This document shows positions 1-64,000 of a stretch of DNA of 64,000 bases, in pieces. The DNA comes from Chitinophagaceae bacterium. Its GTDB lineage: Bacteria > Bacteroidota > Bacteroidia > Chitinophagales > Chitinophagaceae. The position numbers and the translations under genes were made by a program. The notes beneath the pieces are model-generated. The model was not told the DNA's origin, did not search any database, and saw only the letters and a list, made by a program, of their open reading frames with translations. Where the stretch lies: the NCBI GenBank assembly GCA_019638595.1, contig JAHBTJ010000017.1, positions 1-64,000 on the forward strand. The letters run 5' to 3'. Positions within the stretch are counted from its first letter, which is position 1. Each line of letters opens with the position of its first letter.

Positions 1-6
1 TAAAAT

Positions 7-1611
7 ATGAATAAAAAGCTATCTGTTGTATTATTCGCATGCAGTCTTTTGTTCTGGGCAAACTTAAATGCCCAGAACGCTAAAGAGAAGCTCCTGGGAA
101 TGTATATTCACCAGCATTGGTCTTACAACCATCCTTATGCCGCACGCACATGGACATACGAAGACTGGCGGGATTATGTAGGAGGACTAAAGCAATTGGG
201 TTACAATTTCATTTTGATATGGCTTGTGCTGGAAACCATGCCCGATCCCCTTACACCGAGCGATGAAGCTAACCTTACAAAGATTGCAAGCGTAATTGAT
301 ATGGCGCACGAGGAGTTCAAAATGAAAGTATCTATTGTGCTATGTCCTAATGTATCACCCAAAAGCGAAGAGGGCAGAAAATACACTTTTGAACAACGGC
401 CTTTTTTTCATACGGATGACAGGGTGGATCCCGGGGATGCAGTTGCTTTTGGCAAACTAATGGCCTGGCGGGAAAAATTATTTACACCGCTTGCAAAAGC
501 CGATGGTTTGTTTATTATCGACAGCGACCCGGGCGGATACCCCAATTCCACCAACCTGGAGTTTGTATATATACTGGATGCACATAGGAGAATGCTGAAC
601 CGGCTAAGACCCGGAATACAGATTGACTATTGGGCGCTGCATGGATGGGAGTCCTATAGTCGTTTTTATGCAACAGGAGAATTCAGGTCGGCCCCTACTT
701 CCGAATTAAGAAATGCAATATCCCTGTTATCCAAACAACCTGTTGAACCGTGGGGAATAGCCAGCGGTCGGGGCGCAGACCTTGCCGATTCGCTGAATAT
801 GAGTAACCGGGTACTGGCATTTCCCTACAGTGCTGTAGAGGCTGAGCCCTCATTCCCTTTCACGTTATTTAAAATACCGGAAGAGCACATGAATACCGGT
901 ACCGAAAAGCCGGCACATCCTACAAGTTACCACAACAGGGCTTATGAAGCAGGAAGAAACGGAGGACAGCGCGGAGTGCTGGGCAATGCGCAAACACATA
1001 TTGCCCAGCTTCCAAACGCATTCGCGCTTGCAAGAGGAGCGCAGGGATTAAGCCTGACCAAAGAGGATTATATAACGTTCGCCAATGATCTTATTCCCGG
1101 TCATGGAGCTGCTATTGTGGAAGGGTGGGACGCTTTGCAGGGAAAGGACACCAAACGCATGCGGGCTGTGGTAAAACAATTGTCCGCTATACTTAAAAAA
1201 CCTGTTACAGGCGGGCCTCTTAAAGGTTTATACTTTGGTAACGCGGAAAGTTATCTCGACGATTTGATCAAACAATTACAAATGTCGGCAAGCCTGTATA
1301 CGCTCAGTGAAACATTCAACACATCCAATCCCGGCAAAGCCGCAATAAAAAAGAACCTTACTGCTTTTGTAAGTGCCGCGGAAACCTGGCAACAAAAACA
1401 CCAATATGCCAATTCCTGGCGTTGGCCCGCTATGGACGAAACGCTTAGAAAATTGAATGCGGCTCCTGTAAACAAGGTATTAGACACACACAAATTTACC
1501 AGTGATGAAGGCGCTACGCCTTTTGAAAAAGTTAAAAAAGGATTGGCTTTGATGGAGTCTTACACGCCAAGACTGATCGCTTCGTTAAAAGAAGCGCTCG
1601 CTGAAATGTAA
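7..1611 (+). CDS. secreted TIM-barrel-like protein of unclassified family (paralogue A)
   Basis: A 534-residue protein with an N-terminal signal peptide (hydrophobic stretch to about residue 22, ending LNAQ), so it is exported. I do not recognise an assigned glycoside hydrolase family. The alternating strand/helix pattern and segments such as NFILIWLVLETMPDPLT and FIIDSDPGGYP (acidic residues at presumptive strand ends) suggest a TIM barrel in the first 250 residues, followed by a helical C-terminal region. It is a close paralogue of the minus-strand protein at 7989-9557: the first 220 residues are roughly two-thirds identical by eye, while this copy has an insertion around residues 290-315. 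It is on the plus strand and converges on the PUL operon across a hairpin terminator. The PUL context implies a role on a glycan or glycoside; that function is inference. Confidence 0.75.
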   Translation: MNKKLSVVLFACSLLFWANLNAQNAKEKLLGMYIHQHWSYNHPYAARTWTYEDWRDYVGGLKQLGYNFILIWLVLETMPDPLTPSDEANLTKIASVIDMAHEEFKMKVSIVLCPNVSPKSEEGRKYTFEQRPFFHTDDRVDPGDAVAFGKLMAWREKLFTPLAKADGLFIIDSDPGGYPNSTNLEFVYILDAHRRMLNRLRPGIQIDYWALHGWESYSRFYATGEFRSAPTSELRNAISLLSKQPVEPWGIASGRGADLADSLNMSNRVLAFPYSAVEAEPSFPFTLFKIPEEHMNTGTEKPAHPTSYHNRAYEAGRNGGQRGVLGNAQTHIAQLPNAFALARGAQGLSLTKEDYITFANDLIPGHGAAIVEGWDALQGKDTKRMRAVVKQLSAILKKPVTGGPLKGLYFGNAESYLDDLIKQLQMSASLYTLSETFNTSNPGKAAIKKNLTAFVSAAETWQQKHQYANSWRWPAMDETLRKLNAAPVNKVLDTHKFTSDEGATPFEKVKKGLALMESYTPRLIASLKEALAEM

Positions 1612-1633
1612 AGTTGAAATGTTATTCCTTTTC

Positions 1634-1663
1634 TTACTGGTCGGTGTCCTCATCGGCCAGTAA
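1634..1663. terminator. bidirectional hairpin terminator between convergent genes
   Basis: The arms TTACTGGTCGGTG and CATCGGCCAGTAA pair over 13 positions, two of them G-U in one RNA strand, around a short loop. The hairpin sits 22 bases after the stop of the plus-strand gene and about 90 bases after the end of the convergent SDR gene at 1754. A/T-rich tracts flank both sides, so it could serve both transcripts. Confidence 0.6.
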
Positions 1664-1753
1664 AAGTATTTTAAATTGCTTCTCTTCATTTTCCGTGATG
1701 CCCCTACTCGTGAGCGTCTTTACCGATAGTAAAAATATAACGCTTGCCATTAC

Positions 1754-2518
1754 CTAATGCATCATCCAGCCGCCGTCTACATTGAGTGTTTGACCTGTGG
1801 TAAAATCACTGTCTGCTGAAGCCAGGAAAACAAAAGCCCCTACCAGGTCATCCGTGAGCTGCCGCCGGGGTATAGATTGCAACCGCTTCAAAGTTTCTGT
1901 TGCTTCATCCTGGGCTTCGATGGAGCCTACCTTCTGCAGCTCCGTTTCGGTTAATACTGCACCCGGTGTAATGCAATTTACCGTAATATTATCCCCACCC
2001 AGCTCCCTCGCCAGGGCCCGTGTAAAACCAATGATCGCTCCTTTTGAAGCTACATAGTGTACATATCCTGTCTTCCCAAACCAAAAAGTTACGGAAGAAA
2101 CATTTATGATCTTACCATAGCCTTGTTGCTTCATATATGGAAAAACAGCTTTGCAGCACACAAATTGGGAACGAACATTGTTGGCCATCACATGGTCCCA
2201 TTCCGCTACACTGATCTCATCCCATTTTTTCCTTGGGTCAATAGCGGCATTGTTCACCAGGATATCAACTTTTCCATATTCTTTTATGCAACGATCTACC
2301 ATTACTGCTACTTCCCGTTCGTCGGCAACATTTGCTTTGCATGCAAAAGCGCTTCCACCCGCTTTCCTGATCTCAGCAACAACGCTCTCGGCCAAAACTT
2401 TGTTGGAAAAATAGTTTACTACAACAGACGCTCCTTCCGCAGCAAACTTCAGGGCAACGGCTTTACCTATTGACTGCGACGCCCCGGTGACTATGGCTAT
2501 CCTGCCTTTTAATCTCAT
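1754..2518 (-). CDS. SDR-family oxidoreductase (FabG-like)
   Basis: A classical short-chain dehydrogenase of 254 residues when started at the ATG at 2518. The open frame runs on to 2560, but MRLKGR is the normal start of the family and that ATG follows the upstream gene by 11 bases. The Rossmann motif TGASQSIG is at residues 11-18, NNAA is near residue 89, and the catalytic triad is Ser142, Tyr155 and Lys159 (YVASK). The C-terminus NVDGGWMMH is typical. It is the last gene of the minus-strand PUL operon. Next to a mannonate dehydratase-like gene, a fructuronate reductase-type or other sugar-acid dehydrogenase role is plausible. The substrate is inference; many FabG-like SDRs in PULs are not fatty-acid enzymes. 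Confidence 0.85.
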   Translation of the reverse strand: MRLKGRIAIVTGASQSIGKAVALKFAAEGASVVVNYFSNKVLAESVVAEIRKAGGSAFACKANVADEREVAVMVDRCIKEYGKVDILVNNAAIDPRKKWDEISVAEWDHVMANNVRSQFVCCKAVFPYMKQQGYGKIINVSSVTFWFGKTGYVHYVASKGAIIGFTRALARELGGDNITVNCITPGAVLTETELQKVGSIEAQDEATETLKRLQSIPRRQLTDDLVGAFVFLASADSDFTTGQTLNVDGGWMMH

Positions 2519-2529
2519 CTTGTTTTTGA

Positions 2530-5508
2530 TTAAAATGTAACGTGCAATACATAATGACACAACTGGTCATTGATCCGTAACAGCTTTCCGGATGCAAATT
2601 TAGCACCAATCGTTCTTGGAGCAGCATCTGATCCATCGCTGATCAATACTGCACTGATAGTACGGCCAAAGCGGATTTCTGTCGGCACTGTCACCATTAC
2701 CTTCAGGAAATTCGATTCAATCAATGAACGATGATCTTCCGATGCAATAATAGCTCTTCCCCGTTCAACCACACAAAGTACCTTTCCGTCAATGATAATC
2801 TTTTTTTCACCTTCCACAAGCAATATTCCCGGGTGAGAGAAATGAACCAGTCCAAAATCGTTTATATCCATCGATACCCTGGCGCCCTGGTATTGCAATT
2901 CGGTCTGTGCAGCCGGCTCCGGCATTACCATTGTAAAAAGTACTCCCACTGCTGTACGCCGTACCAGTGTCTTACATTTTTTATTGATCTGCAGTTTATC
3001 AAAACGCCGTTCCCCGGCCCAGTCCGATTTTTTTTGATATACGCTGATATTACGACTTTTTAAAAATGCCAGGGATTCCCGGAAGGACAATGGTGCGGGA
3101 CAAACTGCCATTTGAGCGGATGAGGGCAGGGTTTCCAGATCAGCCTCCTGCCAGATACCAAAAACAATTCCTTCGGCCCACATCTCCAGTAAGGTTTGCT
3201 GTACCTGTTCTAATGCGCTGTTATTGGTTGCAGGGATAATTACATAAGTCTTTTCCGGAAATTTTACCCGCTGTAAATTGTTTCCCATTAATCCCATCCT
3301 GCCCAGGGCTCGTGCAGCGGCTGCGGGAAAAGGTGTGCCATGATAGATAGAACCATAGCCTGTACCGCTGGGCGTTGCACAGATCCCCACACCGTATTCC
3401 GACCATATTTTTTTAAATTCCAGATACGGTGCAAACCACCTGGGATCAGGATCATCCACCCCGGCTTCACGTAGCGGCAGCGGCCAATAGCACGCTTCAC
3501 GTGCCAACCAGCTTACCCCCCATTCATACGACATGGCGGCTGCCGCTCCTGCAGCAAGCGCATAATGAGTATTACTATCATAGTTCCTTTCCTGGTTCCA
3601 TCCCAGTACACCAAATTCCTCCAGCAAAACCGGACGATCAGAAGATATAACATCAAAATATTGTAACGTGAGCGCCGTTTGCTCAACCGGAAGGTAACTA
3701 TGCCAGGGTAAAAAAGGCGCATGCCGGTTACCGGTAAATACATCTCCACCTCCCAATGTAGAAAAAAGATATCCCGGGATCACCATTTGTTTTCCTCCGG
3801 CATTGCGAATAGTCAATTCCATTTGCTGCGCCCATCGCTGAAATAATACAGAATCCCTCAGCTCTCCTTTTGCAGAAGGGATATCATTCCAGCCAAGTAC
3901 TTCTGCATCCATTTGAGACGCATCAGGATCCTTCACATAGGCCTCGTTGGCGAGATTGTAAAAAATGCTTCCGCAATCCTTCCAGCGTTTAGAAATTACA
4001 GTTAGATATGCCCGCTGCATTGCAAGATTACGGAGCGAAAAGCTAACTATATTAAAATCCCGGGGGTGCCTGAATTCAAATAATACGTGGCGGCCATCAT
4101 CCGCCTCAAATCCCATATACCGAACCCATTGCGTAAAGACGCAGATATCCAACACAATACCCTGCTGCGCTGCCAGCCAAATCGCAGCATCCATAGCGCG
4201 TAATACTACTTCGTCAATTACCGGATCAATCCATATTCTTACAATACGATAGCCGTTTTTTCTGATTGTAGCAAAATCAGATGCTGCTTTGATGGGCCGG
4301 AAATCACGCCATACCCACTCCCACCATGAGGTAGATGGATAGTAATGTGTGCCTGCCCAAAAACCTTCTTTCCCTTCAATTAAAAAACCGGGACCACGAC
4401 ATTCGATGATAGAAGGAGTTTCTACTGTATGGATCACAACAAAACCAATATCCTGCCGGTGTACCACCACCGGGTTACCCTGCACGGCCAGTTTATCTGT
4501 TGTTGAGGTGTCCTGTAATACCTCCACCCTTAATGTCCATAGCCCTTCCGCAGCACCTGCCTTGAAGTCCATCACGGCAACAGTATCGCTGCCTCCTTCT
4601 GCTACCCGCCGCATTTCGCCGAGTGCTGTAAAAGTCTGGGCGCCCGCTGGTTGAAGGGAGTATTGAATGATAGCAGCAGCCGCTTTTTCCCGGTGATTCA
4701 GTAGTCTCAATTTTGCCTGCACTCTTTCTCCCGGACGATACGAAGCATAATTTGTAGTAAAGGATGCTACCTGCAATCCCCCTTTTTTACGATTTTCAAT
4801 GATAGCCAGCAGTCTTTTCCAATCCTCTATCGAAAGCATTGTAAAGGGATCTTCCACAAAAAAGCAAAAACACTCCGTACCATAAAAGCGCCTGCCAACC
4901 AATGAGGGTGCAAAATAGCTCATTAAAATGCCGGGATATCCTACCACATCTCCAAACTCATTTACAGCTTCCAGTAACGGAAAAAAATCTGCCCGTACTT
5001 CTTCATCGATGTTATGATAAGGCATTTCTCTGGGAGGAGCAATATACCCTGAATAACAAATAACCGGCTTCAGCAATGCTTCGTCTAAAATAACAGGACT
5101 GTCTGCGACAGTACGGATCATTAATGCCCTGGCTGAACAAAGAAAAGCTCCGATGGATAACTCTTTGGGTAATTTTTTAGGATTTCCGATCCATACCATC
5201 CATTCTCCCTCCGCAACCCTTTCAAGTAATTGTTTTTCATCAACAGCATCAATATCCCAGCATTCAAAGGAATCTCCCCAAACAGCTTCGAGTTCTTTTT
5301 TGAATTTTCCATTGACCACCAGATTAATTCGCGAAGACGCCTGCTTCGATTGAGGAACCGGTGATAATGGAGGCGATTTTTGTTCAATAAGCGATGAGGG
5401 ATTAAGCTGTTGATTGTTATCAACAAATGGTTGCTGCCAGGACTTCAATGGATTAGCTGCTCCTATTGTACCCAGTACAAGCGTTTGAATCGTTCGCCTT
5501 CTGTTCAT
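2530..5508 (-). CDS. large exported GH5-like (clan GH-A) glycoside hydrolase
   Basis: A 992-residue protein starting MNRRRTIQTLVLGTIGAA, a Tat-like or Sec export signal. Residues about 60-370 look like accessory beta-rich domains. A cellulase-like TIM barrel begins near residue 372 (FLIEGKEGFWAGTHYYP). Clan GH-A catalytic positions are readable: the acid/base in NLANE (Glu522) and the nucleophile in LLEEFG (Glu631). Aromatic clusters such as TSWWEWVW line the presumed cleft. The C-terminal 200 residues form another beta-rich region. It lies 17 bases after the mannonate dehydratase-like gene and 11 bases before the SDR start, inside the PUL operon. This is the only gene here that I can tie to a glycosidase clan, so it probably makes the key cleavage. 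The specific family and substrate are not assignable by eye. Confidence 0.75.
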   Translation of the reverse strand: MNRRRTIQTLVLGTIGAANPLKSWQQPFVDNNQQLNPSSLIEQKSPPLSPVPQSKQASSRINLVVNGKFKKELEAVWGDSFECWDIDAVDEKQLLERVAEGEWMVWIGNPKKLPKELSIGAFLCSARALMIRTVADSPVILDEALLKPVICYSGYIAPPREMPYHNIDEEVRADFFPLLEAVNEFGDVVGYPGILMSYFAPSLVGRRFYGTECFCFFVEDPFTMLSIEDWKRLLAIIENRKKGGLQVASFTTNYASYRPGERVQAKLRLLNHREKAAAAIIQYSLQPAGAQTFTALGEMRRVAEGGSDTVAVMDFKAGAAEGLWTLRVEVLQDTSTTDKLAVQGNPVVVHRQDIGFVVIHTVETPSIIECRGPGFLIEGKEGFWAGTHYYPSTSWWEWVWRDFRPIKAASDFATIRKNGYRIVRIWIDPVIDEVVLRAMDAAIWLAAQQGIVLDICVFTQWVRYMGFEADDGRHVLFEFRHPRDFNIVSFSLRNLAMQRAYLTVISKRWKDCGSIFYNLANEAYVKDPDASQMDAEVLGWNDIPSAKGELRDSVLFQRWAQQMELTIRNAGGKQMVIPGYLFSTLGGGDVFTGNRHAPFLPWHSYLPVEQTALTLQYFDVISSDRPVLLEEFGVLGWNQERNYDSNTHYALAAGAAAAMSYEWGVSWLAREACYWPLPLREAGVDDPDPRWFAPYLEFKKIWSEYGVGICATPSGTGYGSIYHGTPFPAAAARALGRMGLMGNNLQRVKFPEKTYVIIPATNNSALEQVQQTLLEMWAEGIVFGIWQEADLETLPSSAQMAVCPAPLSFRESLAFLKSRNISVYQKKSDWAGERRFDKLQINKKCKTLVRRTAVGVLFTMVMPEPAAQTELQYQGARVSMDINDFGLVHFSHPGILLVEGEKKIIIDGKVLCVVERGRAIIASEDHRSLIESNFLKVMVTVPTEIRFGRTISAVLISDGSDAAPRTIGAKFASGKLLRINDQLCHYVLHVTF

Positions 5509-5525
5509 ACAAAAAACTTTATATA

Positions 5526-6488
5526 TTATAAATACCCGGCTCCTTCCAAAAGCCCTTTCAGGTATCCAATGGCAAACAGTCTCCCGACTTCTCCATAACC
5601 TGGTTCACCATTGTTTTCCCCCGCCATAGTAGGTACATGATCTATCCGGACAGGCCCCTCAAATCCCACCTCCTTATAAGCCCTGACAGCCTCAAACATA
5701 TTTGTTTGCCCGTCATCATGAAAAGTCTCAGAGAAATTAGTAGCAACCCCTTTTACATCCCTGAAGTGAACAAAAAATATTTTTTTTCCCAGCTTGCGGA
5801 TAGCAGCAGGAATATCTTCCCCTGCGGCAGCCAAAGTACCCTGGCAAAGTGTAACTCCGCTGTAATCACTCGGTACCAGGTTTAATACACTTTGCATTGC
5901 CGAAGCACTGGTGACAATGCGGGAGATTCCCTGTATAGGCGATACAGGAGGATCATCCGGATGTAATGCTATTTTAACACCGGCCTTTTCTGCTACCGGC
6001 AGCACCTCTTCTAAAAAGCGGGTAATATTCCGCCACATTTTCTCTTCACTTACGATCCCGGCTTCGGTAAGGGGGGCGTTTTTCATTAAAGAATGGTCAT
6101 AGCTTGTTACAAAGGCGCCTCCCCTTGTAACGGTTGAGACAGAAGTCCGCAACCAATTAAACTGTGCCATAAAATTGTAACAGAGCACCGGTATGCCCAA
6201 CGCGCCCATGTTCTTTATCAGCATTTTACAGTCTTCCAGATCTTTTTCCATTCCTTCAATTCCCAATTTCATTTTATGCATCTGGGCATCAACCCCGGGC
6301 TCTATCACCTCAAGCTGCAAACCAAAATCATCAAACCGCTGCTTCATGTGCAACAGGTCTATAAAATCATATGATATGTTTCCTTGCTGATTGTAAGGTA
6401 GTCTTGCTACGGCATGTGTAACACCCGACTGTTTTGCCCATGACCATAAACGATCAGGGTATTGAGGCAGGATTTCTGCTATTTTCAT
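5526..6488 (-). CDS. uxuA: mannonate dehydratase-like enzyme (UxuA family)
   Basis: A 320-residue xylose-isomerase-like TIM barrel with UxuA family motifs: HPDDPP at residues 176-181, a cysteine in VTLCQGT (Cys215) and FVHFRDVKG (His241, Asp244) with IDHVP near the end. These supply metal and substrate ligands in UxuA, which converts D-mannonate to 2-keto-3-deoxy-D-gluconate in the cytoplasm. It is shorter than the roughly 390-residue enterobacterial enzyme, as in a second branch of the family, so a related aldonate substrate is possible. It sits between the MFS porter and the GH5-like gene in the PUL operon and is the strongest hint that the released sugar is a uronic acid or is oxidised to an aldonate. 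No uxaC, kdgK or kdgA is in the window. Confidence 0.8.
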   Translation of the reverse strand: MKIAEILPQYPDRLWSWAKQSGVTHAVARLPYNQQGNISYDFIDLLHMKQRFDDFGLQLEVIEPGVDAQMHKMKLGIEGMEKDLEDCKMLIKNMGALGIPVLCYNFMAQFNWLRTSVSTVTRGGAFVTSYDHSLMKNAPLTEAGIVSEEKMWRNITRFLEEVLPVAEKAGVKIALHPDDPPVSPIQGISRIVTSASAMQSVLNLVPSDYSGVTLCQGTLAAAGEDIPAAIRKLGKKIFFVHFRDVKGVATNFSETFHDDGQTNMFEAVRAYKEVGFEGPVRIDHVPTMAGENNGEPGYGEVGRLFAIGYLKGLLEGAGYL

Positions 6489-6547
6489 CCGAAATTATTT
6501 ATTAATGGTTATGTCCCTCCCAACAAACGGCGTTTAGGTGTAAACGC

Positions 6548-7939
6548 TCAACCGCCCTGAGCACGGGATGTTTGTTTATTTCTATCCCGCCAGAATTCAC
6601 TTATTTTTTCAAGACTCAGCCCCTTGGTTTCCGGCACCATCTTCCAGCTAAACAAGGCGGCAGTCGCACAAATACCGGCAAACATCCAGTATACTCCTGA
6701 AGCGTTGCTGAACCGGTTCAGAAACCAATTTGTTAGCATGGGAAAAAACTGCGCGGTTATAAACGAGGCTGTATACAAAAAGAAACACACTACCGCCAAC
6801 GCCTTTCCCCTTACTTTATTAGGAAATATTTCAGACACAATTACCCAGCTCAGTGGCGCCAGACCTAACGTAAATGAACCAGCGCCGATCAACATGGGAA
6901 TTAATGTAAACAAAGGCGGCCAATGTTGCTGAAGATTAACAGCCATTATGATATGCCCGACTGACATACAGATCACACTTGCAATAAGCAAGCCCCGCCT
7001 GCTAAAGCGTTTAATGAGCGGGAAGGCTATTATAGTAGTTATTAAAATCAGCAGGTATACAGGAATAGAGCTAAGAATTGCGCTGGATCCCATCGTAATC
7101 CCTGCTTCAGCCAGGATCGTGGGTGCATATAAAAGCATCATGTTTACCCCGTTGATCTGCGAAAAAATCATCAGCACAACTCCAACAAACAATGCCAACC
7201 GTATACCCGGCTGAAACAACTCCCTGAACGATCCGCTTTCCTGTCTTAATTCCATCTCTATTTCCTTTAACTCCCGTTCCGCTACAGTTGCGCCGTTTAC
7301 TTTTGTAAGCACTTTCAAAGCTTCTGCCAACCTGCCTTTTGCCGCGAGCCACCGGGGGCTTTCGGGGATCACCAGCAATCCAATAATAAGAAGTATTACC
7401 GGTACAGCCTGGGCTGCAAACATCCATCGCCACCCCCAGCCTTCAAAAGAAAAGAGATATCCTACCACTACGGCAAGATTGATACCTATTACATTAGACA
7501 ACTGGTTTACATTTACCAGAACGCCGCGCATATGCGGCGGCGATAGCTCTGCGATATAGATAGGAGAAGACATCATTGCCAGGCCTATTCCCACACCGCC
7601 CATAAAGCGCCATAGTGCAAAATCCCATATCCCAAAAGCAAAAGCTGAACCTACCGTTGATATCATAAAAAAAACAGCGGCAAGCATCATCGTTTTTTTA
7701 CGCCCGATCTGTTCAGTAAACCATAACCCGATCAGCGGCCCGGTTAAAGAGCCCAAAATGGCGCTGCTTACGGCAAAGCCTTTAAGTGCCGGGGTAAGGT
7801 TAAAATCAATTTCCAGGAATGGAAGAGCACCCGCTATTACCACTAAATCAAATCCAAACAGAAAGCCACCGATAGATGCTACTAATACAATGCTATATAC
7901 ATACTTTCTGCGCGTTTTGTCTGTTGTTTCTGTCTGCAT
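6548..7939 (-). CDS. MFS sugar porter (XylE/GLUT-like)
   Basis: A 463-residue, 12-helix major facilitator with sugar-porter signatures: GRKK in the loop between helices 2 and 3, PESPRWL at about residues 193-199 at the end of helix 6, and PETKG near residue 440 after helix 12. It would be a proton-coupled inner-membrane importer for the monosaccharide or sugar acid released by the PUL enzymes. It is located between the TIM-barrel paralogue B and the mannonate dehydratase-like gene, with gaps of about 50-60 bases, consistent with one operon. The substrate cannot be read from sequence. Confidence 0.88.
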   Translation of the reverse strand: MQTETTDKTRRKYVYSIVLVASIGGFLFGFDLVVIAGALPFLEIDFNLTPALKGFAVSSAILGSLTGPLIGLWFTEQIGRKKTMMLAAVFFMISTVGSAFAFGIWDFALWRFMGGVGIGLAMMSSPIYIAELSPPHMRGVLVNVNQLSNVIGINLAVVVGYLFSFEGWGWRWMFAAQAVPVILLIIGLLVIPESPRWLAAKGRLAEALKVLTKVNGATVAERELKEIEMELRQESGSFRELFQPGIRLALFVGVVLMIFSQINGVNMMLLYAPTILAEAGITMGSSAILSSIPVYLLILITTIIAFPLIKRFSRRGLLIASVICMSVGHIIMAVNLQQHWPPLFTLIPMLIGAGSFTLGLAPLSWVIVSEIFPNKVRGKALAVVCFFLYTASFITAQFFPMLTNWFLNRFSNASGVYWMFAGICATAALFSWKMVPETKGLSLEKISEFWRDRNKQTSRAQGG

Positions 7940-7988
7940 ACTGACACTTTATTTTTTTCCAACTCCGGCAATCCAAATACGCTATTGT

Positions 7989-9557
7989 CTATTTTTTATC
8001 CATATCCAGCGATGCTTTTTTCATAGCCTGGATCAGCCGTGGTGTGAATGTTTCAAGGCGTGCCATACCATTTTTTACCTTTTCGAATTGCGTGTTTCCT
8101 TCTCCCAGCCAGGCAAGCGTTGCTATCGTTTCTGTCAACTGCGGGTGGTTCAGTTTTTTTAATGCATTCAGCATCCCATCCCAATTCCAGTGATTGGAAT
8201 AACCATGCGTTTGTTGCCATGTTTCCGAAGTCGCCACAAAAGCCGTAAGTGCTTTTTTTATGGCTGTCTGTGATGCTCCGTTATTTACAGCATTGATGAA
8301 ATCGGTCATTGATGCAACCATCTGCAATTGCATTATAAGATCTGTAATAAACCGTTCCGGACTTCCGAAAAGCAGTCCGCTATAAATACCTGTTGCTAAT
8401 GGCTTCTTCTTCAAAGCTTCAAGCTTCTTAACAGCAAGCTTCATCTTTCCGGAGTTTTCACTTTTTAAAGCCTCCCAACCCTCAACAATTCCCATACCCC
8501 CTCCTTTAATTAATTCATTGGCAAAATTGATATAGTCTGATTTTTCAACCGGAAGTCCCTGAGCGGACCTTGCAAATGCAAAGGTAGCAGGCAGTTGAAC
8601 CGCATGAGTTTGCGCATTTCCGAAAATTCCGCGCTTACCCTGCTTCCTTGCGCCTTGCACTGCTCTTTCATCATAATTCGTCAGAGGAAACGAAGGTTCG
8701 CCCTCTATTGCACCATAGGGAAATGTAATGACCCTGTTTGACATACCAACAGAATCGGCAAAGTATGCACCGAATCCGCTACTAATTACTCCCCATGGTT
8801 CATTTATTGAATTCCGGGATAATAATTGCATTACTTCAACAGGTTCTTTTGCTGTTCCAACAATCAAATCGCCGGTAGCATAAAACATGCTATATGCTTC
8901 CCAACCAAAGTGAGCCCAGTAAATTACCTCAATGCCGGGCCGAATCCTGTTCAACATCCTCCTGTGCGCTCCCAGAAGATAAGCAAATTCATAATTGGTA
9001 GAATAAGGATACCCACCGGGATCGCTATCAATAATAAAAACACCATCTGTCTTTGCCAATGGCTTAAGCAACTTCTCCCGCCATTCAATTAACTTTCCGA
9101 ACGCCACGGCATCACCGGGATCTACTCTGTCGTCTGTATAGAAAAAAGGTCTTTTCGTAAAAGTGTATTTGCTGGCTACCTCATTTTTTGCAGAAACATT
9201 CGGACACAACGTTATATATGCCCGCATTCCAAATTCTTCATGAATCATATCAATCACCTTAGCAATTTTTGCGAGATTCTCCTCGTCACTTGCCGTAAGT
9301 GGATCCGGCATCGTTTCGAGCATCGGCCAAATGAGCACTGCATTAAACCCCAGTTTCTTTAATCCATCAATATAGCCACGCCAATCCTCTAAAGTCCATG
9401 TACGGGCTGCATAGGGGTGATTATAAGACCAATGCTGGTGTACATACATTCCCAATAAATGCGATTCAGCAAGAGAAGGCTTCCTGTCTGCTTCCTGCGC
9501 CTGCACCGGTGCGAATGCAACAAATAAACAAACTGAAATAAAAATCCGGATCTTCAT
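7989..9557 (-). CDS. secreted TIM-barrel-like protein of unclassified family (paralogue B)
   Basis: A 522-residue exported protein (signal peptide to about residue 20, VQAQ) closely related to the one at 7-1611. Shared blocks include MYVHQHWSYNHPYAARTWT, LETMPDPLT, TDDRVDPGDAVAFGKL and FIIDSDPGGYP. Conserved Asp, Trp and His residues are concentrated in the first 250 residues, as expected for a barrel active site. It lacks the roughly 25-residue insertion of paralogue A. Unlike A it lies inside the operon, between the aminotransferase and the MFS porter, so this copy is probably co-induced with SusCD. I cannot name the family; an unclassified glycoside-active enzyme is the most economical guess. 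Confidence 0.75.
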   Translation of the reverse strand: MKIRIFISVCLFVAFAPVQAQEADRKPSLAESHLLGMYVHQHWSYNHPYAARTWTLEDWRGYIDGLKKLGFNAVLIWPMLETMPDPLTASDEENLAKIAKVIDMIHEEFGMRAYITLCPNVSAKNEVASKYTFTKRPFFYTDDRVDPGDAVAFGKLIEWREKLLKPLAKTDGVFIIDSDPGGYPYSTNYEFAYLLGAHRRMLNRIRPGIEVIYWAHFGWEAYSMFYATGDLIVGTAKEPVEVMQLLSRNSINEPWGVISSGFGAYFADSVGMSNRVITFPYGAIEGEPSFPLTNYDERAVQGARKQGKRGIFGNAQTHAVQLPATFAFARSAQGLPVEKSDYINFANELIKGGGMGIVEGWEALKSENSGKMKLAVKKLEALKKKPLATGIYSGLLFGSPERFITDLIMQLQMVASMTDFINAVNNGASQTAIKKALTAFVATSETWQQTHGYSNHWNWDGMLNALKKLNHPQLTETIATLAWLGEGNTQFEKVKNGMARLETFTPRLIQAMKKASLDMDKK

Positions 9558-9646
9558 TTTCTTAAATAATTTTTTATAGATCGATTATTATTTATTAACA
9601 GAAATAAACAATAATAAAGAACAGGTCTGCGAATCTATATACTATG

Positions 9647-10951
9647 TTACATTTCACTTAGCACATCGTCTACTGCTTTGATCGCCTCTTCAATGTCCTG
9701 TTCCGTGTGAATGGCACTGATATACCATAGCCCTCTTCCTATCACCCTGATATTGCGTTGTTGCAGTCCTAAAATAAACCGGTTCAGTTTCTGCTTATCA
9801 CATGTAAGCGTATCCCTGTAATCTTTTATTTTATTGAGGCGGGTAAATGAAGTATTGATCATTGGCCCGGGTCCCTGCACCAGCAAATCCTGGTTCCATT
9901 TTTTAGCAGACAATTGAATGCCTTCTTTAAGCCTGTTACCCAACGCAAACATTCTTTCATAGGGTGATTCTTTTTCCAGTACTTCTATCGTTGCAATAGC
10001 GGCAGCAACAGTTGCGTTACCGGCGTTCATCGTGCCGGCCTGAATTACTTCACCTGTTTCCATCAGTCCTGTCCACGCACGTTTACCGGCAATAACACTG
10101 ATAGGATAACCGCTGCCGATCGCTTTGGCCAGTATTGACAGATCGGGGCTTACCATATAATGCTCCTGTGCTCCTCCAAGCGCTAACCTGAAGCCAGTGA
10201 TCACTTCATCCAGGATGAAAGTGATATTATAGCTGTTACATACTTGCCTGATGGCTTGCAGAAATCCTGGTTCCGGTTCAATGCAGCCGTTATTACACAT
10301 GACCGGCTCCGTGATGATAGCGGCGATATCCCGGTGATGTTCGGACACCACTTGCTGCAGCAGTTCCGCATCATTCCAGGGAAGTACCATGAACTCATCC
10401 CTCGCGCTGTCGGGCACCCCACTGGTCCAGGGGTAAACATTGGGGTTTTCCCTGTTGCCCAGCGCCTCTGCTGAAGGTGCAGACAATCCCCAGGCTACAT
10501 TATCCAGCCAGCCATGATAATGCCCTTCAAAGCGAAGGAATTTCTTCTTCCCGGTTTTTGCCCTGGCTAACCTGAATGCAGCTTGAACTGCTTCGGAGCC
10601 ATCAAGACAAAAACGCATTAATTCCGCCCCGGGAATGATGGATTGTATTTTCTCTGCCAGCTCAAGCTCTTTGATATGTTGGCCGGCGAATAATTGTCCG
10701 CTGGAGGAATATTCTAAGATACTTTGTAATACATGTGGATGAGAATGCCCCAATATCAGCGGCCCCTGGCTAAGTGTGAAATCAAGATACTCGTTTCCGT
10801 CCACATCATAAATCCTGGCACCCTTGCCATGCGTGTAGAACAGTGCGTGCGGGTGGTTATACCTTCTGAATTCGGAAGAAACGCCGCCTGCTAAAACCTT
10901 TTTTGCTCTTTCCAGCAGTAATGCCGATTGTTGATATCCTTTGTTTTGCAT
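9647..10951 (-). CDS. class-III PLP aminotransferase (HemL-like)
   Basis: A 434-residue fold-type I, class-III PLP enzyme. The PLP-binding Asp248 is in FILDEVITGF and the Schiff-base lysine is Lys276 in LAKAIGSGYP; GSEAVQAAFRLAR binds phosphate. Overall layout follows glutamate-1-semialdehyde 2,1-aminomutase, but placement immediately downstream of susD, 20 bases from its end, argues against housekeeping haem synthesis. Related class-III enzymes act on amino sugars, keto sugars or omega-amino acids. In this locus it may remove or add an amino group on a sugar-derived intermediate. That role is inference from context. Confidence 0.8.
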   Translation of the reverse strand: MQNKGYQQSALLLERAKKVLAGGVSSEFRRYNHPHALFYTHGKGARIYDVDGNEYLDFTLSQGPLILGHSHPHVLQSILEYSSSGQLFAGQHIKELELAEKIQSIIPGAELMRFCLDGSEAVQAAFRLARAKTGKKKFLRFEGHYHGWLDNVAWGLSAPSAEALGNRENPNVYPWTSGVPDSARDEFMVLPWNDAELLQQVVSEHHRDIAAIITEPVMCNNGCIEPEPGFLQAIRQVCNSYNITFILDEVITGFRLALGGAQEHYMVSPDLSILAKAIGSGYPISVIAGKRAWTGLMETGEVIQAGTMNAGNATVAAAIATIEVLEKESPYERMFALGNRLKEGIQLSAKKWNQDLLVQGPGPMINTSFTRLNKIKDYRDTLTCDKQKLNRFILGLQQRNIRVIGRGLWYISAIHTEQDIEEAIKAVDDVLSEM

Positions 10952-10970
10952 TCGTAAAAATGTTCATTAA

Positions 10971-12518
10971 CTAGTAACCGGGATTGTTTTCTCCCAGGTT
11001 GGGATTATTCAACAATTCCTGCGATGGAATTGGAAACAACAAATGTTTTGATTGCAGTGCCTGATTGGAACTTTTATTGATGTGCCCGACAAAATCGTCG
11101 AAGCCGTCGGTACTTTCGTTATACACCTTTCTTAATCTGGTCATATCGTACCAACTGATTCCCTCGAAACAGAGTTCATGCCACCTTTCGCGCCAAACAG
11201 CTTCTCTAAAAGATTCCTGTGTGAAACTACCAATGGCAGGTGTACTAAGCGCTGCCCTGTCGCGTACTTTTTTGTAAGCATTATAGGCAGCCTGCGTAAG
11301 TTCCGATTCATTTTTAGCTTCTGCATACAACAATAATACTTCTGCGTACCGAAGTTGCATCACGTTTAAATCATTCCGCCCTGTACCCGGCTGTCCCTGC
11401 GTGCCAAAAGCTGCCCGGTTAAAATACTTAAATACATAAGGCCCATTCAGGTCGAAAAGCTCGCCGCTGCCATTTGTAAAATAACTTGTATAAAAAAAGC
11501 CGACCTGGTTCGCAACCCGTTTATCTCCGGATTCAAACGATTCATAAAAACTACGGGTAGGTACAGAAGTTCCTGTCCATCCGCCAAATACAGTTACAGG
11601 CTTTCCGTTAGGCAGATAGTTATTTAACGGGTTTCCACCTGTAATGTCCTTGAATTGAATGCTGAATAACAACTCCAGCCTGTTCTCTTCATCAACATTG
11701 CGCAAGCTTTCGTAGTCGGGGAAAAGATTGATCTGCGTGGGATTGGCTTCGGCATACGTAATCACCTCATAAGCTTTGTCGGCTGCCTGTTGATAATAGG
11801 CAGTTCCTTTGTGTAAAGGATATCCTGCCATTGTGAGATAAACCCTGGCAAGCTGAGCCTTGACCGCAGCCATATTCACTCTGCCCGATACGTCAGTCCA
11901 TGGCAAACCCGATACTTCTGCCTGCAATAGATCAGCGACAATTGCCGTATAAATATCTTCCTGAGATGTCCGCACAGGCATAAAATCTTCAGAAGAGGCG
12001 GTTTGAGGGTTTAAAATTAACGGGGCATCTCCCCATAGTCTAACCACCGCGAAATAAGCCCAGGCCCGTAAGAAATGTGCTTCGCCCAATATCTTCTTTT
12101 TTTGACCTTCGTCCATCGGGTTAATTCCAGGTACTCTGTCCAACACTAAATTCGCCTGGGCAATTATTTTATAATAGCTATCCCATGTTTGAATAACATG
12201 CAAATTATAGCCATCATATACAAGGGAATATAAATTATTCAGGTTGGTATTTTCAGCGCTCTCGGTTGTTGTTGTGCCAGAAACCGCTTCGAGCATTTGC
12301 CAGTTATTTGAGAAAATACCCGTAGCATCATACAATGAGCGTAGTTGTGCATACACGGCTGCTATACCGGCTTCAGCATGCTCCGGAATTGTATAAAAGT
12401 TGTCGGGAGTAAGGTTGGAGAGATCCTTTTCTTCCAGGAATTTTTTACACCCTAAAGCAGTAAGCAGCAAGCTGACTAAAACGAACAGCCTGGTATAAGT
12501 TGTAATTCTCTGCATCAT
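10971..12518 (-). CDS. SusD/RagB-family glycan-binding lipoprotein
   Basis: 515 residues with a lipoprotein signal (LLLTALGC, lipidation at about Cys24), then a SusD-like domain of TPR-type helices: LRAWAYFAVVRLWGDAPL is the family signature and YNAYKKVRDRA with WHELCFEGISWYDMTRL mark the C-terminal half. SusD proteins cap the SusC transporter at the cell surface and bind the oligosaccharide. The gene lies 29 bases after susC, as is usual. The C-terminus (QELLNNPNLGENNPGY) is standard for the family. Confidence 0.95.
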   Translation of the reverse strand: MMQRITTYTRLFVLVSLLLTALGCKKFLEEKDLSNLTPDNFYTIPEHAEAGIAAVYAQLRSLYDATGIFSNNWQMLEAVSGTTTTESAENTNLNNLYSLVYDGYNLHVIQTWDSYYKIIAQANLVLDRVPGINPMDEGQKKKILGEAHFLRAWAYFAVVRLWGDAPLILNPQTASSEDFMPVRTSQEDIYTAIVADLLQAEVSGLPWTDVSGRVNMAAVKAQLARVYLTMAGYPLHKGTAYYQQAADKAYEVITYAEANPTQINLFPDYESLRNVDEENRLELLFSIQFKDITGGNPLNNYLPNGKPVTVFGGWTGTSVPTRSFYESFESGDKRVANQVGFFYTSYFTNGSGELFDLNGPYVFKYFNRAAFGTQGQPGTGRNDLNVMQLRYAEVLLLYAEAKNESELTQAAYNAYKKVRDRAALSTPAIGSFTQESFREAVWRERWHELCFEGISWYDMTRLRKVYNESTDGFDDFVGHINKSSNQALQSKHLLFPIPSQELLNNPNLGENNPGY

Positions 12519-12547
12519 AATACAAGTATTTTAAAAGTAATACGGAA

Positions 12548-15500
12548 TTAAAGTCCGAGCTGCAGGCCTATCATAAATGTTGTAGACTTCGGGTAGGCGT
12601 GATAGGTAAGTCCCTGAGAAAACGCACCGTAACCGAAGGTTGTTCCCACCGTCTCGGGGTCACCATTTACCTCCTTCGCAGTCATGAGGAAAAAGTTCTG
12701 AACCGACCCGTATATCCTGAACCGGTTCATTCCCCATTTCTGTAAAGTAGTAAGCGGAAAGGTATACCCTAACAAGATATTCCTTCCCCTGATAAACGAA
12801 CCGTCCTTTAACCAATGTGTATCCTCGTTGATCACATATCCGGCTCTTGTATCCCTGATCTCAGGAATCATGGTATTCTGGTTATCAGGGCGCCAGGCAT
12901 TCAATACGGTTTTGTAGCTATTGGCTATAGCTACACGATCTTCACTGGAACCTGTACTCAACTCATAAGTATTATTGCCGTAGCTATATTGAATATCCAG
13001 CATGAAATCAAAATTCTTGTACCTTATATTATTAATGAACGTTCCCCAGCCTTTAGGGCTACCATTACCAATAATCATCCTATCGGCATCAGTGATGGCA
13101 TAATCTCCGTTTACATCCAGGTATTTGATATCTCCGGGCAGGATGGGCAACCCATTTCTGTAACTGGCAAACTTCGCTGCTTCCTCTCTCTCGCCTTCGC
13201 CCCAAACACCCAGCCGGACCAACCCTTTAAAAGATCCAACGGCTTCACCTACGCGGATAATATTAGTGGGGCTGATAAATACCGCTCCGCCCACACCTAC
13301 AATATCAGAAGGTGTAGCCAACGATAATACCTTATTTCTATTCATGGAAATATTAAACATCGAGGTCCACGTAAAATTTTGACTGCTGATATTTACGGTG
13401 TTTAGTGTAATTTCCAGTCCTTTATTTTCCATGGAGCCGATATTGCGCCGGATAGTGGCATAACCGCTTGTTTTAGGAACCGGCGCGTCCAGTAACATAT
13501 CAGTCGTTTTCCTGTAGTAAACATCTGCTTCAAGCGAAATCCTGTTTTCAAGTATCCCTAATTCCAACCCGATATCTGATTGCGTTGTCTTTTCCCACCT
13601 GAGGTCCGGATTAGCAAGTGTACCCAAACCTGTACCACCTACTCTCAGGTTGCCGTAAGTAGTAGCATAGCCCGAGCTTAGGCGTGATAAGGAAGAATAA
13701 GGAGGAATTTCAGAATTACCTGTCACTCCTGTGCTTACCCGGAGTTTTAGGTTTGAGATCACATTATTATCACGCAAAAACTCCTCTTCACTTATCCTCC
13801 AGGCTACTGCAGCTGAAGGAAAGAAAGCATATTTATTGTTTTCACCGAATTTGGAAGATCCGTCAGAGCGACCTGTTACCGTTAAAAGATATTTATCTTT
13901 TAAAGAATAATTAATCCTGCCAAAATAAGAGTTGAAGGCATAAGCAGATCGCCCGGATCCATATTGCGGACTACTGCTGCCCGCTCCTAAATTGTTAAAC
14001 CCAAAAAAATCACTTGAAAAATTCTGCACACTGGCCGAGAATCCAAAATCATTTGATTTTTGCCAGGAAACGCCCGCCATCGCATTTAAAGAATGGTCAG
14101 CCCCTATTTTTTTGTTATAAGTGAGATAGTTTTCTACTGACCAAAAACTTTGCCTGTTGTTACTGGCCCCTGCGAAGCCACGTTGGGTAATATAAATATC
14201 TCTGCTCACGGACTGATTGATCCCCTGATTAAAAATATTGGCGCCTACAACGGTCCGCATTTCCAATCCCTTTGCCAGGGTGAGATTTAGATAAGCGCTT
14301 CCCAGAAAAGTTTGTGTATTCAGTATATATTTTCGTCCATACAAGTATGTCAAAGGGCTGAACTGCATTTCCACGTTTGGATAATCACGATTATTAGCAA
14401 AAGAACCATCCGGATAACGAGGCGGCAAGAAAGGCAGTGCTTCTGCAATAGTTCTCATCACGCCATAGTCGAAATCCACAAGATTTTCCTCCTGTGCGTT
14501 ATAGCTAAGAGTAGCTCCTACCTTCAGGTATTTTTTGATTTGGTCATCGAATGTCAGGCGCCCTGCATATCGTTTCATATAAGAAGTCTGAATGAGTCCC
14601 TGATCATCCCGGTAACTAAAGGAAGCCGAATAAGAACGGTCCTTATTACCACCTGTAAACCCTAACTGATGGTTTTGAGAAATTTTATGTTGTGTTACTT
14701 CATCAATCCATTTCGTATCATACAATGGTTCTCCATTACTGCTAAATAACCTGGGATCTGTCCTTGCATTAGCAGGGTTCCGAAACTCGTATTTACCCGC
14801 ATCCCATCCGGCTTTGTCATATTTCTCCATATTGGCATACGCCAGGTCTTCTACGGCGAGATATTCTTTGGCGTTTAAAAATTCGGGAAAATTGGGGCCG
14901 AGAGCGGGCACGCTATAGTCGCCATTATATGTGACTCTGCCAACACCATCTTTTCCTCGTTTCGTTGTAATTAGTATAACTCCGTTTGCTCCTCTGGCTC
15001 CATAAATAGCAGTAGCGGAAGCATCTTTCAACACTTCAACCGATACAATATCATTAGGGTTAATAAAATCAATAGCCTGGGTATTTTGTACCTGCTCGCT
15101 CACAGGTAACATTACGCCGTCTACTACATATAAGGGGTTATTAGAAGAGTTGATGGAACTGAATCCCCTTACCCTTACATTATTTCTTCCGCCGGGGCGG
15201 CCCGAATTAACATTCACCTGTACCCCTGAAACACGACCGGCTATCATTTGATTTAATGACGGAGCCGGTCGCTCTCTCAATTCACTCTCTTTAACCGACC
15301 CAACTGTGCCGGTAAGATCCCTTTTTCGAGATGTTCCATACCCGATCACCACCACATCATCCAGGTCGCTCACAGGTTGAAGCACCACTTCTACAACGGC
15401 AAGACCGCCCACCGGCACCTCTTTTGTTTTATAACCGGTATAACTTACTATCAGCACAACATTTGCCGAAGATACGGTCAGGCTGAACTCCCCTTTGTCG

Positions 15501-15748
15501 TCTGCCAGTGTTGAGATATTTGCCCCCTTTACACTAATAGTAGCCCCCACCAACGGCTCGCCATCATGATTTTTAACATTCCCCTTTATTTCTATATTCA
15601 TCATATTATCCATCAAAGAATCAACAGGAATTCCTCCGGCCTTAAGTGATACAGAACAAATTAAAAAACACAACAGAAAAGCGATATAAAAAAAAGCATG
15701 CGCTTTTAAACAATACTCCGTTTTTTTAGGTTTAATTAATTTACTCAT
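12548..15748 (-). CDS. SusC/RagA-family TonB-dependent outer-membrane transporter
   Basis: 1066 residues with a signal segment (about 20-37), an N-terminal carboxypeptidase-regulatory-like domain (IKGNVKNHDGEPLVGATISV), the SusC signature DVVVIGYGTSRKRDLTG, a plug with NNVRVRGFSSINSSNNPLYV, and a 22-strand barrel ending in LGL. It imports oligosaccharides through the outer membrane with SusD, powered by TonB-ExbBD. It is the first gene of the long minus-strand PUL operon, so its upstream region (15749-16088) should carry the main promoter. Confidence 0.95.
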   Translation of the reverse strand: MSKLIKPKKTEYCLKAHAFFYIAFLLCFLICSVSLKAGGIPVDSLMDNMMNIEIKGNVKNHDGEPLVGATISVKGANISTLADDKGEFSLTVSSANVVLIVSYTGYKTKEVPVGGLAVVEVVLQPVSDLDDVVVIGYGTSRKRDLTGTVGSVKESELRERPAPSLNQMIAGRVSGVQVNVNSGRPGGRNNVRVRGFSSINSSNNPLYVVDGVMLPVSEQVQNTQAIDFINPNDIVSVEVLKDASATAIYGARGANGVILITTKRGKDGVGRVTYNGDYSVPALGPNFPEFLNAKEYLAVEDLAYANMEKYDKAGWDAGKYEFRNPANARTDPRLFSSNGEPLYDTKWIDEVTQHKISQNHQLGFTGGNKDRSYSASFSYRDDQGLIQTSYMKRYAGRLTFDDQIKKYLKVGATLSYNAQEENLVDFDYGVMRTIAEALPFLPPRYPDGSFANNRDYPNVEMQFSPLTYLYGRKYILNTQTFLGSAYLNLTLAKGLEMRTVVGANIFNQGINQSVSRDIYITQRGFAGASNNRQSFWSVENYLTYNKKIGADHSLNAMAGVSWQKSNDFGFSASVQNFSSDFFGFNNLGAGSSSPQYGSGRSAYAFNSYFGRINYSLKDKYLLTVTGRSDGSSKFGENNKYAFFPSAAVAWRISEEEFLRDNNVISNLKLRVSTGVTGNSEIPPYSSLSRLSSGYATTYGNLRVGGTGLGTLANPDLRWEKTTQSDIGLELGILENRISLEADVYYRKTTDMLLDAPVPKTSGYATIRRNIGSMENKGLEITLNTVNISSQNFTWTSMFNISMNRNKVLSLATPSDIVGVGGAVFISPTNIIRVGEAVGSFKGLVRLGVWGEGEREEAAKFASYRNGLPILPGDIKYLDVNGDYAITDADRMIIGNGSPKGWGTFINNIRYKNFDFMLDIQYSYGNNTYELSTGSSEDRVAIANSYKTVLNAWRPDNQNTMIPEIRDTRAGYVINEDTHWLKDGSFIRGRNILLGYTFPLTTLQKWGMNRFRIYGSVQNFFLMTAKEVNGDPETVGTTFGYGAFSQGLTYHAYPKSTTFMIGLQLGL

Positions 15749-16088
15749 TAATGAACGTTTAGTTTGTGGTTAATAATAAAAGGGCTACAGCCATACTTTT
15801 AACAAGCATAACTCAGATAAGTACAATTAAAATTGTTTGGGTTAAAGCGCTCCTGAACAATAAATACAACTATTAACTCCTTTTATCAAGACTTACAAAA
15901 ATAAATAGCTAACTGTACAGAATATATCTTCTATTTATCAGGAACTTTATTCCATTTATCTTCCCTGCATTCCATTTTGCATCTATAGTATCTCTTATTA
16001 TTCCATTATATTTTTATGATTTTATTATTTCCCGATTAAGAAATTAAGATGTATTTTCAGACAGGTTTGTCTTACTTAAACTACATAC
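15749..16088. promoter_or_regulatory. divergent control region between susC and the AraC regulator
   Basis: 340 bases without a plausible gene, strongly AT-rich, separating the divergent susC operon and the AraC gene. It must hold both promoters. A small inverted repeat, ACAATTAAAATTGT, at about 15822-15835 lies roughly 75 bases upstream of susC and is a possible regulator site. I could not identify a convincing TAnnTTTG element in either direction, so exact promoter positions are left open. Confidence 0.4.
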
Positions 16089-16982
16089 ATGAAACCTGTT
16101 CAAACAGAAATTACACCTATCATAAAGAAGCCGCTTTATATTGAAATGCACGATGAACCTTATCTGTCGTCTCCATTTCATCCTATATCAGCCAGCTTCC
16201 ATTCTCATCCTGAGCTGCAACTCACCTTCATTGTAGAAGGATACGGCAAAAGGATAATTGGTAATACGATTAGCGAATTTGAACCTGGCGACATGGTTTT
16301 TGTCGGTTCCAATGTGCCACATATCTGGATCAGCGATCCTGCATTTTATAAGGAAAATTCAGTACTACGCTCCCGCGCCATCACTGTGTATATTGATGCT
16401 AAAATATTCCAGCAGATGTTTGATGCTTTACCGGAAATGCATAGCATCAGGGAAATGATACAACAGGCCTCCAAAGGAATAAACATCTATGGAGATACCA
16501 GGGATATTATTGCCAACAAACTGACAGAACTATATGCTAAGGAAGGGTTTGCTAAAGTGGACGGACTTCTGCAAATCATGCATCTTATTTCTGTTTCATC
16601 TGAGAAGAACGCTATTAATACAGAAGATATAACGGAAAGAATACATCAGCCGCAGGACAGGCTTATACGTGTAATTAAATACATCAAAGACAATATACAT
16701 GAACCTATTACCTTAGTGCAGGTTGCCAGTGTGGCTAACATGACGATTCAATCATTCTCTCGCTTTTTTAAGCAACGGACTAACGAAACATTTTCAAAGT
16801 ACCTGCTTGACCTGCGCATATCTCACTCCTGTAAGCTGTTAATAGAAATGGATCGCTCCATATCAGACATTGCCAATCTCTGCGGCTTCGTTTCTCATTC
16901 GCACTTTTGCAAGGTGTTTAAAGAGAAAATGGGAAAAAGCCCTTACCAATATAAGTTCGGCCTGAACAAAAAAGCATCATGA
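16089..16982 (+). CDS. AraC-family transcriptional regulator with cupin sensor domain
   Basis: 297 residues. The N-terminal cupin half includes HSHPELQLTFIVEGYGKR and FEPGDMVFVGSNVPHIW, a typical sugar-sensing AraC cupin. The C-terminal double helix-turn-helix (about residues 195-290) contains SVANMTIQSFSRFFKQ and ISDIANLCGFVSHSHFCKVF followed by KSPYQYK. It is transcribed divergently from the susC operon and is the obvious local activator of the PUL. PULs more often use hybrid two-component systems, SusR or ECF/anti-sigma pairs, so an AraC regulator fits a monosaccharide or small-glycoside inducer. Confidence 0.92.
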   Translation: MKPVQTEITPIIKKPLYIEMHDEPYLSSPFHPISASFHSHPELQLTFIVEGYGKRIIGNTISEFEPGDMVFVGSNVPHIWISDPAFYKENSVLRSRAITVYIDAKIFQQMFDALPEMHSIREMIQQASKGINIYGDTRDIIANKLTELYAKEGFAKVDGLLQIMHLISVSSEKNAINTEDITERIHQPQDRLIRVIKYIKDNIHEPITLVQVASVANMTIQSFSRFFKQRTNETFSKYLLDLRISHSCKLLIEMDRSISDIANLCGFVSHSHFCKVFKEKMGKSPYQYKFGLNKKAS

Positions 16983-17026
16983 GAGATGTCGTAAAGTATT
17001 AACAACGATTCAACCCTTAATTATAT

Positions 17027-18367
17027 TCATTCTTCACTACCATTCTTACTCTGGCTTTTCAGGATCATGTAGCCCAGGATGCCACCTATAACGGATGCGG
17101 CAAAGATGCCGATCTTAGCCTGTACTTTATATGCTTCGTGCAAAAATGCCAGTTGTGTAACAAATAACGACATGGTAAATCCTATAGAGCCTAATAATCC
17201 AAGCCCCAAAAGGTTTTTCAGGTTCATTCCTTTGGGAAAGGGCGCAATGTTGAGCTTAACACACAGCCAGGTAAAGGAGAATATCCCTGTTGTTTTACCA
17301 ATCAAAAGACCCAGCGCAACACCCGGTGCAATATTTGTACTGAATAGCTGCTTTACATCAATATCCAATACGGAAACGCCGGCATTAGCTAACGCAAAAA
17401 CCGGGATGATAATAAAAGTTACCAGCGGGTGCATGGAATGTTCCAGTATTTGCAATGGCGGAATAGCCTTATCGGTATTGTTCTTCACTTCGTCCAGGAT
17501 GTGTAACTGCTTGTTGGTGAGGGTTGGTATTTTATTGTTAGCATCCGCTTCTTTAAACAGGGTAAGATAGTTCCTGATCTTCAGGATATAGTCATTCTCA
17601 CTTAGCTTAACATTGGCAGGAATGGTAAAAGCAGCCAGGACTGCTGCAATAGTGGCATGAACACCCGATAACAGGAACGCCGTCCAAACACCGCCGATCC
17701 CAAAAATGGCGTAAAAAAGAATACTCCTTATGCCTGCTTTATTGCCTAAATACATGATCAGCAGAAACCCAAATCCAAGCAGCAGGTTCCATACTGAAAT
17801 GTGTGACGTGTAAAAAAAGGCAATCACCAACACAGCCCCCAGATCATCTACGATCGCCAAAGCGGTAAGAAATACTTTTAAAGCCAGGGGAACTCTTTTG
17901 CCCAGCAAATACAATACTCCCAGTGCAAAAGCAATATCAGTAGCCATGGGAATACCCCATCCGCGCTGCACTTCCCCGGCAGGGTTAAAAACAAAGTAGA
18001 TAGCGGCAGGCACAAGCATACCGCCTATGGCAGCCGCAATGGGCAGCAATGCTTTTCCCGGACTGGACAATTCCCCGGCTACTATTTCCCTTTTTAATTC
18101 AAGTCCTACTACAAAAAAGAAAATGGCCATCAATCCATCGTTGATCCAATGGTGCAGGTTGTATTCCAGGTAGGTCTTCCCATCAAATTGAAACCCGAAC
18201 CTGTGTTCCAAAAAATGATGATAATCTTGTGACCACGGGGAGTTTGCCAAAATTAAAGCAACAATAACACTTATACCCAGCACAAGACCACCTGCTCTTT
18301 CATTCTGAATGAATTTCTGAATGGGATAAACAACTTTGTCAATCTGGTACTTTTTTGAAGAGCTCAT
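17027..18367 (-). CDS. nhaA: Na+/H+ antiporter NhaA
   Basis: 446 residues from the ATG at 18367 (MSSSKKYQIDKVVYP); the frame extends 8 codons further but this start has the normal NhaA N-terminus. About 12 membrane helices; the family motifs GLELKREIVAGEL and the unwound-helix region TDIAFALGVL and ALAIVDDLGAV, with the paired Asp residues of the ion site, are present. It exports Na+ (or Li+) in exchange for protons at the inner membrane. It is divergent from the riboswitch-controlled fluoride operon and 44 bases downstream of the convergently placed AraC gene. NhaA-type antiporters are known companions of fluoride-responsive genes, but here it has no riboswitch of its own. Confidence 0.95.
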   Translation of the reverse strand: MSSSKKYQIDKVVYPIQKFIQNERAGGLVLGISVIVALILANSPWSQDYHHFLEHRFGFQFDGKTYLEYNLHHWINDGLMAIFFFVVGLELKREIVAGELSSPGKALLPIAAAIGGMLVPAAIYFVFNPAGEVQRGWGIPMATDIAFALGVLYLLGKRVPLALKVFLTALAIVDDLGAVLVIAFFYTSHISVWNLLLGFGFLLIMYLGNKAGIRSILFYAIFGIGGVWTAFLLSGVHATIAAVLAAFTIPANVKLSENDYILKIRNYLTLFKEADANNKIPTLTNKQLHILDEVKNNTDKAIPPLQILEHSMHPLVTFIIIPVFALANAGVSVLDIDVKQLFSTNIAPGVALGLLIGKTTGIFSFTWLCVKLNIAPFPKGMNLKNLLGLGLLGSIGFTMSLFVTQLAFLHEAYKVQAKIGIFAASVIGGILGYMILKSQSKNGSEE

Positions 18368-18521
18368 TCTTATAATGGGATATAAATACAAAATATCAAA
18401 GGTAGCCTTTAACGGTTATATAAGATTTAGTGGCTGTTGTTGCAGCAGGCATGGTTTTGCTTTGCAGGAAACAGAGATTTTTTTGTTGTAAAAATATTTA
18501 CATTTGCAGTCTTACCGGATC

Positions 18522-18580
18522 AGGAAATGGTGTCTTCCTAATTGAACCGTCCCGCTAAAGCCGGGGCTAATGGCGCCTAC
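18522..18580 (+). ncRNA. fluoride riboswitch (crcB motif) aptamer
   Basis: The segment carries the crcB-motif signature: an initial GGAAATGGTGTC, a closing TTCC that pairs with GGAA, a purine-rich joining segment, a CCCG/CGGG-type hairpin with loop CTAAAGC, and the 3' conserved GGCTAATGGCGCCTAC. The 5' GGTGTC can form the family pseudoknot with the 3' GGCGCC (one G-U). It lies 44 bases upstream of a CLC-F antiporter gene followed by FluC/CrcB, the classic regulon of this RNA. Identification is by motif and context, not by covariance search. Confidence 0.88.
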
Positions 18581-18622
18581 AAATTATTGGAATTATCTAG
18601 TAATGAACGCATAATTTGTAGG
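18576..18622 (+). promoter_or_regulatory. riboswitch expression platform sequestering the translation start
   Basis: CCTACAAATTA (18576-18586) is perfectly complementary to TAATTTGTAGG (18612-18622), which ends one base before the ATG at 18624. The first arm is also the 3' end of the aptamer (CGCCTAC). When the aptamer folds with fluoride, CCTAC is held in it and GTAGG near the start codon is free; without fluoride the 11-bp hairpin would bury the ribosome landing site. No U-tract follows, so translational control is more likely than termination. Confidence 0.7.
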
Positions 18623-18623
18623 A

Positions 18624-19976
18624 ATGAAACGGCTAAAGACCTCTTTTGAACATTTTTTTATTGTTTCGTATCTTTTTAAATGGACCTGTTTAGCAATACC
18701 TGTTGCTTTAACAGTAGGATCGCTCGTAGCCCTGTTTTTATGGCTGCTGGAAAAAGCCATTGATACCAGGTTTTCCAATCCCTGGCTGTTGTTTCTATTG
18801 CCGCTTGCCGGTATATTGATCTACTTCCTCTACAAGTTGTCAGGCAAAAATGCGGAAGGTGGTAATAATCTTATTATGGATGAGATCCATAGTCCGGGTG
18901 GCGGTGTGCCGTTCAGGATGGCGCCGCTGGTATTGCTCACCACCGTTATCACACACCTGTTTGGCGGTTCTGCCGGCAGGGAAGGTACGGCGGTTCAGAT
19001 CGGTGGTAGTCTTGCCCAGTTTTTTGCCAAAAAATTAAAATTGTCGAAGGAAGATATAAAAACCCTGCTGATGACCGGTATCGCGGCGGGCTTTGGCGCC
19101 GTGTTTGGCACACCCATTACAGGCGCTATTTTTGCATTAGAGGTGCTGGCCCTGGGCAGGATAAAACACGATGCCCTTATGCCTTGCTTTATCGCCAGCG
19201 TGCTGGCTGATATTGTTTGTTCCGCCTGGGGCATTCATCATACCCGGTATCATATCAATTTCAGAGAAAGCGGAGCTGTATTTCTTAGCTATTTTCATTT
19301 CGATTTCCTGTTATTGTTCAAAGCTATCATAGCCGGTGTTGCATTCGGTCTGGCAGGTTATATGTTTGCCGAGCTCTCCCATACCATCAAAAATTACAGC
19401 AACAGGTGGATCAAAATAAAATGGCTTATTCCTGCAACCGGCGGGCTTGTTATTATAGCATTTACTTACGTGTTAGGTACACAGGATTATCTCAGCCTTG
19501 GCGTAAGCAACCCCGACCCGAAAGCGGTTTCCATCCTGTCATGCTTTAATGAAGGCGGCGCTACTTACTTTAGCTGGCTGTGGAAACTCCTGTTTACAGC
19601 CATCACACTGGGAACAGGCTTTAAGGGCGGGGAAGTAACACCGTTATTTTTTATCGGCGCTGCATTGGGTAATGCCATTGCCACACTCACCGGCGCCCCG
19701 GTTGACCTGATGGCCGGGCTTGGATTTATAGCGGTATTTGCCGGCGCTACCAACACGCCTATTGCCTGCACTATTATGGGTGTGGAGCTATTTGGCGCAG
19801 ATAATGCGCTATACTATGCGGTTGCCTGTTTTACCGCTTACTATTTCAGCGGGCATTCAGGTATTTACCATGCCCAGCGCATCGGCGTTTCCAAAGTAAA
19901 TAAATTAGATCACCATACTAATGAAACATTACATGAGGTAAGACAAAAACGCATCAAAAACCGGAAATTATGGTAA
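18624..19976 (+). CDS. CLC-F type fluoride/proton antiporter
   Basis: A 450-residue CLC-family protein with about 10 or more membrane helices. The first selectivity segment reads GGNNLI (residues 79-84) instead of the chloride-type GSGIP, and the second reads GREGT (118-122, gating Glu120) instead of GREGP; both are features of the fluoride-specific CLC-F clade. It would expel F- in exchange for protons at the inner membrane. It is the first gene behind the fluoride riboswitch. Its last 7 bases overlap the DUF190 gene, implying translational coupling. The C-terminal about 30 residues are basic and cytoplasmic. Confidence 0.9.
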
Positions 19977-20338
19977 AGAAAGTCAAACATCATTCATTAG
20001 GCAAGCTGGAGATATACATAGCGCCGGCGCATAAGGTGCAGCATGGCACGCGAAGCCTGTTTCGTAAATTATTTCCAAAATCTACCTATATGCACCTCAT
20101 TGAAGAGGCAAAAAAAGATGGCATCATTAACGCTGCCGCGCACAGTACGCACACCAGTTTCACCACCGACGGAAAAGTGATTACTTTTAGTGCGGAAGGC
20201 GATAACTCGAAATTGGCCATGTGCGTGGAGCTGGTAGACAAAAGGGAAAAGCTGGAAGCATTTTTCCTGAAGCACCAGGACTCGCTGCGCGAAAAGGTAG
20301 TGATCTTTAAAGAAGTTGAATTTTGGGACGCTGAATAA
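19970..20338 (+). CDS. DUF190-family protein
   Basis: 122 residues matching the DUF190 pattern, a small ferredoxin-like-fold protein often encoded beside crc[23 protein letters not shown] in the first half and [17 protein letters not shown] in the second. No transmembrane segment and no signal peptide, so it is cytoplasmic. It overlaps the preceding CLC-F gene and its stop codon abuts the start of fluC directly. Function is not established; its fixed place in fluoride operons suggests a regulatory or sensing part in F- homeostasis. Confidence 0.8.
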
Positions 20339-20713
20339 ATGAACGTGAAAGCAATATTAATTATATGGATTGGCGGTGGACTGGGCAGTGTATTCCGTTA
20401 CCTGGTACAGCTTGGCATGAGTAAGCTCGTAACGGTTACTTTTCCTGCCGGTACTTTCCTGGTAAATATTACCGGGTGCTTTGTTATCGGGCTGCTGTAC
20501 GGGCTTGCTGATAAATACGCGGCGCTTACAACAGAATGGAGATTATTTCTTGTAACAGGCTTGTGTGGCGGCTATACCACTTTCTCCAGCTTTTCTTATG
20601 AAGGCGTCAGCCTGTTCAGGCAGGGCAATTATACCTACTTCATTTTATATGTAGCGCTCAGTGTGATAATAGGATTGTTTTCAACATTAGGCGGAATAAA
20701 TATTGTTAAGTAG
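20339..20713 (+). CDS. crcB: fluoride channel FluC/CrcB
   Basis: 124 residues with four membrane helices. Family signatures: GGGLGSVFRY at the N-terminus, FPAGTFLVNITGCFVIG with the pore Asn, and GLCGGYTTFSSFSYE containing the TTFS phenylalanine box that lines the pore. FluC works as a dual-topology dimer allowing passive F- efflux. The start codon immediately follows the DUF190 stop. Having both an active CLC-F antiporter and a FluC channel in one operon is less common than having either alone. Confidence 0.95.
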   Translation: MNVKAILIIWIGGGLGSVFRYLVQLGMSKLVTVTFPAGTFLVNITGCFVIGLLYGLADKYAALTTEWRLFLVTGLCGGYTTFSSFSYEGVSLFRQGNYTYFILYVALSVIIGLFSTLGGINIVK

Positions 20714-20733
20714 ATAATATAAATTTTAAAGCT

Positions 20734-21174
20734 ATGCCGTATAAAAAAATTTTAGTGGCTATTGATAACAGCTCCTATTCCATGAAAGCGGCAAAAGTCG
20801 GTTTCGCGCTTGCCCACAGCCTGAAAGCTGCGGTGGGATTGCTGTATGTGGTAGACAGATCAAAGGAAGTGGTGAATGCAGACCTGGGCATTACGCCACA
20901 GCAAAGCGGGACCGTTTTACTGAATGAAGCGGAAAAAACCATTGAGCAATATACCCGTTTATATGATGGCGTTGACAAAGTGGAAAGGTTTACACCGGAA
21001 GGTATACCTGAAAAGGAGATCATCAACATTTCGCATGAATGGCCTGCAGATATCATTGTAATGGGCACGCATGGAAGGTCTGCCATCAGCAAAGTGCTTA
21101 CCGGCTCTGTCGCGGAATATGTTATACGTCATTCAACCATACCGGTTTTAATAACACCGCCAGGAATGGAATAG
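20734..21174 (+). CDS. universal stress protein, UspA family
   Basis: 146 residues with a single Usp domain: KKILVAIDNSSYSMKAAKVG at the start and the ATP-binding-type loop GTHGRSAISKVLTGSVAEYVIRH near the end (G-2x-G-9x-G(S/T) pattern). It is cytoplasmic. It lies 20 bases after fluC and is the last gene of the fluoride operon, so it is presumably under the same riboswitch-led transcript. The partner is unknown; Usp proteins often accompany ion transporters and CLC proteins. Confidence 0.9.
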   Translation: MPYKKILVAIDNSSYSMKAAKVGFALAHSLKAAVGLLYVVDRSKEVVNADLGITPQQSGTVLLNEAEKTIEQYTRLYDGVDKVERFTPEGIPEKEIINISHEWPADIIVMGTHGRSAISKVLTGSVAEYVIRHSTIPVLITPPGME

Positions 21175-21245
21175 TATTGTACCAGGCCTTTAATCATAAA
21201 AGCATGTTGCCGGTTTGCACATCTCCGGAGATTGCCCGGTCGCCA

Positions 21246-22385
21246 TCAGTCGTATTTCATTTTTAAAAACCGTTTAGCCAGGTATCTCCGTACAGGTTCA
21301 TCGTATAATTTTAAACTGAGATATGCCAGTAAAATACTTCCGGCAACTAAAGTCGCAGCCCCAGGTAATGACTCCGTGAATGTGAGGTTTTCATTTTTAA
21401 CCCAGGCATAATACAAATAAATAAAAGGATAATGCACCATGTACAGAGGATAAGAAATATCCCCTAAAAACTTGCATACCCGGATAGTTACTTTGTTTGT
21501 TGTTTTTTCTGAAGCTCCAAGATAAACAAGTAAAGGGAAGATAATAACAGCACAGATGCTGTCGTATAAACCGTTCATCCATAAGTTTTCACTGCCACCG
21601 ATCCGTGGTATTGCCGATAATATAACAATAGACAGGCTACCTATCCAAAATGCTCCCTTTACGTTGGCAGGTTTGAATACGCGGGATAGCAGCAATCCTG
21701 CTGAAAATGAAAACAGCAGCCGCAAAGAACCACCAACAACATTCTCCCCGGTCAGCGAATACCCTGCACATATATCGCCATAGGGTCCCCAAATAGCAAA
21801 TGCGGTCAATCCGCATCCTGCCATTAAAACAAGCGCTGCGAGCCCGCTCGTGGGGAGTTTACGAATGAACACAGCATATAAAATATTCCCGATATACTCA
21901 AAAAACAAAGACCAGCTCGGCCCGTTTAAAGGATACATTTCGCCTACACCCCGAATTTCAGAACCGGGTGTAGCGGGTATCAGAAGTGCGTTCAGCAAGG
22001 TAGCCGCTAACAGCATCGTTACAGATATCTTCGAAACATCCCAAGCAGAGCAGCCTTGAGTATAGAACATAATAGCACCGATAACGGCGCCGATAACGAC
22101 CATGGGATGCAGGCGAATAAACCTGCGTTTGATGAATTCTTTTATTGTCATCGTTTTCCATCGGTCATTGTAAGCATAGCCTACAACAAAGCCGGACAGG
22201 ATAAAAAAGAAATCAACAGCCAGATATCCGTGATTGATTTTTTGGTCTATATGGCTGGTTGCGTAAGCTTCAAATACATGAAAACATACAACTGTTAATG
22301 CCGCTACGCCACGTAACCCGTCAAGTATACTATAATGAGGCTTAGTATCTGCAAATGCCGATGAAGGCGTTTTTGTTTTGCCCAT
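21246..22385 (-). CDS. acyltransferase-3 family membrane protein (OafA/YrhL-like)
   Basis: 379 residues with about 10 membrane helices. The N-terminal signature YSILDGLRGVAALTVVCFH, and GYLAVDFFFILSGFVVGYAY a little further on, are diagnostic of acyltransferase 3 proteins, with the conserved His of the family near residue 37. These transfer acetyl or other acyl groups to surface sugars or lipids from the cytoplasmic side. It lies 12 bases downstream of the quinone-reductase-like gene on the same strand. The substrate is not deducible, and nothing links it to the fluoride locus. Confidence 0.88.
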   Translation of the reverse strand: MGKTKTPSSAFADTKPHYSILDGLRGVAALTVVCFHVFEAYATSHIDQKINHGYLAVDFFFILSGFVVGYAYNDRWKTMTIKEFIKRRFIRLHPMVVIGAVIGAIMFYTQGCSAWDVSKISVTMLLAATLLNALLIPATPGSEIRGVGEMYPLNGPSWSLFFEYIGNILYAVFIRKLPTSGLAALVLMAGCGLTAFAIWGPYGDICAGYSLTGENVVGGSLRLLFSFSAGLLLSRVFKPANVKGAFWIGSLSIVILSAIPRIGGSENLWMNGLYDSICAVIIFPLLVYLGASEKTTNKVTIRVCKFLGDISYPLYMVHYPFIYLYYAWVKNENLTFTESLPGAATLVAGSILLAYLSLKLYDEPVRRYLAKRFLKMKYD

Positions 22386-22397
22386 TCTGTTATTTTA

Positions 22398-23372
22398 TCA
22401 GATCAAAACAACCAGGCGTTTTCCGCCTTCAATGTTCATATCCCATGCTTTTTCGATGTCTTTGAGCGCTACATTTACTGTTTCAATTTTCAGCTTTCCG
22501 TCTGCCGCAAGTTGAAACATGCCGGGAAGGATTTCGGTAATGAGTAACTTTACTTCTTCACCCGTCCATGTTCCCAAACCCGAGCCGGATATTTGAATAT
22601 CTGTACTGCGCAAAATGGAAGATGATAAGGTAATAGCATCGCCGGTCATTCCACCAATAGTAATGAAGCGTGTGCGATGCGAAATCCTGCCGTCTCCTTT
22701 CAGTGAAGATAAGATCAGTTCCGCGCTATGCCCCCACAAATAATCAATCACTATATCAACCGGGCTTTGTTTGTGTATATTTTCAATTTGAGAAATGATA
22801 CTTTCATCATCCTGCCTGAGCGAAACCACTTCATCTGCGCCTAATAGCAACAGTTCTTCCAGCGACTGTTTATTTCTGCCGGTGGCAATTACTTTTTTCG
22901 CACCATAATATTTAGCGATCTGCACCGATATTTTTCCTGTAACGCCTGTAGCGCCATTTACCAGAACCGTTTCTCCTTTTTGCAAGCCTGCTCTAAAACG
23001 CAATGCCAATGCGGACCCCATAACAGCATTTGGCAGCGCTGCAGCCACTGCATCGTCAATCCCCGCAGGAAGTTTTACTATCGCGTCTTTTTGAATGATT
23101 GCTTTTTCGGCAATCATTCCGCTCATGCCAAAGCCATACACCCGCGTTCCGTCTGCAAGCATGCCCACTCCGTCGCTGCCTGCTACTTTTGCTGTCCATT
23201 CTTCATTTTGAGAGGAATAATGCTTTCCGCTTGCCCGCATTTTGTCGAGATTTTTTACGGCAGATGCTTTTACTGAAATCAGTACTTCATTGCTGTTTTG
23301 CACTGCGGGTTCCGTAAAATCTTCTACATACTTAGGCAATTCGCCTTTTTTAAATATAACTGCTGCTTTCAT
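22398..23372 (-). CDS. NADPH:quinone reductase-like MDR enzyme
   Basis: 324 residues of the medium-chain dehydrogenase/reductase superfamily, quinone-oxidoreductase branch. The GroES-like N-terminal half shows KAAVIFKKGELP and AGSDGVGMLADGTRVYG and lacks the structural and catalytic zinc cysteines. The cofactor half has VLVNGATGVTGKISVQIAK (Rossmann) and a basic residue in ATGRNKQSL, which favours NADPH. It is a cytoplasmic reductase of unknown substrate. Start at 23372 (MKAAVIF) is typical. It shares the strand and a 12-base gap with the acyltransferase. Confidence 0.85.
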   Translation of the reverse strand: MKAAVIFKKGELPKYVEDFTEPAVQNSNEVLISVKASAVKNLDKMRASGKHYSSQNEEWTAKVAGSDGVGMLADGTRVYGFGMSGMIAEKAIIQKDAIVKLPAGIDDAVAAALPNAVMGSALALRFRAGLQKGETVLVNGATGVTGKISVQIAKYYGAKKVIATGRNKQSLEELLLLGADEVVSLRQDDESIISQIENIHKQSPVDIVIDYLWGHSAELILSSLKGDGRISHRTRFITIGGMTGDAITLSSSILRSTDIQISGSGLGTWTGEEVKLLITEILPGMFQLAADGKLKIETVNVALKDIEKAWDMNIEGGKRLVVLI

Positions 23373-23457
23373 GTTGATCCATTTTTTGCAAAGCTACGCG
23401 TATGTGGTAAAAGTTTGCTTTACACCCCCCATGTCTTCATATCTTACCGGTAAAAAA

Positions 23458-24699
23458 TTATTTTCTCTCAAGCTTCTTTACTACCCAGGGAAGCGAAAGT
23501 CCCTGACCAAGCAGGGAAAATAATACTACCGCAATGGAAAGAAATATGATCTCATTCCGCATCGGGAAAGGTGTTCCATCAAACAATTTTACAGGAAGCC
23601 CGATGGCAATAGCCAACGAAACAATGCCACGCATACCGGACCAGGTGATAATAAAGCTCGTTTTGGAATCAAACAGCGCATCCTCGCTGATACGACGTTT
23701 CCCCTGAAGCGCTCTTTGAAGGTTGAATTGCTGCATATAAACCCGGATCAACCGGATGCCTAAAGCAGCCAATGCAATTACCGCAGCATACCCGGCATAA
23801 GACCAAACCTCCGCGCTGTCAATCTTTTTTAACACAACAGGAAACTGAAGCCCGATCAGCAAAAAGATGAATCCATTCAGCAGGAAAATAATTACATCCC
23901 AAAAATGCTTCGATTGCATTTTTACTTTTTCAGGGAATTTTTCCCGGCTTAACCTCGACATTCCCAACCCCAGCATAACAACTGCAATTACTCCCGATAC
24001 ATGGAAATGTTCGGCAAGAAGATAGGTTACAAACGGCATCAACAGCATAAGGCCGATGATCACCATATCGTTGGTTCGAAAAAAACGCAGTAAAAATGCC
24101 AGCAACCGGGCTACAATAAAGCCGGTTAAAAAACCACCGCCCAAAACCATTACAAATTGCAGCGATGCCTTCCACCAAACAAAAGCAATACCAGAAACCG
24201 CGGCTACTGCAAAACGGTAGGCAATCAACGCCGATGCGTCATTAACAAGACTTTCTCCCTCCAGGATAGTAACCGTTTTATGTGGCAATCCCAGCCCTTT
24301 GGTAATACCGATGGCAGCCACTGCATCCGTAGCAGAAAGAATGGCTCCCAGTACAAAAGCAAGCGGCCAGCTCATTCCCGGTATCAGGTAATAGGCAACG
24401 GCTGCAATACCGGCAGTAGTAATGAATACAAGACCAACGGCTAATGTGCTGATCGTATTGATATTGGTTTTAAAATCGCTGAATGAAATATTGAATGCCG
24501 CATCATACAATAATGGTGGCAAAAAAAGAAGCATCACAATTTCAGGGTTTAGTTCAACAGCAGGCATTTCGGGCAGGAAGCCAATACCTATACCCACCAG
24601 CAATAACAATACAGGAGCAGGCAACTTTATCTTATCTGCAACTCCTGAAGCCCCAATCATCAGCGACATAATGAGCAATATAACGGTGTAGTTTTCCAT
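23458..24699 (-). CDS. CPA1-family Na+/H+ antiporter
   Basis: 413 residues from the ATG at 24699 (MENYTVILLIMSL); the upstream extension of the frame is not hydrophobic and is rejected. About 12 helices; LGAILSATDAVAAIGITKGLG and ILEGESLVNDASALIAYRFA are the CPA1/NhaP signature with the ion-binding Asp pair, and WSGMRGIVSLAIAIGLP is the conserved C-terminal helix. It exchanges Na+ or K+ for protons across the inner membrane. It is a single gene on the minus strand, 86 bases from the quinone reductase gene. Confidence 0.93.
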   Translation of the reverse strand: MENYTVILLIMSLMIGASGVADKIKLPAPVLLLLVGIGIGFLPEMPAVELNPEIVMLLFLPPLLYDAAFNISFSDFKTNINTISTLAVGLVFITTAGIAAVAYYLIPGMSWPLAFVLGAILSATDAVAAIGITKGLGLPHKTVTILEGESLVNDASALIAYRFAVAAVSGIAFVWWKASLQFVMVLGGGFLTGFIVARLLAFLLRFFRTNDMVIIGLMLLMPFVTYLLAEHFHVSGVIAVVMLGLGMSRLSREKFPEKVKMQSKHFWDVIIFLLNGFIFLLIGLQFPVVLKKIDSAEVWSYAGYAAVIALAALGIRLIRVYMQQFNLQRALQGKRRISEDALFDSKTSFIITWSGMRGIVSLAIAIGLPVKLFDGTPFPMRNEIIFLSIAVVLFSLLGQGLSLPWVVKKLERK

Positions 24700-24897
24700 T
24701 GACCGGCAAAATAACTTTAAAATTATTATATTAAAAAGGGAAGAGATAAACCGGTTTTTACTGCGGTTGCTACGATGTAATACCTGTAGCAATTAACTGG
24801 CAGGTTATGTGGTTCGCAAAAGAACCTTTATTATTTACCTAACAAGAAAAGCGAATGATCTTGTTATAGGACATTAAGCCGGGTTACAGCGATGCAT

Positions 24898-25158
24898 TTA
24901 GATAGTATTCCAGGTTTTCTGCCAGTTCTTGAACTGGGATGGCGTTACGAAATAACGCGCGAAGTTGCCTTCATGTAAACTGACGAGTTCATGCTCTACT
25001 GTTTGTACAAACTTTTCCTGGTCTCCTCCCGGCAGCGTGAGGGCCCTCGCCCGGATCATAGGGATCGCTTCCGCTTTTGAATGCGGTGTGGTAATGATCT
25101 GTGCGATGAGGGAGCGGATCAGATCGCGGTATTGCATCCGGAAAGGATCGGGTTCTCC
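24898..25158 (-). pseudogene. remnant of a Fic-family protein (C-terminal end only)
   Basis: The reading frame from GEPDPFRMQY to QKTWNTI aligns without gaps to the last 85 or so residues of the intact Fic protein at 43810-45186 (shared GEPDPFR, LHEGNFARY versus LHDGNFARY, VTPxQFxxW). About half of the positions are identical by eye. Nothing of the Fic core or N-terminal winged helix remains upstream; instead the sequence runs straight into the TetR-type gene on the other strand, whose start lies 55 bases beyond the homology. It is thus a truncated gene, cut where the hydrogenase island begins. Confidence 0.75.
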
Positions 25159-25212
25159 CAAGGAGCGGATGGAAAACGTGTTTTTGAGAACATAATTTGT
25201 TATTTTGCAAAT

Positions 25213-25908
25213 GTGAAACCAACGAAACAACATATACAAGACCATGCGCTGAAACTATATAATCAGAGCGGCTACGTGAACGTACGGCTGCAGCATATTG
25301 CAGACGCTGCTTTTGTGAGTGTCGGGCATCTTGCCTATCATTTCAAAACGAAGGACAATATAACTTCAGCCATTTATGATAACCTTGTTGTACAGCAGGA
25401 AAAACTGCTGAAGGAATTTTGGGTGGTTCCATTGTTTGAGGATGTTCAACGATATATAACAGCAGTATATGAAGTGCAGCAGCAGTATATTTTTTTTTAT
25501 CTTGATATGCTTGAAGTATTCAGGGCATATCCCGGCATAGAAGAAAAGCACAGGCATCATGTGGAGTGGAGACAAAAGCAGTTATTATATATGATGGATT
25601 TTAATATCTCGCGGGGCTCTTTTCAACCGGTTGAGGAGGAACAAAAAAAACTGTTGCTGAATCAATTAAGCGCACACCTGGATGCCTGGAGGTATATAGT
25701 AAAGATTCAGTTTTATACAGACGATTCGCTGGGTATGTTTTCTGCAGCTTTCTGGAACCTGCTGAAGCCCTGTTTCTCTGATATGGGTGAAAAGGAGTTT
25801 GAACAATTAAGCGCTTCGTTACAGCCGGTTTGCCCTCATGAAAAATTTGAAATGCCCACGCTTGCTTTTTCCTGGAAGAATTTATTACTTTTAGAAAAAA
25901 ATTTCTAA
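25213..25908 (+). CDS. TetR/AcrR-type transcriptional regulator (regulator 1 of the hydrogenase island)
   Basis: 231 residues from a GTG at 25213 (VKPTKQHIQDHALKLYNQSG). The frame is open further upstream but that part is antisense to the Fic remnant. The N-terminal helix-turn-helix reads VRLQHIADAAFVSVGHLAYHFKTKDNI, a TetR-type motif; the remainder is a helical ligand/dimer domain with no recognisable pocket. It is related to regulator 2 at 26268-26894 (IADAAxxSVGxLAYHFKxK). It heads a tight three-gene unit that runs toward the hydrogenase genes. The 18-bp palindrome overlaps its last codons and stop. Confidence 0.82.
   Translation: MKPTKQHIQDHALKLYNQSGYVNVRLQHIADAAFVSVGHLAYHFKTKDNITSAIYDNLVVQQEKLLKEFWVVPLFEDVQRYITAVYEVQQQYIFFYLDMLEVFRAYPGIEEKHRHHVEWRQKQLLYMMDFNISRGSFQPVEEEQKKLLLNQLSAHLDAWRYIVKIQFYTDDSLGMFSAAFWNLLKPCFSDMGEKEFEQLSASLQPVCPHEKFEMPTLAFSWKNLLLLEKNF
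25891..25908. promoter_or_regulatory. candidate TetR operator, copy 1
   Basis: TTAGAAAAAAATTTCTAA, an 18-bp site with 7-bp inverted arms (TTAGAAA/TTTCTAA) and a 4-bp centre. It covers the final codons and stop of regulator 1 and ends 6 bases before the start of the next gene. The same arms with the same spacing recur before the hydrogenase small subunit and before hypA. Confidence 0.6.
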
Positions 25909-25914
25909 GCTGTT

Positions 25915-26268
25915 ATGAGGGTTGAAATAGATGAGAATGCATACAGCAATATGCTCGAAGCGATGAATACATTGGTGTCAACGGATATTTCCGGTACCTC
26001 GTCAGATATATGTTTCATAAACGATGATTTCTGGCTTCAGGATACAGCGGTGATTGAAAATATTGAATACAGGAAAGGGCAGTATATGATATTTCTGGTA
26101 TTTGCCCATCACCTTAAACCGCTGAAATTTCTAAAACGGAAAATCGTTCAATATGCCTGCCCAAAAAAGGCCGCAATTGTAGCGCATTACATGCGAAGGC
26201 AGGCAGCTAAGGATCAGCGGGGAACATTAACAGTTAATTTAAAAATGATAAACATTGCATATAGCTGA
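25915..26268 (+). CDS. 117-residue protein of unknown function between two TetR-type regulators
   Basis: I do not recognise this protein. It begins MRVEIDENAYSNMLEAMN, is soluble, has an acidic N-terminal half and a basic C-terminal half (LKFLKRKIVQYACPKK, HYMRRQAAKDQ), and has no signal peptide or membrane segment. Its stop overlaps the start of regulator 2 (TGATG type), and it follows regulator 1 by 6 bases, so it is cotranscribed with both. Conservation beside hydrogenase genes would be the best clue; it may modify or anchor one of the regulators, which is a guess. Confidence 0.65.
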   Translation: MRVEIDENAYSNMLEAMNTLVSTDISGTSSDICFINDDFWLQDTAVIENIEYRKGQYMIFLVFAHHLKPLKFLKRKIVQYACPKKAAIVAHYMRRQAAKDQRGTLTVNLKMINIAYS

Positions 26269-26894
26269 TGTTATCCACCAAGGCAAAAATAATTGAAGAA
26301 TCAGAGCGATTGTTTTTTGAACAGGGAATTGCCGGTATACGACTGCAGAATATTGCGGATGCGGCGGGAATCAGTGTTGGCAACCTGGCATACCATTTCA
26401 AAAACAAAGAGGCGATTGTAGAAACTGTTTATGAAAATCTATTTTCAGAGCTGACCAATATTCTCTCGCAATATATGGTGTTTCCCGATCTATCGGGGTT
26501 TGATAAACAATTTTCGGCACTGTATAAGTTTTATGATGCCAAAGGTTTCACCTTCAACAACTGGTGGCATATAGAAAGGAGCTTTCCGGATATTCAGAAA
26601 GAGTGGCTTTCGCTGAACAACAAAGTATTACTTCAGTTAAAAAAGAGGATTGATTATAATCTTAATAACGGCATCTTTAAACCAGAACCATATAAGGGCG
26701 CCTATGAAGCGCTTTGTCAAAATCTGTTGCTTTCTATCAACACGTGGATTCCCCATCAGTTACTGCGGCGTAAACCCTCCACAGAATATTTGTATAAAAA
26801 AGCGCTCTGGGCTGTATTGTACCCCGCCTTTACCCAAAAAGGCGAAGAGCTGTTTGCGGTAAATATTGCTCCTGCACTGCACCTGGATCTATAA
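26268..26894 (+). CDS. TetR/AcrR-type transcriptional regulator (regulator 2 of the hydrogenase island)
   Basis: 208 residues: the N-terminal helix-turn-helix IRLQNIADAAGISVGNLAYHF is close to regulator 1, followed by a helical domain rich in aromatic residues (FTFNNWWHIERSF). The start overlaps the stop of the preceding 117-residue gene. It ends 105 bases before the hydrogenase small-subunit start, and the tripled half-site array sits in that gap. The pair of paralogous regulators and the shared palindromes suggest that one or both act directly at these operators, possibly as a heterodimer. Confidence 0.85.
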   Translation: MLSTKAKIIEESERLFFEQGIAGIRLQNIADAAGISVGNLAYHFKNKEAIVETVYENLFSELTNILSQYMVFPDLSGFDKQFSALYKFYDAKGFTFNNWWHIERSFPDIQKEWLSLNNKVLLQLKKRIDYNLNNGIFKPEPYKGAYEALCQNLLLSINTWIPHQLLRRKPSTEYLYKKALWAVLYPAFTQKGEELFAVNIAPALHLDL

Positions 26895-26910
26895 AAATTA
26901 ATTTGAAAAG

Positions 26911-26940
26911 TTTTTCTAAATTTAGAAAAATTTTTCTAAA
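26911..26940. promoter_or_regulatory. double palindromic operator upstream of the hydrogenase structural genes, copy 2
   Basis: Three alternating half-sites make two overlapping perfect 20-bp palindromes: TTTTTCTAAATTTAGAAAAA (26911-26930) and TTTAGAAAAATTTTTCTAAA (26921-26940). The second contains the 18-bp TTAGAAA-N4-TTTCTAA form shared with the other two copies. It lies 59 bases upstream of the small-subunit ATG. The right edge overlaps TAAATTCG (26937-26944), which is one base off the Bacteroidota TAnnTTTG promoter element, so binding there would block polymerase. Confidence 0.72.
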
Positions 26941-26999
26941 TTCGTTTTGTTGATGCGGAATCAACAATAAACCACTTCTATTTACTCAACCGATTGCAC

Positions 27000-27962
27000 A
27001 TGGCTAATGTACTTTGGCTCCAAGGTGGCGCCTGTAGCGGAAACACTATGTCTTTCCTCAATGCCACTGAACCTACGGTGGTTGAATTAGTTACAGATTT
27101 TGGCGTAAATATTTTATGGCACCCTTCTATAGGACTGGAAATTGGTGAACAGGTAACACACCTGCTGAAAGATATTATTGCCGGAAAAGTTCAGTTGGAT
27201 ATCCTCGTATATGAGGGATCAATTATTGAAGGCCCTCATGGAACGGGCACCATGAACTATTTCTGCGAAAGACCTATGAAAGACTGGGTAAAGGAACTTT
27301 CAAAAACTGCCGGATACGTAGTAGCAATAGGTGATTGTGCCACATGGGGCGGTATTCCGGCAGTTCCACCCAATCCCAGTGAATCAACCGGCATGCAGTT
27401 TCATAAAAAAGCAAAAGGAGGGTTCTTAGGTGCAGGGTATGTATCTAAAGGCGGCCTGCCTGTTATTAACATTCCCGGTTGTCCTGCGCATCCTGACTGG
27501 GTTACCCAAATTTTGGTAGCTATTTCTACCGGCCGCATTGGCGACGTATTGATTGATGAATTTCATCGCCCGAAAACATTCTTCACCGATTTTGTACAAA
27601 CAGGTTGTACCAATGTGGTAAACTTTGCTCAAAAGGTGAACGGAGGATTTGGGAAGCGAGGAAATGGTTGTTTATTTTATGAGGTGGGCTGCCGTGGACC
27701 AATGACCCGCGCCAGTTGTAACAGAATTTTATGGAACAGAACCTCCAGTAAAACCCGTGCGAACCATCCATGCCTGGGTTGTACAGAGCCGGGCTTCCCT
27801 CATAATGATCTCGCAAAGGGTTCTGTATTTAAAACCATGACGTACCTCGGCTTTGTACCAAGAGAAGCTCCGACTGGCGAATCCCAGCTTGGATACTTTT
27901 TTAAAGCCGGTATCGAAAAAATATGGCCGAAGAACAGCGCCATTACAGAAGGAAGCAAATAA
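27000..27962 (+). CDS. [NiFe] hydrogenase small subunit, high-affinity actinobacterial-type (group 1h/1l-like)
   Basis: 320 residues from the ATG at 27000 (MANVLWLQGGACSGN). There is no twin-arginine signal peptide and no C-terminal membrane anchor, so it is cytoplasmic or peripherally attached. It carries the electron-relay clusters. Proximal ligands: Cys12, Cys113 (GDCATWGG) and Cys161 (IPGCPAHP), but the fourth position of the usual CxxC is Asn15. Distal site: Cys203, Cys224 and Cys231, with Gln200 where standard enzymes have His. Medial site: Cys240, Cys258 and Cys261 (HPCLGCTEPGFP). These features, and the start GGACSGNTMSFLN, match the oxygen-tolerant high-affinity group rather than membrane-bound uptake enzymes. 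The exact subgroup needs a tree. Confidence 0.93.
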   Translation: MANVLWLQGGACSGNTMSFLNATEPTVVELVTDFGVNILWHPSIGLEIGEQVTHLLKDIIAGKVQLDILVYEGSIIEGPHGTGTMNYFCERPMKDWVKELSKTAGYVVAIGDCATWGGIPAVPPNPSESTGMQFHKKAKGGFLGAGYVSKGGLPVINIPGCPAHPDWVTQILVAISTGRIGDVLIDEFHRPKTFFTDFVQTGCTNVVNFAQKVNGGFGKRGNGCLFYEVGCRGPMTRASCNRILWNRTSSKTRANHPCLGCTEPGFPHNDLAKGSVFKTMTYLGFVPREAPTGESQLGYFFKAGIEKIWPKNSAITEGSK

Positions 27963-27992
27963 AATTTCATTCAACCATTTATCACATAAATT

Positions 27993-29591
27993 ATGGCAGT
28001 TGTAAAAGAATTAAATATATCCCCGGTAGGTCGCGTAGAAGGCGATCTTGATGTTAAAGTATATATGGAAAACGGCGTTGTAACCCGTGCGCATACACAG
28101 GCCGCTATGTTTAGGGGCTTTGAAAGAATTATGCAGGGAAAAGATCCCCAAAGCGGTTTAATTGTTACACCCCGTATATGCGGAATTTGCGGTGGCTCGC
28201 ATTTATATTCCGCCTCTTCAGCGCTTGATACCGCATGGGGTACAACCTTAACACCCAATGCGTTGCTGTTAAGAGCCATCGGGCAGTCCTGCGAAACCAT
28301 TCAGAGTATTCCCCGCTGGTTTTATGCTATTTTTGCTACGGATATGGCGAATAAAAAATTCGCCAATAAAAAATTATACGATGAGGTTGTAAAGAGATTT
28401 GCCGCTTACGTGGGCACTTCATTCCAGATTGGTGTTACAAACAGCGCCCTGCCTGTAGAAGTGTATGCATTGTTTGGAGGACAATGGCCGCACAGCAGTT
28501 ATATGGTGCCTGGCGGTGTAATGTGCGCACCTACTTTAAAGGATATTACCCGTGCGCACGCCATCATGAATAATTTTAAAAACCAATGGCTTGAAACGGT
28601 TTGGCTGGGTTGTTCGATTGACCGCTACCGTAAGGTTCAAAGCTGGGACGACCTGATGGAATGGGTTGACGAAAATGAAAGCCAGCGCAATAGTGACCTT
28701 GGATTGTTTATCAGGGCATCAATGGAATTTGGACTGGATAAGTTTGGACAGGGATGCGGAAACTATGTTGCATATGGCACATATCTGCATAAAGACAAAT
28801 ACAACAAGCCTACCATTGAAGGAAGAAACGATGCGCTGATAAGTCCTTCGGGGTTTTATAACAGCCATACAAAACAGTATCACGATTTTAACCACATGAA
28901 TATTAAAGAGCACGTATTGCATAGCTGGTACCAGGATCATGCTGCCGCTCACCCCTGGGATGAACCTATTCCAACGCCGGTTACTTCTCAAAACCTGGAA
29001 CACACAGACTTTAATAATAAATATAGCTGGAGTAAAGCTCCGCGTTACCTGGACAATTCATCTGAAGCTGGTCCTTTGTCAAGGTGTTTGATGTATACAA
29101 AGCCCAATAACCTGCCGCATCAAACCAAAGACCATTTGATAAAAAATGCATTTGATAAAATCGGCCCAAGCGTTTTTTTAAGAACACTGGCACGTGTACA
29201 CGAAGCTCCTATTTTATATGATAATATAGAGACCTGGTTGCGCCAGGTAGATCTGAATGGCGAGTTTTATATTAAACCCGAAGAAAAGGATGGGAAAGGC
29301 TTTGGCGCTACAGAAGCCGCACGCGGAGCATTAGCACACTGGATTGAAATAGAAAATGGTGTAATTAAGAACTACCAGGTAATGGCGCCAACCACATGGA
29401 ATGTTGGACCTAATGATGATGAGGGTAAATCTGGCCCGATTGAATCTGCCCTGGAAGGCATTGAAATAGAAGATGCTAATGATCCGGTAGAAGTAGGGCT
29501 GGTGGCACGCTCGTTCGATAGTTGTTTGGTTTGTACTGTACATGCGCATGATGCAAAAACAGGTAAGGAAATCACTACATTCAAATTATAG
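27993..29591 (+). CDS. [NiFe] hydrogenase large subunit, high-affinity actinobacterial-type (group 1h/1l-like)
   Basis: 532 residues holding the Ni-Fe(CN)2CO site. L1 motif RICGICGGSH is at 61-70 (Cys63, Cys66) and L2 motif DSCLVCTVH at 509-517 (Cys511, Cys514). A 15-residue tail after His517 is the expected substrate of the maturation protease encoded next. The wording of L1 and L2 (GGSHLY, SCLVCTVH) differs from classical group 1 (CGVC...DPCxxCxxH) and resembles the high-affinity enzymes that oxidise atmospheric H2. It starts 30 bases after the small subunit. The catalytic role is oxidation of H2 to protons and electrons. Confidence 0.95.
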   Translation: MAVVKELNISPVGRVEGDLDVKVYMENGVVTRAHTQAAMFRGFERIMQGKDPQSGLIVTPRICGICGGSHLYSASSALDTAWGTTLTPNALLLRAIGQSCETIQSIPRWFYAIFATDMANKKFANKKLYDEVVKRFAAYVGTSFQIGVTNSALPVEVYALFGGQWPHSSYMVPGGVMCAPTLKDITRAHAIMNNFKNQWLETVWLGCSIDRYRKVQSWDDLMEWVDENESQRNSDLGLFIRASMEFGLDKFGQGCGNYVAYGTYLHKDKYNKPTIEGRNDALISPSGFYNSHTKQYHDFNHMNIKEHVLHSWYQDHAAAHPWDEPIPTPVTSQNLEHTDFNNKYSWSKAPRYLDNSSEAGPLSRCLMYTKPNNLPHQTKDHLIKNAFDKIGPSVFLRTLARVHEAPILYDNIETWLRQVDLNGEFYIKPEEKDGKGFGATEAARGALAHWIEIENGVIKNYQVMAPTTWNVGPNDDEGKSGPIESALEGIEIEDANDPVEVGLVARSFDSCLVCTVHAHDAKTGKEITTFKL

Positions 29592-29623
29592 GTATCCATT
29601 GGCGTTCAACAAGATGTAATTGC

Positions 29624-29650
29624 AAGGCTATCCCGTGAAGGGTAGCCTTT
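29624..29650 (+). terminator. hairpin terminator after the hydrogenase structural genes
   Basis: AAGGCTA-T-CCC pairs with GGG-TAGCCTT around a GTGAA loop, with one bulged T, and is followed by TTTATCATT. It begins 32 bases after the large-subunit stop and would attenuate transcription into the maturation genes, giving more hySL transcript than accessory transcript. Confidence 0.6.
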
Positions 29651-29708
29651 ATCATTATGCTGCATTTAAAATTTTATGTAGAAAAATTATTGACAAACAT
29701 CCGGAAGA

Positions 29709-30200
29709 ATGAAAAATAAAATTGCCATAATGGGTTTTGGAAATCCCTGCAGAAGCGACGATGCTGTTGGCATTTATGTGATCGAAGAGCTAAAAAAGTC
29801 ATTTGGTGCTCAGGAGGATATCAGCTTTTTTGATATGGGTACCGGCGCATTTGAAGTGTTATATAAACTAAAGGGGCATCATAAAATTATTCTTGCCGAC
29901 GCTGTAATCAATACAGGCGAGCCGCCAGGTACAATATTCAGGCTACCGGCAGAAGAAGTAATGAAAGCGCCACAGGATGATCCGATGGTTTTCCTGCACA
30001 GCCTTAAATGGGACCAGGCATTGAGTTATGCAAAAAAAATATTAAGAGAGGAGTATCCGGATGATATAACGGTTTACCTGGTTGCTGTGGATGATACCAG
30101 CCTGGAAATACAATTAGGCGAAGCTGTAAAAAATGCCGGTAATAAAGTGGTAAACCATATAAAAAAAGATATTGCTGTATACTATGGTCAGCCTGTCTAA
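29709..30200 (+). CDS. [NiFe] hydrogenase maturation protease (HyaD/HupD family)
   Basis: 163 residues. The family pattern is clear: MGFGNPCRSDDAVG near the N-terminus with the nickel-sensing Asp, DMGTGAFEVLY, and LADAVINTGEPPGT with the second metal-site Asp; the third ligand is likely His99 or His100-region in FLHSLK. It cleaves the C-terminal peptide of the large subunit after nickel insertion. It is preceded by a terminator and an AT-rich segment that may hold its own promoter, and overlaps the next small gene by 17 bases. Confidence 0.92.
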   Translation: MKNKIAIMGFGNPCRSDDAVGIYVIEELKKSFGAQEDISFFDMGTGAFEVLYKLKGHHKIILADAVINTGEPPGTIFRLPAEEVMKAPQDDPMVFLHSLKWDQALSYAKKILREEYPDDITVYLVAVDDTSLEIQLGEAVKNAGNKVVNHIKKDIAVYYGQPV

Positions 30201-30495
30201 TGCACATATTATTATCAGTAGCGGGATAATAGCCCGGCTTTTTTCACAAACTGAGAGGGTATGTTGGGTATACTATCCTCAAAGAAAAAATTTAATGCTT
30301 GCACCATTTAATGATGAAGATTTTAAAGCATTACACAAAACAACCAACAGTGTTTTAAAATATAGAAACAACAAAGGCGACCGGAGCATGGATATACTGA
30401 GCATCATTTTAGATCACGATCTGGATGACAGCAGCAGGGAATTAGCATATGAGGTGAATGCAGTGATGAAGGTTTTAAACATACAATTATCCTGA
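30184..30495 (+). CDS. 104-residue protein of unknown function in the hydrogenase operon
   Basis: I do not recognise the family. The best start is the ATG at 30184, inside the end of the protease gene, giving MVSLSNAHIIISSG; a TTG 12 bases upstream is the only alternative in frame. The protein is soluble and helical in its second half (FKALHKTTNSVLKYRNN, DDSSRELAYEVNAVMKVL). It ends 8 bases before the TPR gene. Tight packing between protease and TPR protein argues for a function in hydrogenase assembly or electron delivery. Confidence 0.68.
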   Translation: MVSLSNAHIIISSGIIARLFSQTERVCWVYYPQRKNLMLAPFNDEDFKALHKTTNSVLKYRNNKGDRSMDILSIILDHDLDDSSRELAYEVNAVMKVLNIQLS

Positions 30496-30503
30496 AACAA
30501 AAC

Positions 30504-31985
30504 ATGATTACGATAAACATACCGGAACATATGCTGCCTCAAATCCGGGAAATCATCAGCAGCGAATTTCGCTTACATGAATTAGTACATATTACCACAC
30601 AACATGAGGAGCCGGATATAATCGTCACCGGTGAAGTAATTCATGTTACTCCTGACTGGAAGAACATGCAGCCACCGGTTTTGTTTTCAAGCAGCAGGTT
30701 TACAGCTCAAAATTTGTTAGGGCTCATATATGTTAAACTCAATAATTACGAAAAAGCATATCCCCTGCTGCAGGCAGAACCTGTTTTACTGAACCAGGCA
30801 GATATGATGAACCGCCTGCAAAACGGGCTTGATATATTGTTCCGGGATAATGATAAAGCTTATATACCGCTGCACAATAAAGCGGTTATTCATCACTATA
30901 CCTTATTCGAAATACCGAAACATATTGAGGAGCTCAAAGCTGAATATATTGCCGCAATTCAAAAAGCCCGTACACCGGAATTGGCCGCTTTTACAACCAA
31001 ACATTACGCACTGCTGCTAACAGATGCAGGACAACTGGAAGAGGCTGAAGAACTGCTTGAAAAACAGTTAAGGAAAACACTGCCCTTATGCGCAGCTATT
31101 GAAGTAAAACATACACTTTGTGTAATATGGCTGAAACAATTAGCCGTTCCTTATAATGAAACAAAACTTGAAAAACATAAACAGTATTTATGGGAATGCC
31201 TCGAATATTATGAATCACGCAACCGGGATGCAGAAGCAGCAATGGTATTGTCTGACGCGGCATATATAGCCAATATCAGCAATAGTTTCAGTGAAGCATT
31301 AGGCTATATTAACAGGGCTATAGCTTATTTTGAAAAAGAAGCGATTACAGAACTTTTGGGAGATGCCTTTATGAAAAAAGGAAATATTTTGCGGCGGTGG
31401 GCACAGCAAAATAATTCCCAGTTTTTTCAGCAGGCTGCAAAAACCTATCAGCAGGCATTAAAAATCTTTACAAGAGAAACAGCGCCCTGGCTGTTCGCAG
31501 ATATACATCATCAATTAGGCATTATCTATTCAGAAATACCGGATGAAGTAAAGAAAAAAAGTGTATGGGCTTCTGTATCGGTATCCTCGTTTAAAGAGGC
31601 GCTTGACTTTTATAACAAAGTAGATTTCCCATATGAATTTGCAGTGATCTGTAACAGCCAGGCCAATGCATTTACAAAATATCCCGGGGGACTGCACAGC
31701 GATAATTTTGAAAAAGCGCTTAACTGGTACCTTGAGGCACTGGATGTGCAAACCGCTGATAAATATCCATTGGAAAGAGCGCTGACCCTGTTAAACTACT
31801 TAGAAGCCAGTTGGTATGCAGGCAATACGTCTAGCTTTGATGAAGAACGTTTTACAGATATGTATGCTAAAGCCAATGAAGCCCTGGCGCTTGGCTGTAA
31901 TGAGTTTATTATACAATCCGCCAAAGAACATCTGGAAAAGTTAAAAGATATTCAACAGCAAAAAGCTGCTACGCTTCAAAATTAG
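30504..31985 (+). CDS. TPR-repeat protein of the hydrogenase operon
   Basis: 493 residues with an N-terminal region of about 70 residues (MITINIPEHMLPQIREIISS) and then TPR-like helical pairs over most of the length: NLLGLIYVKLNNYEKAYPLL, YALLLTDAGQLEEAEELLEK, ALGYINRAIAYFEKEAI and FQQAAKTYQQALKIF are good repeats. No signal peptide, so it is cytoplasmic. TPR proteins accompany high-affinity hydrogenase clusters in other phyla and may act as assembly scaffolds; the precise role is not known. Its stop lies inside the third palindromic operator. Confidence 0.82.
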   Translation: MITINIPEHMLPQIREIISSEFRLHELVHITTQHEEPDIIVTGEVIHVTPDWKNMQPPVLFSSSRFTAQNLLGLIYVKLNNYEKAYPLLQAEPVLLNQADMMNRLQNGLDILFRDNDKAYIPLHNKAVIHHYTLFEIPKHIEELKAEYIAAIQKARTPELAAFTTKHYALLLTDAGQLEEAEELLEKQLRKTLPLCAAIEVKHTLCVIWLKQLAVPYNETKLEKHKQYLWECLEYYESRNRDAEAAMVLSDAAYIANISNSFSEALGYINRAIAYFEKEAITELLGDAFMKKGNILRRWAQQNNSQFFQQAAKTYQQALKIFTRETAPWLFADIHHQLGIIYSEIPDEVKKKSVWASVSVSSFKEALDFYNKVDFPYEFAVICNSQANAFTKYPGGLHSDNFEKALNWYLEALDVQTADKYPLERALTLLNYLEASWYAGNTSSFDEERFTDMYAKANEALALGCNEFIIQSAKEHLEKLKDIQQQKAATLQN

Positions 31986-31999
31986 AAAATTTTTTCTAA
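31982..31999. promoter_or_regulatory. candidate TetR operator upstream of hypA, copy 3
   Basis: TTAGAAAATTTTTTCTAA, 18 bp with 8-bp inverted arms, 72 bases upstream of the hypA start. Directly to its right is TATATTTT (32001-32008), near the TAnnTTTG promoter element. This suggests that the hyp genes have a separate promoter under the same regulator as the structural genes. Confidence 0.68.
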
Positions 32000-32070
32000 G
32001 TATATTTTTATCTCCTCATTTAACGGTTTTATAATGTTACATTTACCATAACAAATATGGATTGCTATTC

Positions 32071-32421
32071 ATGCACGAAATTTCACTGGTAAGAAATATT
32101 TTCAGCACGCTTGAACATGAATTTCCCGAACGGATGGACAAAGTACGCGGCATTTATCTTACAGTGGGTTTGCTAACCAATCTGCACCCCTTGTTAATGC
32201 AAAGCGCTTTTGATGCAGTACTACTTGATGAGCCCCGCTATAATAAAACCAGCTTACATGTAAAAGTATTGCCGATCAAAATAAAATGTGCTGCCTGTGG
32301 CGCTGAAACAGAAGTGCAGCAGTACAAATTTATTTGTGCGGAATGCAAAACACCCGGCAACCAGGTTATTCAGGGAGAAGAAATGCTGATCACACAGGTT
32401 GAATTTGAAGATACAGAATAA
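32071..32421 (+). CDS. hypA: hydrogenase nickel-insertion protein HypA
   Basis: 116 residues from the ATG at 32071; the frame opens 9 bases earlier, but the family invariably starts Met-His-Glu and His2 is a nickel ligand. The zinc site is CAACGAETEVQQYKFICAEC (about residues 73-92), two CxxC pairs. HypA delivers nickel to the large-subunit precursor with HypB. It is the first of the hyp operon, directly behind the third operator. Confidence 0.95.
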   Translation: MHEISLVRNIFSTLEHEFPERMDKVRGIYLTVGLLTNLHPLLMQSAFDAVLLDEPRYNKTSLHVKVLPIKIKCAACGAETEVQQYKFICAECKTPGNQVIQGEEMLITQVEFEDTE

Positions 32422-32459
32422 TAATCACAATTAAATTGTTCACCATAGCTTAACACATC

Positions 32460-33173
32460 ATGAGTCAACCTAAAAGCAACAGGGCGCCGGTGGGATCTGT
32501 ACAATGTGAAAACACAACACTTAATCTTTTAAAAGCAAATGATTTTGTTGCAAAAGCCATTCGCGACCGGCTCGCGCCACACGATATTCTCGTGTTGAAT
32601 ATTTGTTCTTCGCCCGGTAGTGGCAAAACCACGCTGCTGCAGGAAACAGGCAGGCGTTTAAAAGATACATTAAAAATGGGCGTGCTGGTAGGCGATCCTG
32701 AAACAGAACGGGATGCCATACGCATACGCGAAGCCGGCATTGATTGTTTGCAGATTGTTACCGGTGGTATGTGTCATATAGAAGCACAGATGGTGTTGCA
32801 GGGGCTCGACCATTTCAATTACGAAGGGCTTGATGTTTTGTTTATTGAGAATGTTGGAAATCTTGTTTGTCCTGCCGCTTTTGATCTTGGAGAAGATTAC
32901 CGTGTTACTTTAATTTCAAGCACCGAGGGCGATGACAAGCCGAAAAAATATCCCCGGATGTTTTTAACAAGTGAGCTGATGCTGGTGAGTAAAGCGGATC
33001 TGTTGCCTTATGTTCCTTTTTCAGTTGAAGCCGTTACACAGGATGCAAAAGACATCAACCCGGATCTTGAAGTGATTGCGATAAGCAGTTTAAACGGAGC
33101 AGGTATGAATGAATGGTGTAAGTGGCTGGAACAAAAGGTAGCTGAAAAGAAAAAGGCCGGAATAGAAGCATAG
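32460..33173 (+). CDS. hypB: hydrogenase nickel-incorporation GTPase HypB
   Basis: 237 residues. P-loop SSPGSGKTT near residue 50, GDPETERDA switch region and GGMCHIEAQMV carrying the nickel/zinc-binding Cys-His of the G domain. The histidine-rich stretch and CxxCGC high-affinity nickel site found at the N-terminus of some HypB proteins are absent. It hydrolyses GTP to drive nickel transfer into the hydrogenase large subunit. It lies 38 bases after hypA. Confidence 0.95.
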   Translation: MSQPKSNRAPVGSVQCENTTLNLLKANDFVAKAIRDRLAPHDILVLNICSSPGSGKTTLLQETGRRLKDTLKMGVLVGDPETERDAIRIREAGIDCLQIVTGGMCHIEAQMVLQGLDHFNYEGLDVLFIENVGNLVCPAAFDLGEDYRVTLISSTEGDDKPKKYPRMFLTSELMLVSKADLLPYVPFSVEAVTQDAKDINPDLEVIAISSLNGAGMNEWCKWLEQKVAEKKKAGIEA

Positions 33174-33221
33174 GTTTATATGTTCCCGGCTGCACTGCTG
33201 CGCTCAACTTTTGTGGCGCCT

Positions 33222-33241
33222 GCCTGTCCGGCAGGCAGATC
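33222..33241. repeat. palindromic repeat in the hypB-hypF gap
   Basis: CTGCCTGTCCGGCAGGCAG (19 bases within this span) is a strong inverted repeat, arms CTGCC(T)G and CGGCAGGCAG, lying in the 133-base gap between the hypB stop and the hypF ATG. It resembles REP-type palindromes scattered in Chitinophagaceae chromosomes and is similar in style to the TCCGCC/GGCGGA palindromes at 47.7 and 48.1 kb. It may be a passive repeat or a transcript stabiliser. Confidence 0.5.
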
Positions 33242-33306
33242 GCAACAGCGCATCGTTCTTATCGCTGCTGGGCAAAACCCCAATGCGTTCTTCATCAATA
33301 ATCATA

Positions 33307-35634
33307 ATGACCATTCATATCCACATACAAGGACTTGTGCAGGGTGTTGGCTTTCGTCCGTTGGTATATCGTTTAGCCAATGCCCACCAACTGAAAGGAT
33401 ATGTATGCAATGGAAATGATGGTGTGCATATTTATATCAATACAGGTTTTGAATCTGCAATCGCCTTTGTTGAAGAAATAAAGCGTGCAGCCCCGCCGCT
33501 GTCTGTTATTGAAAAAACCGGTATAGGAATTGCTGAAAATATTGTATTCACCAGCTTTGATATCAGGGAAAGTACAACAGCAGCCGATCCCGGTATTCCG
33601 CTTACGCCCGATTATGCATTATGCGAAGATTGCCGGAATGAAATGAATGATAAAAATGACCGGCGTTATCAATATCCTTTTATTACCTGCACTACCTGCG
33701 GCCCGCGGTATTCTATCACTGAATCTTTGCCGTTTGACAGGGCACACACTTCAATGAAAGCTTTTGAAATGTGTGAACAATGCCTGGAGGAATATAACCT
33801 GCCTGCTGACCGGCGATATTATGCTCAAACCAATTCCTGCTCATTGTGCGGTGTTCAAACTACACTATATGATAGCCATAAAACATTGCTGGCAAAAGGA
33901 AATACATCTGTTATATCCCGGGCTGTTACCTTATTGCACGATGGGAAAATTATTTCGGTTAAAGGCATTGGCGGCTACCTGTTGATGACCGATGCTACCA
34001 ATGCGGCTTCAGTGGATCAATTGAGAAAACGAAAATCCAGGCCGCATAAACCATTCGCTGTATTATTTCCCTCCGTTGACTATGCAAAGCAATATGTGCA
34101 CCTTAGTGAATCTGCAGAACGTTTACTGCATTCTCAGGAATCGCCGGTTGTAATTGCTCCAATATTACAGAGATCATCTCACCGTGTTCTTGCGATACAT
34201 GAAATAGCTCCTTCACTGGATGCGCTTGGCGTTATGATTCCTTACGCACCACTGCTGCAAATAGTCAGTAATACATTTGGAAAACCGTTGATAGCTACCA
34301 GCGCTAATTTCAGTGGTTCGCCGGTTATCTATACTGATAATGAAGCCTTAAACAGGCTGTCGGATATTGCAGACGCAATCCTTATACACAATCGCAGGAT
34401 ACTTGTTCCGCAAGATGATTCAGTGGTCAGCTTCAACCATTCCCCGCATCCTGTTGTATTAAGGCGTTCAAGAGGTATGGCGCCCTCCTATTTTCAATAC
34501 AAAACCAAAACACACCATACAGTATTGGCTACAGGCGCTTTAATGAAAAGCAGTTTTACTGTTTCCAATAAGCAATCTGTGTATATCAGTCAGTACCTGG
34601 GCTCTACGGATAATTATGAAGCGCAGCTTTCTTATACGCATACCCTTGATCATGTGCTTAAAGTTTTAAAAACCATTCCCGAATATTTAATAACAGATAA
34701 GCACCCATCTTACTTTTCCAAGCAGCTTGCGCATGATTTGAGCTTACAGTATAATGCATCACTTTTTCAGGTACAGCATCATAAAGCTCATTTTGCCGCT
34801 GTGCTTGCCGAAAATAAACTACTAAACAGTAACCATTTATTAGGTGTAATATGGGATGGAACCGGGCTGGGAGATGACGGGCAAATTTGGGGCAGCGAGT
34901 TTTTTATCTATGCAAATAAAGGCATGCAACGATGTGCTCATTTCGGCTATTTCAAAAATATATTGCACGATAAAACAGCCCGTGAACCAAAACTGGCGGC
35001 ATTGTGCATTGCCGGAAATAGCGGTTTAGTGCTTGAGCTGCTCAAGCAAAAGTTTAGTGACAGGGAATGGAAACTGTACAACAGCATGTTGCAGCAGGGG
35101 CAATACATGTTATCATCCTCAATGGGTAGATTATTTGATGCCGTTGCATGCCTGCTGCAATTATGCGATGAACAAACTTATGAAGGGCAGGCAGCTATGC
35201 TGCTTGAAAATGCCGCAGCCGCATACATCCAAAAGCATGGATACGAAAATATAAGCACCTGGCAATATGCAAATAATAGTGAAGAACTGTCGCCCTCATT
35301 GCTATTGCAGGCCGTTGCCGGAGATATTATTAATGGGAGAGATACAGGTTATATAGCCGCAACATTTCATTACACACTTGTAAGCTGCATTGAATATATC
35401 GCTAAAAAGCAAAATGCAAAAAAGATCGCTTTTAGCGGCGGCGTATTTCAAAATGGTTTATTGTGCAGGATGATCGCTCTGGGTTTGGAGGGCAACTATC
35501 AGTTATACTTCCATAAACAACTTTCACCCAATGATGAAAACATTTCATTCGGGCAGTTGGTATACTGGGATCATAAAATAGATGAGCAGGAACATGCCGG
35601 GCAGCAGAAAATTGAAAAATCATTAAACATCTAA
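33307..35634 (+). CDS. hypF: carbamoyltransferase HypF
   Basis: 775 residues from the ATG at 33307 (MTIHIHIQGLVQGVGFRPLV). A TTG at 33211 gives a longer frame, but the acylphosphatase-like domain begins exactly at this ATG. Order of domains: acylphosphatase (1-90), two zinc-finger-like motifs CEDCRNEM...CTTCGPRYS and CEQCLEEYN...CSLCG (about 105-180), YrdC-like (about 200-380), and the Kae1-like C-terminal domain with HHKAHFAAVLAE and AFSGGVFQNG. It makes the carbamoyl group that becomes the cyanide ligands, transferring it to HypE. Confidence 0.96.
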   Translation: MTIHIHIQGLVQGVGFRPLVYRLANAHQLKGYVCNGNDGVHIYINTGFESAIAFVEEIKRAAPPLSVIEKTGIGIAENIVFTSFDIRESTTAADPGIPLTPDYALCEDCRNEMNDKNDRRYQYPFITCTTCGPRYSITESLPFDRAHTSMKAFEMCEQCLEEYNLPADRRYYAQTNSCSLCGVQTTLYDSHKTLLAKGNTSVISRAVTLLHDGKIISVKGIGGYLLMTDATNAASVDQLRKRKSRPHKPFAVLFPSVDYAKQYVHLSESAERLLHSQESPVVIAPILQRSSHRVLAIHEIAPSLDALGVMIPYAPLLQIVSNTFGKPLIATSANFSGSPVIYTDNEALNRLSDIADAILIHNRRILVPQDDSVVSFNHSPHPVVLRRSRGMAPSYFQYKTKTHHTVLATGALMKSSFTVSNKQSVYISQYLGSTDNYEAQLSYTHTLDHVLKVLKTIPEYLITDKHPSYFSKQLAHDLSLQYNASLFQVQHHKAHFAAVLAENKLLNSNHLLGVIWDGTGLGDDGQIWGSEFFIYANKGMQRCAHFGYFKNILHDKTAREPKLAALCIAGNSGLVLELLKQKFSDREWKLYNSMLQQGQYMLSSSMGRLFDAVACLLQLCDEQTYEGQAAMLLENAAAAYIQKHGYENISTWQYANNSEELSPSLLLQAVAGDIINGRDTGYIAATFHYTLVSCIEYIAKKQNAKKIAFSGGVFQNGLLCRMIALGLEGNYQLYFHKQLSPNDENISFGQLVYWDHKIDEQEHAGQQKIEKSLNI

Positions 35635-35646
35635 AAAATTTAAACC

Positions 35647-35922
35647 ATGTGTTTAGCAATTCCGGGAAAAATTCAAAGTATTGAAACAATACATGACGGC
35701 TTGGTGAAAATGGCAAAAGTTTCATTTGGCGGTATCATAAAAGAAGCATCGCTGGAAATGTTGCCCGCAGCGCAGGTAGGCGATTACGTATTGGTGCATG
35801 TAGGTGTTGCCATTAGTAAAGTAGATGAAGAAGAAGCAGCGAAAACCTTTGAGTACCTCAGGGAAATAGGGGAAATAGACGAATTACTTGACCATACACA
35901 GGTTGACAGGCAGGTTGAATAA
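35647..35922 (+). CDS. hypC: hydrogenase assembly chaperone HypC
   Basis: 91 residues beginning MCLAIPGKIQ; Cys2 is the essential residue that holds the Fe(CN)2CO precursor. The central GDYVLVHVGVAISKVDEEEA is diagnostic. It is 12 bases after hypF and precedes hypD, its complex partner. Confidence 0.96.
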   Translation: MCLAIPGKIQSIETIHDGLVKMAKVSFGGIIKEASLEMLPAAQVGDYVLVHVGVAISKVDEEEAAKTFEYLREIGEIDELLDHTQVDRQVE

Positions 35923-35959
35923 AAATAAACAGCTATTGTAAATCAATAAAAATACAACA

Positions 35960-37057
35960 ATGAAATACATGTCGGAATACAGGGATGCGACACGGGTAAA
36001 AAGCTACCTGGCGGAACTTCAGCAAGTTGTTACAAAGCCATGGACCATTATGGAAGTTTGCGGCGGACAAACACATAGCCTGGTTAAGAATGGCATATTG
36101 TCCATGCTGCCGGATAAAATAAATATGGTGCATGGTCCCGGATGCCCTGTTTGTGTTACGCCCCTGCACCTTATAGATAAGGCTGTTTTTCTTGCGGAAA
36201 AGCCGGATGTAATTATGTGCAGCTATGGCGATATGCTTCGCGTGCCGGGCAGCAAAAAGAGCTTGCTCGAAGCCAAAGCGGCAGGAGCTGATGTACGTAT
36301 CCTGTATTCACCGCTGGAAGCAGTAAAGCTGGCAAAAGAAAATCCTGGTAAAGAAGTTATATTTTTTGCGGTAGGATTTGAAACCACCGCACCGGCAAAT
36401 GCTTTAAGTGTTTTACATGCAGAGCGGGCAGGTTTAAAAAATTATTCAATTCTCACCTCGCATGTATTGGTGCCGCCTGCAATTGAAGCATTAATCCGGG
36501 ATGAAACCAATACGGTGCAGGGATTTCTTGCCGCAGGGCATGTATGCACAATTATGGGCATGAGTGAATATTTTCCTCTTGCAGAAAAATATAAAATACC
36601 TATTGTAGTAACGGGCTTTGAGCCGGTTGATTTACTGCAGGGCATACTGATGTTGGTAAAACAACTGGAAGCAGGAACATACAACGTAGAAAATCAGTAC
36701 ACAAGAGTTGTTAGACCGGAAGGTAATCCGCAGGCAAGGGCAGTAATTGAAAAAGTATTTGAGGTAAGTAACCGGGAGTGGAGAGGAATAGGAAGTATTC
36801 CTGTTAGCGGTTACGAAGTAAATAAACAATACACGGCTTTTGATGCCAATAAAAAAATGAATATTTCTATTGCAAAAGCTGAGGAGAGTAAAGAGTGTAT
36901 TGCCGGTGAAATATTAAAAGGATTAAAAAAACCATCCCAATGTCCGCAATTCGGTAAAAAATGTACGCCGATTAATCCATTAGGCGCGCCAATGGTAAGC
37001 AGTGAAGGAGCATGCGCAGTATATTATCATTTTAATTGCACAGAAGAACCGGTATAA
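35960..37057 (+). CDS. hypD: hydrogenase Fe-ligand assembly protein HypD
   Basis: 365 residues, start [10 protein letters not shown]. Family signatures: [10 protein letters not shown] at about 31-40 (Cys34), [11 protein letters not shown] at about 56-66, [12 protein letters not shown], and a C-terminal 4Fe-4S site with cysteines in [18 protein letters not shown] and GACAVYY. With HypC it assembles the Fe(CN)2CO unit. Its 3' end overlaps by 21 bases a frame that opens into the TonB receptor, but the true receptor start is later. Confidence 0.96.
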
Positions 37058-37086
37058 AACAACAGGTTATTTTTTATAGGATCTTT

Positions 37087-39327
37087 ATGAAAACTACCGC
37101 TTTCATTTTTTGCTTTTTCATTTTATTACAACTGAATGCACAGCAACAACCAAAACTGATTTATTTACTTAATAAAGAAACAAAGTTGCCGGTTGCCGGT
37201 GCTTCTATCAGAAGTACCACAGGTAATTATACCCGTTTGTCCGGTGAATCGGGGATGGTGCTACTGAATAATTTCAATGGCGGTGAACTGGGAATAACCT
37301 GCATTGGCTATGCCAAAAAAGAAATAATGATGAACAACATAGCGGAAGACGGGAAAATTTTTCTTGATCCGGTTATAACTTCATTGCAGGAGGTAAAAAT
37401 ATCCGGAGGTGCACGCAGCGGCATATTTCATACCATCAGTGATCTTGATATTGATGTACGCCCTGTTGTAAATTCACAGGAAGTATTACGCATGGTACCG
37501 GGCTTGTTTATTGGTCAGCATGCCGGGGGAGGAAAAGCAGAACAGATTTTTTTAAGAGGTTTTGATATTGATCACGGAACGGACATTGCTATTTCAGTAG
37601 ATGGCATACCGGTAAATATGGTAAGTCACGCTCACGGTCAGGGCTATGCGGATCTTCATTTCCTTATTCCCGAAATGATAGAGAAAGTAGATTTCAATAA
37701 AGGGCCATACTTTTCCGATAAGGGAAACTTTGCCACTGCCGGTTACGTTGGCTTCAGAACAAAAGATCACCTGCAAAGTAACTTTGTTAAACTTGAAGCA
37801 GGACAGTTTAACACTTTCAGAGCCGTTACAGGTATTAATCTTTTAAACAAAACCTCCGGGCTGAATAAAAACCAAAGCCTGATTTTTGCAGGTGAAGCTT
37901 CTTATACAAAAGGGTATTTTGAAAGTCCGCAGAATTTTAAACGCTTTAACGGAATACTTAAATACCATACGCAAATTGGTAAACGTTCCTCCCTCACTTC
38001 TTATATTTCTGGATTTACCAGTGGCTGGAATGCCAGCGGGCAGATACCCGGTCGCGCTATTGCCTCCGGGTTAATTGGCTGGTATGGTGCGATAGATAAT
38101 ACAGAGGGCGGTAAAACCAGCAGGTATAATGTTAACAATACATTTACTACAAATTTTAATAACGGTATCAGGTGGAAGAACCAGTTGTATTATACAAAGT
38201 ACAGGTTTGAACTGTATTCCAACTTTACTTTCTTTTTAGAAAGCCCTGAAAAAGGAGACCAGATAAAGCAAAAAGAAAACCGTGATATACTTGGCTTTAC
38301 TTCGAATATTGAGAAAGACCACCAGTTAGGCTCATTCTCATCTTTATCCAGGGCGGGTATACAAACACGTTATGATAACGTAAAAGGAATTGAATTAAGC
38401 AATACCGAAAACAGGAAAACATTATTGAAATCTATAATGAAGGGAGATGTAAATGAATTTAACGGGGGCATCTTCGTGGAAGAAAGAGTTTCCCTGACAA
38501 ATAAACTGGACGTTACGGCAGGCATCCGGGGCGATTATTTTTCCAACCGCTACGCAGATCATCTCATGACTAAAACACTTTCAGGCAACTCGTTTATAGT
38601 AAGCCCCAAACTTAATATTGATTACAGTATCAACGATGCGATAAAACTATACTGGTATAACGGTCAGGGTATACACAGCAACGATACCCGTGTTGCGATA
38701 CAAAAAAACGGGCAGAACGGGGTTACCCCGGCATGGGGCACGGATATAGGCGGTGTGTTTAAATTAGGCAAAAAGGCTATGCTGCAGAGCGCCTTATGGT
38801 ATTTATGGCTGAAACAGGAGTTTGTGTATGTAGGCGATGCCGGAATTATTGAACCCAGTGGAAAAACGGGGAGAATAGGTATGGATGCATCACTCAGGTA
38901 CGAGATAGTCCGGTGGTTATATACCGATATTGATCTCAACTATACTTATGCACGCGCTATGGATGAGCCTAAAGGAGAGAACTATATTCCGCTTGCGCCG
39001 GTATTTACAAGCAGCGGTGGTTTTACCTACCGTAAATCAACAGGATGGAATGGCAGTATACGTTACCGCTATATGGACAGCCGGCCTGCCAATGAAGACA
39101 ACAGCGTAATAGCCAAAGGTTATTTTATCTGCGATGCCGCGATAAATTATACCCAAAAAAAATGGGAATCAGGTATTGCCATTCAGAATATTTTCAATAC
39201 CAAATGGAAAGAAACACAATTTGATACGGAAAGCCGCCTGTATAATGAACCTGCCCCTGTAAGCGAAATTCATTTTACGCCGGGCACACCTTTCTTTTTG
39301 CGGGCAGGTATTACACTGTTTTTTTAA
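37087..39327 (+). CDS. TonB-dependent outer-membrane receptor inside the hyp operon (candidate nickel uptake)
   Basis: 746 residues from the ATG at 37087, giving a clean signal peptide (cleavage near LNAQ). The N-terminal domain is carboxypeptidase-regulatory-like (LPVAGASIRSTTGN), followed by the plug (IFLRGFDIDHGTDIAISVDG) and a barrel ending in FF. The plug carries SHAHGQGYADLHF, three histidines close together that could contact a metal or metallophore. The gene sits between hypD and hypE with a nickel permease downstream, so a nickel-related substrate is likely but not shown. No SusD partner is present, which fits a metal rather than a glycan. Confidence 0.85.
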   Translation: MKTTAFIFCFFILLQLNAQQQPKLIYLLNKETKLPVAGASIRSTTGNYTRLSGESGMVLLNNFNGGELGITCIGYAKKEIMMNNIAEDGKIFLDPVITSLQEVKISGGARSGIFHTISDLDIDVRPVVNSQEVLRMVPGLFIGQHAGGGKAEQIFLRGFDIDHGTDIAISVDGIPVNMVSHAHGQGYADLHFLIPEMIEKVDFNKGPYFSDKGNFATAGYVGFRTKDHLQSNFVKLEAGQFNTFRAVTGINLLNKTSGLNKNQSLIFAGEASYTKGYFESPQNFKRFNGILKYHTQIGKRSSLTSYISGFTSGWNASGQIPGRAIASGLIGWYGAIDNTEGGKTSRYNVNNTFTTNFNNGIRWKNQLYYTKYRFELYSNFTFFLESPEKGDQIKQKENRDILGFTSNIEKDHQLGSFSSLSRAGIQTRYDNVKGIELSNTENRKTLLKSIMKGDVNEFNGGIFVEERVSLTNKLDVTAGIRGDYFSNRYADHLMTKTLSGNSFIVSPKLNIDYSINDAIKLYWYNGQGIHSNDTRVAIQKNGQNGVTPAWGTDIGGVFKLGKKAMLQSALWYLWLKQEFVYVGDAGIIEPSGKTGRIGMDASLRYEIVRWLYTDIDLNYTYARAMDEPKGENYIPLAPVFTSSGGFTYRKSTGWNGSIRYRYMDSRPANEDNSVIAKGYFICDAAINYTQKKWESGIAIQNIFNTKWKETQFDTESRLYNEPAPVSEIHFTPGTPFFLRAGITLFF

Positions 39328-39349
39328 AGAAAGCATTTAATCTGATGAC

Positions 39350-40411
39350 ATGAGTATAACAAAAAAAATAAAGATGCAGCTATCCTGCCCGATGCCCAAA
39401 TTTGATTTTGACAGTATTAATCTTGGACACGGCAGCGGGGGAATACTGACACAGCGCTTATTGAACAGCGGGGTTTTTGAAATGCTGAAAAATGATAAGC
39501 TGGATGAAAAGCATGACGGTGCTTTTTTTTCCCTGGATGGAGAGCTGGCATTCAGCACAGACAGCTATGTTGTTCATCCCATTTTTTTCCCGGGTGGCGA
39601 TATTGGAGAGCTGGCAGTGAACGGAACCGTAAATGACCTGGCGATGTGCGGGGCCATGGCAAGGTATCTTTCTCTTTCTTTCATAATAGAAGAAGGGCTG
39701 CCGGTTGAACAGTTTTGGCAGATATTGCAGAGCATCAAATATGCCTGTGATAATGCCGGGGTACAAGTAGTAACCGGAGATACCAAGGTGGTTGAAAAGG
39801 GTAAGGGCGATAAAATATTCATCAATACATCAGGTATAGGAACGGTACATGCTGCTGCTGATATCAGGCTGGGAAATATTAAGGATAGAGATGCTGTAAT
39901 TGTAAGTGGCAAAATAGCAGCACATGGCATTGCCATTATGAGCAAACGGCAGGGATTGGAATTTGAAACGGATATTACAAGCGATACTATCAACCTCAAC
40001 TTCACCGTAAAAAAATTGCTTGATATATATGGCGATAAAATACATTTTTTAAGAGATGCCACACGTGGCGGTTTGGCCGGCGTGCTTAATGAAATAGCTG
40101 TTGATGCAAAAAAAGGAATAGATATACGGGAAAAAGATATTGCTATAGAAGAGCAGGTTGCAGGCGCATGTGAAATGCTGGGGCTGGATCCACTATATGT
40201 TGCCAATGAAGGTGTATTTGTTGCTGTAGTTGATGCCGCTGTTGCAGCTGAAGTGTTGAACAATTTACGACAGGATGCAAATGGGTTGAACAGCGCTGTT
40301 ATTGGCAGCATTACAGGTGAGCACCCTGCAAAAGTAATTTTGCAAAGCGCCATCGGAGGCAGAAGGGTGGTAAATATGTTGCCGGGTGAGCAATTACCAA
40401 GAATATGTTAG
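39350..40411 (+). CDS. hypE: hydrogenase maturation protein HypE
   Basis: 353 residues. It belongs to the AIR-synthase-like ATP-binding family: LGHGSGGILTQRLL near residue 25, DGAFFSLDGELAFSTDSYVV, GTVNDLAMCG, VTGDTKVV and ATRGGLAGVLNEIA. It ends PRIC, the invariant C-terminal cysteine that is carbamoylated by HypF and dehydrated to a thiocyanate. The start at 39350 adds about 15 residues compared with many homologues; the ATG at 39374 is an alternative. Confidence 0.95.
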   Translation: MSITKKIKMQLSCPMPKFDFDSINLGHGSGGILTQRLLNSGVFEMLKNDKLDEKHDGAFFSLDGELAFSTDSYVVHPIFFPGGDIGELAVNGTVNDLAMCGAMARYLSLSFIIEEGLPVEQFWQILQSIKYACDNAGVQVVTGDTKVVEKGKGDKIFINTSGIGTVHAAADIRLGNIKDRDAVIVSGKIAAHGIAIMSKRQGLEFETDITSDTINLNFTVKKLLDIYGDKIHFLRDATRGGLAGVLNEIAVDAKKGIDIREKDIAIEEQVAGACEMLGLDPLYVANEGVFVAVVDAAVAAEVLNNLRQDANGLNSAVIGSITGEHPAKVILQSAIGGRRVVNMLPGEQLPRIC

Positions 40412-40419
40412 TTTGACAA

Positions 40420-41502
40420 ATGAATGCTATAATACCCCATACAAACAATTTTAAGCCCACAGCCTTTATTGAAAATATTGCCGGTGGACTACTGGCGCCG
40501 AGAGGTGCGTGTTTACACAACAATATACTGGCTGTAAGTGATACCGGTAAAAACAGGGTATTGTTATGGAAGCATTGGCAAAGCAATATAACTACCGAAC
40601 CGGATATTATATTAGGACAGCAAACCAATTGCGATAACAGCAGGGCGAGAGCGGATGATACCACCCTTCAGTATCCTTCAGGAATATGGGCAAATGAAGA
40701 GAAGTTAATAGTGGCCGATGCATGGAACCACCGTGTATTGATATGGAATGAATTACCCCGGTATAATCATCAGCCTGCAGATATAGTTGTTGGTCAACCT
40801 GGTTTTGAAGGGAATGAGCCTAATGTTGAAGGAATCGGCAAAAAGCCAGGTGCGCAAAGTTTATATTGGCCCTACGGCTTATTCAGCGATGGGAAAAGTT
40901 TATGGATTGCAGATACGGGGAACCGCCGGGTATTATTCTATGAAAATATTCCAACCCAAAATTTTGTTGCGGCATCAGCAGTAATAGGCCAGGAAGATTT
41001 TGAAAGCAGGGATTATGACCCCGATAACGCTGTATGGCCTTATTCTGTAAAAATAAATAAAGACGGCAGGCTGCTTATTACAGACACACAATACTATCGT
41101 GTATTGTATTGGAAAAACTGGAAAGATGCGTTAAACAAAAAAGCAGCAATTATTTTGGGGCAGCCCGATCTAAAAAATAATGGTCAAAACCAGTTCCGGC
41201 TTACACCTGCAGCACATACACTCAACTGGTGTTATGATGCATGCTTTATAAAAAACGGTATAGCTATAGCGGATACCGGCAACAGCAGGATATTGTTGTG
41301 GAATGATATACCTGCAGCAAACGGAACATCTGCAGATGCCCTGATAGGACAAAAACATTTTGAAATAATCGGGGAGAGCTCATTGAACATGAAAACAACT
41401 GTAGCCAATGAGATGTACTGGCCTTTTGCCGTTAATGCAACCGGTGATACGCTGGTAGTGGCCGATACAGGAAATCACAGAATATTATTTTCTACAATTT
41501 AA
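40420..41502 (+). CDS. cytoplasmic six-bladed NHL-repeat propeller in the hydrogenase operon
   Basis: 360 residues with six NHL-type repeats whose core lines read SDTGKNRVLLW, ADAWNHRVLIW, ADTGNRRVLFY, TDTQYYRVLYW, ADTGNSRILLW and ADTGNHRILF, each paired with an upstream GQxxF/WPxG segment. That is enough for one closed beta-propeller. There is no signal peptide, unusual for NHL proteins, most of which are exported. It starts 8 bases after hypE. NHL-repeat genes have been seen beside high-affinity hydrogenases, but their biochemical role is not known; a protein-binding platform for the enzyme is a fair guess. Confidence 0.85.
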   Translation: MNAIIPHTNNFKPTAFIENIAGGLLAPRGACLHNNILAVSDTGKNRVLLWKHWQSNITTEPDIILGQQTNCDNSRARADDTTLQYPSGIWANEEKLIVADAWNHRVLIWNELPRYNHQPADIVVGQPGFEGNEPNVEGIGKKPGAQSLYWPYGLFSDGKSLWIADTGNRRVLFYENIPTQNFVAASAVIGQEDFESRDYDPDNAVWPYSVKINKDGRLLITDTQYYRVLYWKNWKDALNKKAAIILGQPDLKNNGQNQFRLTPAAHTLNWCYDACFIKNGIAIADTGNSRILLWNDIPAANGTSADALIGQKHFEIIGESSLNMKTTVANEMYWPFAVNATGDTLVVADTGNHRILFSTI

Positions 41503-41511
41503 AGTTTGTTA

Positions 41512-42186
41512 ATGGAAAGCTTATCAGTATTGGTGGTGTTATACGCAGGGCTCACTCACGCTTTAGAAGCGGATCATGTTCTGGCTGTATCAAATATTGT
41601 ATCGCAAAGGCGTTCTGTTGTAACTGCTGCAAAAGATGGTATATTCTGGGGCTTGGGGCATATCTCAACCATAGCGGTTATCGGCTTGCTGATGCTTGTA
41701 TTTAAAGCGGGTATCCCTGAGCAAGCCTTTTCTTATTTTGAGGCGGTTGTTGGTTTGATGCTGATTATTGTTGCTGTATATCGCCTGTACAAATTTTTCA
41801 GGAATAAAGAGGGCATTGTGCATCGCCACACGCATGTGCATGGGGGAGTTAATGAACAAACGCATATACATGCACCTATAGATGCGGTTGAAAAAAACCT
41901 TCATAAAACATCTTACGGTATAGGGCTTGTACACGGACTGGCAGGCAGCGGCGCTTTGGTAGCGCTGGCTATATCACAATTTTCATCACCGGGTACGGGT
42001 ATGCTGTACCTTTTATTATATGGTTTGGGTGCTGTTGCAGGCATGTTACTGGTATCAGGTTTATTGAGTGTTCCCTTTTCAAAAAAAATAATTAACCGGC
42101 CCGGATTACGTACCGCCTTAATCTTAATTTCTTCAGGATTGTGCCTGGTATACGGCGGCTATGTTATTTATCATAATATCGCATAA
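41512..42186 (+). CDS. nickel/cobalt permease-like protein (HX4DH family)
   Basis: 224 residues from the ATG at 41512; a TTG six bases earlier is less likely. About six membrane helices. The first helix has HALEADHVLAVSN, the HX4DH motif of NiCoT/UreH-type transporters, and a second GLVHGLAGSGALVALA repeats the pattern. The loop between helices 3 and 4 is histidine-rich (HRHTHVHGG and HIHAP), a likely nickel-gathering segment. Located 9 bases after the NHL gene, it would import Ni2+ through the inner membrane for HypA/HypB. Confidence 0.85.
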   Translation: MESLSVLVVLYAGLTHALEADHVLAVSNIVSQRRSVVTAAKDGIFWGLGHISTIAVIGLLMLVFKAGIPEQAFSYFEAVVGLMLIIVAVYRLYKFFRNKEGIVHRHTHVHGGVNEQTHIHAPIDAVEKNLHKTSYGIGLVHGLAGSGALVALAISQFSSPGTGMLYLLLYGLGAVAGMLLVSGLLSVPFSKKIINRPGLRTALILISSGLCLVYGGYVIYHNIA

Positions 42187-42192
42187 ACATTT

Positions 42193-42414
42193 ATGACCGC
42201 AATCAATATACAGCAACAGGCAAAAGATATATTGCTGGAAGCATTGGCATTTTATAAAATACCTTTGATAAGCGATGCAGGCTATATTATAGCAGCGCCG
42301 CACAACTATACTATAGAAATCGAACAGAACGGACTATACAAACTGAAGAGTGATGGTTATGTAATTGCTCCTTTTGATGATGTAAACAAATTGTGCCGGT
42401 TTATTCTAACATAA
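42193..42414 (+). CDS. 73-residue protein of unknown function at the end of the hydrogenase operon
   Basis: A small soluble protein, MTAINIQQQAKDILLEALAFY to NKLCRFILT, predicted to be one helix, a short beta-meander (YIIAAPHNYTIEIEQNG, YKLKSDGYVIAPFDD) and a final helix. I do not recognise it. It starts 6 bases after the permease and ends 4 bases before the DUF151 gene, so it is clearly part of the operon. Confidence 0.65.
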   Translation: MTAINIQQQAKDILLEALAFYKIPLISDAGYIIAAPHNYTIEIEQNGLYKLKSDGYVIAPFDDVNKLCRFILT

Positions 42415-42418
42415 ACAA

Positions 42419-42973
42419 ATGAAAAAAACAGAGGTGCAGATAATAGCGTTAAGCAACAGTGAAAGCTCGCCCGGCAACTTTTCTCTTGTGTTGGAGGAGG
42501 TTCATGGCAAGAGAAGAGTAGTGCTTATTATTGGTCCCTTCGAAGCACAATCCATTGCCATACATCTTGAGCGTATGCAGTTATTACGTCCCATAACGCA
42601 TGATCTGTTTAAAAATACTATTGTAGCTCTTGGCGGCCAGTTAAAAGAAGTATTCATTCATACAGTAGAAGAAGGTATTTTTCACGCTTCAATGATAATA
42701 CTTCAGAATGGAGAAGAAAGAATAATTGATGCAAGAGTAAGTGATGCCTTGTCACTGGCAATCAGGTTTAACAGTCCTGTTTTTATTACAGAAGGGCTGT
42801 TGAATCAATTGAATATTCAGCCTCCGGCAGATAAGTTTCAGATGCTGAGAGGTTCACTGGCCGAATACTCTCTTGACGAACTGGAAGCATTATTACAGGA
42901 TGTTCTTTCCAAAGAAGATTATGAGAGCGCCCGAAGAATAAGGGATATGATAGCAAGGAGAAAAGAAAAATAA
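42419..42973 (+). CDS. bifunctional nuclease-like protein (DUF151) with C-terminal UVR motif
   Basis: 184 residues. Residues 1-135 are a DUF151/BFN domain: RRVVLIIGPFEAQSIAIHLE, ITHDLFKNTIVALGG and IDARVSDALSLAIRFNSPVFI. The last 40 residues, LEALLQDVLSKEDYESARRIRDMIARR, form a UvrB/UvrC-type helical hairpin. This pairing is widespread in Bacteroidota as a housekeeping gene. Here it sits at the end of the hydrogenase operon with a 4-base gap. Whether it is part of the system or simply the first chromosomal gene past the island is unclear. Confidence 0.85.
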   Translation: MKKTEVQIIALSNSESSPGNFSLVLEEVHGKRRVVLIIGPFEAQSIAIHLERMQLLRPITHDLFKNTIVALGGQLKEVFIHTVEEGIFHASMIILQNGEERIIDARVSDALSLAIRFNSPVFITEGLLNQLNIQPPADKFQMLRGSLAEYSLDELEALLQDVLSKEDYESARRIRDMIARRKEK

Positions 42974-43009
42974 ACTGTTACTCTCATGTAAGTTTGTCGC
43001 CAGTAGGCG

Positions 43010-43294
43010 ACAGAAAAGTGGTGCGCGGCTTGTATGCCGTAAGCGAACAATACGTATTTCATTTCTCATAACACGATAAGATATTCTGTACCGGTGCAGC
43101 TCAAATGCACGCCAGCCACCATCATTATCTTTTTTATACTTGTAGAGTATGTTTTTCGGGATTAGAAGGTAAGCCAAGCACCGCATCTATTATACGCGGG
43201 CGTACTTTAATTGCATTTGGTAAGAATCCTGCAGAATATATTCATAAGCTTTTCGTAATTCCCGTTTAGCGTCATTTTCCCATACTATCACCAT
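43010..43294 (-). pseudogene. frameshifted ParE/RelE-like toxin
   Basis: The sequence starts at an ATG at 43294 that overlaps the antitoxin stop and reads MVIVWENDAKRELRKAYEYILQ, a normal ParE/RelE opening. Continuing needs a +1 correction near 43220 (to read RIIDAVLGLPSNPEKH) and another near 43150 (to read KYKKDNDGGWRAFELHRYRI and then RVMRNEIRIVRLRHTSR). Two shifts in under 300 bases mean that the toxin is dead. Its end runs into a GTCGCC-AGTA-GGCGAC palindrome at about 42999-43014 that replaced the normal C-terminus. Confidence 0.7.
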
Positions 43295-43503
43295 TTTTCC
43301 ATTTCTTTTAAGAGATCATCCATTGTAGTGAAATTTCCTTTCTCAATTTCAGCATTCCCTCTTTCAAGATCTTCGTTATACTCCTCCAATGTTTGAGGTA
43401 CTTCCCTGGTATGAAATCCGATACCCATTAGCTTAAGCGTACGGATTAACCATTCCTTTTTGGAAGAGTCTTTGATGTTATCAAAATCTATGATCAGTTC
43501 CAT
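43288..43503 (-). CDS. antitoxin-like protein of a decayed ParE/RelE module
   Basis: 71 residues, MELIIDFDNIKDSSKKEWLI, acidic with a helical C-terminal half (EEYNEDLERGNAEIEKGN and DDLLKEMEKW) that resembles the toxin-wrapping tail of Bacteroidota RelB/ParD-like antitoxins. Its stop overlaps the start of the broken toxin, the standard arrangement. The gene is intact although its partner is not. Confidence 0.65.
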   Translation of the reverse strand: MELIIDFDNIKDSSKKEWLIRTLKLMGIGFHTREVPQTLEEYNEDLERGNAEIEKGNFTTMDDLLKEMEKW

Positions 43504-43809
43504 AGTAATAACTTTAACGGAGTAGCTTGCTTATCTATCTTTAAACTGCAAACAGTTTCCACATTAAGTAACATATAAAGTTACAAAAATAATGGTGCGC
43601 ATACCAGCTAAAATGAAATGATTAAGTATTCGGAAATACAAACTAATCCCTTGTTTGCAACTACCCATAGTTACTGTAAACCAATATATTCGGACGAGCA
43701 TCCTTTATATATTGATCTTTTACGACTCAAAAAATCGTGAATATCTAACCAGAAAAACAAATGGCCTTGTTCTTGTAACTTAGCAGAGAAGAACCCGGGG
43801 AGAACTAAA
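43504..43809. other. intergenic region with no detected feature
   Basis: About 306 AT-rich bases between the antitoxin start and the end of the Fic gene. No open frame, tRNA or strong hairpin was seen. The right part (about 43780-43800) could contain the Fic terminator but I see no clear stem. Confidence 0.5.
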
Positions 43810-45186
43810 TTACTTGTTCCAAACCTTTTTCCATTGTTCAAATTGCCCGGGCGTTACCCGGTAACGCGCGAAGTTTCCATCGTGCAGATTCAGAAGCTCA
43901 GTTTCGACCAGCTCGATAAACCGGTCGCTATCCGCTGCAGGTAAATGTAGCGCCTGCCCTTTGATCACGATTTCTGCCATGCTCCGGTCAAGCCCCTGCG
44001 ACACAATTTCAGTCATCATCGACTGCAGCAGTGGCCGGTATTTTATCCGGAATGGATCGGGTTCCCCGATAGTTTGCCTGATACTTGCATACCGGTCAGC
44101 AGAGCGGCGACAGGCCCACAGGAAAACATCTTTTAGCAGCTCCATCCGGTTGAGTTCATAAACGCCCAGCAATCCCTGAGTATACAGGTCATCCGGAACA
44201 CCGATAAAAGACAGGGGTACCAGGTTATGTTTGTTCAGTGAAATGTTTGCCGCCAACCGCGATACCCTTTTATTTACATCCTCGAATGGTTGCAAATATG
44301 GAAGATGTACCATAATAAAGAACGCCTGCTCATGGGGGTCGGGTATTTGGATCACCTTGTCCAGCATCACTCCAAACATTTCTTCGATCAGTTGCGGAAT
44401 CGCAGTTGGCGTATAGGCTGATTTTTTTATGCCTACGGGAAAACTTCTTAACCTGCCCGGCGCTGCAGGATCCGGCAACAGATCGGTGGCAAGCATGGCA
44501 TGCAGATTTGTAATGGTGTACCGGTTAAAGTCAATTTCGCCGGCGCCAGCTACCATGAACTCTATAGCCTGTTTGTGGTTCAGTATCATCTGTGTTTCCA
44601 TAGCCGACTTATTCGCTGCCGGCTCTCCCTGCGACAACAGGCGTTCAGTATCCAGTAATGAATAGGTATTTCCTTCCAGGCGGCTTGAGTTCCAGGAAAG
44701 GTCAATCAGCAGCCGCTGTAAAATATTCTTTGCATAAGTCCCTGCCGGCTGATCAGTTCCTAATAGCGTGGCTGATTCCTTTGCTAACTCAATTCGTTCT
44801 TCAGCGCTCAGGTAAAAGTCCACGCCCGGGCGGTAAGCATCAAGAAACTGCCTGTTATAGGAAGTTTTATTTCTCTTTTCAAATGGTACCGATAATATAT
44901 TCAGGATCTCGTGGGAAGTTGCGGAGAGGGGGATGACCGTCTCCTTTTCGGGCGCCTTATTCGTTTCCGGTTTGGTTTTCAGAATATATTTTGCCGTATG
45001 CGTGGCACCTGTTAATTCCACGATACCGTCTGCCATCAGTTTCTCCAGTCTTCTTTGAAAGCTTCGCAGACTGATGGTCAGAGAGCTAGTCCTCCTGATA
45101 TCGTCAATAGCAGCCCCATCCGGAAATTGCTTCAAGGCTTCCGTAATGGTCCTTAGGTCGTCTAATATCGTCTGCTGTTTACCCAA
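43810..45186 (-). CDS. Fic-family protein with degenerate catalytic motif and N-terminal winged helix
   Basis: 458 residues. Residues about 1-70 form a winged helix-turn-helix (ISLRSFQRRLEKLMADGIVEL). An inhibitory helix motif SSRLEGN lies at 167-173. The Fic core is at about 200-320. The catalytic motif HPFxxGNGR is replaced by QPFEDVNKR (299-307): the active His is Gln and both glycines are lost, so AMPylation of the usual type is unlikely. A C-terminal helical domain (about 374-458) is the part also present in the remnant at 24898-25158. Four half-sites upstream suggest autoregulation through the winged helix. Confidence 0.85.
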   Translation of the reverse strand: MGKQQTILDDLRTITEALKQFPDGAAIDDIRRTSSLTISLRSFQRRLEKLMADGIVELTGATHTAKYILKTKPETNKAPEKETVIPLSATSHEILNILSVPFEKRNKTSYNRQFLDAYRPGVDFYLSAEERIELAKESATLLGTDQPAGTYAKNILQRLLIDLSWNSSRLEGNTYSLLDTERLLSQGEPAANKSAMETQMILNHKQAIEFMVAGAGEIDFNRYTITNLHAMLATDLLPDPAAPGRLRSFPVGIKKSAYTPTAIPQLIEEMFGVMLDKVIQIPDPHEQAFFIMVHLPYLQPFEDVNKRVSRLAANISLNKHNLVPLSFIGVPDDLYTQGLLGVYELNRMELLKDVFLWACRRSADRYASIRQTIGEPDPFRIKYRPLLQSMMTEIVSQGLDRSMAEIVIKGQALHLPAADSDRFIELVETELLNLHDGNFARYRVTPGQFEQWKKVWNK

Positions 45187-45197
45187 ATTCCTATTTT

Positions 45198-45265
45198 ACG
45201 TCAAAAATAATACTCTTTTGTCGTAAATATAATTTTTGCGTCAAAAATGGAGATTGTTTTGTCGT
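45198..45265. promoter_or_regulatory. tandem inverted-repeat operator upstream of the Fic gene
   Basis: Two inverted units with the half-site RCGWCAAAA: ACGTCAAAA...TTTTGTCGT (45198-45224) and GCGTCAAAA...TTTTGTCGT (45238-45265). The units are 40 bases apart, about four helical turns, and begin 12 bases before the Fic start codon. A further single half-site GCGCCAAAA lies at about 45309. This is the pattern expected of an autoregulated gene with its own DNA-binding domain. Confidence 0.6.
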
Positions 45266-45829
45266 GAAGTGGCTATTCATGTCAATTTAGAAGCACTTTT
45301 TGCTGTTTGCGCCAAAAGTTCGTTATATCACCACCCACTAAACCCCGAAAAGGGTCATTCAACTCTTTAAATTTTAAAGCGCTGCCAGCTAATTTTAACC
45401 ATTATAGTTCTTGTTATTTTGCGGTAAAACTCGCCGTTTATCAGAGCGCTTCGACTAATTGTAGTGTTTAATACTTTGTGTAAATCTATATCAAGCGTCT
45501 CGCGAAACAGGCTATAAAAAACGGCAACTCCTTTTAAAAAATCGCCGCTTCATTTTTGTGGGATTTTCCCAACTGGGAGAAAAGTATAGCGAGGATGGGA
45601 GAATTATCTAAACAGATTGCGGGTGAGGGTGTGAAAAACTCCCATTATTTAAGCGGGATATCAACTGAATCCGCTTTAGATGAATTCAGCTTAAACCAGA
45701 TGGTTCAGGATTTATTGGTTATTACCGCTCTGCCGTAATGGTGGTTTTTAACCGATTGGTTTAAAATCTCATCATACATTTCAACTCGTTGGTTTAGTAG
45801 CGATAATAGTTTAAAATATGTTGAATTGG
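45266..45829. other. intergenic region upstream of the AbiE module
   Basis: About 560 bases with no gene I can support. A 60-codon frame at 45556-45738 has no recognisable domain, no clear ribosome site and no neighbour that would explain it, and is left uncalled. A short stretch, TAGCGAGGATGGGA (45587-45600), is identical to part of the tRNA-Met 3' end at 47994. Confidence 0.4.
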
Positions 45830-45830
45830 G

Positions 45831-45915
45831 GTAGTTTTACTACCTTTAAATGAATAATTATAAACTATTCCATTGAACTAGTTTAAATAAAGTGATATAA
45901 GGGTAGTATGACTAC
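45831..45915. promoter_or_regulatory. paired AbiEi operator candidates
   Basis: GTAGTTTTACTAC (45831-45843) and GTAGTATGACTAC (45903-45915) are two copies of GTAGT-N3-ACTAC, 72 bases apart, bracketing the presumed promoter. The second contains the abiEi start codon (ATG at 45908). AbiEi proteins are known to bind paired inverted repeats in their own promoters. Confidence 0.6.
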
Positions 45916-46687
45916 TGTAAATAAAACAAAAATAAACCAACTCCTGCAGGAACAGCCTTCGGGTATCGTTCTTCTATCTTCCTGGCTTGCCGAACGGGGA
46001 TATAGCATCGACTTACAAAAGCATTACCGAAAGGCAAAGTGGTTAGCATCTATCGGTAAAGGCGCGCTCATACGCACCGATGATAAAGTCGGCTACGAAG
46101 GAGCTATGTATGCGTTGCAAAGCCAAGCCGGATTAACCATACACCCCGGAGGACGCACGGCTCTTTCATTGTTGGGTAAAGCCCATTATCTGGAATTGGC
46201 TGCCTATAAAGTTGTTTTGTTCGGCGGTAGGGGTGAGAAACTCCCCACCTGGTTTAAAAAATATGATTGGGGTGTACATTTGGATTACTATGAAACGTCA
46301 TTTCTCCCAGCAGATTTAGGACTTACGGAAGTTGAAGTAAAAAGTTTTTCGATAAAGGTTTCAGGAGCAACCCGCGCGCTCATGGAATGTTTATACCTGG
46401 CTCCTCAAAAACAGGAACTCATGGAATGTTTTGAGCTTATGGAAGGACTGAATAATCTTCCGCCAAAGCAAGTACAGATATTGCTTGAAAACTGTCAGTC
46501 GGTAAAAGTAAAACGGTTGTTTCTGTACATGGCTGAGAAAGCCGACCACAGTTGGGTCAAGCATCTTGATCTTAAAAATGTGAATTTAGGAAAGGGTAAA
46601 CGCAGCATCGTTACAAACGGAGTGTTTATAGAGAAATACGGCATAACCGTTCCGAGAGAATTGGAAGAACATGGAAAAAGTATATAG
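45908..46687 (+). CDS. AbiEi-family antitoxin (type IV toxin-antitoxin)
   Basis: 259 residues. The N-terminal winged helix (about 1-80) covers GIVLLSSWLAERGYS and HPGGRTALSLLGKAHYL; the C-terminal domain (about 90-259) contains SGATRALMECLYLAP, characteristic of AbiEi_3-type proteins, and is the part that blocks the toxin. It overlaps the abiEii gene by 17 bases. Abi systems act in abortive infection, stopping growth on phage attack. Two palindromes in the promoter fit negative autoregulation. Confidence 0.88.
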   Translation: MTTVNKTKINQLLQEQPSGIVLLSSWLAERGYSIDLQKHYRKAKWLASIGKGALIRTDDKVGYEGAMYALQSQAGLTIHPGGRTALSLLGKAHYLELAAYKVVLFGGRGEKLPTWFKKYDWGVHLDYYETSFLPADLGLTEVEVKSFSIKVSGATRALMECLYLAPQKQELMECFELMEGLNNLPPKQVQILLENCQSVKVKRLFLYMAEKADHSWVKHLDLKNVNLGKGKRSIVTNGVFIEKYGITVPRELEEHGKSI

Positions 46688-47574
46688 GCAGCAGGTAGGA
46701 CTATTATTGACGGTATTGCCGGAGGTCGCCAAAGAAAAATGCTTTGCGCTTCACGGGGGTACGGCGATCAATCTTTTTGTTCGTGATATGCCGCGATTGT
46801 CGGTAGATATTGATCTTACTTATCTTCCGATTGAAGACAGAGATACATCTATAAAACATATTGCAGAGGCACTGGAAAGAATAAAGTCAAATATCCAAAA
46901 AGTTGTTCCCGATGTACGCATCACGTCGCGTTTGGATGCAGGTAAATTACAGGTTTCAGCAAAAAAGGGGGATATAAAAATCGAAGTCAACTTGGTCAAC
47001 AGGGGAGCTTTGACAGAGCCGAAAGAAATGCCGTTGTGCGAAAAAGCGCAAAATGAGTTTGAAGTATTTTGCACGATACCAGTTGTCTCATTAGGGCAGT
47101 TATTCGGCGGGAAAATAGTTGCCGCCCTTGACCGCCAACACCCACGCGATCTATTCGATGTGAAGTATCTGCTGGAAAAAGAAGGATTTACCCAAGAAGT
47201 AAAAGAAGGCTTCTTACTTTGTTTGCTTTGTAGTGACAGACCGATCCATGAAGTTATTACACCGAACTTGCAGGATCAGCAATCTGCCCTTGCCAACCAA
47301 TTCTCGGGCATGACGGATGAAGAATTCAGCTATGAGGAATACGAAAACGTCAGAAAAAAACTCGTTACAACAATTCATAAGCATTTGACTGATAGAGATA
47401 AAGCGTTTCTTTTAAGTGTCAAAAATGTGACCCCCCGATTGGAGCATTTATGATTTTCAGCGCTTCCTATCTATCAAGTGGAAACTGCAAAATCTTCAAA
47501 AACTGAAAGAAAAAAATCCTGAAAAACACAAGGAGCAATACAAAGCATTAAATGAAAAATTGGGCAAAAAATAG
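46671..47574 (+). pseudogene. AbiEii-family nucleotidyltransferase toxin with a C-terminal frameshift
   Basis: The first frame (46671-47453, 260 residues) carries the nucleotidyltransferase motifs: HGGTAINLF (Gly29-Gly30) and SVDIDLTYL (Asp46, Asp48), plus the helical regulatory part. It then stops, but the remainder of the family's C-terminus reads on in another frame: after a run of six C at 47431-47436, dropping one C gives DWSIYDFQRF and then KWKLQNLQKLKEKNPEKHKE to a stop at 47572-47574. The whole protein would be about 300 residues. Either a true slip mutation, a phase-variable tract or a sequencing error. The catalytic domain is intact, so activity is not excluded. Confidence 0.8.
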
Positions 47575-47623
47575 AAGCGTCTAAGTATATTAACAAGGAT
47601 TATCGAGCAAAGAATATGATAAT

Positions 47624-47651
47624 AAAAAAGGGCTCCGTGTTACTGGAACCC
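47624..47651 (-). terminator. terminator hairpin of the decayed tRNA-Met copy
   Basis: On the minus strand, GGGTTCC...GGAGCCC forms a 7-bp stem with one mismatch around an 8-base loop, followed by six T. It directly follows the remnant tRNA 3' end and is related in sequence to the terminator of the intact tRNA at 47961-47990, so the two were copied together. Confidence 0.6.
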
Positions 47652-47654
47652 TGG

Positions 47655-47715
47655 TAGCGAGGATGGGAATTGAACCCATCTCCGCCTGTGGCGGATATGA
47701 ATCCTGCATTAGTGT
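47655..47715 (-). pseudogene. tRNA-Met remnant A (3' half with palindromic insert)
   Basis: The T arm and acceptor 3' strand are identical to the intact tRNA-Met over 26 bases (47655-47680). The variable-loop region is replaced by a TCCGCC-TGT-GGCGGA palindrome (47681-47695), and then the anticodon-loop segment reappears as GCAGGATTCAT on the minus strand (about 47696-47707). The 5' half of the tRNA is absent; a GIY-YIG gene ends there instead. Confidence 0.6.
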
Positions 47716-47951
47716 TGAAGGGCTTGAATAAATTTTCTTCCCACTCCCGATTTTAACCATTTCTCGTAAGACAGGGCTTCGGGTTTTTCTTTGAACTGTT
47801 TTGTAAAAATCAATTTCCATGGTCTGTATCTGGCAGTCCAGTCTTTTCCATATTCATTGTGCGATCGTAATCGTTCTGTGAGATTGGAGGTAAAGCCGGT
47901 ATAATGTTTTTTGTGTATCTCTGACCAGAGAATGTATACTGTGTAATTCAT
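47709..47951 (-). CDS. GIY-YIG nuclease-domain protein next to tRNA fragments
   Basis: 80 residues from the ATG at 47951 (MNYTVYILWSEIHKKHYTG); the frame extends 9 codons upstream but those lie in tRNA-terminator sequence. It carries the GIY-YIG core (YTVYILW, YTGFTSNLTERLRSHN) of the small YhbQ-like nucleases. It starts 10 bases beyond the terminator of the intact tRNA-Met and ends at the edge of a decayed tRNA-Met copy. This position is typical of the GIY-YIG proteins found between duplicated tRNA genes in Bacteroidota, suggesting a homing-like spread; that is inference. Confidence 0.8.
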   Translation of the reverse strand: MNYTVYILWSEIHKKHYTGFTSNLTERLRSHNEYGKDWTARYRPWKLIFTKQFKEKPEALSYEKWLKSGVGRKFIQALQH

Positions 47952-47960
47952 AGTGATGCA

Positions 47961-47990
47961 AAAATAAAAAAGCTCCATGTCACTGGAGCT
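47961..47990 (-). terminator. terminator of tRNA-Met
   Basis: On the minus strand AGCTCCA...TGGAGCT is a perfect 7-bp stem with a 6-base loop followed by TTTTTATTTT, placed 3 bases after the tRNA 3' end. Confidence 0.7.
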
Positions 47991-47993
47991 TAG

Positions 47994-48067
47994 TAGCGAG
48001 GATGGGAATTGAACCCATCACCTCAGGGTTATGAATCCTGCGCTCTAACCAACTGAGCTACCTCGCC
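47994..48067 (-). tRNA. tRNA-Met (CAT)
   Basis: A 74-base cloverleaf: acceptor GGCGAGG with CCTCGCT (one G-U), D arm AGCTCAGTTGGTTAGAGCG, anticodon loop TTCATAA (CAT), T arm GATGGGTTCAATTCCCATC, discriminator A; the CCA end is not encoded. The paired G1-T72 end and D stem indicate an elongator rather than initiator. Confidence 0.92.
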
Positions 48068-48077
48068 AATTTTTTTG

Positions 48078-48165
48078 AACCCTTCTCCGCCACGGCGGAT
48101 ATGAATCCTGTACGCTGCTTCCCATCCCCAAACATTCGGGATTCGGGAGGCCACGTCGCCATGCC
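48078..48165 (-). pseudogene. tRNA-Met remnant B with palindromic inserts
   Basis: On the minus strand it opens GGCGA and ends around ACAGGATTCAT, matching the 5' acceptor end and anticodon-stem segment of tRNA-Met. The middle is replaced by a CCCGAATCCCGAATG...GGGG stretch, and after the anticodon segment comes TCCGCC-GT-GGCGGA, the same palindrome type as remnant A. It lies upstream of the intact tRNA, so three tRNA-Met copies once stood in tandem. Confidence 0.5.
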
Positions 48166-48334
48166 ATTGTTATTTATACGTAAATCGAATTGACATATAA
48201 AAACGGGGTGCAAAAATAGGGGTTTTTAAGATTCCCTTTAAGAAAAAAAGCGTATTTCTCTTCCGGTAGAAACGAACCGGCTTACCAGTTACAAGTAACA
48301 GAAAACAAGCAGGTTATAAATACCCGGAATGATG

Positions 48335-50845
48335 TTACTCTTCAAAATATACACGCTGCACTCTTTGCGATATGCCCGTCATGATCTCATAAGGAATGGT
48401 TTGCGCCCATTCCGCCAGTTTTGTAACAAGCAATGCTTCCCCAAAAACAATCACTTCGTCGCCTTCCTGTACACCCCTGATACCGGTAATATCAATCATG
48501 GTCATATCCATGGCTATGTTGCCGGTAACCGGCGCCAGTTGCCCACGCACCAGCACTTTGCCCACTCCGTTGCTGAACGCCCTGCGGTAGCCGTCGGCAT
48601 ATCCTATACGGATGGTTGCGATCACACTCTCTTTCGCTATTGCCCCTTTGCGGCTATACCCCACAGTATCTCCCGGAGGAACTTTTTTGATCTGCGCGAT
48701 GGTAGTTTTTAAAGTAGCCGCTTCGCGCAAATCCAGCTTTAACGACCCCGGGGTATTTACTCCATATAAGCCAATGCCCAGGCGAACCATGTCGAAATGA
48801 AGCCAGGGATGACGGGCAATAGCCGCCGAATTGGCAATATGCCGCAAAAAATCATATTGCAATGCCATTCGCAATGTTGTACAGGCATCTGTATATATTT
48901 CTACCTGCTGCTGTGTAAAATAATCCAGCCCCGGATCTTCACTGCCGGCCAAATGACTGAACACAGACTGCACCCTGAACAACGTACTGCCGGCAAGCGC
49001 CTCCGCCAGGGCAGGCACATCGGTTTTTTCAAAGCCCAGCCTGTGCATGCCTGTATCAACTTTAATATGTACGGGATAATGCTGCATACCCTGTGCCTTT
49101 AAAAAATCGCGGAAGGAAAACAGTATCGGAAATGAAAAAAGCTCGGGTTCAAGATGATACTCCGTAAGCAGCGCGAAACTTTCCGGCTCAGGGTTCATTA
49201 CCATGACCGGCAGGCCAATACCCGATTTGCGCAGTTCCACCCCTTCATCTGTATACGCTACCGCCAGGTAATCAATTTTATGAAATTGTAATATATTGGC
49301 TATTTCAAAGCTTCCGCTGCCATACGAAAACGCCTTTACCATTGCCATAATGCGTGTTGCCGGTTGCAACAATTGCTGGTGCTGCTTAAGATTGTGCACG
49401 ATAGCGCCCAGGTTCACCTCCAATACGGTTTGATGAGACTTTTGCTCCAGCAACGAGCTAATGCGCTCAAAACCAAAAGTCCTGGCGCCTTTTATCAGTA
49501 TCGTTTCGTTATGAAACCGGCTGCTGTGAAAACGCCGGATAAAATCTTCGGTTGAAGCAAAGAAGGATGCATCATCGCATACCGTGCTGAGCAGAGGCTG
49601 GTATTTTTGCAACTTCGTGCCTATGCCAATAAACCTGCTTATCTTTTTTTGACGGAGTATATTCGCTATATCCGCATACAATGGCGCTTCGGGTATACCG
49701 GTTTCAAAAAAATCAGAAAGAATAACTGTATGACTGTTATGCTGCCGCTGTTGTTGTAAAAAATCAAGCGCTATTTTCAACGAACTGATATCAGCTATAT
49801 AGCTATCGTTGATCACCGAGCAGTTATTGATCCCTCTCTTCATTTCCAGCCTCATTTCCACGGGTTTCAGCAAGCGCATTCTTTCCGCTATCATTTCATT
49901 GCTGTATCCCAGCTTCCACAAAACACAATAGCATGTAATCGCATTTTCAATGGAAGCATCGTCGGTAAATGGCAACTCCATACCAAAGCTGCCTTTAGGT
50001 ACAATAGCCTCTCCTGCTCTCGCGTTTCCTTCTTCTGCCTCCAGTTCAATCCAGGTATGGGATGCCTGCTTTTGAACAGTGATTACCCGGACCTGATTAC
50101 CGGTACTCCTGCCCCAGAATATGCAGGGCAGGCCTTTTTTTTCAATAAGTGCTCTTACCGGCGCATTGTCTCCACCGGCTACCATCCATCGCACAGAAGT
50201 AAATAGCATAAGCTTCTCTTCTGTTTTTTGTTCCAGGCTGTTGAAGTTTTCGTTATGCGCATCGCCGATATGTGTAAGCACTCCAATACCGGGTTGTACG
50301 ATCCGGGTCAATCGCTGCATTTCTCCCGGCTGAGATATTCCCGCTTCAAAGATCCCCAAAGTATGTGTAGGGTTCATTTGCCATATGCTCAGGGGAACCC
50401 CGATTTGCGAGTTATAGCTTTTGGGACTTCTTACAATAGTATACCTGTTTTCCAGCAACTGGTTCAACCATTCTTTTACGATGGTTTTGCCATTACTGCC
50501 CGTAATGCCTATCACCGGTATATCAAATGCTGCGCGGTGGTAAGCAGTCAACGCCTGTAACGCGTCCAGCACATATGGTACTTCAATGAAATTGGCATCA
50601 CTGTATTTGCTGCAATCAAAATCAGTATTTACTACAAAATTCCTTACCCCCCTGCTATATAATTCGGCTATAAAAGTATCTCCGCTCCTGCGTGGTCCTG
50701 CAAGCGCAAAAAAAAGAGAATTACCTGCCTGAACCAGCTTCCTGCTGTCGGTAACCAGGTATTGAATGCTGCTGTTGCCGGCGCCCTCCTTCAGCTTTCC
50801 ATGCACAATTTCCGCGATATGGCTGATGGTATACAGAACTGGCAT
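48335..50845 (-). CDS. MurF-alanine racemase fusion (UDP-MurNAc-tripeptide:D-Ala-D-Ala ligase / alanine racemase)
   Basis: 836 residues. The MurF part (about 1-455) has the P-loop GITGSNGKT (113-121) and the Mur ligase lysine region near SYNSQIGVPLS. The alanine racemase part (about 465-836) has the PLP lysine in MAMVKAFSYGSG (near residue 500), DTGMHRLGF, RLGIGLYG and the catalytic Tyr in VGYSRKGAI. It makes D-Ala and adds D-Ala-D-Ala to the peptidoglycan precursor in the cytoplasm. This fusion is a recognised trait of Bacteroidota. Complete and unremarkable. Confidence 0.96.
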   Translation of the reverse strand: MPVLYTISHIAEIVHGKLKEGAGNSSIQYLVTDSRKLVQAGNSLFFALAGPRRSGDTFIAELYSRGVRNFVVNTDFDCSKYSDANFIEVPYVLDALQALTAYHRAAFDIPVIGITGSNGKTIVKEWLNQLLENRYTIVRSPKSYNSQIGVPLSIWQMNPTHTLGIFEAGISQPGEMQRLTRIVQPGIGVLTHIGDAHNENFNSLEQKTEEKLMLFTSVRWMVAGGDNAPVRALIEKKGLPCIFWGRSTGNQVRVITVQKQASHTWIELEAEEGNARAGEAIVPKGSFGMELPFTDDASIENAITCYCVLWKLGYSNEMIAERMRLLKPVEMRLEMKRGINNCSVINDSYIADISSLKIALDFLQQQRQHNSHTVILSDFFETGIPEAPLYADIANILRQKKISRFIGIGTKLQKYQPLLSTVCDDASFFASTEDFIRRFHSSRFHNETILIKGARTFGFERISSLLEQKSHQTVLEVNLGAIVHNLKQHQQLLQPATRIMAMVKAFSYGSGSFEIANILQFHKIDYLAVAYTDEGVELRKSGIGLPVMVMNPEPESFALLTEYHLEPELFSFPILFSFRDFLKAQGMQHYPVHIKVDTGMHRLGFEKTDVPALAEALAGSTLFRVQSVFSHLAGSEDPGLDYFTQQQVEIYTDACTTLRMALQYDFLRHIANSAAIARHPWLHFDMVRLGIGLYGVNTPGSLKLDLREAATLKTTIAQIKKVPPGDTVGYSRKGAIAKESVIATIRIGYADGYRRAFSNGVGKVLVRGQLAPVTGNIAMDMTMIDITGIRGVQEGDEVIVFGEALLVTKLAEWAQTIPYEIMTGISQRVQRVYFEE

Positions 50846-50855
50846 ACACTCAAAA

Positions 50856-51830
50856 CTAGGGGGTGTGATGGGATTGTTGTGGCATTTTACGCTTGTGATA
50901 AATAGAGTAGATGATGGAGGATACCAGGCAAACTACAATTACCCCAAGCGATATATAAATGGATATATGAATATTAAAATATTCGATCAACATTTTAATG
51001 CCGATAAATATTAACACTACCGCTATACCCTGCTGTAAAAAATCGAACTGGTTTACCGCACCTTTCAGTAAAAAAAACAGTGAGCGAAGTCCCAGTACGG
51101 CAAATACATTCGACGAATAAATCACAAGTATATCATCTTCCGAAAAAGGCACATTAGCCTTTTCACGTACCAGCGATACAACTGTAGGGATAGAATCGAG
51201 CGCAAAAACAACATCAATAGCCGCCAGCATAAGCACTACTACCGCCAGGTTGGTAAAATATACTTTTCCGTGCAGGGTTAAGGTAAATCTTCCTTTAGGC
51301 TCCACATTGGTAAAACGCAGGTATTTTTGTATAAACCGGTACAGTTTTGTTTCGCCGGGGTTAAACTCTTCTTCATCCTTTTTAAAAAACAGCTTATACC
51401 CGGTATACAGTAAAAAGAACCCAAATACATATAAAATCCAGTGAAACCTTTCTATCAGCTCAATACCAAGCGCAATAAAAGCGATCCTGAAAATAATGGC
51501 CAGTAAAATACCTATCAGCAATGCCCTGGCCGTATCGGACTCCTCTACCTTAAAATAACTGAAAATTAAAATGAATACGAATATATTGTCAATGCTGAGC
51601 GACCATTCCATTAAATAGGCTGTAAAATATTTGGTGGCAACCCTCGACCCGTCTTCGAACCATAAAAAAATACAGAAAGCTACCGAAAGCCCCACCCAGA
51701 AGACGGTTTGATACAAAGCCTTTTTTATGGTGATAGTAGTATTTTTCTTACTCAGCAAACCCAAATCAAAAATCAAAGCCAATACCAGCACAATGCCAAA
51801 CGTGAGGTAAGAAATTTGTGTAGGACTCAT
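50856..51830 (-). CDS. TerC/Alx-family integral membrane protein
   Basis: 324 residues from the ATG at 51830 (MSPTQISYLTFGIVLVLAL); earlier in-frame codons lack hydrophobic character. About nine membrane helices. WSLSIDNIFVFILIFSYF and DVVFALDSIPTVVS are the two TerC signatures, each with the conserved Asp. Relatives export manganese or confer tellurite resistance. It lies 11 bases after the murF-alr start on the same strand; no functional link is known. Confidence 0.92.
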   Translation of the reverse strand: MSPTQISYLTFGIVLVLALIFDLGLLSKKNTTITIKKALYQTVFWVGLSVAFCIFLWFEDGSRVATKYFTAYLMEWSLSIDNIFVFILIFSYFKVEESDTARALLIGILLAIIFRIAFIALGIELIERFHWILYVFGFFLLYTGYKLFFKKDEEEFNPGETKLYRFIQKYLRFTNVEPKGRFTLTLHGKVYFTNLAVVVLMLAAIDVVFALDSIPTVVSLVREKANVPFSEDDILVIYSSNVFAVLGLRSLFFLLKGAVNQFDFLQQGIAVVLIFIGIKMLIEYFNIHISIYISLGVIVVCLVSSIIYSIYHKRKMPQQSHHTP

Positions 51831-52028
51831 TAACCGTTCTTTATTTACGGTCAAAGATAAGGGTGGATGAACGATGCAGGAAATTTGTTCGCGGATAACA
51901 ATAGCCCGGGAACTTAATAAATTCCGCATACTGTGCGCCCCGGCTATATCCAAAAATGAATTACAGCTTTTTATTTTCCTTATTGCCGCCATTCGCATAT
52001 TTTTGCCGCTCTTGCAAACTTGCTTTAA

Positions 52029-53294
52029 ATGGTTGATGTACTATTAGGCCTCCAGTGGGGCGATGAAGGTAAAGGTAAAATTGTTGACTATTTTGCTCCT
52101 TCTTACGATGTGATTGCCCGTTTCCAGGGCGGTCCCAATGCAGGTCATACCTTGTATGTAAAAGACAAGAAGATAGTTCTGCACCAGATACCTTCAGGTA
52201 TTTTTCATAGCAATACGGTAAATCTTATTGGTAATGGAGTGGTATTGGATGCCGTAACCTTAAAAAAGGAATGTGAAACGGTAGCTTCCTTTGGTGTGGA
52301 TTATACGCAAAACCTGTATATCTCTCAAAGAACCAATCTCATACTGCCAACACACAGGGCTTTAGATAAGGCTTCTGAAACCTTAAAAGGAAACGATAAG
52401 ATCGGTTCTACATTAAAAGGTATAGGGCCGGCTTACATGGATAAAACCGGGCGCAATGCTTTGCGTGTGGGTGATATTCTCGACAAAAATTTTACCACGC
52501 AATACATCCGGCTAAGGCTTAAGCACCAGAAGCTGCTGGACAGCATGCATTTTAACGAGGATATTTCTGCCTGGGAAGATGAGTTTTTTGAAGGAATTGA
52601 GTTTATGAGAAAGTTCAAGATCGTGAACGGCGAATACTTCATCAACGAAAAGATAAGCCAGGGCAAAAAAGTGCTGGCGGAAGGTGCACAGGGAAGCATG
52701 CTGGACGTTGATTTTGGAACTTTTCCGTTCGTAACTTCTTCCAATACTATTTCTGCAGGTGTGTGTACCGGGTTGGGAGTAGCTCCTCAAAAAATAAAAG
52801 AAGTAATTGGTGTAACCAAAGCCTATTGTACAAGGGTAGGCAGCGGCCCCTTCCCTACCGAATTGCACGACGCTACAGGTGAGGAATTGCGTAAAACAGG
52901 GAACGAATTCGGTGCCACCACCGGCAGGCCAAGGCGATGCGGCTGGATTGACCTTGTAGCGCTTAAGTTTGCCTGTATGGTAAATGGCGTAACACAACTG
53001 GTTATGACCAAAGCCGATGTGCTGGACGCTTTTGCCGAATTAAAAGTTTGCGGCGCCTATAAAATAAATGGTAAGGAACAAACACAGGTACCTTACCAGA
53101 TGACCAAGGTTGATATTGAACCCGTTTACCGGTCTTTTAACGGCTGGAAACAGGATATATCCAAACTGTGTGACCCGGCGGGCCTGCCCGAAGCAATGAA
53201 ATATTATGTAGATCACATTAATAATTACCTGGGGGTAAAAGTGAGCTATATTTCTAACGGGCCTGGCAGAGACCAGATAATTCCCACCTTATAA
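52029..53294 (+). CDS. purA: adenylosuccinate synthetase
   Basis: 421 residues. The GTP loop GDEGKGK is at 11-17, followed by FQGGPNAGHT with the catalytic His41. DKIGSTLKGIGPAY and GATTGRPRRCGW are conserved substrate loops; ISNGPGRDQII closes the protein. It makes adenylosuccinate from IMP, aspartate and GTP in AMP synthesis. It is divergent from terC with a gap of about 200 bases. Confidence 0.97.
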   Translation: MVDVLLGLQWGDEGKGKIVDYFAPSYDVIARFQGGPNAGHTLYVKDKKIVLHQIPSGIFHSNTVNLIGNGVVLDAVTLKKECETVASFGVDYTQNLYISQRTNLILPTHRALDKASETLKGNDKIGSTLKGIGPAYMDKTGRNALRVGDILDKNFTTQYIRLRLKHQKLLDSMHFNEDISAWEDEFFEGIEFMRKFKIVNGEYFINEKISQGKKVLAEGAQGSMLDVDFGTFPFVTSSNTISAGVCTGLGVAPQKIKEVIGVTKAYCTRVGSGPFPTELHDATGEELRKTGNEFGATTGRPRRCGWIDLVALKFACMVNGVTQLVMTKADVLDAFAELKVCGAYKINGKEQTQVPYQMTKVDIEPVYRSFNGWKQDISKLCDPAGLPEAMKYYVDHINNYLGVKVSYISNGPGRDQIIPTL

Positions 53295-53386
53295 TTGTTG
53301 TATTGTATAACAATAAAAATTATTTTTGAAATTATTTGGCTATTTAAAAATCTCGTAGAAATTTTACGTTGTTAATTATTCAGACT

Positions 53387-53803
53387 ATGGCAAAATCTGA
53401 AAAATCAAAAAAATCAAACAGTAAGGGTGCTGCTGCTGGCGATGATCAGGAAAAACCCAAAAAGGCATCTTCCAAATCAAAAAAACAGGAGGAGGATGAC
53501 GATGAGGAGGAGGATATTGAAATGGATGAAAAACCCGCAAAGAAAGGGGCAAAGTCTTCATCGGACGATGATGACGATGATGAAGATGTGGATATAGAAG
53601 ATGACTGGGAAAAAGTAGATGAAGAGGACAACTGGGATCCCGACTTTGACGAGTTTGATATTCCCAAATCAAAATCCAAAAAAAGCCCCGGCAAAAAGGG
53701 TAAGGAGGATGACGATGACCTGGGTATTGATGATGAGTTCAAAGACATGGGGCTGTTTGATGACGGCGGTGGCGGCTTTGACGACGATGACGACGACTAC
53801 TAA
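53387..53803 (+). CDS. highly acidic low-complexity protein
   Basis: 138 residues from the ATG at 53387 (MAKSEKSKKSNSKG). The first 40 residues are Lys/Ser-rich and the rest alternates Asp/Glu runs with short basic patches (PKSKSKKSPGKKG), ending FDDDDDDY. No domain is recognised; it is probably disordered and cytoplasmic. Similar acidic tails occur on RNA-polymerase delta-like and histone-like proteins, but no folded partner domain is present. It lies 92 bases after purA and 9 bases before pabB. Confidence 0.7.
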   Translation: MAKSEKSKKSNSKGAAAGDDQEKPKKASSKSKKQEEDDDEEEDIEMDEKPAKKGAKSSSDDDDDDEDVDIEDDWEKVDEEDNWDPDFDEFDIPKSKSKKSPGKKGKEDDDDLGIDDEFKDMGLFDDGGGGFDDDDDDY

Positions 53804-53812
53804 TCATTTATT

Positions 53813-55099
53813 GTGAAACGAACTTTTCGTTCTTTTCCTGTTGATAATGCTTTAAACACAAAATGGCGGATGTTGAATTGGGCAAACCAGTTCAACATCT
53901 GTTGTTTTTTAGATAACCATCAGTACCGTCTGCCTCACCAGGAAATAGAATGCCTGGCAGGAGCCGGTGCTGTCAGTAAAATTGCCGCACCTGCCGGCAG
54001 GGCTTTTTTACAGCTTCAGCATTTTCTTGATAACAACAACGACTGGCTTTTCGGGCACCTGGCTTACGATCTTAAAAACGAAACAGAGCAACTCACTTCC
54101 GGCAACCCGGATCATATACACTTTCCCGATCTTTTGTTTTTCGTTCCCGAAGTAGTGATCATACTCAGGCAGAACGAACTCTCTGTCGGCGCTTTTCACC
54201 AGCATGAGCAGATAGCCCAAAACATTTTAAACGCCGATATTCCATTAACGGGCGCTGCCGCAAAAACCGGAGATATCCAATCAAGATTCACCCGGCAGGA
54301 ATATATAGCTACCGTGCAACAGTTACAAAAGCATATTTTGAGGGGCGATTGCTATGAAATCAATTTTTGCCAGGAATTTTATATGGAAGCGGCTGAAATT
54401 GATCCTTTACGGGTATACCAGGCTCTCGGGCAGGAATCTCCCAACCCGTTTTCTTCGTACTACCGCGTTAATAATCAATACCTGCTGTGCGCCAGCCCTG
54501 AACGGTATCTTAAAAAAAATGGCAGCACATTGATATCACAACCCATAAAAGGAACTTCCCAACGACACCGGCACAGCAAGGCGCATGATGAGCTTAGCAA
54601 ACAAGGCTTATTGAACAGCGCCAAGGACAGGGCAGAGAATATCATGACAGTAGATCTGGTGCGCAACGACCTTTCGAGAGTATGTATAGAAGGCTCTGTA
54701 AAAGTGGAAGAGCTTTTTGGCATTTACGCTTTCCCCCAGGTATACCAAATGATCTCTACCATTAGTGGCAAGCTGCCGGAAAACATACCGGTAACGGATG
54801 TATTTAAAGCTACCTTTCCCATGGGAAGCATGACCGGCGCGCCCAAGCGAAGGGTAATGGAACTGATTGAGCAATACGAAAGAACAAAACGCGGCTTGTT
54901 TTCAGGAGCCGTGGGCTATATTACCCCGGAAAAAAACATGGATTTTAACGTGGTAATACGGAGCATACTTTACAACGCGCTTACACATTACCTGTCGTTT
55001 CAAACAGGCTCCGCCATTACTTATTACAGCAATCCCGTTCAGGAGCACGAAGAATGCCTGCTGAAAGCTGCGGCCATAAAAAAAGTGCTGAATGGTTAA
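53813..55099 (+). CDS. pabB: aminodeoxychorismate synthase component I (PabB-like)
   Basis: 428 residues from a GTG. Chorismate-binding enzyme domain with the signatures GDCYEINFCQEF, QPIKGTSQR, KDRAENIMTVDLVRNDLSRV and PMGSMTGAPKRRVMELI; the PIKGT and DLVRND motifs are typical of PabB/TrpE. It makes aminodeoxychorismate for folate, with a separate glutaminase. No pabA or pabC is adjacent. Confidence 0.92.
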   Translation: MKRTFRSFPVDNALNTKWRMLNWANQFNICCFLDNHQYRLPHQEIECLAGAGAVSKIAAPAGRAFLQLQHFLDNNNDWLFGHLAYDLKNETEQLTSGNPDHIHFPDLLFFVPEVVIILRQNELSVGAFHQHEQIAQNILNADIPLTGAAAKTGDIQSRFTRQEYIATVQQLQKHILRGDCYEINFCQEFYMEAAEIDPLRVYQALGQESPNPFSSYYRVNNQYLLCASPERYLKKNGSTLISQPIKGTSQRHRHSKAHDELSKQGLLNSAKDRAENIMTVDLVRNDLSRVCIEGSVKVEELFGIYAFPQVYQMISTISGKLPENIPVTDVFKATFPMGSMTGAPKRRVMELIEQYERTKRGLFSGAVGYITPEKNMDFNVVIRSILYNALTHYLSFQTGSAITYYSNPVQEHEECLLKAAAIKKVLNG

Positions 55100-55135
55100 T
55101 TCAGCACTGTACGGTTATGATCGTGAAAAATACGT

Positions 55136-56326
55136 TTATATTATTTTCTTCCTGGCCCTGCCATCTTCACCAATAGTAGCCGCTTTAGGCTTGCTCAACT
55201 GAATAGCATCGGGATACTGCTCCTTATTTTCGGCGCTGATGATGCTTATGTTTTCATTTAATAAAGCCTGGATGGATTCGGCCAGTATGTCCTGCCTTTG
55301 GGCATTGAACTGTTCCATTTTGTCTTTCGGCAATCTTAAATCATACCCGTTCACCGCTACTTCCTTATCAAAACCCGGGTTATAACTATCAAAAGTAAGC
55401 TGTTCCATTCCCAGCATTTTAGCCATTACAGCGCTCCGGTATTTACCTGTAATACGCAGCTCAGCCGCGTTATTGATCTCATCCTGCGAAAGCTTGTCTA
55501 CATTCAGCAGCCCCATTGCAGATTCAGCAGCCTTACAATCAAAGAAATAGCGGGCCGCAATGAATTTTTTAACATGCGCTCTTGATTCGGCAGGCAAATG
55601 ATACTGGAGCTTCCAGAAATCACGGCTATTGCTTTTTTTGATGGCATATTCTACTCTTGAAGCGCCACAATTATATGCAGCTATAACCAGCAACCAGTCA
55701 TCGAACTGCCTGTACAATACCTTAAGATATTTGGCGGCCGCTACCGTACTTTTAGCCAGGTCGCGCCTTTCATCCCTATGTTTGTTAATGGTAAGCCCCA
55801 TCAACCGCCCGGTGGGAGCCATAAACTGCCAGGGACCAACTGCTCCTTTATTGGATACAGCCCCGTTATGCATTTCAGACTCAATAATAGCAAGATATTT
55901 AAGATGCAGGGGCAATTCATATTTCATCATCACATTGTCTATCAATGTGAACTGACGGGTAAATTTGGTGTGGATGCGTTCGAGCTTTTGCTCATTTTTT
56001 TTCTGGTATGCCTGAACAAATGATATGGATAAAGGATGTAATTGCTTAAACAGCTCCTGTTTTGCTGCCAGCACCGGATTTGCTGCCAGTGCATCTCCTG
56101 CCCGGGCGGCAGTATTTTCCATTGCCAGGTCCCTGTTGTCTGCCTGTTCAGCGGTAATAGCCGGTGAACTAACGGCAGCTGCTATCACTATTTCCGGTGT
56201 AGCAATGCTGGTATCAGCGTCTTTCTTTTGGGCATCGAAGTTATCCTGCGCTTTAGCCTCTCCAACAAATGAAAAGCACACAAGAACAATGAAACAACCA
56301 AAACCTTTTAAAATCATCTTTTGCAT
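55136..56326 (-). CDS. lytic transglycosylase (MltD-like)
   Basis: 396 residues with a signal peptide (to about residue 26, EAKAQ). The SLT domain (about 120-260) shows the catalytic glutamate in LAIIESEMHNGAVS, then GAVGPWQFMAPTGRLMGL and AAYNCGASRVEYAI. It cleaves peptidoglycan in the periplasm. The usual LysM repeats of MltD are absent; the C-terminal 140 residues have no clear domain. Confidence 0.9.
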   Translation of the reverse strand: MQKMILKGFGCFIVLVCFSFVGEAKAQDNFDAQKKDADTSIATPEIVIAAAVSSPAITAEQADNRDLAMENTAARAGDALAANPVLAAKQELFKQLHPLSISFVQAYQKKNEQKLERIHTKFTRQFTLIDNVMMKYELPLHLKYLAIIESEMHNGAVSNKGAVGPWQFMAPTGRLMGLTINKHRDERRDLAKSTVAAAKYLKVLYRQFDDWLLVIAAYNCGASRVEYAIKKSNSRDFWKLQYHLPAESRAHVKKFIAARYFFDCKAAESAMGLLNVDKLSQDEINNAAELRITGKYRSAVMAKMLGMEQLTFDSYNPGFDKEVAVNGYDLRLPKDKMEQFNAQRQDILAESIQALLNENISIISAENKEQYPDAIQLSKPKAATIGEDGRARKKII

Positions 56327-56600
56327 AAACTCAATTTTTTGGTTTGCTCCCGTTTTGCAATAATGGTTCCAAAAAGGGAGGCTACAAAATAATTGGTTGA
56401 TTCACAGGGGGTACGGAAATACTAAATGTTTGTGAAGGTTATTTGCAAAGGATTGGAGGGTGAGGACAAAAGTAGGTTGCGAAAACCGGACGGCATAGTA
56501 ATGTGCGAAAATTATGCCATGATCTTTGGTAAAATCAAGTTTTTTCGCACAAAAACAAGACAAGATGACATAAAAAGGAAAGATAACACGCCAGGTTGGC

Positions 56601-57191
56601 TTAAAGATACTTAACAGAAGATACAGAACGGTGGATATCGAACCCAATAGCGGATCCTATTTTCTTTAAAGCAAGCGTCATTTGGTTTTCTACTGTTTTA
56701 ACAGACAGGTTAAGCAATTCGGCCACCTCCCTGTACTTTAGCCCTTCTTCCTTTACCAGTTTAAAAATAAGCCTGCAGCGCGATGGCAAGCTTTGTACAG
56801 CCTCATGCACCCGGGCTATCATTTCGGCTGTGATCATCATTTGTTCAGGATCGAAATAAATACTGTTCAGCTCTACCCAATAATCCTCTGCCGGCAGGTT
56901 ATTCAATCCCTTTTGCTTTTTAATATAATTGAGCGCCACATTCCTGGTGCTGGTAAAAAGGTACAACTTAAGGTTGCCGATCGTATGCAATGAGCTTCTT
57001 TTTTGCCATATTTTAATGAATACGTCCGATACCACTTCCTCAGCAAGCTGCTTCGATTTGAGGAAAGAGAATGCGAATTGCCTCAGCGATTGATAAAACA
57101 AAACAAACAGGTCGTTATACGCCTGCTGATCGTTATCAACCGCTATTTTTTCCTGGAGTATAAGTATATATCGTTTATCATGGTTATTCAT
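56601..57191 (-). CDS. ECF RNA polymerase sigma factor
   Basis: 196 residues from the ATG at 57191 (MNNHDKRYILILQEK). Region 2 includes LAEEVVSDVFIKIWQKR and the Bacteroidota-type LYLFTSTRNVALNYIKKQKG; region 4 reads LKYREVAELLNLSVKTVENQM. This group normally acts with a FecR anti-sigma factor and a SusC-type receptor, but none is encoded beside it here, so it is an orphan. It is 275 bases upstream of the lytic transglycosylase on the same strand. Confidence 0.93.
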   Translation of the reverse strand: MNNHDKRYILILQEKIAVDNDQQAYNDLFVLFYQSLRQFAFSFLKSKQLAEEVVSDVFIKIWQKRSSLHTIGNLKLYLFTSTRNVALNYIKKQKGLNNLPAEDYWVELNSIYFDPEQMMITAEMIARVHEAVQSLPSRCRLIFKLVKEEGLKYREVAELLNLSVKTVENQMTLALKKIGSAIGFDIHRSVSSVKYL

Positions 57192-57414
57192 AAGGTGCAA
57201 TCCTCTATAACAACTGCAAACTACATTTTTTAACACAAAATATAATATTATGGAAAGAGTAGTTTGTAATGAAATAAGCTGCCTGAAGAAAAATTATTCG
57301 GAATGATGTTTTTTTCTACCTTTGCACTCCGCAAAAGAAACCTGGCAGGTTTCCGTTGCCGAAAACAACCAAGTTCTTTCACTTTATTTATACTATTTCC
57401 CCCGTATGGGGAAC

Positions 57415-57488
57415 GGACCCTTAGCTCAGCCGGTTAGAGCATCTGACTCATAATCAGAGGGTCGCTGGTTCGAGCCCAGCAGGGTCCA
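57415..57488 (+). tRNA. tRNA with CAT anticodon (probably tRNA-Ile2, possibly Met)
   Basis: 74 bases: acceptor GGACCCT pairs with AGGGTCC, D arm TAGCTCAGCCGGTTAGAGC, anticodon arm TCTGA-CTCATAA-TCAGA, T arm GCTGGTTCGAGCCCAGC, discriminator A, CCA not encoded. The anticodon is CAT; the overall sequence resembles isoleucine tRNAs whose C34 becomes lysidine, but methionine cannot be excluded without a comparison. Confidence 0.9.
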
Positions 57489-57647
57489 CTTAAAGGGTCG
57501 CCCCGATTCGGTCGGAGGCAGGATCCGCAGAAGAGCGTGTTTTCCCAACAGAAAGCAACTCGTTTTCGGCTGCATGCCGGTGTTTATATACCCTCTTTAA
57601 CCTTTTATTAACCTGGTGCAGGATACATTTGTCACTCAATTAAAATT

Positions 57648-58379
57648 ATGAAGCGTTTATTACTGATCATTTCATTGATAGTATGTGGTAATTTTTTATT
57701 CGCTCAAACCGAAACTGACAGCGTGGTAACCGTTCCTACCGCCAAAAAGTGGAGTAAGGATCAGTTGTCGCGCCGGGCTGCTGATCATTTTATGCTTCAA
57801 TTGGGCTATCATGGCTGGTCAGGCGCTCCGGATACCCTCAGAACCGGGGGGCTGAGCCGCACTTTCAATGTTCATTTTATGTTCGACTTCCCTTTTAAGT
57901 CCGATGCACGTTTTAGCGCCGCCCTGGGGTTGGGACTGGGAACAGACAATATCTTTTTCAAACAAACCACGCTCGATTTAAGAAAATACCCTTTAAGTTT
58001 CGCCCACGATACAGTTACTCAATACAAGCGGTACAAACTGGCTACAAGCTATCTTGAAGTTCCCCTGGAGCTCCGGTTCGCTTCAAATCCGGCCAACTAT
58101 AATAAAACCTTTAAAGCCGCACTGGGCATAAAAGTAGGTACGATGATAGACGCACACACCAAAGCAAAGTTTACCAGAGACCGCGAGGGATATGGAGGGT
58201 ACAGCGCCCGCCAGAAAGACCGCAGGAACTTTAACAGCACCCGCCTGGCAGGTACTTTAAGGGTGGGATATGGTCCGTTTTCAGTGTTCGGTACCTACCA
58301 GTTCAATGAATTTATACGCGAAGGCGCCGGCCCCGAAGTGCGGCCCTATACAATCGGCATAGCGTTAAGCGGCTTATAA
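57648..58379 (+). CDS. outer-membrane beta-barrel protein
   Basis: 243 residues with a signal peptide (to about residue 20, FLFAQ). The rest is alternating beta strands typical of an 8-10-strand outer membrane barrel (FMLQLGYHGWSG, SYLEVPLELRFASNP, LRVGYGPFSVFGTYQF), with the short C-terminal ending IGIALSGL. No function can be assigned. It is a single gene between the tRNA and hflX. Confidence 0.8.
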   Translation: MKRLLLIISLIVCGNFLFAQTETDSVVTVPTAKKWSKDQLSRRAADHFMLQLGYHGWSGAPDTLRTGGLSRTFNVHFMFDFPFKSDARFSAALGLGLGTDNIFFKQTTLDLRKYPLSFAHDTVTQYKRYKLATSYLEVPLELRFASNPANYNKTFKAALGIKVGTMIDAHTKAKFTRDREGYGGYSARQKDRRNFNSTRLAGTLRVGYGPFSVFGTYQFNEFIREGAGPEVRPYTIGIALSGL

Positions 58380-58408
58380 GTTAATTGTATGATCATTTAT
58401 ACAACAAA

Positions 58409-58434
58409 ACGGATGCATGGATGCATCCGTTTTT
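58409..58434 (+). terminator. rho-independent terminator after the barrel gene
   Basis: ACGGATGCAT-GG-ATGCATCCGT forms a perfect 10-bp stem followed by TTTTTATTT, 30 bases after the stop codon. Confidence 0.8.
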
Positions 58435-58478
58435 ATTTACGCAAAGTTTACCTTTGCCTTTTTTAAAATGCATACGTT

Positions 58479-59672
58479 TTGATTGATAAGAAAAGTAAAT
58501 TTTCAAAAGAGGAAAAAGCGATCCTGGTGGGCCTGGTACACAAGCAGCAAACAGAACAGCAGCTAAAAGAATACCTTCATGAGCTTGCTTTTTTGGCTGA
58601 AACCGCCGGCGCAAAAACGGTGAAAACCTTTTTTCAGAAGCTTCCGCACCCCGACAGTAAAACCTTTATAGGAAAAGGAAAGCTGGAAGAGATCGCGGCT
58701 TATATTGCCGGTAAGGAAGATATTGAAGTAGCCATTTTCGACGACGAATTAACCGGTGCGCAGATCAGCAATATTGAAAAGGCGCTGAATGTAAAGGTAA
58801 TTGACCGCAGCGATCTGATACTGGACATTTTTGCCAACAGGGCGAAAACTGCGCAGGCCAAGGCGCAGGTGGAACTTGCTCAATACCAATATATTTTACC
58901 CCGCCTCCGGGGCATGTGGAAGCACCTTGAAAGGCTGGGGGGCGGCATTGGTACCAGGGGACCCGGTGAAACTGAAATTGAAACCGACAGACGTATTGTG
59001 CGCGATAAGATAGCATTGCTGCGCAAACGGCTGGTTGAAATAGACAAACAGGCTTATACCCAACGGAAAGACCGCGGCGAATTTATTCGCGTAGCACTGG
59101 TTGGTTATACCAATGTGGGTAAATCCACCTTAATGAATGTATTGAGCAAAAGTGAAGTGTTTGCCGAAAACAAGCTGTTTGCAACGCTGGATACCACCAC
59201 ACGCAAAGTGGTTTTTAATAATACGCCTTTTCTACTGAGCGATACGGTTGGTTTCATCCGCAAACTGCCGCACCACCTGGTTGAAAGCTTTAAAAGCACA
59301 CTGGATGAAGTAAAGGAAAGCGATATTTTGTTGCATGTAATTGATATATCACATCCCCAATATGAAGACCAGATGGCGGTTGTAAATAAAACGCTGCAGG
59401 AGCTGAGTTGTCATAACAAGCCCGTTATATACATTTTCAACAAAATGGATCTGTATGTAAAAAACACCTTCGACGAATGGCTGGAAGGGGATACGAAGCA
59501 ACAGTTGTTACAAGAGCTGAAAGAACGCTGGACCAACGAAACACAGGGAAACTGCATTTTTATTTCCGCTACCGAAAAACAGAATATTGATGAGCTGAGA
59601 AATACACTTATCAGCAAAATAAGGGAACTCTACAGAATACGGTACCCTTATAAAACAGAGTTCCTGTATTAA
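58479..59672 (+). CDS. hflX: ribosome-associated GTPase HflX
   Basis: 397 residues from a TTG start (no ATG fits; the codon is followed by IDKKSKFSKEEKAILVGLV). The N-terminal HflX domain has FIGKGKLEEIAAY and DDELTGAQISNIE; then GGIGTRGPGETEIETDRR, and the G domain with GYTNVGKST, LDTTTRK, DTVGFIRKLPHHLVESF and FNKMDL. It splits stalled or hibernating ribosomes. Confidence 0.95.
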   Translation: MIDKKSKFSKEEKAILVGLVHKQQTEQQLKEYLHELAFLAETAGAKTVKTFFQKLPHPDSKTFIGKGKLEEIAAYIAGKEDIEVAIFDDELTGAQISNIEKALNVKVIDRSDLILDIFANRAKTAQAKAQVELAQYQYILPRLRGMWKHLERLGGGIGTRGPGETEIETDRRIVRDKIALLRKRLVEIDKQAYTQRKDRGEFIRVALVGYTNVGKSTLMNVLSKSEVFAENKLFATLDTTTRKVVFNNTPFLLSDTVGFIRKLPHHLVESFKSTLDEVKESDILLHVIDISHPQYEDQMAVVNKTLQELSCHNKPVIYIFNKMDLYVKNTFDEWLEGDTKQQLLQELKERWTNETQGNCIFISATEKQNIDELRNTLISKIRELYRIRYPYKTEFLY

Positions 59673-59747
59673 AGATTTTTTTATTTAAAAGTACATAAGC
59701 AGGAAGGAGCTCTGTTGGTATAATGCATTATAATCTTACATATTCCT

Positions 59748-60104
59748 ATGGCTAAGGAGCAATACAACTGGATCAAAATAGCGGAACATATCAATGAAAT
59801 AGCTTTTGCCGGCAATCACCTGGCCGTTGCGGAAGCAAAGGGTAAAAAAATTTGCCTGGGCAGGCACGAAGGTGCGTATTTTGCTTTCGCGTATAAATGC
59901 CCGCATGCGGGAGGAATACTGGCAGACGGGTATATAGATGCGTTGGGAAATGTTGTATGCCCCGTGCACCGTTATAAATTCAACATGCAGAACGGGCGTA
60001 ATATAAGCGGCGAAGGCTATTATCTTAAAACATGGCCGGTAGAAGTAAGAGAGGAAGGCGTTTTTGTAGGAATGGAAGCCTCGCACGGATTATTTAGCTG
60101 GTAA
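59748..60104 (+). CDS. small Rieske [2Fe-2S] protein
   Basis: 118 residues forming one Rieske domain. Cluster ligands are in CPHAGG (Cys and His) and CPVHRYKF (Cys and His), with 17 residues between the boxes. No membrane helix or signal peptide, so it is a cytoplasmic ferredoxin-type Rieske protein, as in nitrite reductase small subunits or dioxygenase ferredoxins. It follows hflX by about 75 bases. No oxygenase partner is nearby. Confidence 0.9.
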   Translation: MAKEQYNWIKIAEHINEIAFAGNHLAVAEAKGKKICLGRHEGAYFAFAYKCPHAGGILADGYIDALGNVVCPVHRYKFNMQNGRNISGEGYYLKTWPVEVREEGVFVGMEASHGLFSW

Positions 60105-60117
60105 CGATCGCCTGCTT

Positions 60118-60870
60118 TTATTTCCTCAGCCTGTTCTTTTTCTTAAAATCTTCAAAACAGTCCAGGATGTACATACCCAGCTCGGCGTCGTTTAACGATG
60201 ATACCCAATCGTATTCGGGGCGGTAATATTTCATAAAGGCATCCATTTCTTCCTCATCATATAAAAAAGTAAGCTTGCGCACAAACGTTTTATTGAACCG
60301 GTAATCAATATACTTTTCCTGCTCCTCTTTTATCAGCCACCTCTGTAAGAACTTCATATTCTGGTTTTGCCTGAACCGGAAAACGTTGATCAGCTCATTA
60401 AGATCAAGCCCTACCCCCGGGCCCACACTGCCGCCTCCCGGTGAAAGACTGGATATACGCAAGCCGGGAGAACGGTAGTTGAACGCTTTTTCATATTCTT
60501 TGCGGTTTTGCAGAGAGTCGAACCTGTAATTGGGTTTACGCACCGAAATGCCGGGTAGCTCAACCGCAGCGATCATAATGGAAATATCAAAAGCCGCAGG
60601 ATTTTGCATAGTTGCAACCGCGTATTTTGGAGTAGCTTTTCCCAGGTAAGAAAACCAAATAGAATCACCCGTTTGTACACGCACCCTGTATGCGCCCAGC
60701 GAATCGGTCATAGTGCCATAACCGGATGTAGTAAGCACGCTTACTGCAGGTAACGCGTATTTTTGGGTAATATCATATACCGTGCCCTGTACTTCCTGCC
60801 CCCGGCAAACAGTACCGGTAATACAGATCAGCAAAGCCACTGCAAATGATATGAGGGTATTCTTCAACAT
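60118..60870 (-). CDS. exported protein with carboxypeptidase-regulatory-like domain
   Basis: 250 residues with a signal peptide (to about residue 24). Residues 26-105 form a CarboxypepD_reg-like beta-sandwich (VQGTVYDITQKYALPAVSVLT, DSLGAYRVRVQTGD). The remaining half is charged and helical (FLQRWLIKEEQEKYIDYRFN). The pattern is widespread in Bacteroidota and without known function. It ends the minus-strand pair with the FGGY kinase, 6 bases apart. Confidence 0.82.
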   Translation of the reverse strand: MLKNTLISFAVALLICITGTVCRGQEVQGTVYDITQKYALPAVSVLTTSGYGTMTDSLGAYRVRVQTGDSIWFSYLGKATPKYAVATMQNPAAFDISIMIAAVELPGISVRKPNYRFDSLQNRKEYEKAFNYRSPGLRISSLSPGGGSVGPGVGLDLNELINVFRFRQNQNMKFLQRWLIKEEQEKYIDYRFNKTFVRKLTFLYDEEEMDAFMKYYRPEYDWVSSLNDAELGMYILDCFEDFKKKNRLRK

Positions 60871-60876
60871 TCCTTT

Positions 60877-62355
60877 TTACAGCGATTTATGGAGCAGCGA
60901 TTTCCAGCGGTTATAAATTTCTTCGTAAGCTGCATTGCATTTTTGAGGCGCTGCAAACCCCACCGGCTTGTAAGCGCTGAAAGCTTCCTGCGCGTTTTTA
61001 TAAATACCGGCACCTATGCCGGCGCCTATTGCTGCCCCTACCGATCCATCGTTCTCATACAATTCAACAGGAACCCCGGTAAAGTTCACAAACAGCTCTG
61101 TAAACAAGGGACTTAAAAACATATTGGCTTTGCCCGCCCTTATAACAGATGGCTTCATATTGTTTTCGCGCAAAATATCAAGCCCGTAACGGAACGAACA
61201 GGCTATGCCTTCCTGCACCGCCCGAAAAAGATGTTTATCCGTATGTGTAGAGAGCTGAAGATTACTGATCAGGGCGCCGGGCATTTTGTTCTCCAGCATC
61301 CGTTCGGCTCCATTGCCAAAGGGCAGTATCAACAACCCTTCGCTGCCTAAAGGAACCTGTGCCGCCCGGGTGTTTATATCGGCATACGACAGGTTATTAC
61401 CCGCAGTATCTTTTACCCAGCGGTTCATAATACCCGTACCATTGATGCAAAGCAGCACACCAATGCTTTTTTGTGCAGCGGTATGATTAACATGGGCAAA
61501 GCTGTTAACCCGCGAAAGCGGATCGTACACAAGCTGGTCGCTAACAGCGTATATAACGCCTGAAGTGCCTGCCGTTGCGGCTACTTCACCCGGCTTCATT
61601 ACATTAAGCGACAAAGCATTGTTCGGCTGGTCGCCCGCTTTATAGGATACAGGTATACCTTCCTTTAACCCCAGCTCCAACGCAACAGCTTTTGTAACGG
61701 TGCCATGCACAGAAAATACCGGCTTTACAGCAGGAATAACATCTTCACTAAAGCCATAGTACTCCATGATGCGGGTTGCCAGCCCATCGGTTTTAAAATC
61801 CCAGAAAATACCTTCAGACAAAGCGGAAGGAGAAGTAGTGATCTCGCCGGTCAATTGCATAGCGATATAGTCGCCGGGCAGCATAAGCTTGCTGGTTGCC
61901 TCAAATACAGCAGTCTCGTTTTGCTTTACCCACGCAAATTTGGATGCGGTAAAATTACCGGGAGAATTTAAAAAATGCTCCAGCGCATACTCACCGCCTA
62001 TGTCTTCCAACGCTTTATTGCCTGTTTCCACAGCGCGGCTGTCGCACCAAATAATCGAAGGGCGGAGCACTGTTTTATTTTTATCTACTATTACCAGCCC
62101 GTGCATCTGATAGGCTATACCAATAGCGCCAATATCTGCCGGGTTGTATTTTCCTGACTGATTGAGCTTTTGCAAGGCCTGCCGGGTATAATCCCACCAG
62201 CTTTCAGGCTTTTGCTCCGCCCACCCGGGCTGCAAAGAAATAATGGGAGCTTCCGTTCCCGGAAACTGAGCCGATGCAACCGCTTTGGCTGAAGCGGCAT
62301 CTACAACTGATACCTTTACAGAAGAAGTGCCTATGTCTATCCCCAATAATAACAT
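60877..62355 (-). CDS. FGGY-family carbohydrate kinase (xylulokinase-like)
   Basis: 492 residues. FGGY_N starts LLLGIDIGTSSVKVSVVDA, with GWAEQKPESWW and YQMHGLVIVDK; FGGY_C holds GTSGVIYAVSDQL, GLLILPFGNGAERML and KANMFLSPLFTELFVN. It phosphorylates a pentulose or related sugar in the cytoplasm. No isomerase is next to it, so xylulose is a guess. Confidence 0.9.
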   Translation of the reverse strand: MLLLGIDIGTSSVKVSVVDAASAKAVASAQFPGTEAPIISLQPGWAEQKPESWWDYTRQALQKLNQSGKYNPADIGAIGIAYQMHGLVIVDKNKTVLRPSIIWCDSRAVETGNKALEDIGGEYALEHFLNSPGNFTASKFAWVKQNETAVFEATSKLMLPGDYIAMQLTGEITTSPSALSEGIFWDFKTDGLATRIMEYYGFSEDVIPAVKPVFSVHGTVTKAVALELGLKEGIPVSYKAGDQPNNALSLNVMKPGEVAATAGTSGVIYAVSDQLVYDPLSRVNSFAHVNHTAAQKSIGVLLCINGTGIMNRWVKDTAGNNLSYADINTRAAQVPLGSEGLLILPFGNGAERMLENKMPGALISNLQLSTHTDKHLFRAVQEGIACSFRYGLDILRENNMKPSVIRAGKANMFLSPLFTELFVNFTGVPVELYENDGSVGAAIGAGIGAGIYKNAQEAFSAYKPVGFAAPQKCNAAYEEIYNRWKSLLHKSL

Positions 62356-62590
62356 ATACCGCTATCGTTGATTTTTTAAGTAAATTGGAACAAGATACTA
62401 AAAACATTTGCTGTATGCGGAAATCCACCGAGCGTTTTCGTTTTACGGCAACATTAATATATAAAATGTGTTTGAGCCCTATTCAGAAATGCGCTATACA
62501 CCGCTTTTAACGCAACTTTAACCGGTTTTACACTTTGGGCCGTAAGGGGCAAGTGTTACATTTGTTTGCGTGATATAATGCAGGTATGAT

Positions 62591-62600
62591 TGGGGGAGGT
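62591..62600 (+). promoter_or_regulatory. strong Shine-Dalgarno sequence before batD
   Basis: TGGGGGAGGT lies 8 bases before the ATG at 62609. It is unusually good for Bacteroidota, where such sites are generally weak, and decides the batD start. Confidence 0.5.
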
Positions 62601-62608
62601 AATTAATA

Positions 62609-64000
62609 ATGAAGCATATAGAAAAATATTTACTTCTAACTGTCTTATTTTTTTCAGTCTCATGTCTTGCCACACAACCCTGTGTTGGGCAGGCCAAAGT
62701 TGTTGCGTCTGCCAGTAAACGCGTTATCAGTAACGATGAATTTGTAACTCTTCAGTTCAATGTAGAAAACACAAAAGACATTGAGCAGTTTATTCCCCCT
62801 TCATTCAGCGGCTGTAAAATAATGGAAGGTCCTATGCATGTTGCCGGGTCTTCTACCATCAATGGCGTTCAAAGCAATTATATTTCATTCGTCTATATTA
62901 TCCAGCCGCGCTTACCGGGCAGATACTCTTTTTCCGGCGCTTCGGCTAAGGTAAATGGCAAACGCCTTGTTTTCAATACGGTGAATATAGATGTTACCGA
63001 AGGACAGGGATCGTCCGGCTTATACAACTTTCAAAAAAACAGCAGGGAGCGTTACAGCCCGCCTGAAGAAGAACTGTACAGCGACTATATTCTCCGCAAA
63101 GGCGAAAACCTCCGGGATAAGATCAGGAAAAACCTTTTCATTAAGGTAGATGTAAATAAAACAAGCTGCTACGAGGGCGAACCGGTGGTGGCTTCCTACA
63201 AGTTATATACCCGCCTACGCTCCGAGTCGAAAGTATCAAGGCGTCCTTCCTTCAATGGCTTTAGCGTGTATGATATGGTTGACCCTTCCGTTCAGCCATC
63301 GGCTATTGAAAAGCTGAACGGGAAAGATTTCAATGTATACCTTATCCGGAAAGCTCAATTGTTCCCGCTGCAATCGGGCACCCTGGAACTGGATCCCGCG
63401 GAAGTGGAAAACGATATTACTTTTTTAAAGGCCGAATACGCGATGAAAGATAAGGGGGAACATTTGCCGGACTTATTGCGCTCGTTCGAAGCAGACGATA
63501 TTTATCACGAAGGAATCAAGGCTGAGAAAGTAAACATCAGAAGCAATCCTGTAGCGGTAACGGTAAAAGCATTACCGGACCTGAGCAAACCCGCTTCCTT
63601 TGATGGAGCAGTAGGTAAATTCAGCATAGAAGCCGCGGTAGACAAAAAGGAATTACAGCTAAACGACGCTGCCGTACTGAAGGTAATTATTAAGGGAGAA
63701 GGCAACTTTGGCATCATCAACGCGCCGGTTATAAAATGGCCTAAAGATGTGGAAGTATATGAACCCTCTGCCAAAGAAGATTTTTTAAAGAGCATGGTCC
63801 CGTTAAGAGGGTATAAAACTTTTCAGTACACCTTCATGCCCAAAAAAGCAGGCGCTACAACTATCCCGGGAATAGAGTTTTCGTATTTCAACCCCAAGGA
63901 ACATAAATATGAAACGGTGGTAACCGATTCCGTCAGAATACATACAACAGGTTCTGCCAATAACATGGATAAAGCAGGCTTTGCCGCCGAAGGGATATAC
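62609..64000 (+). CDS. batD: BatD-family protein, truncated by the window edge
   Basis: 464 codons visible, no stop before the edge. Signal peptide (LLLTVLFFSVSCLATQ) followed by BatD immunoglobulin-like modules: NDEFVTLQFNVENTKDIEQF near the start, QPRLPGRYSFSGASAKVNGK, LFIKVDVNKTSCYEGEPVVA near residue 180 and YTFMPKKAGATTIPGIEFSYF near residue 415. BatD is an exported membrane-anchored partner of the BatA/BatB von Willebrand proteins (aerotolerance operon); the anchor helix should lie beyond 64000. The start follows a strong ribosome site. Confidence 0.88.
   Translation, partial: MKHIEKYLLLTVLFFSVSCLATQPCVGQAKVVASASKRVISNDEFVTLQFNVENTKDIEQFIPPSFSGCKIMEGPMHVAGSSTINGVQSNYISFVYIIQPRLPGRYSFSGASAKVNGKRLVFNTVNIDVTEGQGSSGLYNFQKNSRERYSPPEEELYSDYILRKGENLRDKIRKNLFIKVDVNKTSCYEGEPVVASYKLYTRLRSESKVSRRPSFNGFSVYDMVDPSVQPSAIEKLNGKDFNVYLIRKAQLFPLQSGTLELDPAEVENDITFLKAEYAMKDKGEHLPDLLRSFEADDIYHEGIKAEKVNIRSNPVAVTVKALPDLSKPASFDGAVGKFSIEAAVDKKELQLNDAAVLKVIIKGEGNFGIINAPVIKWPKDVEVYEPSAKEDFLKSMVPLRGYKTFQYTFMPKKAGATTIPGIEFSYFNPKEHKYETVVTDSVRIHTTGSANNMDKAGFAAEGIY

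What the first reader, a model, noticed from the sequence alone, without database searches (positions are those of the whole stretch)
25891..31999. Shared 18-bp palindrome TTAGAAA-N4-TTTCTAA marks a hydrogenase regulon
The same arms with identical spacing occur at 25891-25908, 26922-26939 (inside a double palindrome at 26911-26940) and 31982-31999. The three sites lie inside the regulator gene cluster, before the hydrogenase structural genes and before hypA. Two paralogous TetR-type regulators are encoded beside them. Two sites adjoin near-matches to the Bacteroidota TAnnTTTG element. This looks like a dedicated operator and regulator pair for H2 metabolism that I do not recognise from described systems.
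Basis: partly seen in the sequence, partly recalled or inferred. Interest (0 to 1): 0.75.

Follow-up and report, generated by a model that had tools for sequence, protein, structure and literature searches.

The report
Dedicated operator for hydrogen-scavenging genes
A short symmetric DNA sign next to hydrogen-oxidising genes in a Bacteroidota genome recurs at the same genes in many relatives that keep a TetR-type regulator and is missing where that regulator is missing, so it is very probably that regulator's docking site and a switch for scavenging hydrogen.

Summary
TTAGAAA-N4-TTTCTAA occurs exactly three times in the 7.06 Mb genome, all at the reported places; a one-mismatch copy (26902-26919) forms a tandem with 26922-26939. 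The hydrogenase is Huc-like. Of 76 orthologous loci with at least 1.5 kb upstream, 62 of 62 with a TetR gene have a site before hydS (52 exact, 10 with one mismatch); 13 of 14 without lack it, and the exception has its TetR elsewhere on the contig. Of 40 relatives' genomes searched, 13 without this TetR have no exact site; 27 with it have 59: 54 at hyd/hyp clusters, 3 before a TonB receptor, 2 apparently unrelated. Both TetR paralogues have a similar recognition helix, nearly invariant in TetR2. Distance to the -7 box differs by gene: 14-16 bp at hydS, 37-39 at hypA, overlapping at orf117-tetR2. I read this as a dedicated TetR operator, probably activating hyd and hyp and repressing its own gene; pure repression is the main rival. 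Binding, sign and ligand are untested. TetR regulons are a known kind; my searches found no direct regulator of Huc-type hydrogenase.

The parts
25213..25908 (+). tetR1: TetR-type regulator, 231 aa, TetR_N plus PF13972
   Evidence: Pfam, both over cut-off; orthologues beside hydS in relatives
25891..25908 (.). operator copy 1, exact; overlaps the end and stop codon of tetR1, 6 bases before orf117; no TAnnTTTG at the position seen in relatives
25915..26268 (+). orf117: small conserved protein of unknown family
   Evidence: no Pfam or NCBIfam match; alignment of 39; no convincing PDB match by profile or fold
26268..26894 (+). tetR2: TetR-type regulator, 208 aa, recognition helix ISVGNLAYHF nearly invariant among orthologues
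   Evidence: PF00440 over cut-off, PF13972 just under; model pLDDT 94
26902..26919 (.). operator copy 2 (distal of the hydS pair), one mismatch
26922..26939 (.). operator copy 3 (proximal of the hydS pair), exact
27003..27962 (+). hydrogenase small subunit, Huc-like
   Evidence: PF01058 and PF14720; best PDB match 'Hydrogenase-2, small subunit' 7UUR, 449 bits, next kind 117
27993..29591 (+). hydrogenase large subunit, Huc-like
   Evidence: PF00374; best PDB match 'Hydrogenase-2, large subunit' 7UUS, 658 bits, next kind 207
29709..30200 (+). hydrogenase maturation protease
   Evidence: TIGR00072 over cut-off
30504..31985 (+). TPR protein of the cluster
31982..31999 (.). operator copy 4, exact, before hypA; followed 38 bases on by TACATTTA (-7 box with one mismatch)
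32071..32421 (+). hypA-like gene, first of the hyp genes
   Evidence: TIGR00100, E 3e-16 but under its curated cut-off
32460..33173 (+). hypB (name by reading the sequence, no family search)
   Evidence: ORF; used as query
37084..39327 (+). TonB-dependent receptor inside the hyp cluster; unlinked relatives carry the operator in three other genomes
   Evidence: PF07715
40420..41502 (+). NHL-repeat protein of the cluster
   Evidence: PF01436
41506..42186 (+). NicO-type nickel transporter
   Evidence: PF03824, just over cut-off

Best explanation
The 18-bp palindrome, refined to TTAGAAA-(mostly A/T)4-TTTCTAA, is the operator of a dedicated TetR-type regulator encoded beside it (TetR2, TetR1 or both, whose recognition helices are alike). 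It controls one regulon: the Huc-like [NiFe]-hydrogenase genes, the hyp maturation genes, in a few genomes a TonB receptor, and the regulator's own gene. Shown here by comparison: rarity elsewhere, presence at orthologous promoters, co-occurrence with the TetR gene, and gene-specific fixed spacing to the Bacteroidota -7 box. Inferred: binding by TetR, and the sign. If the -7 box starts near -11, operator centres are about -36 and -59 at hyd, about -58 at hyp and about -18 at the regulator gene, which fits activation of hyd and hyp and autorepression best. Likelihood: dedicated TetR operator about 0.92; activation of hyd/hyp given that, about 0.6.
For: Three exact sites in 7.06 Mb, all here. 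62 of 62 loci with TetR have a site before hydS (52 exact, 10 with one mismatch), 1 of 14 without; Fisher p = 9e-14, not corrected for kinship. The one exception has a TetR with RLQ..ISVGN.AYHF about 16 kb off on the same contig. Whole genomes: 27 with this TetR have 59 exact sites, 13 without have none. Of the 59, 49 fall in the fetched hydrogenase loci by coordinates, 4 in neighbouring hyp clusters and 3 before a TonB receptor, 1 before hypB by coordinates only, 2 look unrelated. -7 box offsets: hydS proximal 14-16 bp in 23 of 47 rows (300 shuffles: at most 4); hydS distal 38-40 in 14 of 33 (at most 3; not independent of the proximal site); hypA 37-39 in 6 of 16 exact and 13 of 16 with one mismatch (at most 2 and 8); hypB 36-38 in 7 of 14 with one mismatch (at most 4); orf117 overlapping in 7 of 17 exact (at most 2), against 1 of 46 and 0 of 29 for the same overlap at the hydS sites. 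Recognition helix identity 75% between TetR1 and TetR2 groups against 22% for the rest of the protein.
Against: No binding or expression data. The loci are related: on the hydS tree the TetR label changes 7 times and the site label 6 times, and only 4 independent pairs rest on well-supported branches (3 agree, 0 disagree, 1 no difference), too few for significance. The arm conservation is partly by construction, since rows were picked by the pattern. In this window the hydS and orf117 sites lack TAnnTTTG at the usual position; only hypA has it, with one mismatch; 24 of 47 hydS rows also lack it; hypB shows no peak of exact boxes. With one mismatch allowed, the overlapping box is also seen at hydS sites (10 of 47 and 12 of 33), so only exact boxes separate that class. 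The TonB receptor has a site in 3 of 18 TetR-bearing genomes with a receptor match. TetR1 helices vary more (70% identical among themselves). One genome (G345) has a TetR1-like gene part but no hydS match and no exact site. TetR proteins are mostly repressors (recalled).
Confidence: 0.85

Rival explanations
1. Same operator and regulator, but a pure repressor: TetR blocks RNA polymerase at hyd, hyp and its own promoter and leaves on binding a starvation- or redox-related ligand.
For: Usual TetR behaviour (recalled). The hydS proximal site covers the expected -33 position and the orf117 site overlaps the -7 box, both blocking positions.
Against: At hypA, the distal hydS site and part of the hypB sites the operator ends 36-40 bp before the -7 box and leaves the core promoter free; repression from there would need looping or cooperation.
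Confidence: 0.33
2. The site is bound by another conserved regulator and the TetR genes are only linked passengers.
For: No binding data; 7-4-7 symmetry is also used by other families such as Rex (recalled).
Against: No exact site anywhere in 13 of 13 genomes without this TetR; the locus with sites but no local TetR has one farther along the contig; sites precede orf117 or a tetR gene in 20 of 61 cases away from hydS.
Confidence: 0.06
3. The palindromes are RNA hairpins: weak terminators or mRNA processing signals after stop codons.
For: In the window the sites lie across or within about 30 bases after a stop codon. The tandem pair folds strongly as RNA in three examples (z -4.9 to -7.8), as two neighbouring palindromes must.
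Against: The two single sites of the window fold weakly (-4.6 and -3.7 kcal/mol, z 0.2 and -1.6). The gene-specific distance to the downstream -7 box and the dependence on TetR are not expected of terminators.
Confidence: 0.03
4. Chance AT-rich palindromes.
For: The pattern at 2-3 mismatches is not enriched.
Against: All 3 exact sites of the genome are here; a site stands before hydS in 62 of 62 TetR-bearing loci against 1 of 14 others.
Confidence: 0.01

Closest known systems
TetR-family regulators with palindromic operators; nearest solved structures 3NNR (Maqu_3571) and 3RH2 (Sama_0099), titled only as TetR-type regulators
   Same: HTH plus all-helical body, predicted fold TM-score 0.80 to 3NNR; operator at own gene and neighbouring operon
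   Different: Target is a hydrogenase and maturation regulon; operator position differs by promoter class; no ligand known
Huc regulation in Mycobacterium smegmatis by GylR (PMC13098282, passages read)
   Same: Same kind of hydrogenase; the question of what switches it
   Different: GylR, Crp1 and Crp2 did not bind the huc promoter there and direct regulators are called unidentified; another phylum
H2-sensing multicomponent regulation in Alcaligenes/Ralstonia eutropha (Lenz and Friedrich 1998, seen only as a reference entry; details recalled)
   Same: Dedicated regulation of an uptake hydrogenase
   Different: Two-component/NtrC type, not TetR (recalled); no such genes were looked for here
NikR nickel regulon (PMC5385501, search listing only)
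   Same: Nickel uptake and nickel enzymes under one regulator
   Different: Another protein fold and operator (recalled)

Membership tests
TetR family regulator | TetR_N helix-turn-helix at the N terminus | tested here: met
   Both proteins over the Pfam cut-off for PF00440
TetR family regulator | All-helical ligand/dimer domain of TetR fold | tested here: met
   TetR2 model, pLDDT 94; 255 PDB matches at E<=0.001; the 50 rows shown are transcriptional regulators, TetR-type where the title says. TetR1 was not modelled
TetR family regulator | Binds a palindromic operator near its own gene | tested here: inconclusive
   Palindrome present and co-occurring; binding not measured
TetR family regulator | A ligand changes DNA binding | not testable with these tools
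   No ligand assay
Group 2a (Huc-type) [NiFe]-hydrogenase | Nearest to Huc among enzymes of solved structure | tested here: met
   Large subunit 658 bits to 7UUS/7UTD against 207 for the next; small 449 against 117. The table calls these 'Hydrogenase-2'; that they are M. smegmatis Huc is recalled
Group 2a (Huc-type) [NiFe]-hydrogenase | Clade placement by HydDB or a reference tree | not tested
   No reference set at hand. PMC7784904 (passages) lists Bacteroidota and names Runella among carriers of group 2a; Runella loci are among my orthologues
Group 2a (Huc-type) [NiFe]-hydrogenase | NHL-repeat protein and maturation genes nearby | tested here: met
   association reported in PMC7784904
Group 2a (Huc-type) [NiFe]-hydrogenase | Oxidises atmospheric H2 | not testable with these tools
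   No activity assay

The most novel reading that the evidence does not exclude
A TetR-type protein that is the direct, dedicated activator of Huc-type hydrogen scavenging across much of the Bacteroidota, binding one operator whose position encodes the outcome: activation from about -36 and -59 at the hydrogenase and hyp promoters, repression from about -18 at its own gene, with paralogous TetR1 and TetR2 reading the same DNA word so that they can compete or form heterodimers.
Probability: 0.45. Interest if true: 0.72.

Novelty: new member of a known kind. Interest (0 to 1): 0.62.

Why it matters
Bacteria that oxidise atmospheric H2 are a major sink of that gas (recalled), yet the direct transcription factors of huc in mycobacteria are stated to be unidentified (PMC13098282, passages). 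Here is a candidate regulator, its exact 18-bp operator and its gene set in another phylum, present in named strains of Runella, Spirosoma, Emticicia, Dyadobacter and Cecembia. It can be tested with gel shifts and one deletion, and it predicts from sequence which genomes regulate hydrogen scavenging this way.

Tried and rejected
Group 1l was my first label for the hydrogenase, from memory; the comparison with solved structures put Huc (group 2a) nearest, so I dropped it. orf117 as the sensor partner: relatives of it also occur in loci without TetR, so it is not tied to the regulator; PDB searches by profile and by fold gave nothing convincing. TonB receptor as a general member of the regulon: site upstream in 3 of 18 TetR-bearing genomes with a receptor match and in 0 of 6 without TetR. 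The other one-mismatch site of the genome (C51) lies inside the end of an ORF and was set aside as chance. Terminators: see rivals. Comparing promoters with TetR-less loci: 12 of 13 had no exact TAnnTTTG within 250 bp of hydS, so nothing could be compared.

Rows dropped before counts. One search returned the best 80 of 300 related loci; more distant ones were not seen. In one search, four of 80 loci (L036, L057, L086, L099) had under 1.5 kb upstream and are outside the 76; with at least 300 bp the table is 63 with both, 15 with neither, 1 with a site only (79 loci). One search used 65 rows, 53 after dropping those 80% or more identical. One search used sites within 200 bp of hydS (leaving out L101 and L102, whose sites are about 250 bp off), dropped rows 75% or more identical and rows with N, and took sites of up to two mismatches for the distal hydS, orf117, hypA and hypB classes; its shuffles keep base content only. 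One search left out TetR proteins under 191 aa (L024, split in that assembly). One search covered 40 genomes of my choice: those of 26 of the TetR-bearing loci, of L094, and of 13 loci without TetR. In one search (17 genomes) two of the genomes counted as TetR-less gave weaker TetR matches with other recognition helices.
Full report
What is there. The palindrome TTAGAAA-N4-TTTCTAA is exactly at the three reported places, and a fourth copy with one mismatch (26902-26919) stands 20 bp before the one at 26922. In the whole genome of 7.06 Mb these three are the only exact sites. Exact sites are rare in relatives: 11 of 194 other genomes of the family have one each, and 17 of 293 phylum genomes without the hydS-TetR2 pair have 19 in all. 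Looser matches (two or three mismatches) are not enriched.

The neighbourhood. The order is tetR1, a small ORF (orf117), tetR2, tandem site, hydrogenase small and large subunit, maturation protease, TPR protein, site, a hypA-like gene and further hyp genes (hypB, F, C, D, E named by reading), with a TonB receptor, an NHL-repeat protein and a NicO nickel transporter farther down. Both TetR proteins carry PF00440; they are 28% identical. Against solved structures the hydrogenase is far nearer to 'Hydrogenase-2' 7UUS/7UTD/7UUR (recalled as Huc of M. smegmatis) than to anything else (large subunit 658 bits against 207; small 449 against 117), so I call it Huc-like, group 2a by inference. PMC7784904 (passages read) reports Bacteroidota among carriers of group 2a, names Runella, and lists NHL-repeat proteins and maturation factors as neighbours.

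Orthologous loci. One search fetched the best 80 of 300 related loci. Of 76 with at least 1.5 kb upstream of hydS, 62 have a TetR gene and all 62 have a site within 400 bp upstream of hydS (52 an exact one, 10 only with one mismatch); 14 have no TetR at the locus and 13 of these have no site. The exception, L094, belongs to a genome whose contig carries a TetR with the same recognition helix about 16 kb away, with an orf117 relative beside it and a further site before a hypE-like gene. Two other TetR-less genomes gave weaker TetR matches with different helices (ISYGNLCYHF, ISQGNLNYHF). Of the 62 loci, 17 have one TetR only (14 TetR2-like, 3 TetR1-like), so one at the locus seems enough; a second copy elsewhere was not looked for in those.

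Whole genomes of relatives. I searched 40 of the genomes behind the loci. The 13 without this TetR have no exact site at all. The 27 with it have 59: 49 within the fetched hydrogenase loci by coordinates, 4 in hyp clusters nearby on the contig and 3 directly before a TonB receptor homologous to the one inside the window's hyp cluster, 1 before hypB judged by coordinates alone, and 2 that look unrelated (before a gltX-like gene; inside an ORF). In the phylum sample hydS was found in 5 of 296 genomes; the three that also have TetR2 carry 3, 2 and 3 sites at the locus, the two without have none. One more genome, G345, has a TetR1-like gene part but neither hydS nor an exact site. Within the 80 loci, 61 sites lie away from hydS: 20 before hypB, 15 before orf117, 13 before hypA, 5 before a tetR gene, 1 each before the protease and TPR genes, 6 unassigned.

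Kinship caution. The loci are not independent. On a hydS tree of 77 rows the TetR label changes 7 times and the site label 6 times. Only 4 independent pairs lie on well-supported branches: 3 agree, 0 disagree, 1 does not differ. That is too few for a significant sign test. The base profile (arms 0.9-2.9 bits, flanks mostly under 0.4) is partly by construction, because rows were picked by the pattern; I lean on the presence counts and on the absence of sites from whole TetR-less genomes.

The regulator. The recognition helix (residues 35-44 of TetR2) is 93% identical among TetR2 proteins, 70% among TetR1 proteins and 75% between the groups, while the rest of the protein is 38%, 37% and 22% identical; against the 11 other TetR proteins of this genome the helix is 25-27% identical. 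The TetR2 model is confident (pLDDT 94) and matches TetR structures, best 3NNR. The centre of the palindrome is A/T only in 84 of 104 exact sites at the loci, against 10 of 30 background sites.

Promoter geometry. Measured from the operator's end, the box lies 14-16 bp downstream at the proximal hydS site (23 of 47 rows; 300 shuffles gave at most 4), 38-40 at the distal hydS site (14 of 33; at most 3; the same boxes, so not independent), 37-39 at hypA (6 of 16 exact, 13 of 16 with one mismatch; at most 2 and 8), 36-38 at hypB (7 of 14 with one mismatch, at most 4; no peak of exact boxes), and overlaps the operator's end at orf117 (7 of 17 exact; at most 2). Exact overlapping boxes are seen in 1 of 46 proximal and 0 of 29 distal hydS sites; with one mismatch the overlap is common there too (10 of 47, 12 of 33). 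If the box starts near -11, the operator centres are about -36, -59, -58, -57 and -18. The first four are positions from which activators can work, the last is a blocking position. Hence the model: activation of hyd and hyp, autorepression. The proximal hydS site also covers the expected -33 position, so repression there is not excluded. The window itself shows the box only at hypA (one mismatch, 38 bp); its hydS and orf117 sites do not, and its orf117 site lies inside what looks like one operon.

Rivals and literature. The two single sites of the window fold poorly as RNA, the tandem strongly because it is two palindromes, and nothing else speaks for terminators. In the rows listed by my searches of the paper library (several hold more papers than were listed) I saw no description of a TetR regulator or of this palindrome for Huc-type hydrogenase; most papers of subscription journals are not held. 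PMC13098282 (passages) states that the direct regulators of huc in mycobacteria are unidentified.

Verdict. A dedicated TetR operator and regulon for Huc-like hydrogen oxidation in Bacteroidota: well supported by comparison, not yet by experiment. A TetR regulon is a known kind of system; this is a new member with an important target, and its position-dependent operator use is worth testing.

Noticed in passing
25915-26268: orf117 belongs to a conserved, unannotated small-protein family (motifs WL.DTAVIE and AAKDQRGTL) with a relative in 74 of 80 loci; in 22 loci a shorter relative stands near the TPR gene, also in some without TetR. Its model (pLDDT 83) has no PDB match at E<=0.001.
   Followed up: partly
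37084-39327; L138, L139, L140: A TonB-dependent receptor with the motif IGQHAGGGKAEQIFLRGFDIDHGTDI lies inside the hyp cluster here and elsewhere in the genome in relatives; a HupE/UreJ-like protein (by reading) is next to one of them. Possibly nickel uptake.
   Followed up: partly
L133 (G345:C1:127429-127905): In a genome without a hydS match a TetR1-like N-terminal part runs in frame into what looks like the C-terminal end of the bifunctional-nuclease protein that stands at the end of the cluster in the window (42419-42973): possibly a scar of a lost hydrogenase cluster.
   Followed up: no
L129 and L130 (G228:C14): Two hydrogenase small-subunit matches in tandem in one relative (81% and 66% identical to the window's).
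   Followed up: no
L093:8867-9877 and L093:16906-17890: In L093 a tetR1-like gene and a tetR2-like gene, each next to an orf117 copy, lie about 8 kb apart, and the best large-subunit match lies beyond the second.
   Followed up: no
upstream of hydS in L023-L027, L042 and window 26980-27002: A conserved CGATTG stretch just before the hydS start codon in these loci close to the window's, where the TAnnTTTG arrangement of other loci is not seen (by reading).
   Followed up: no
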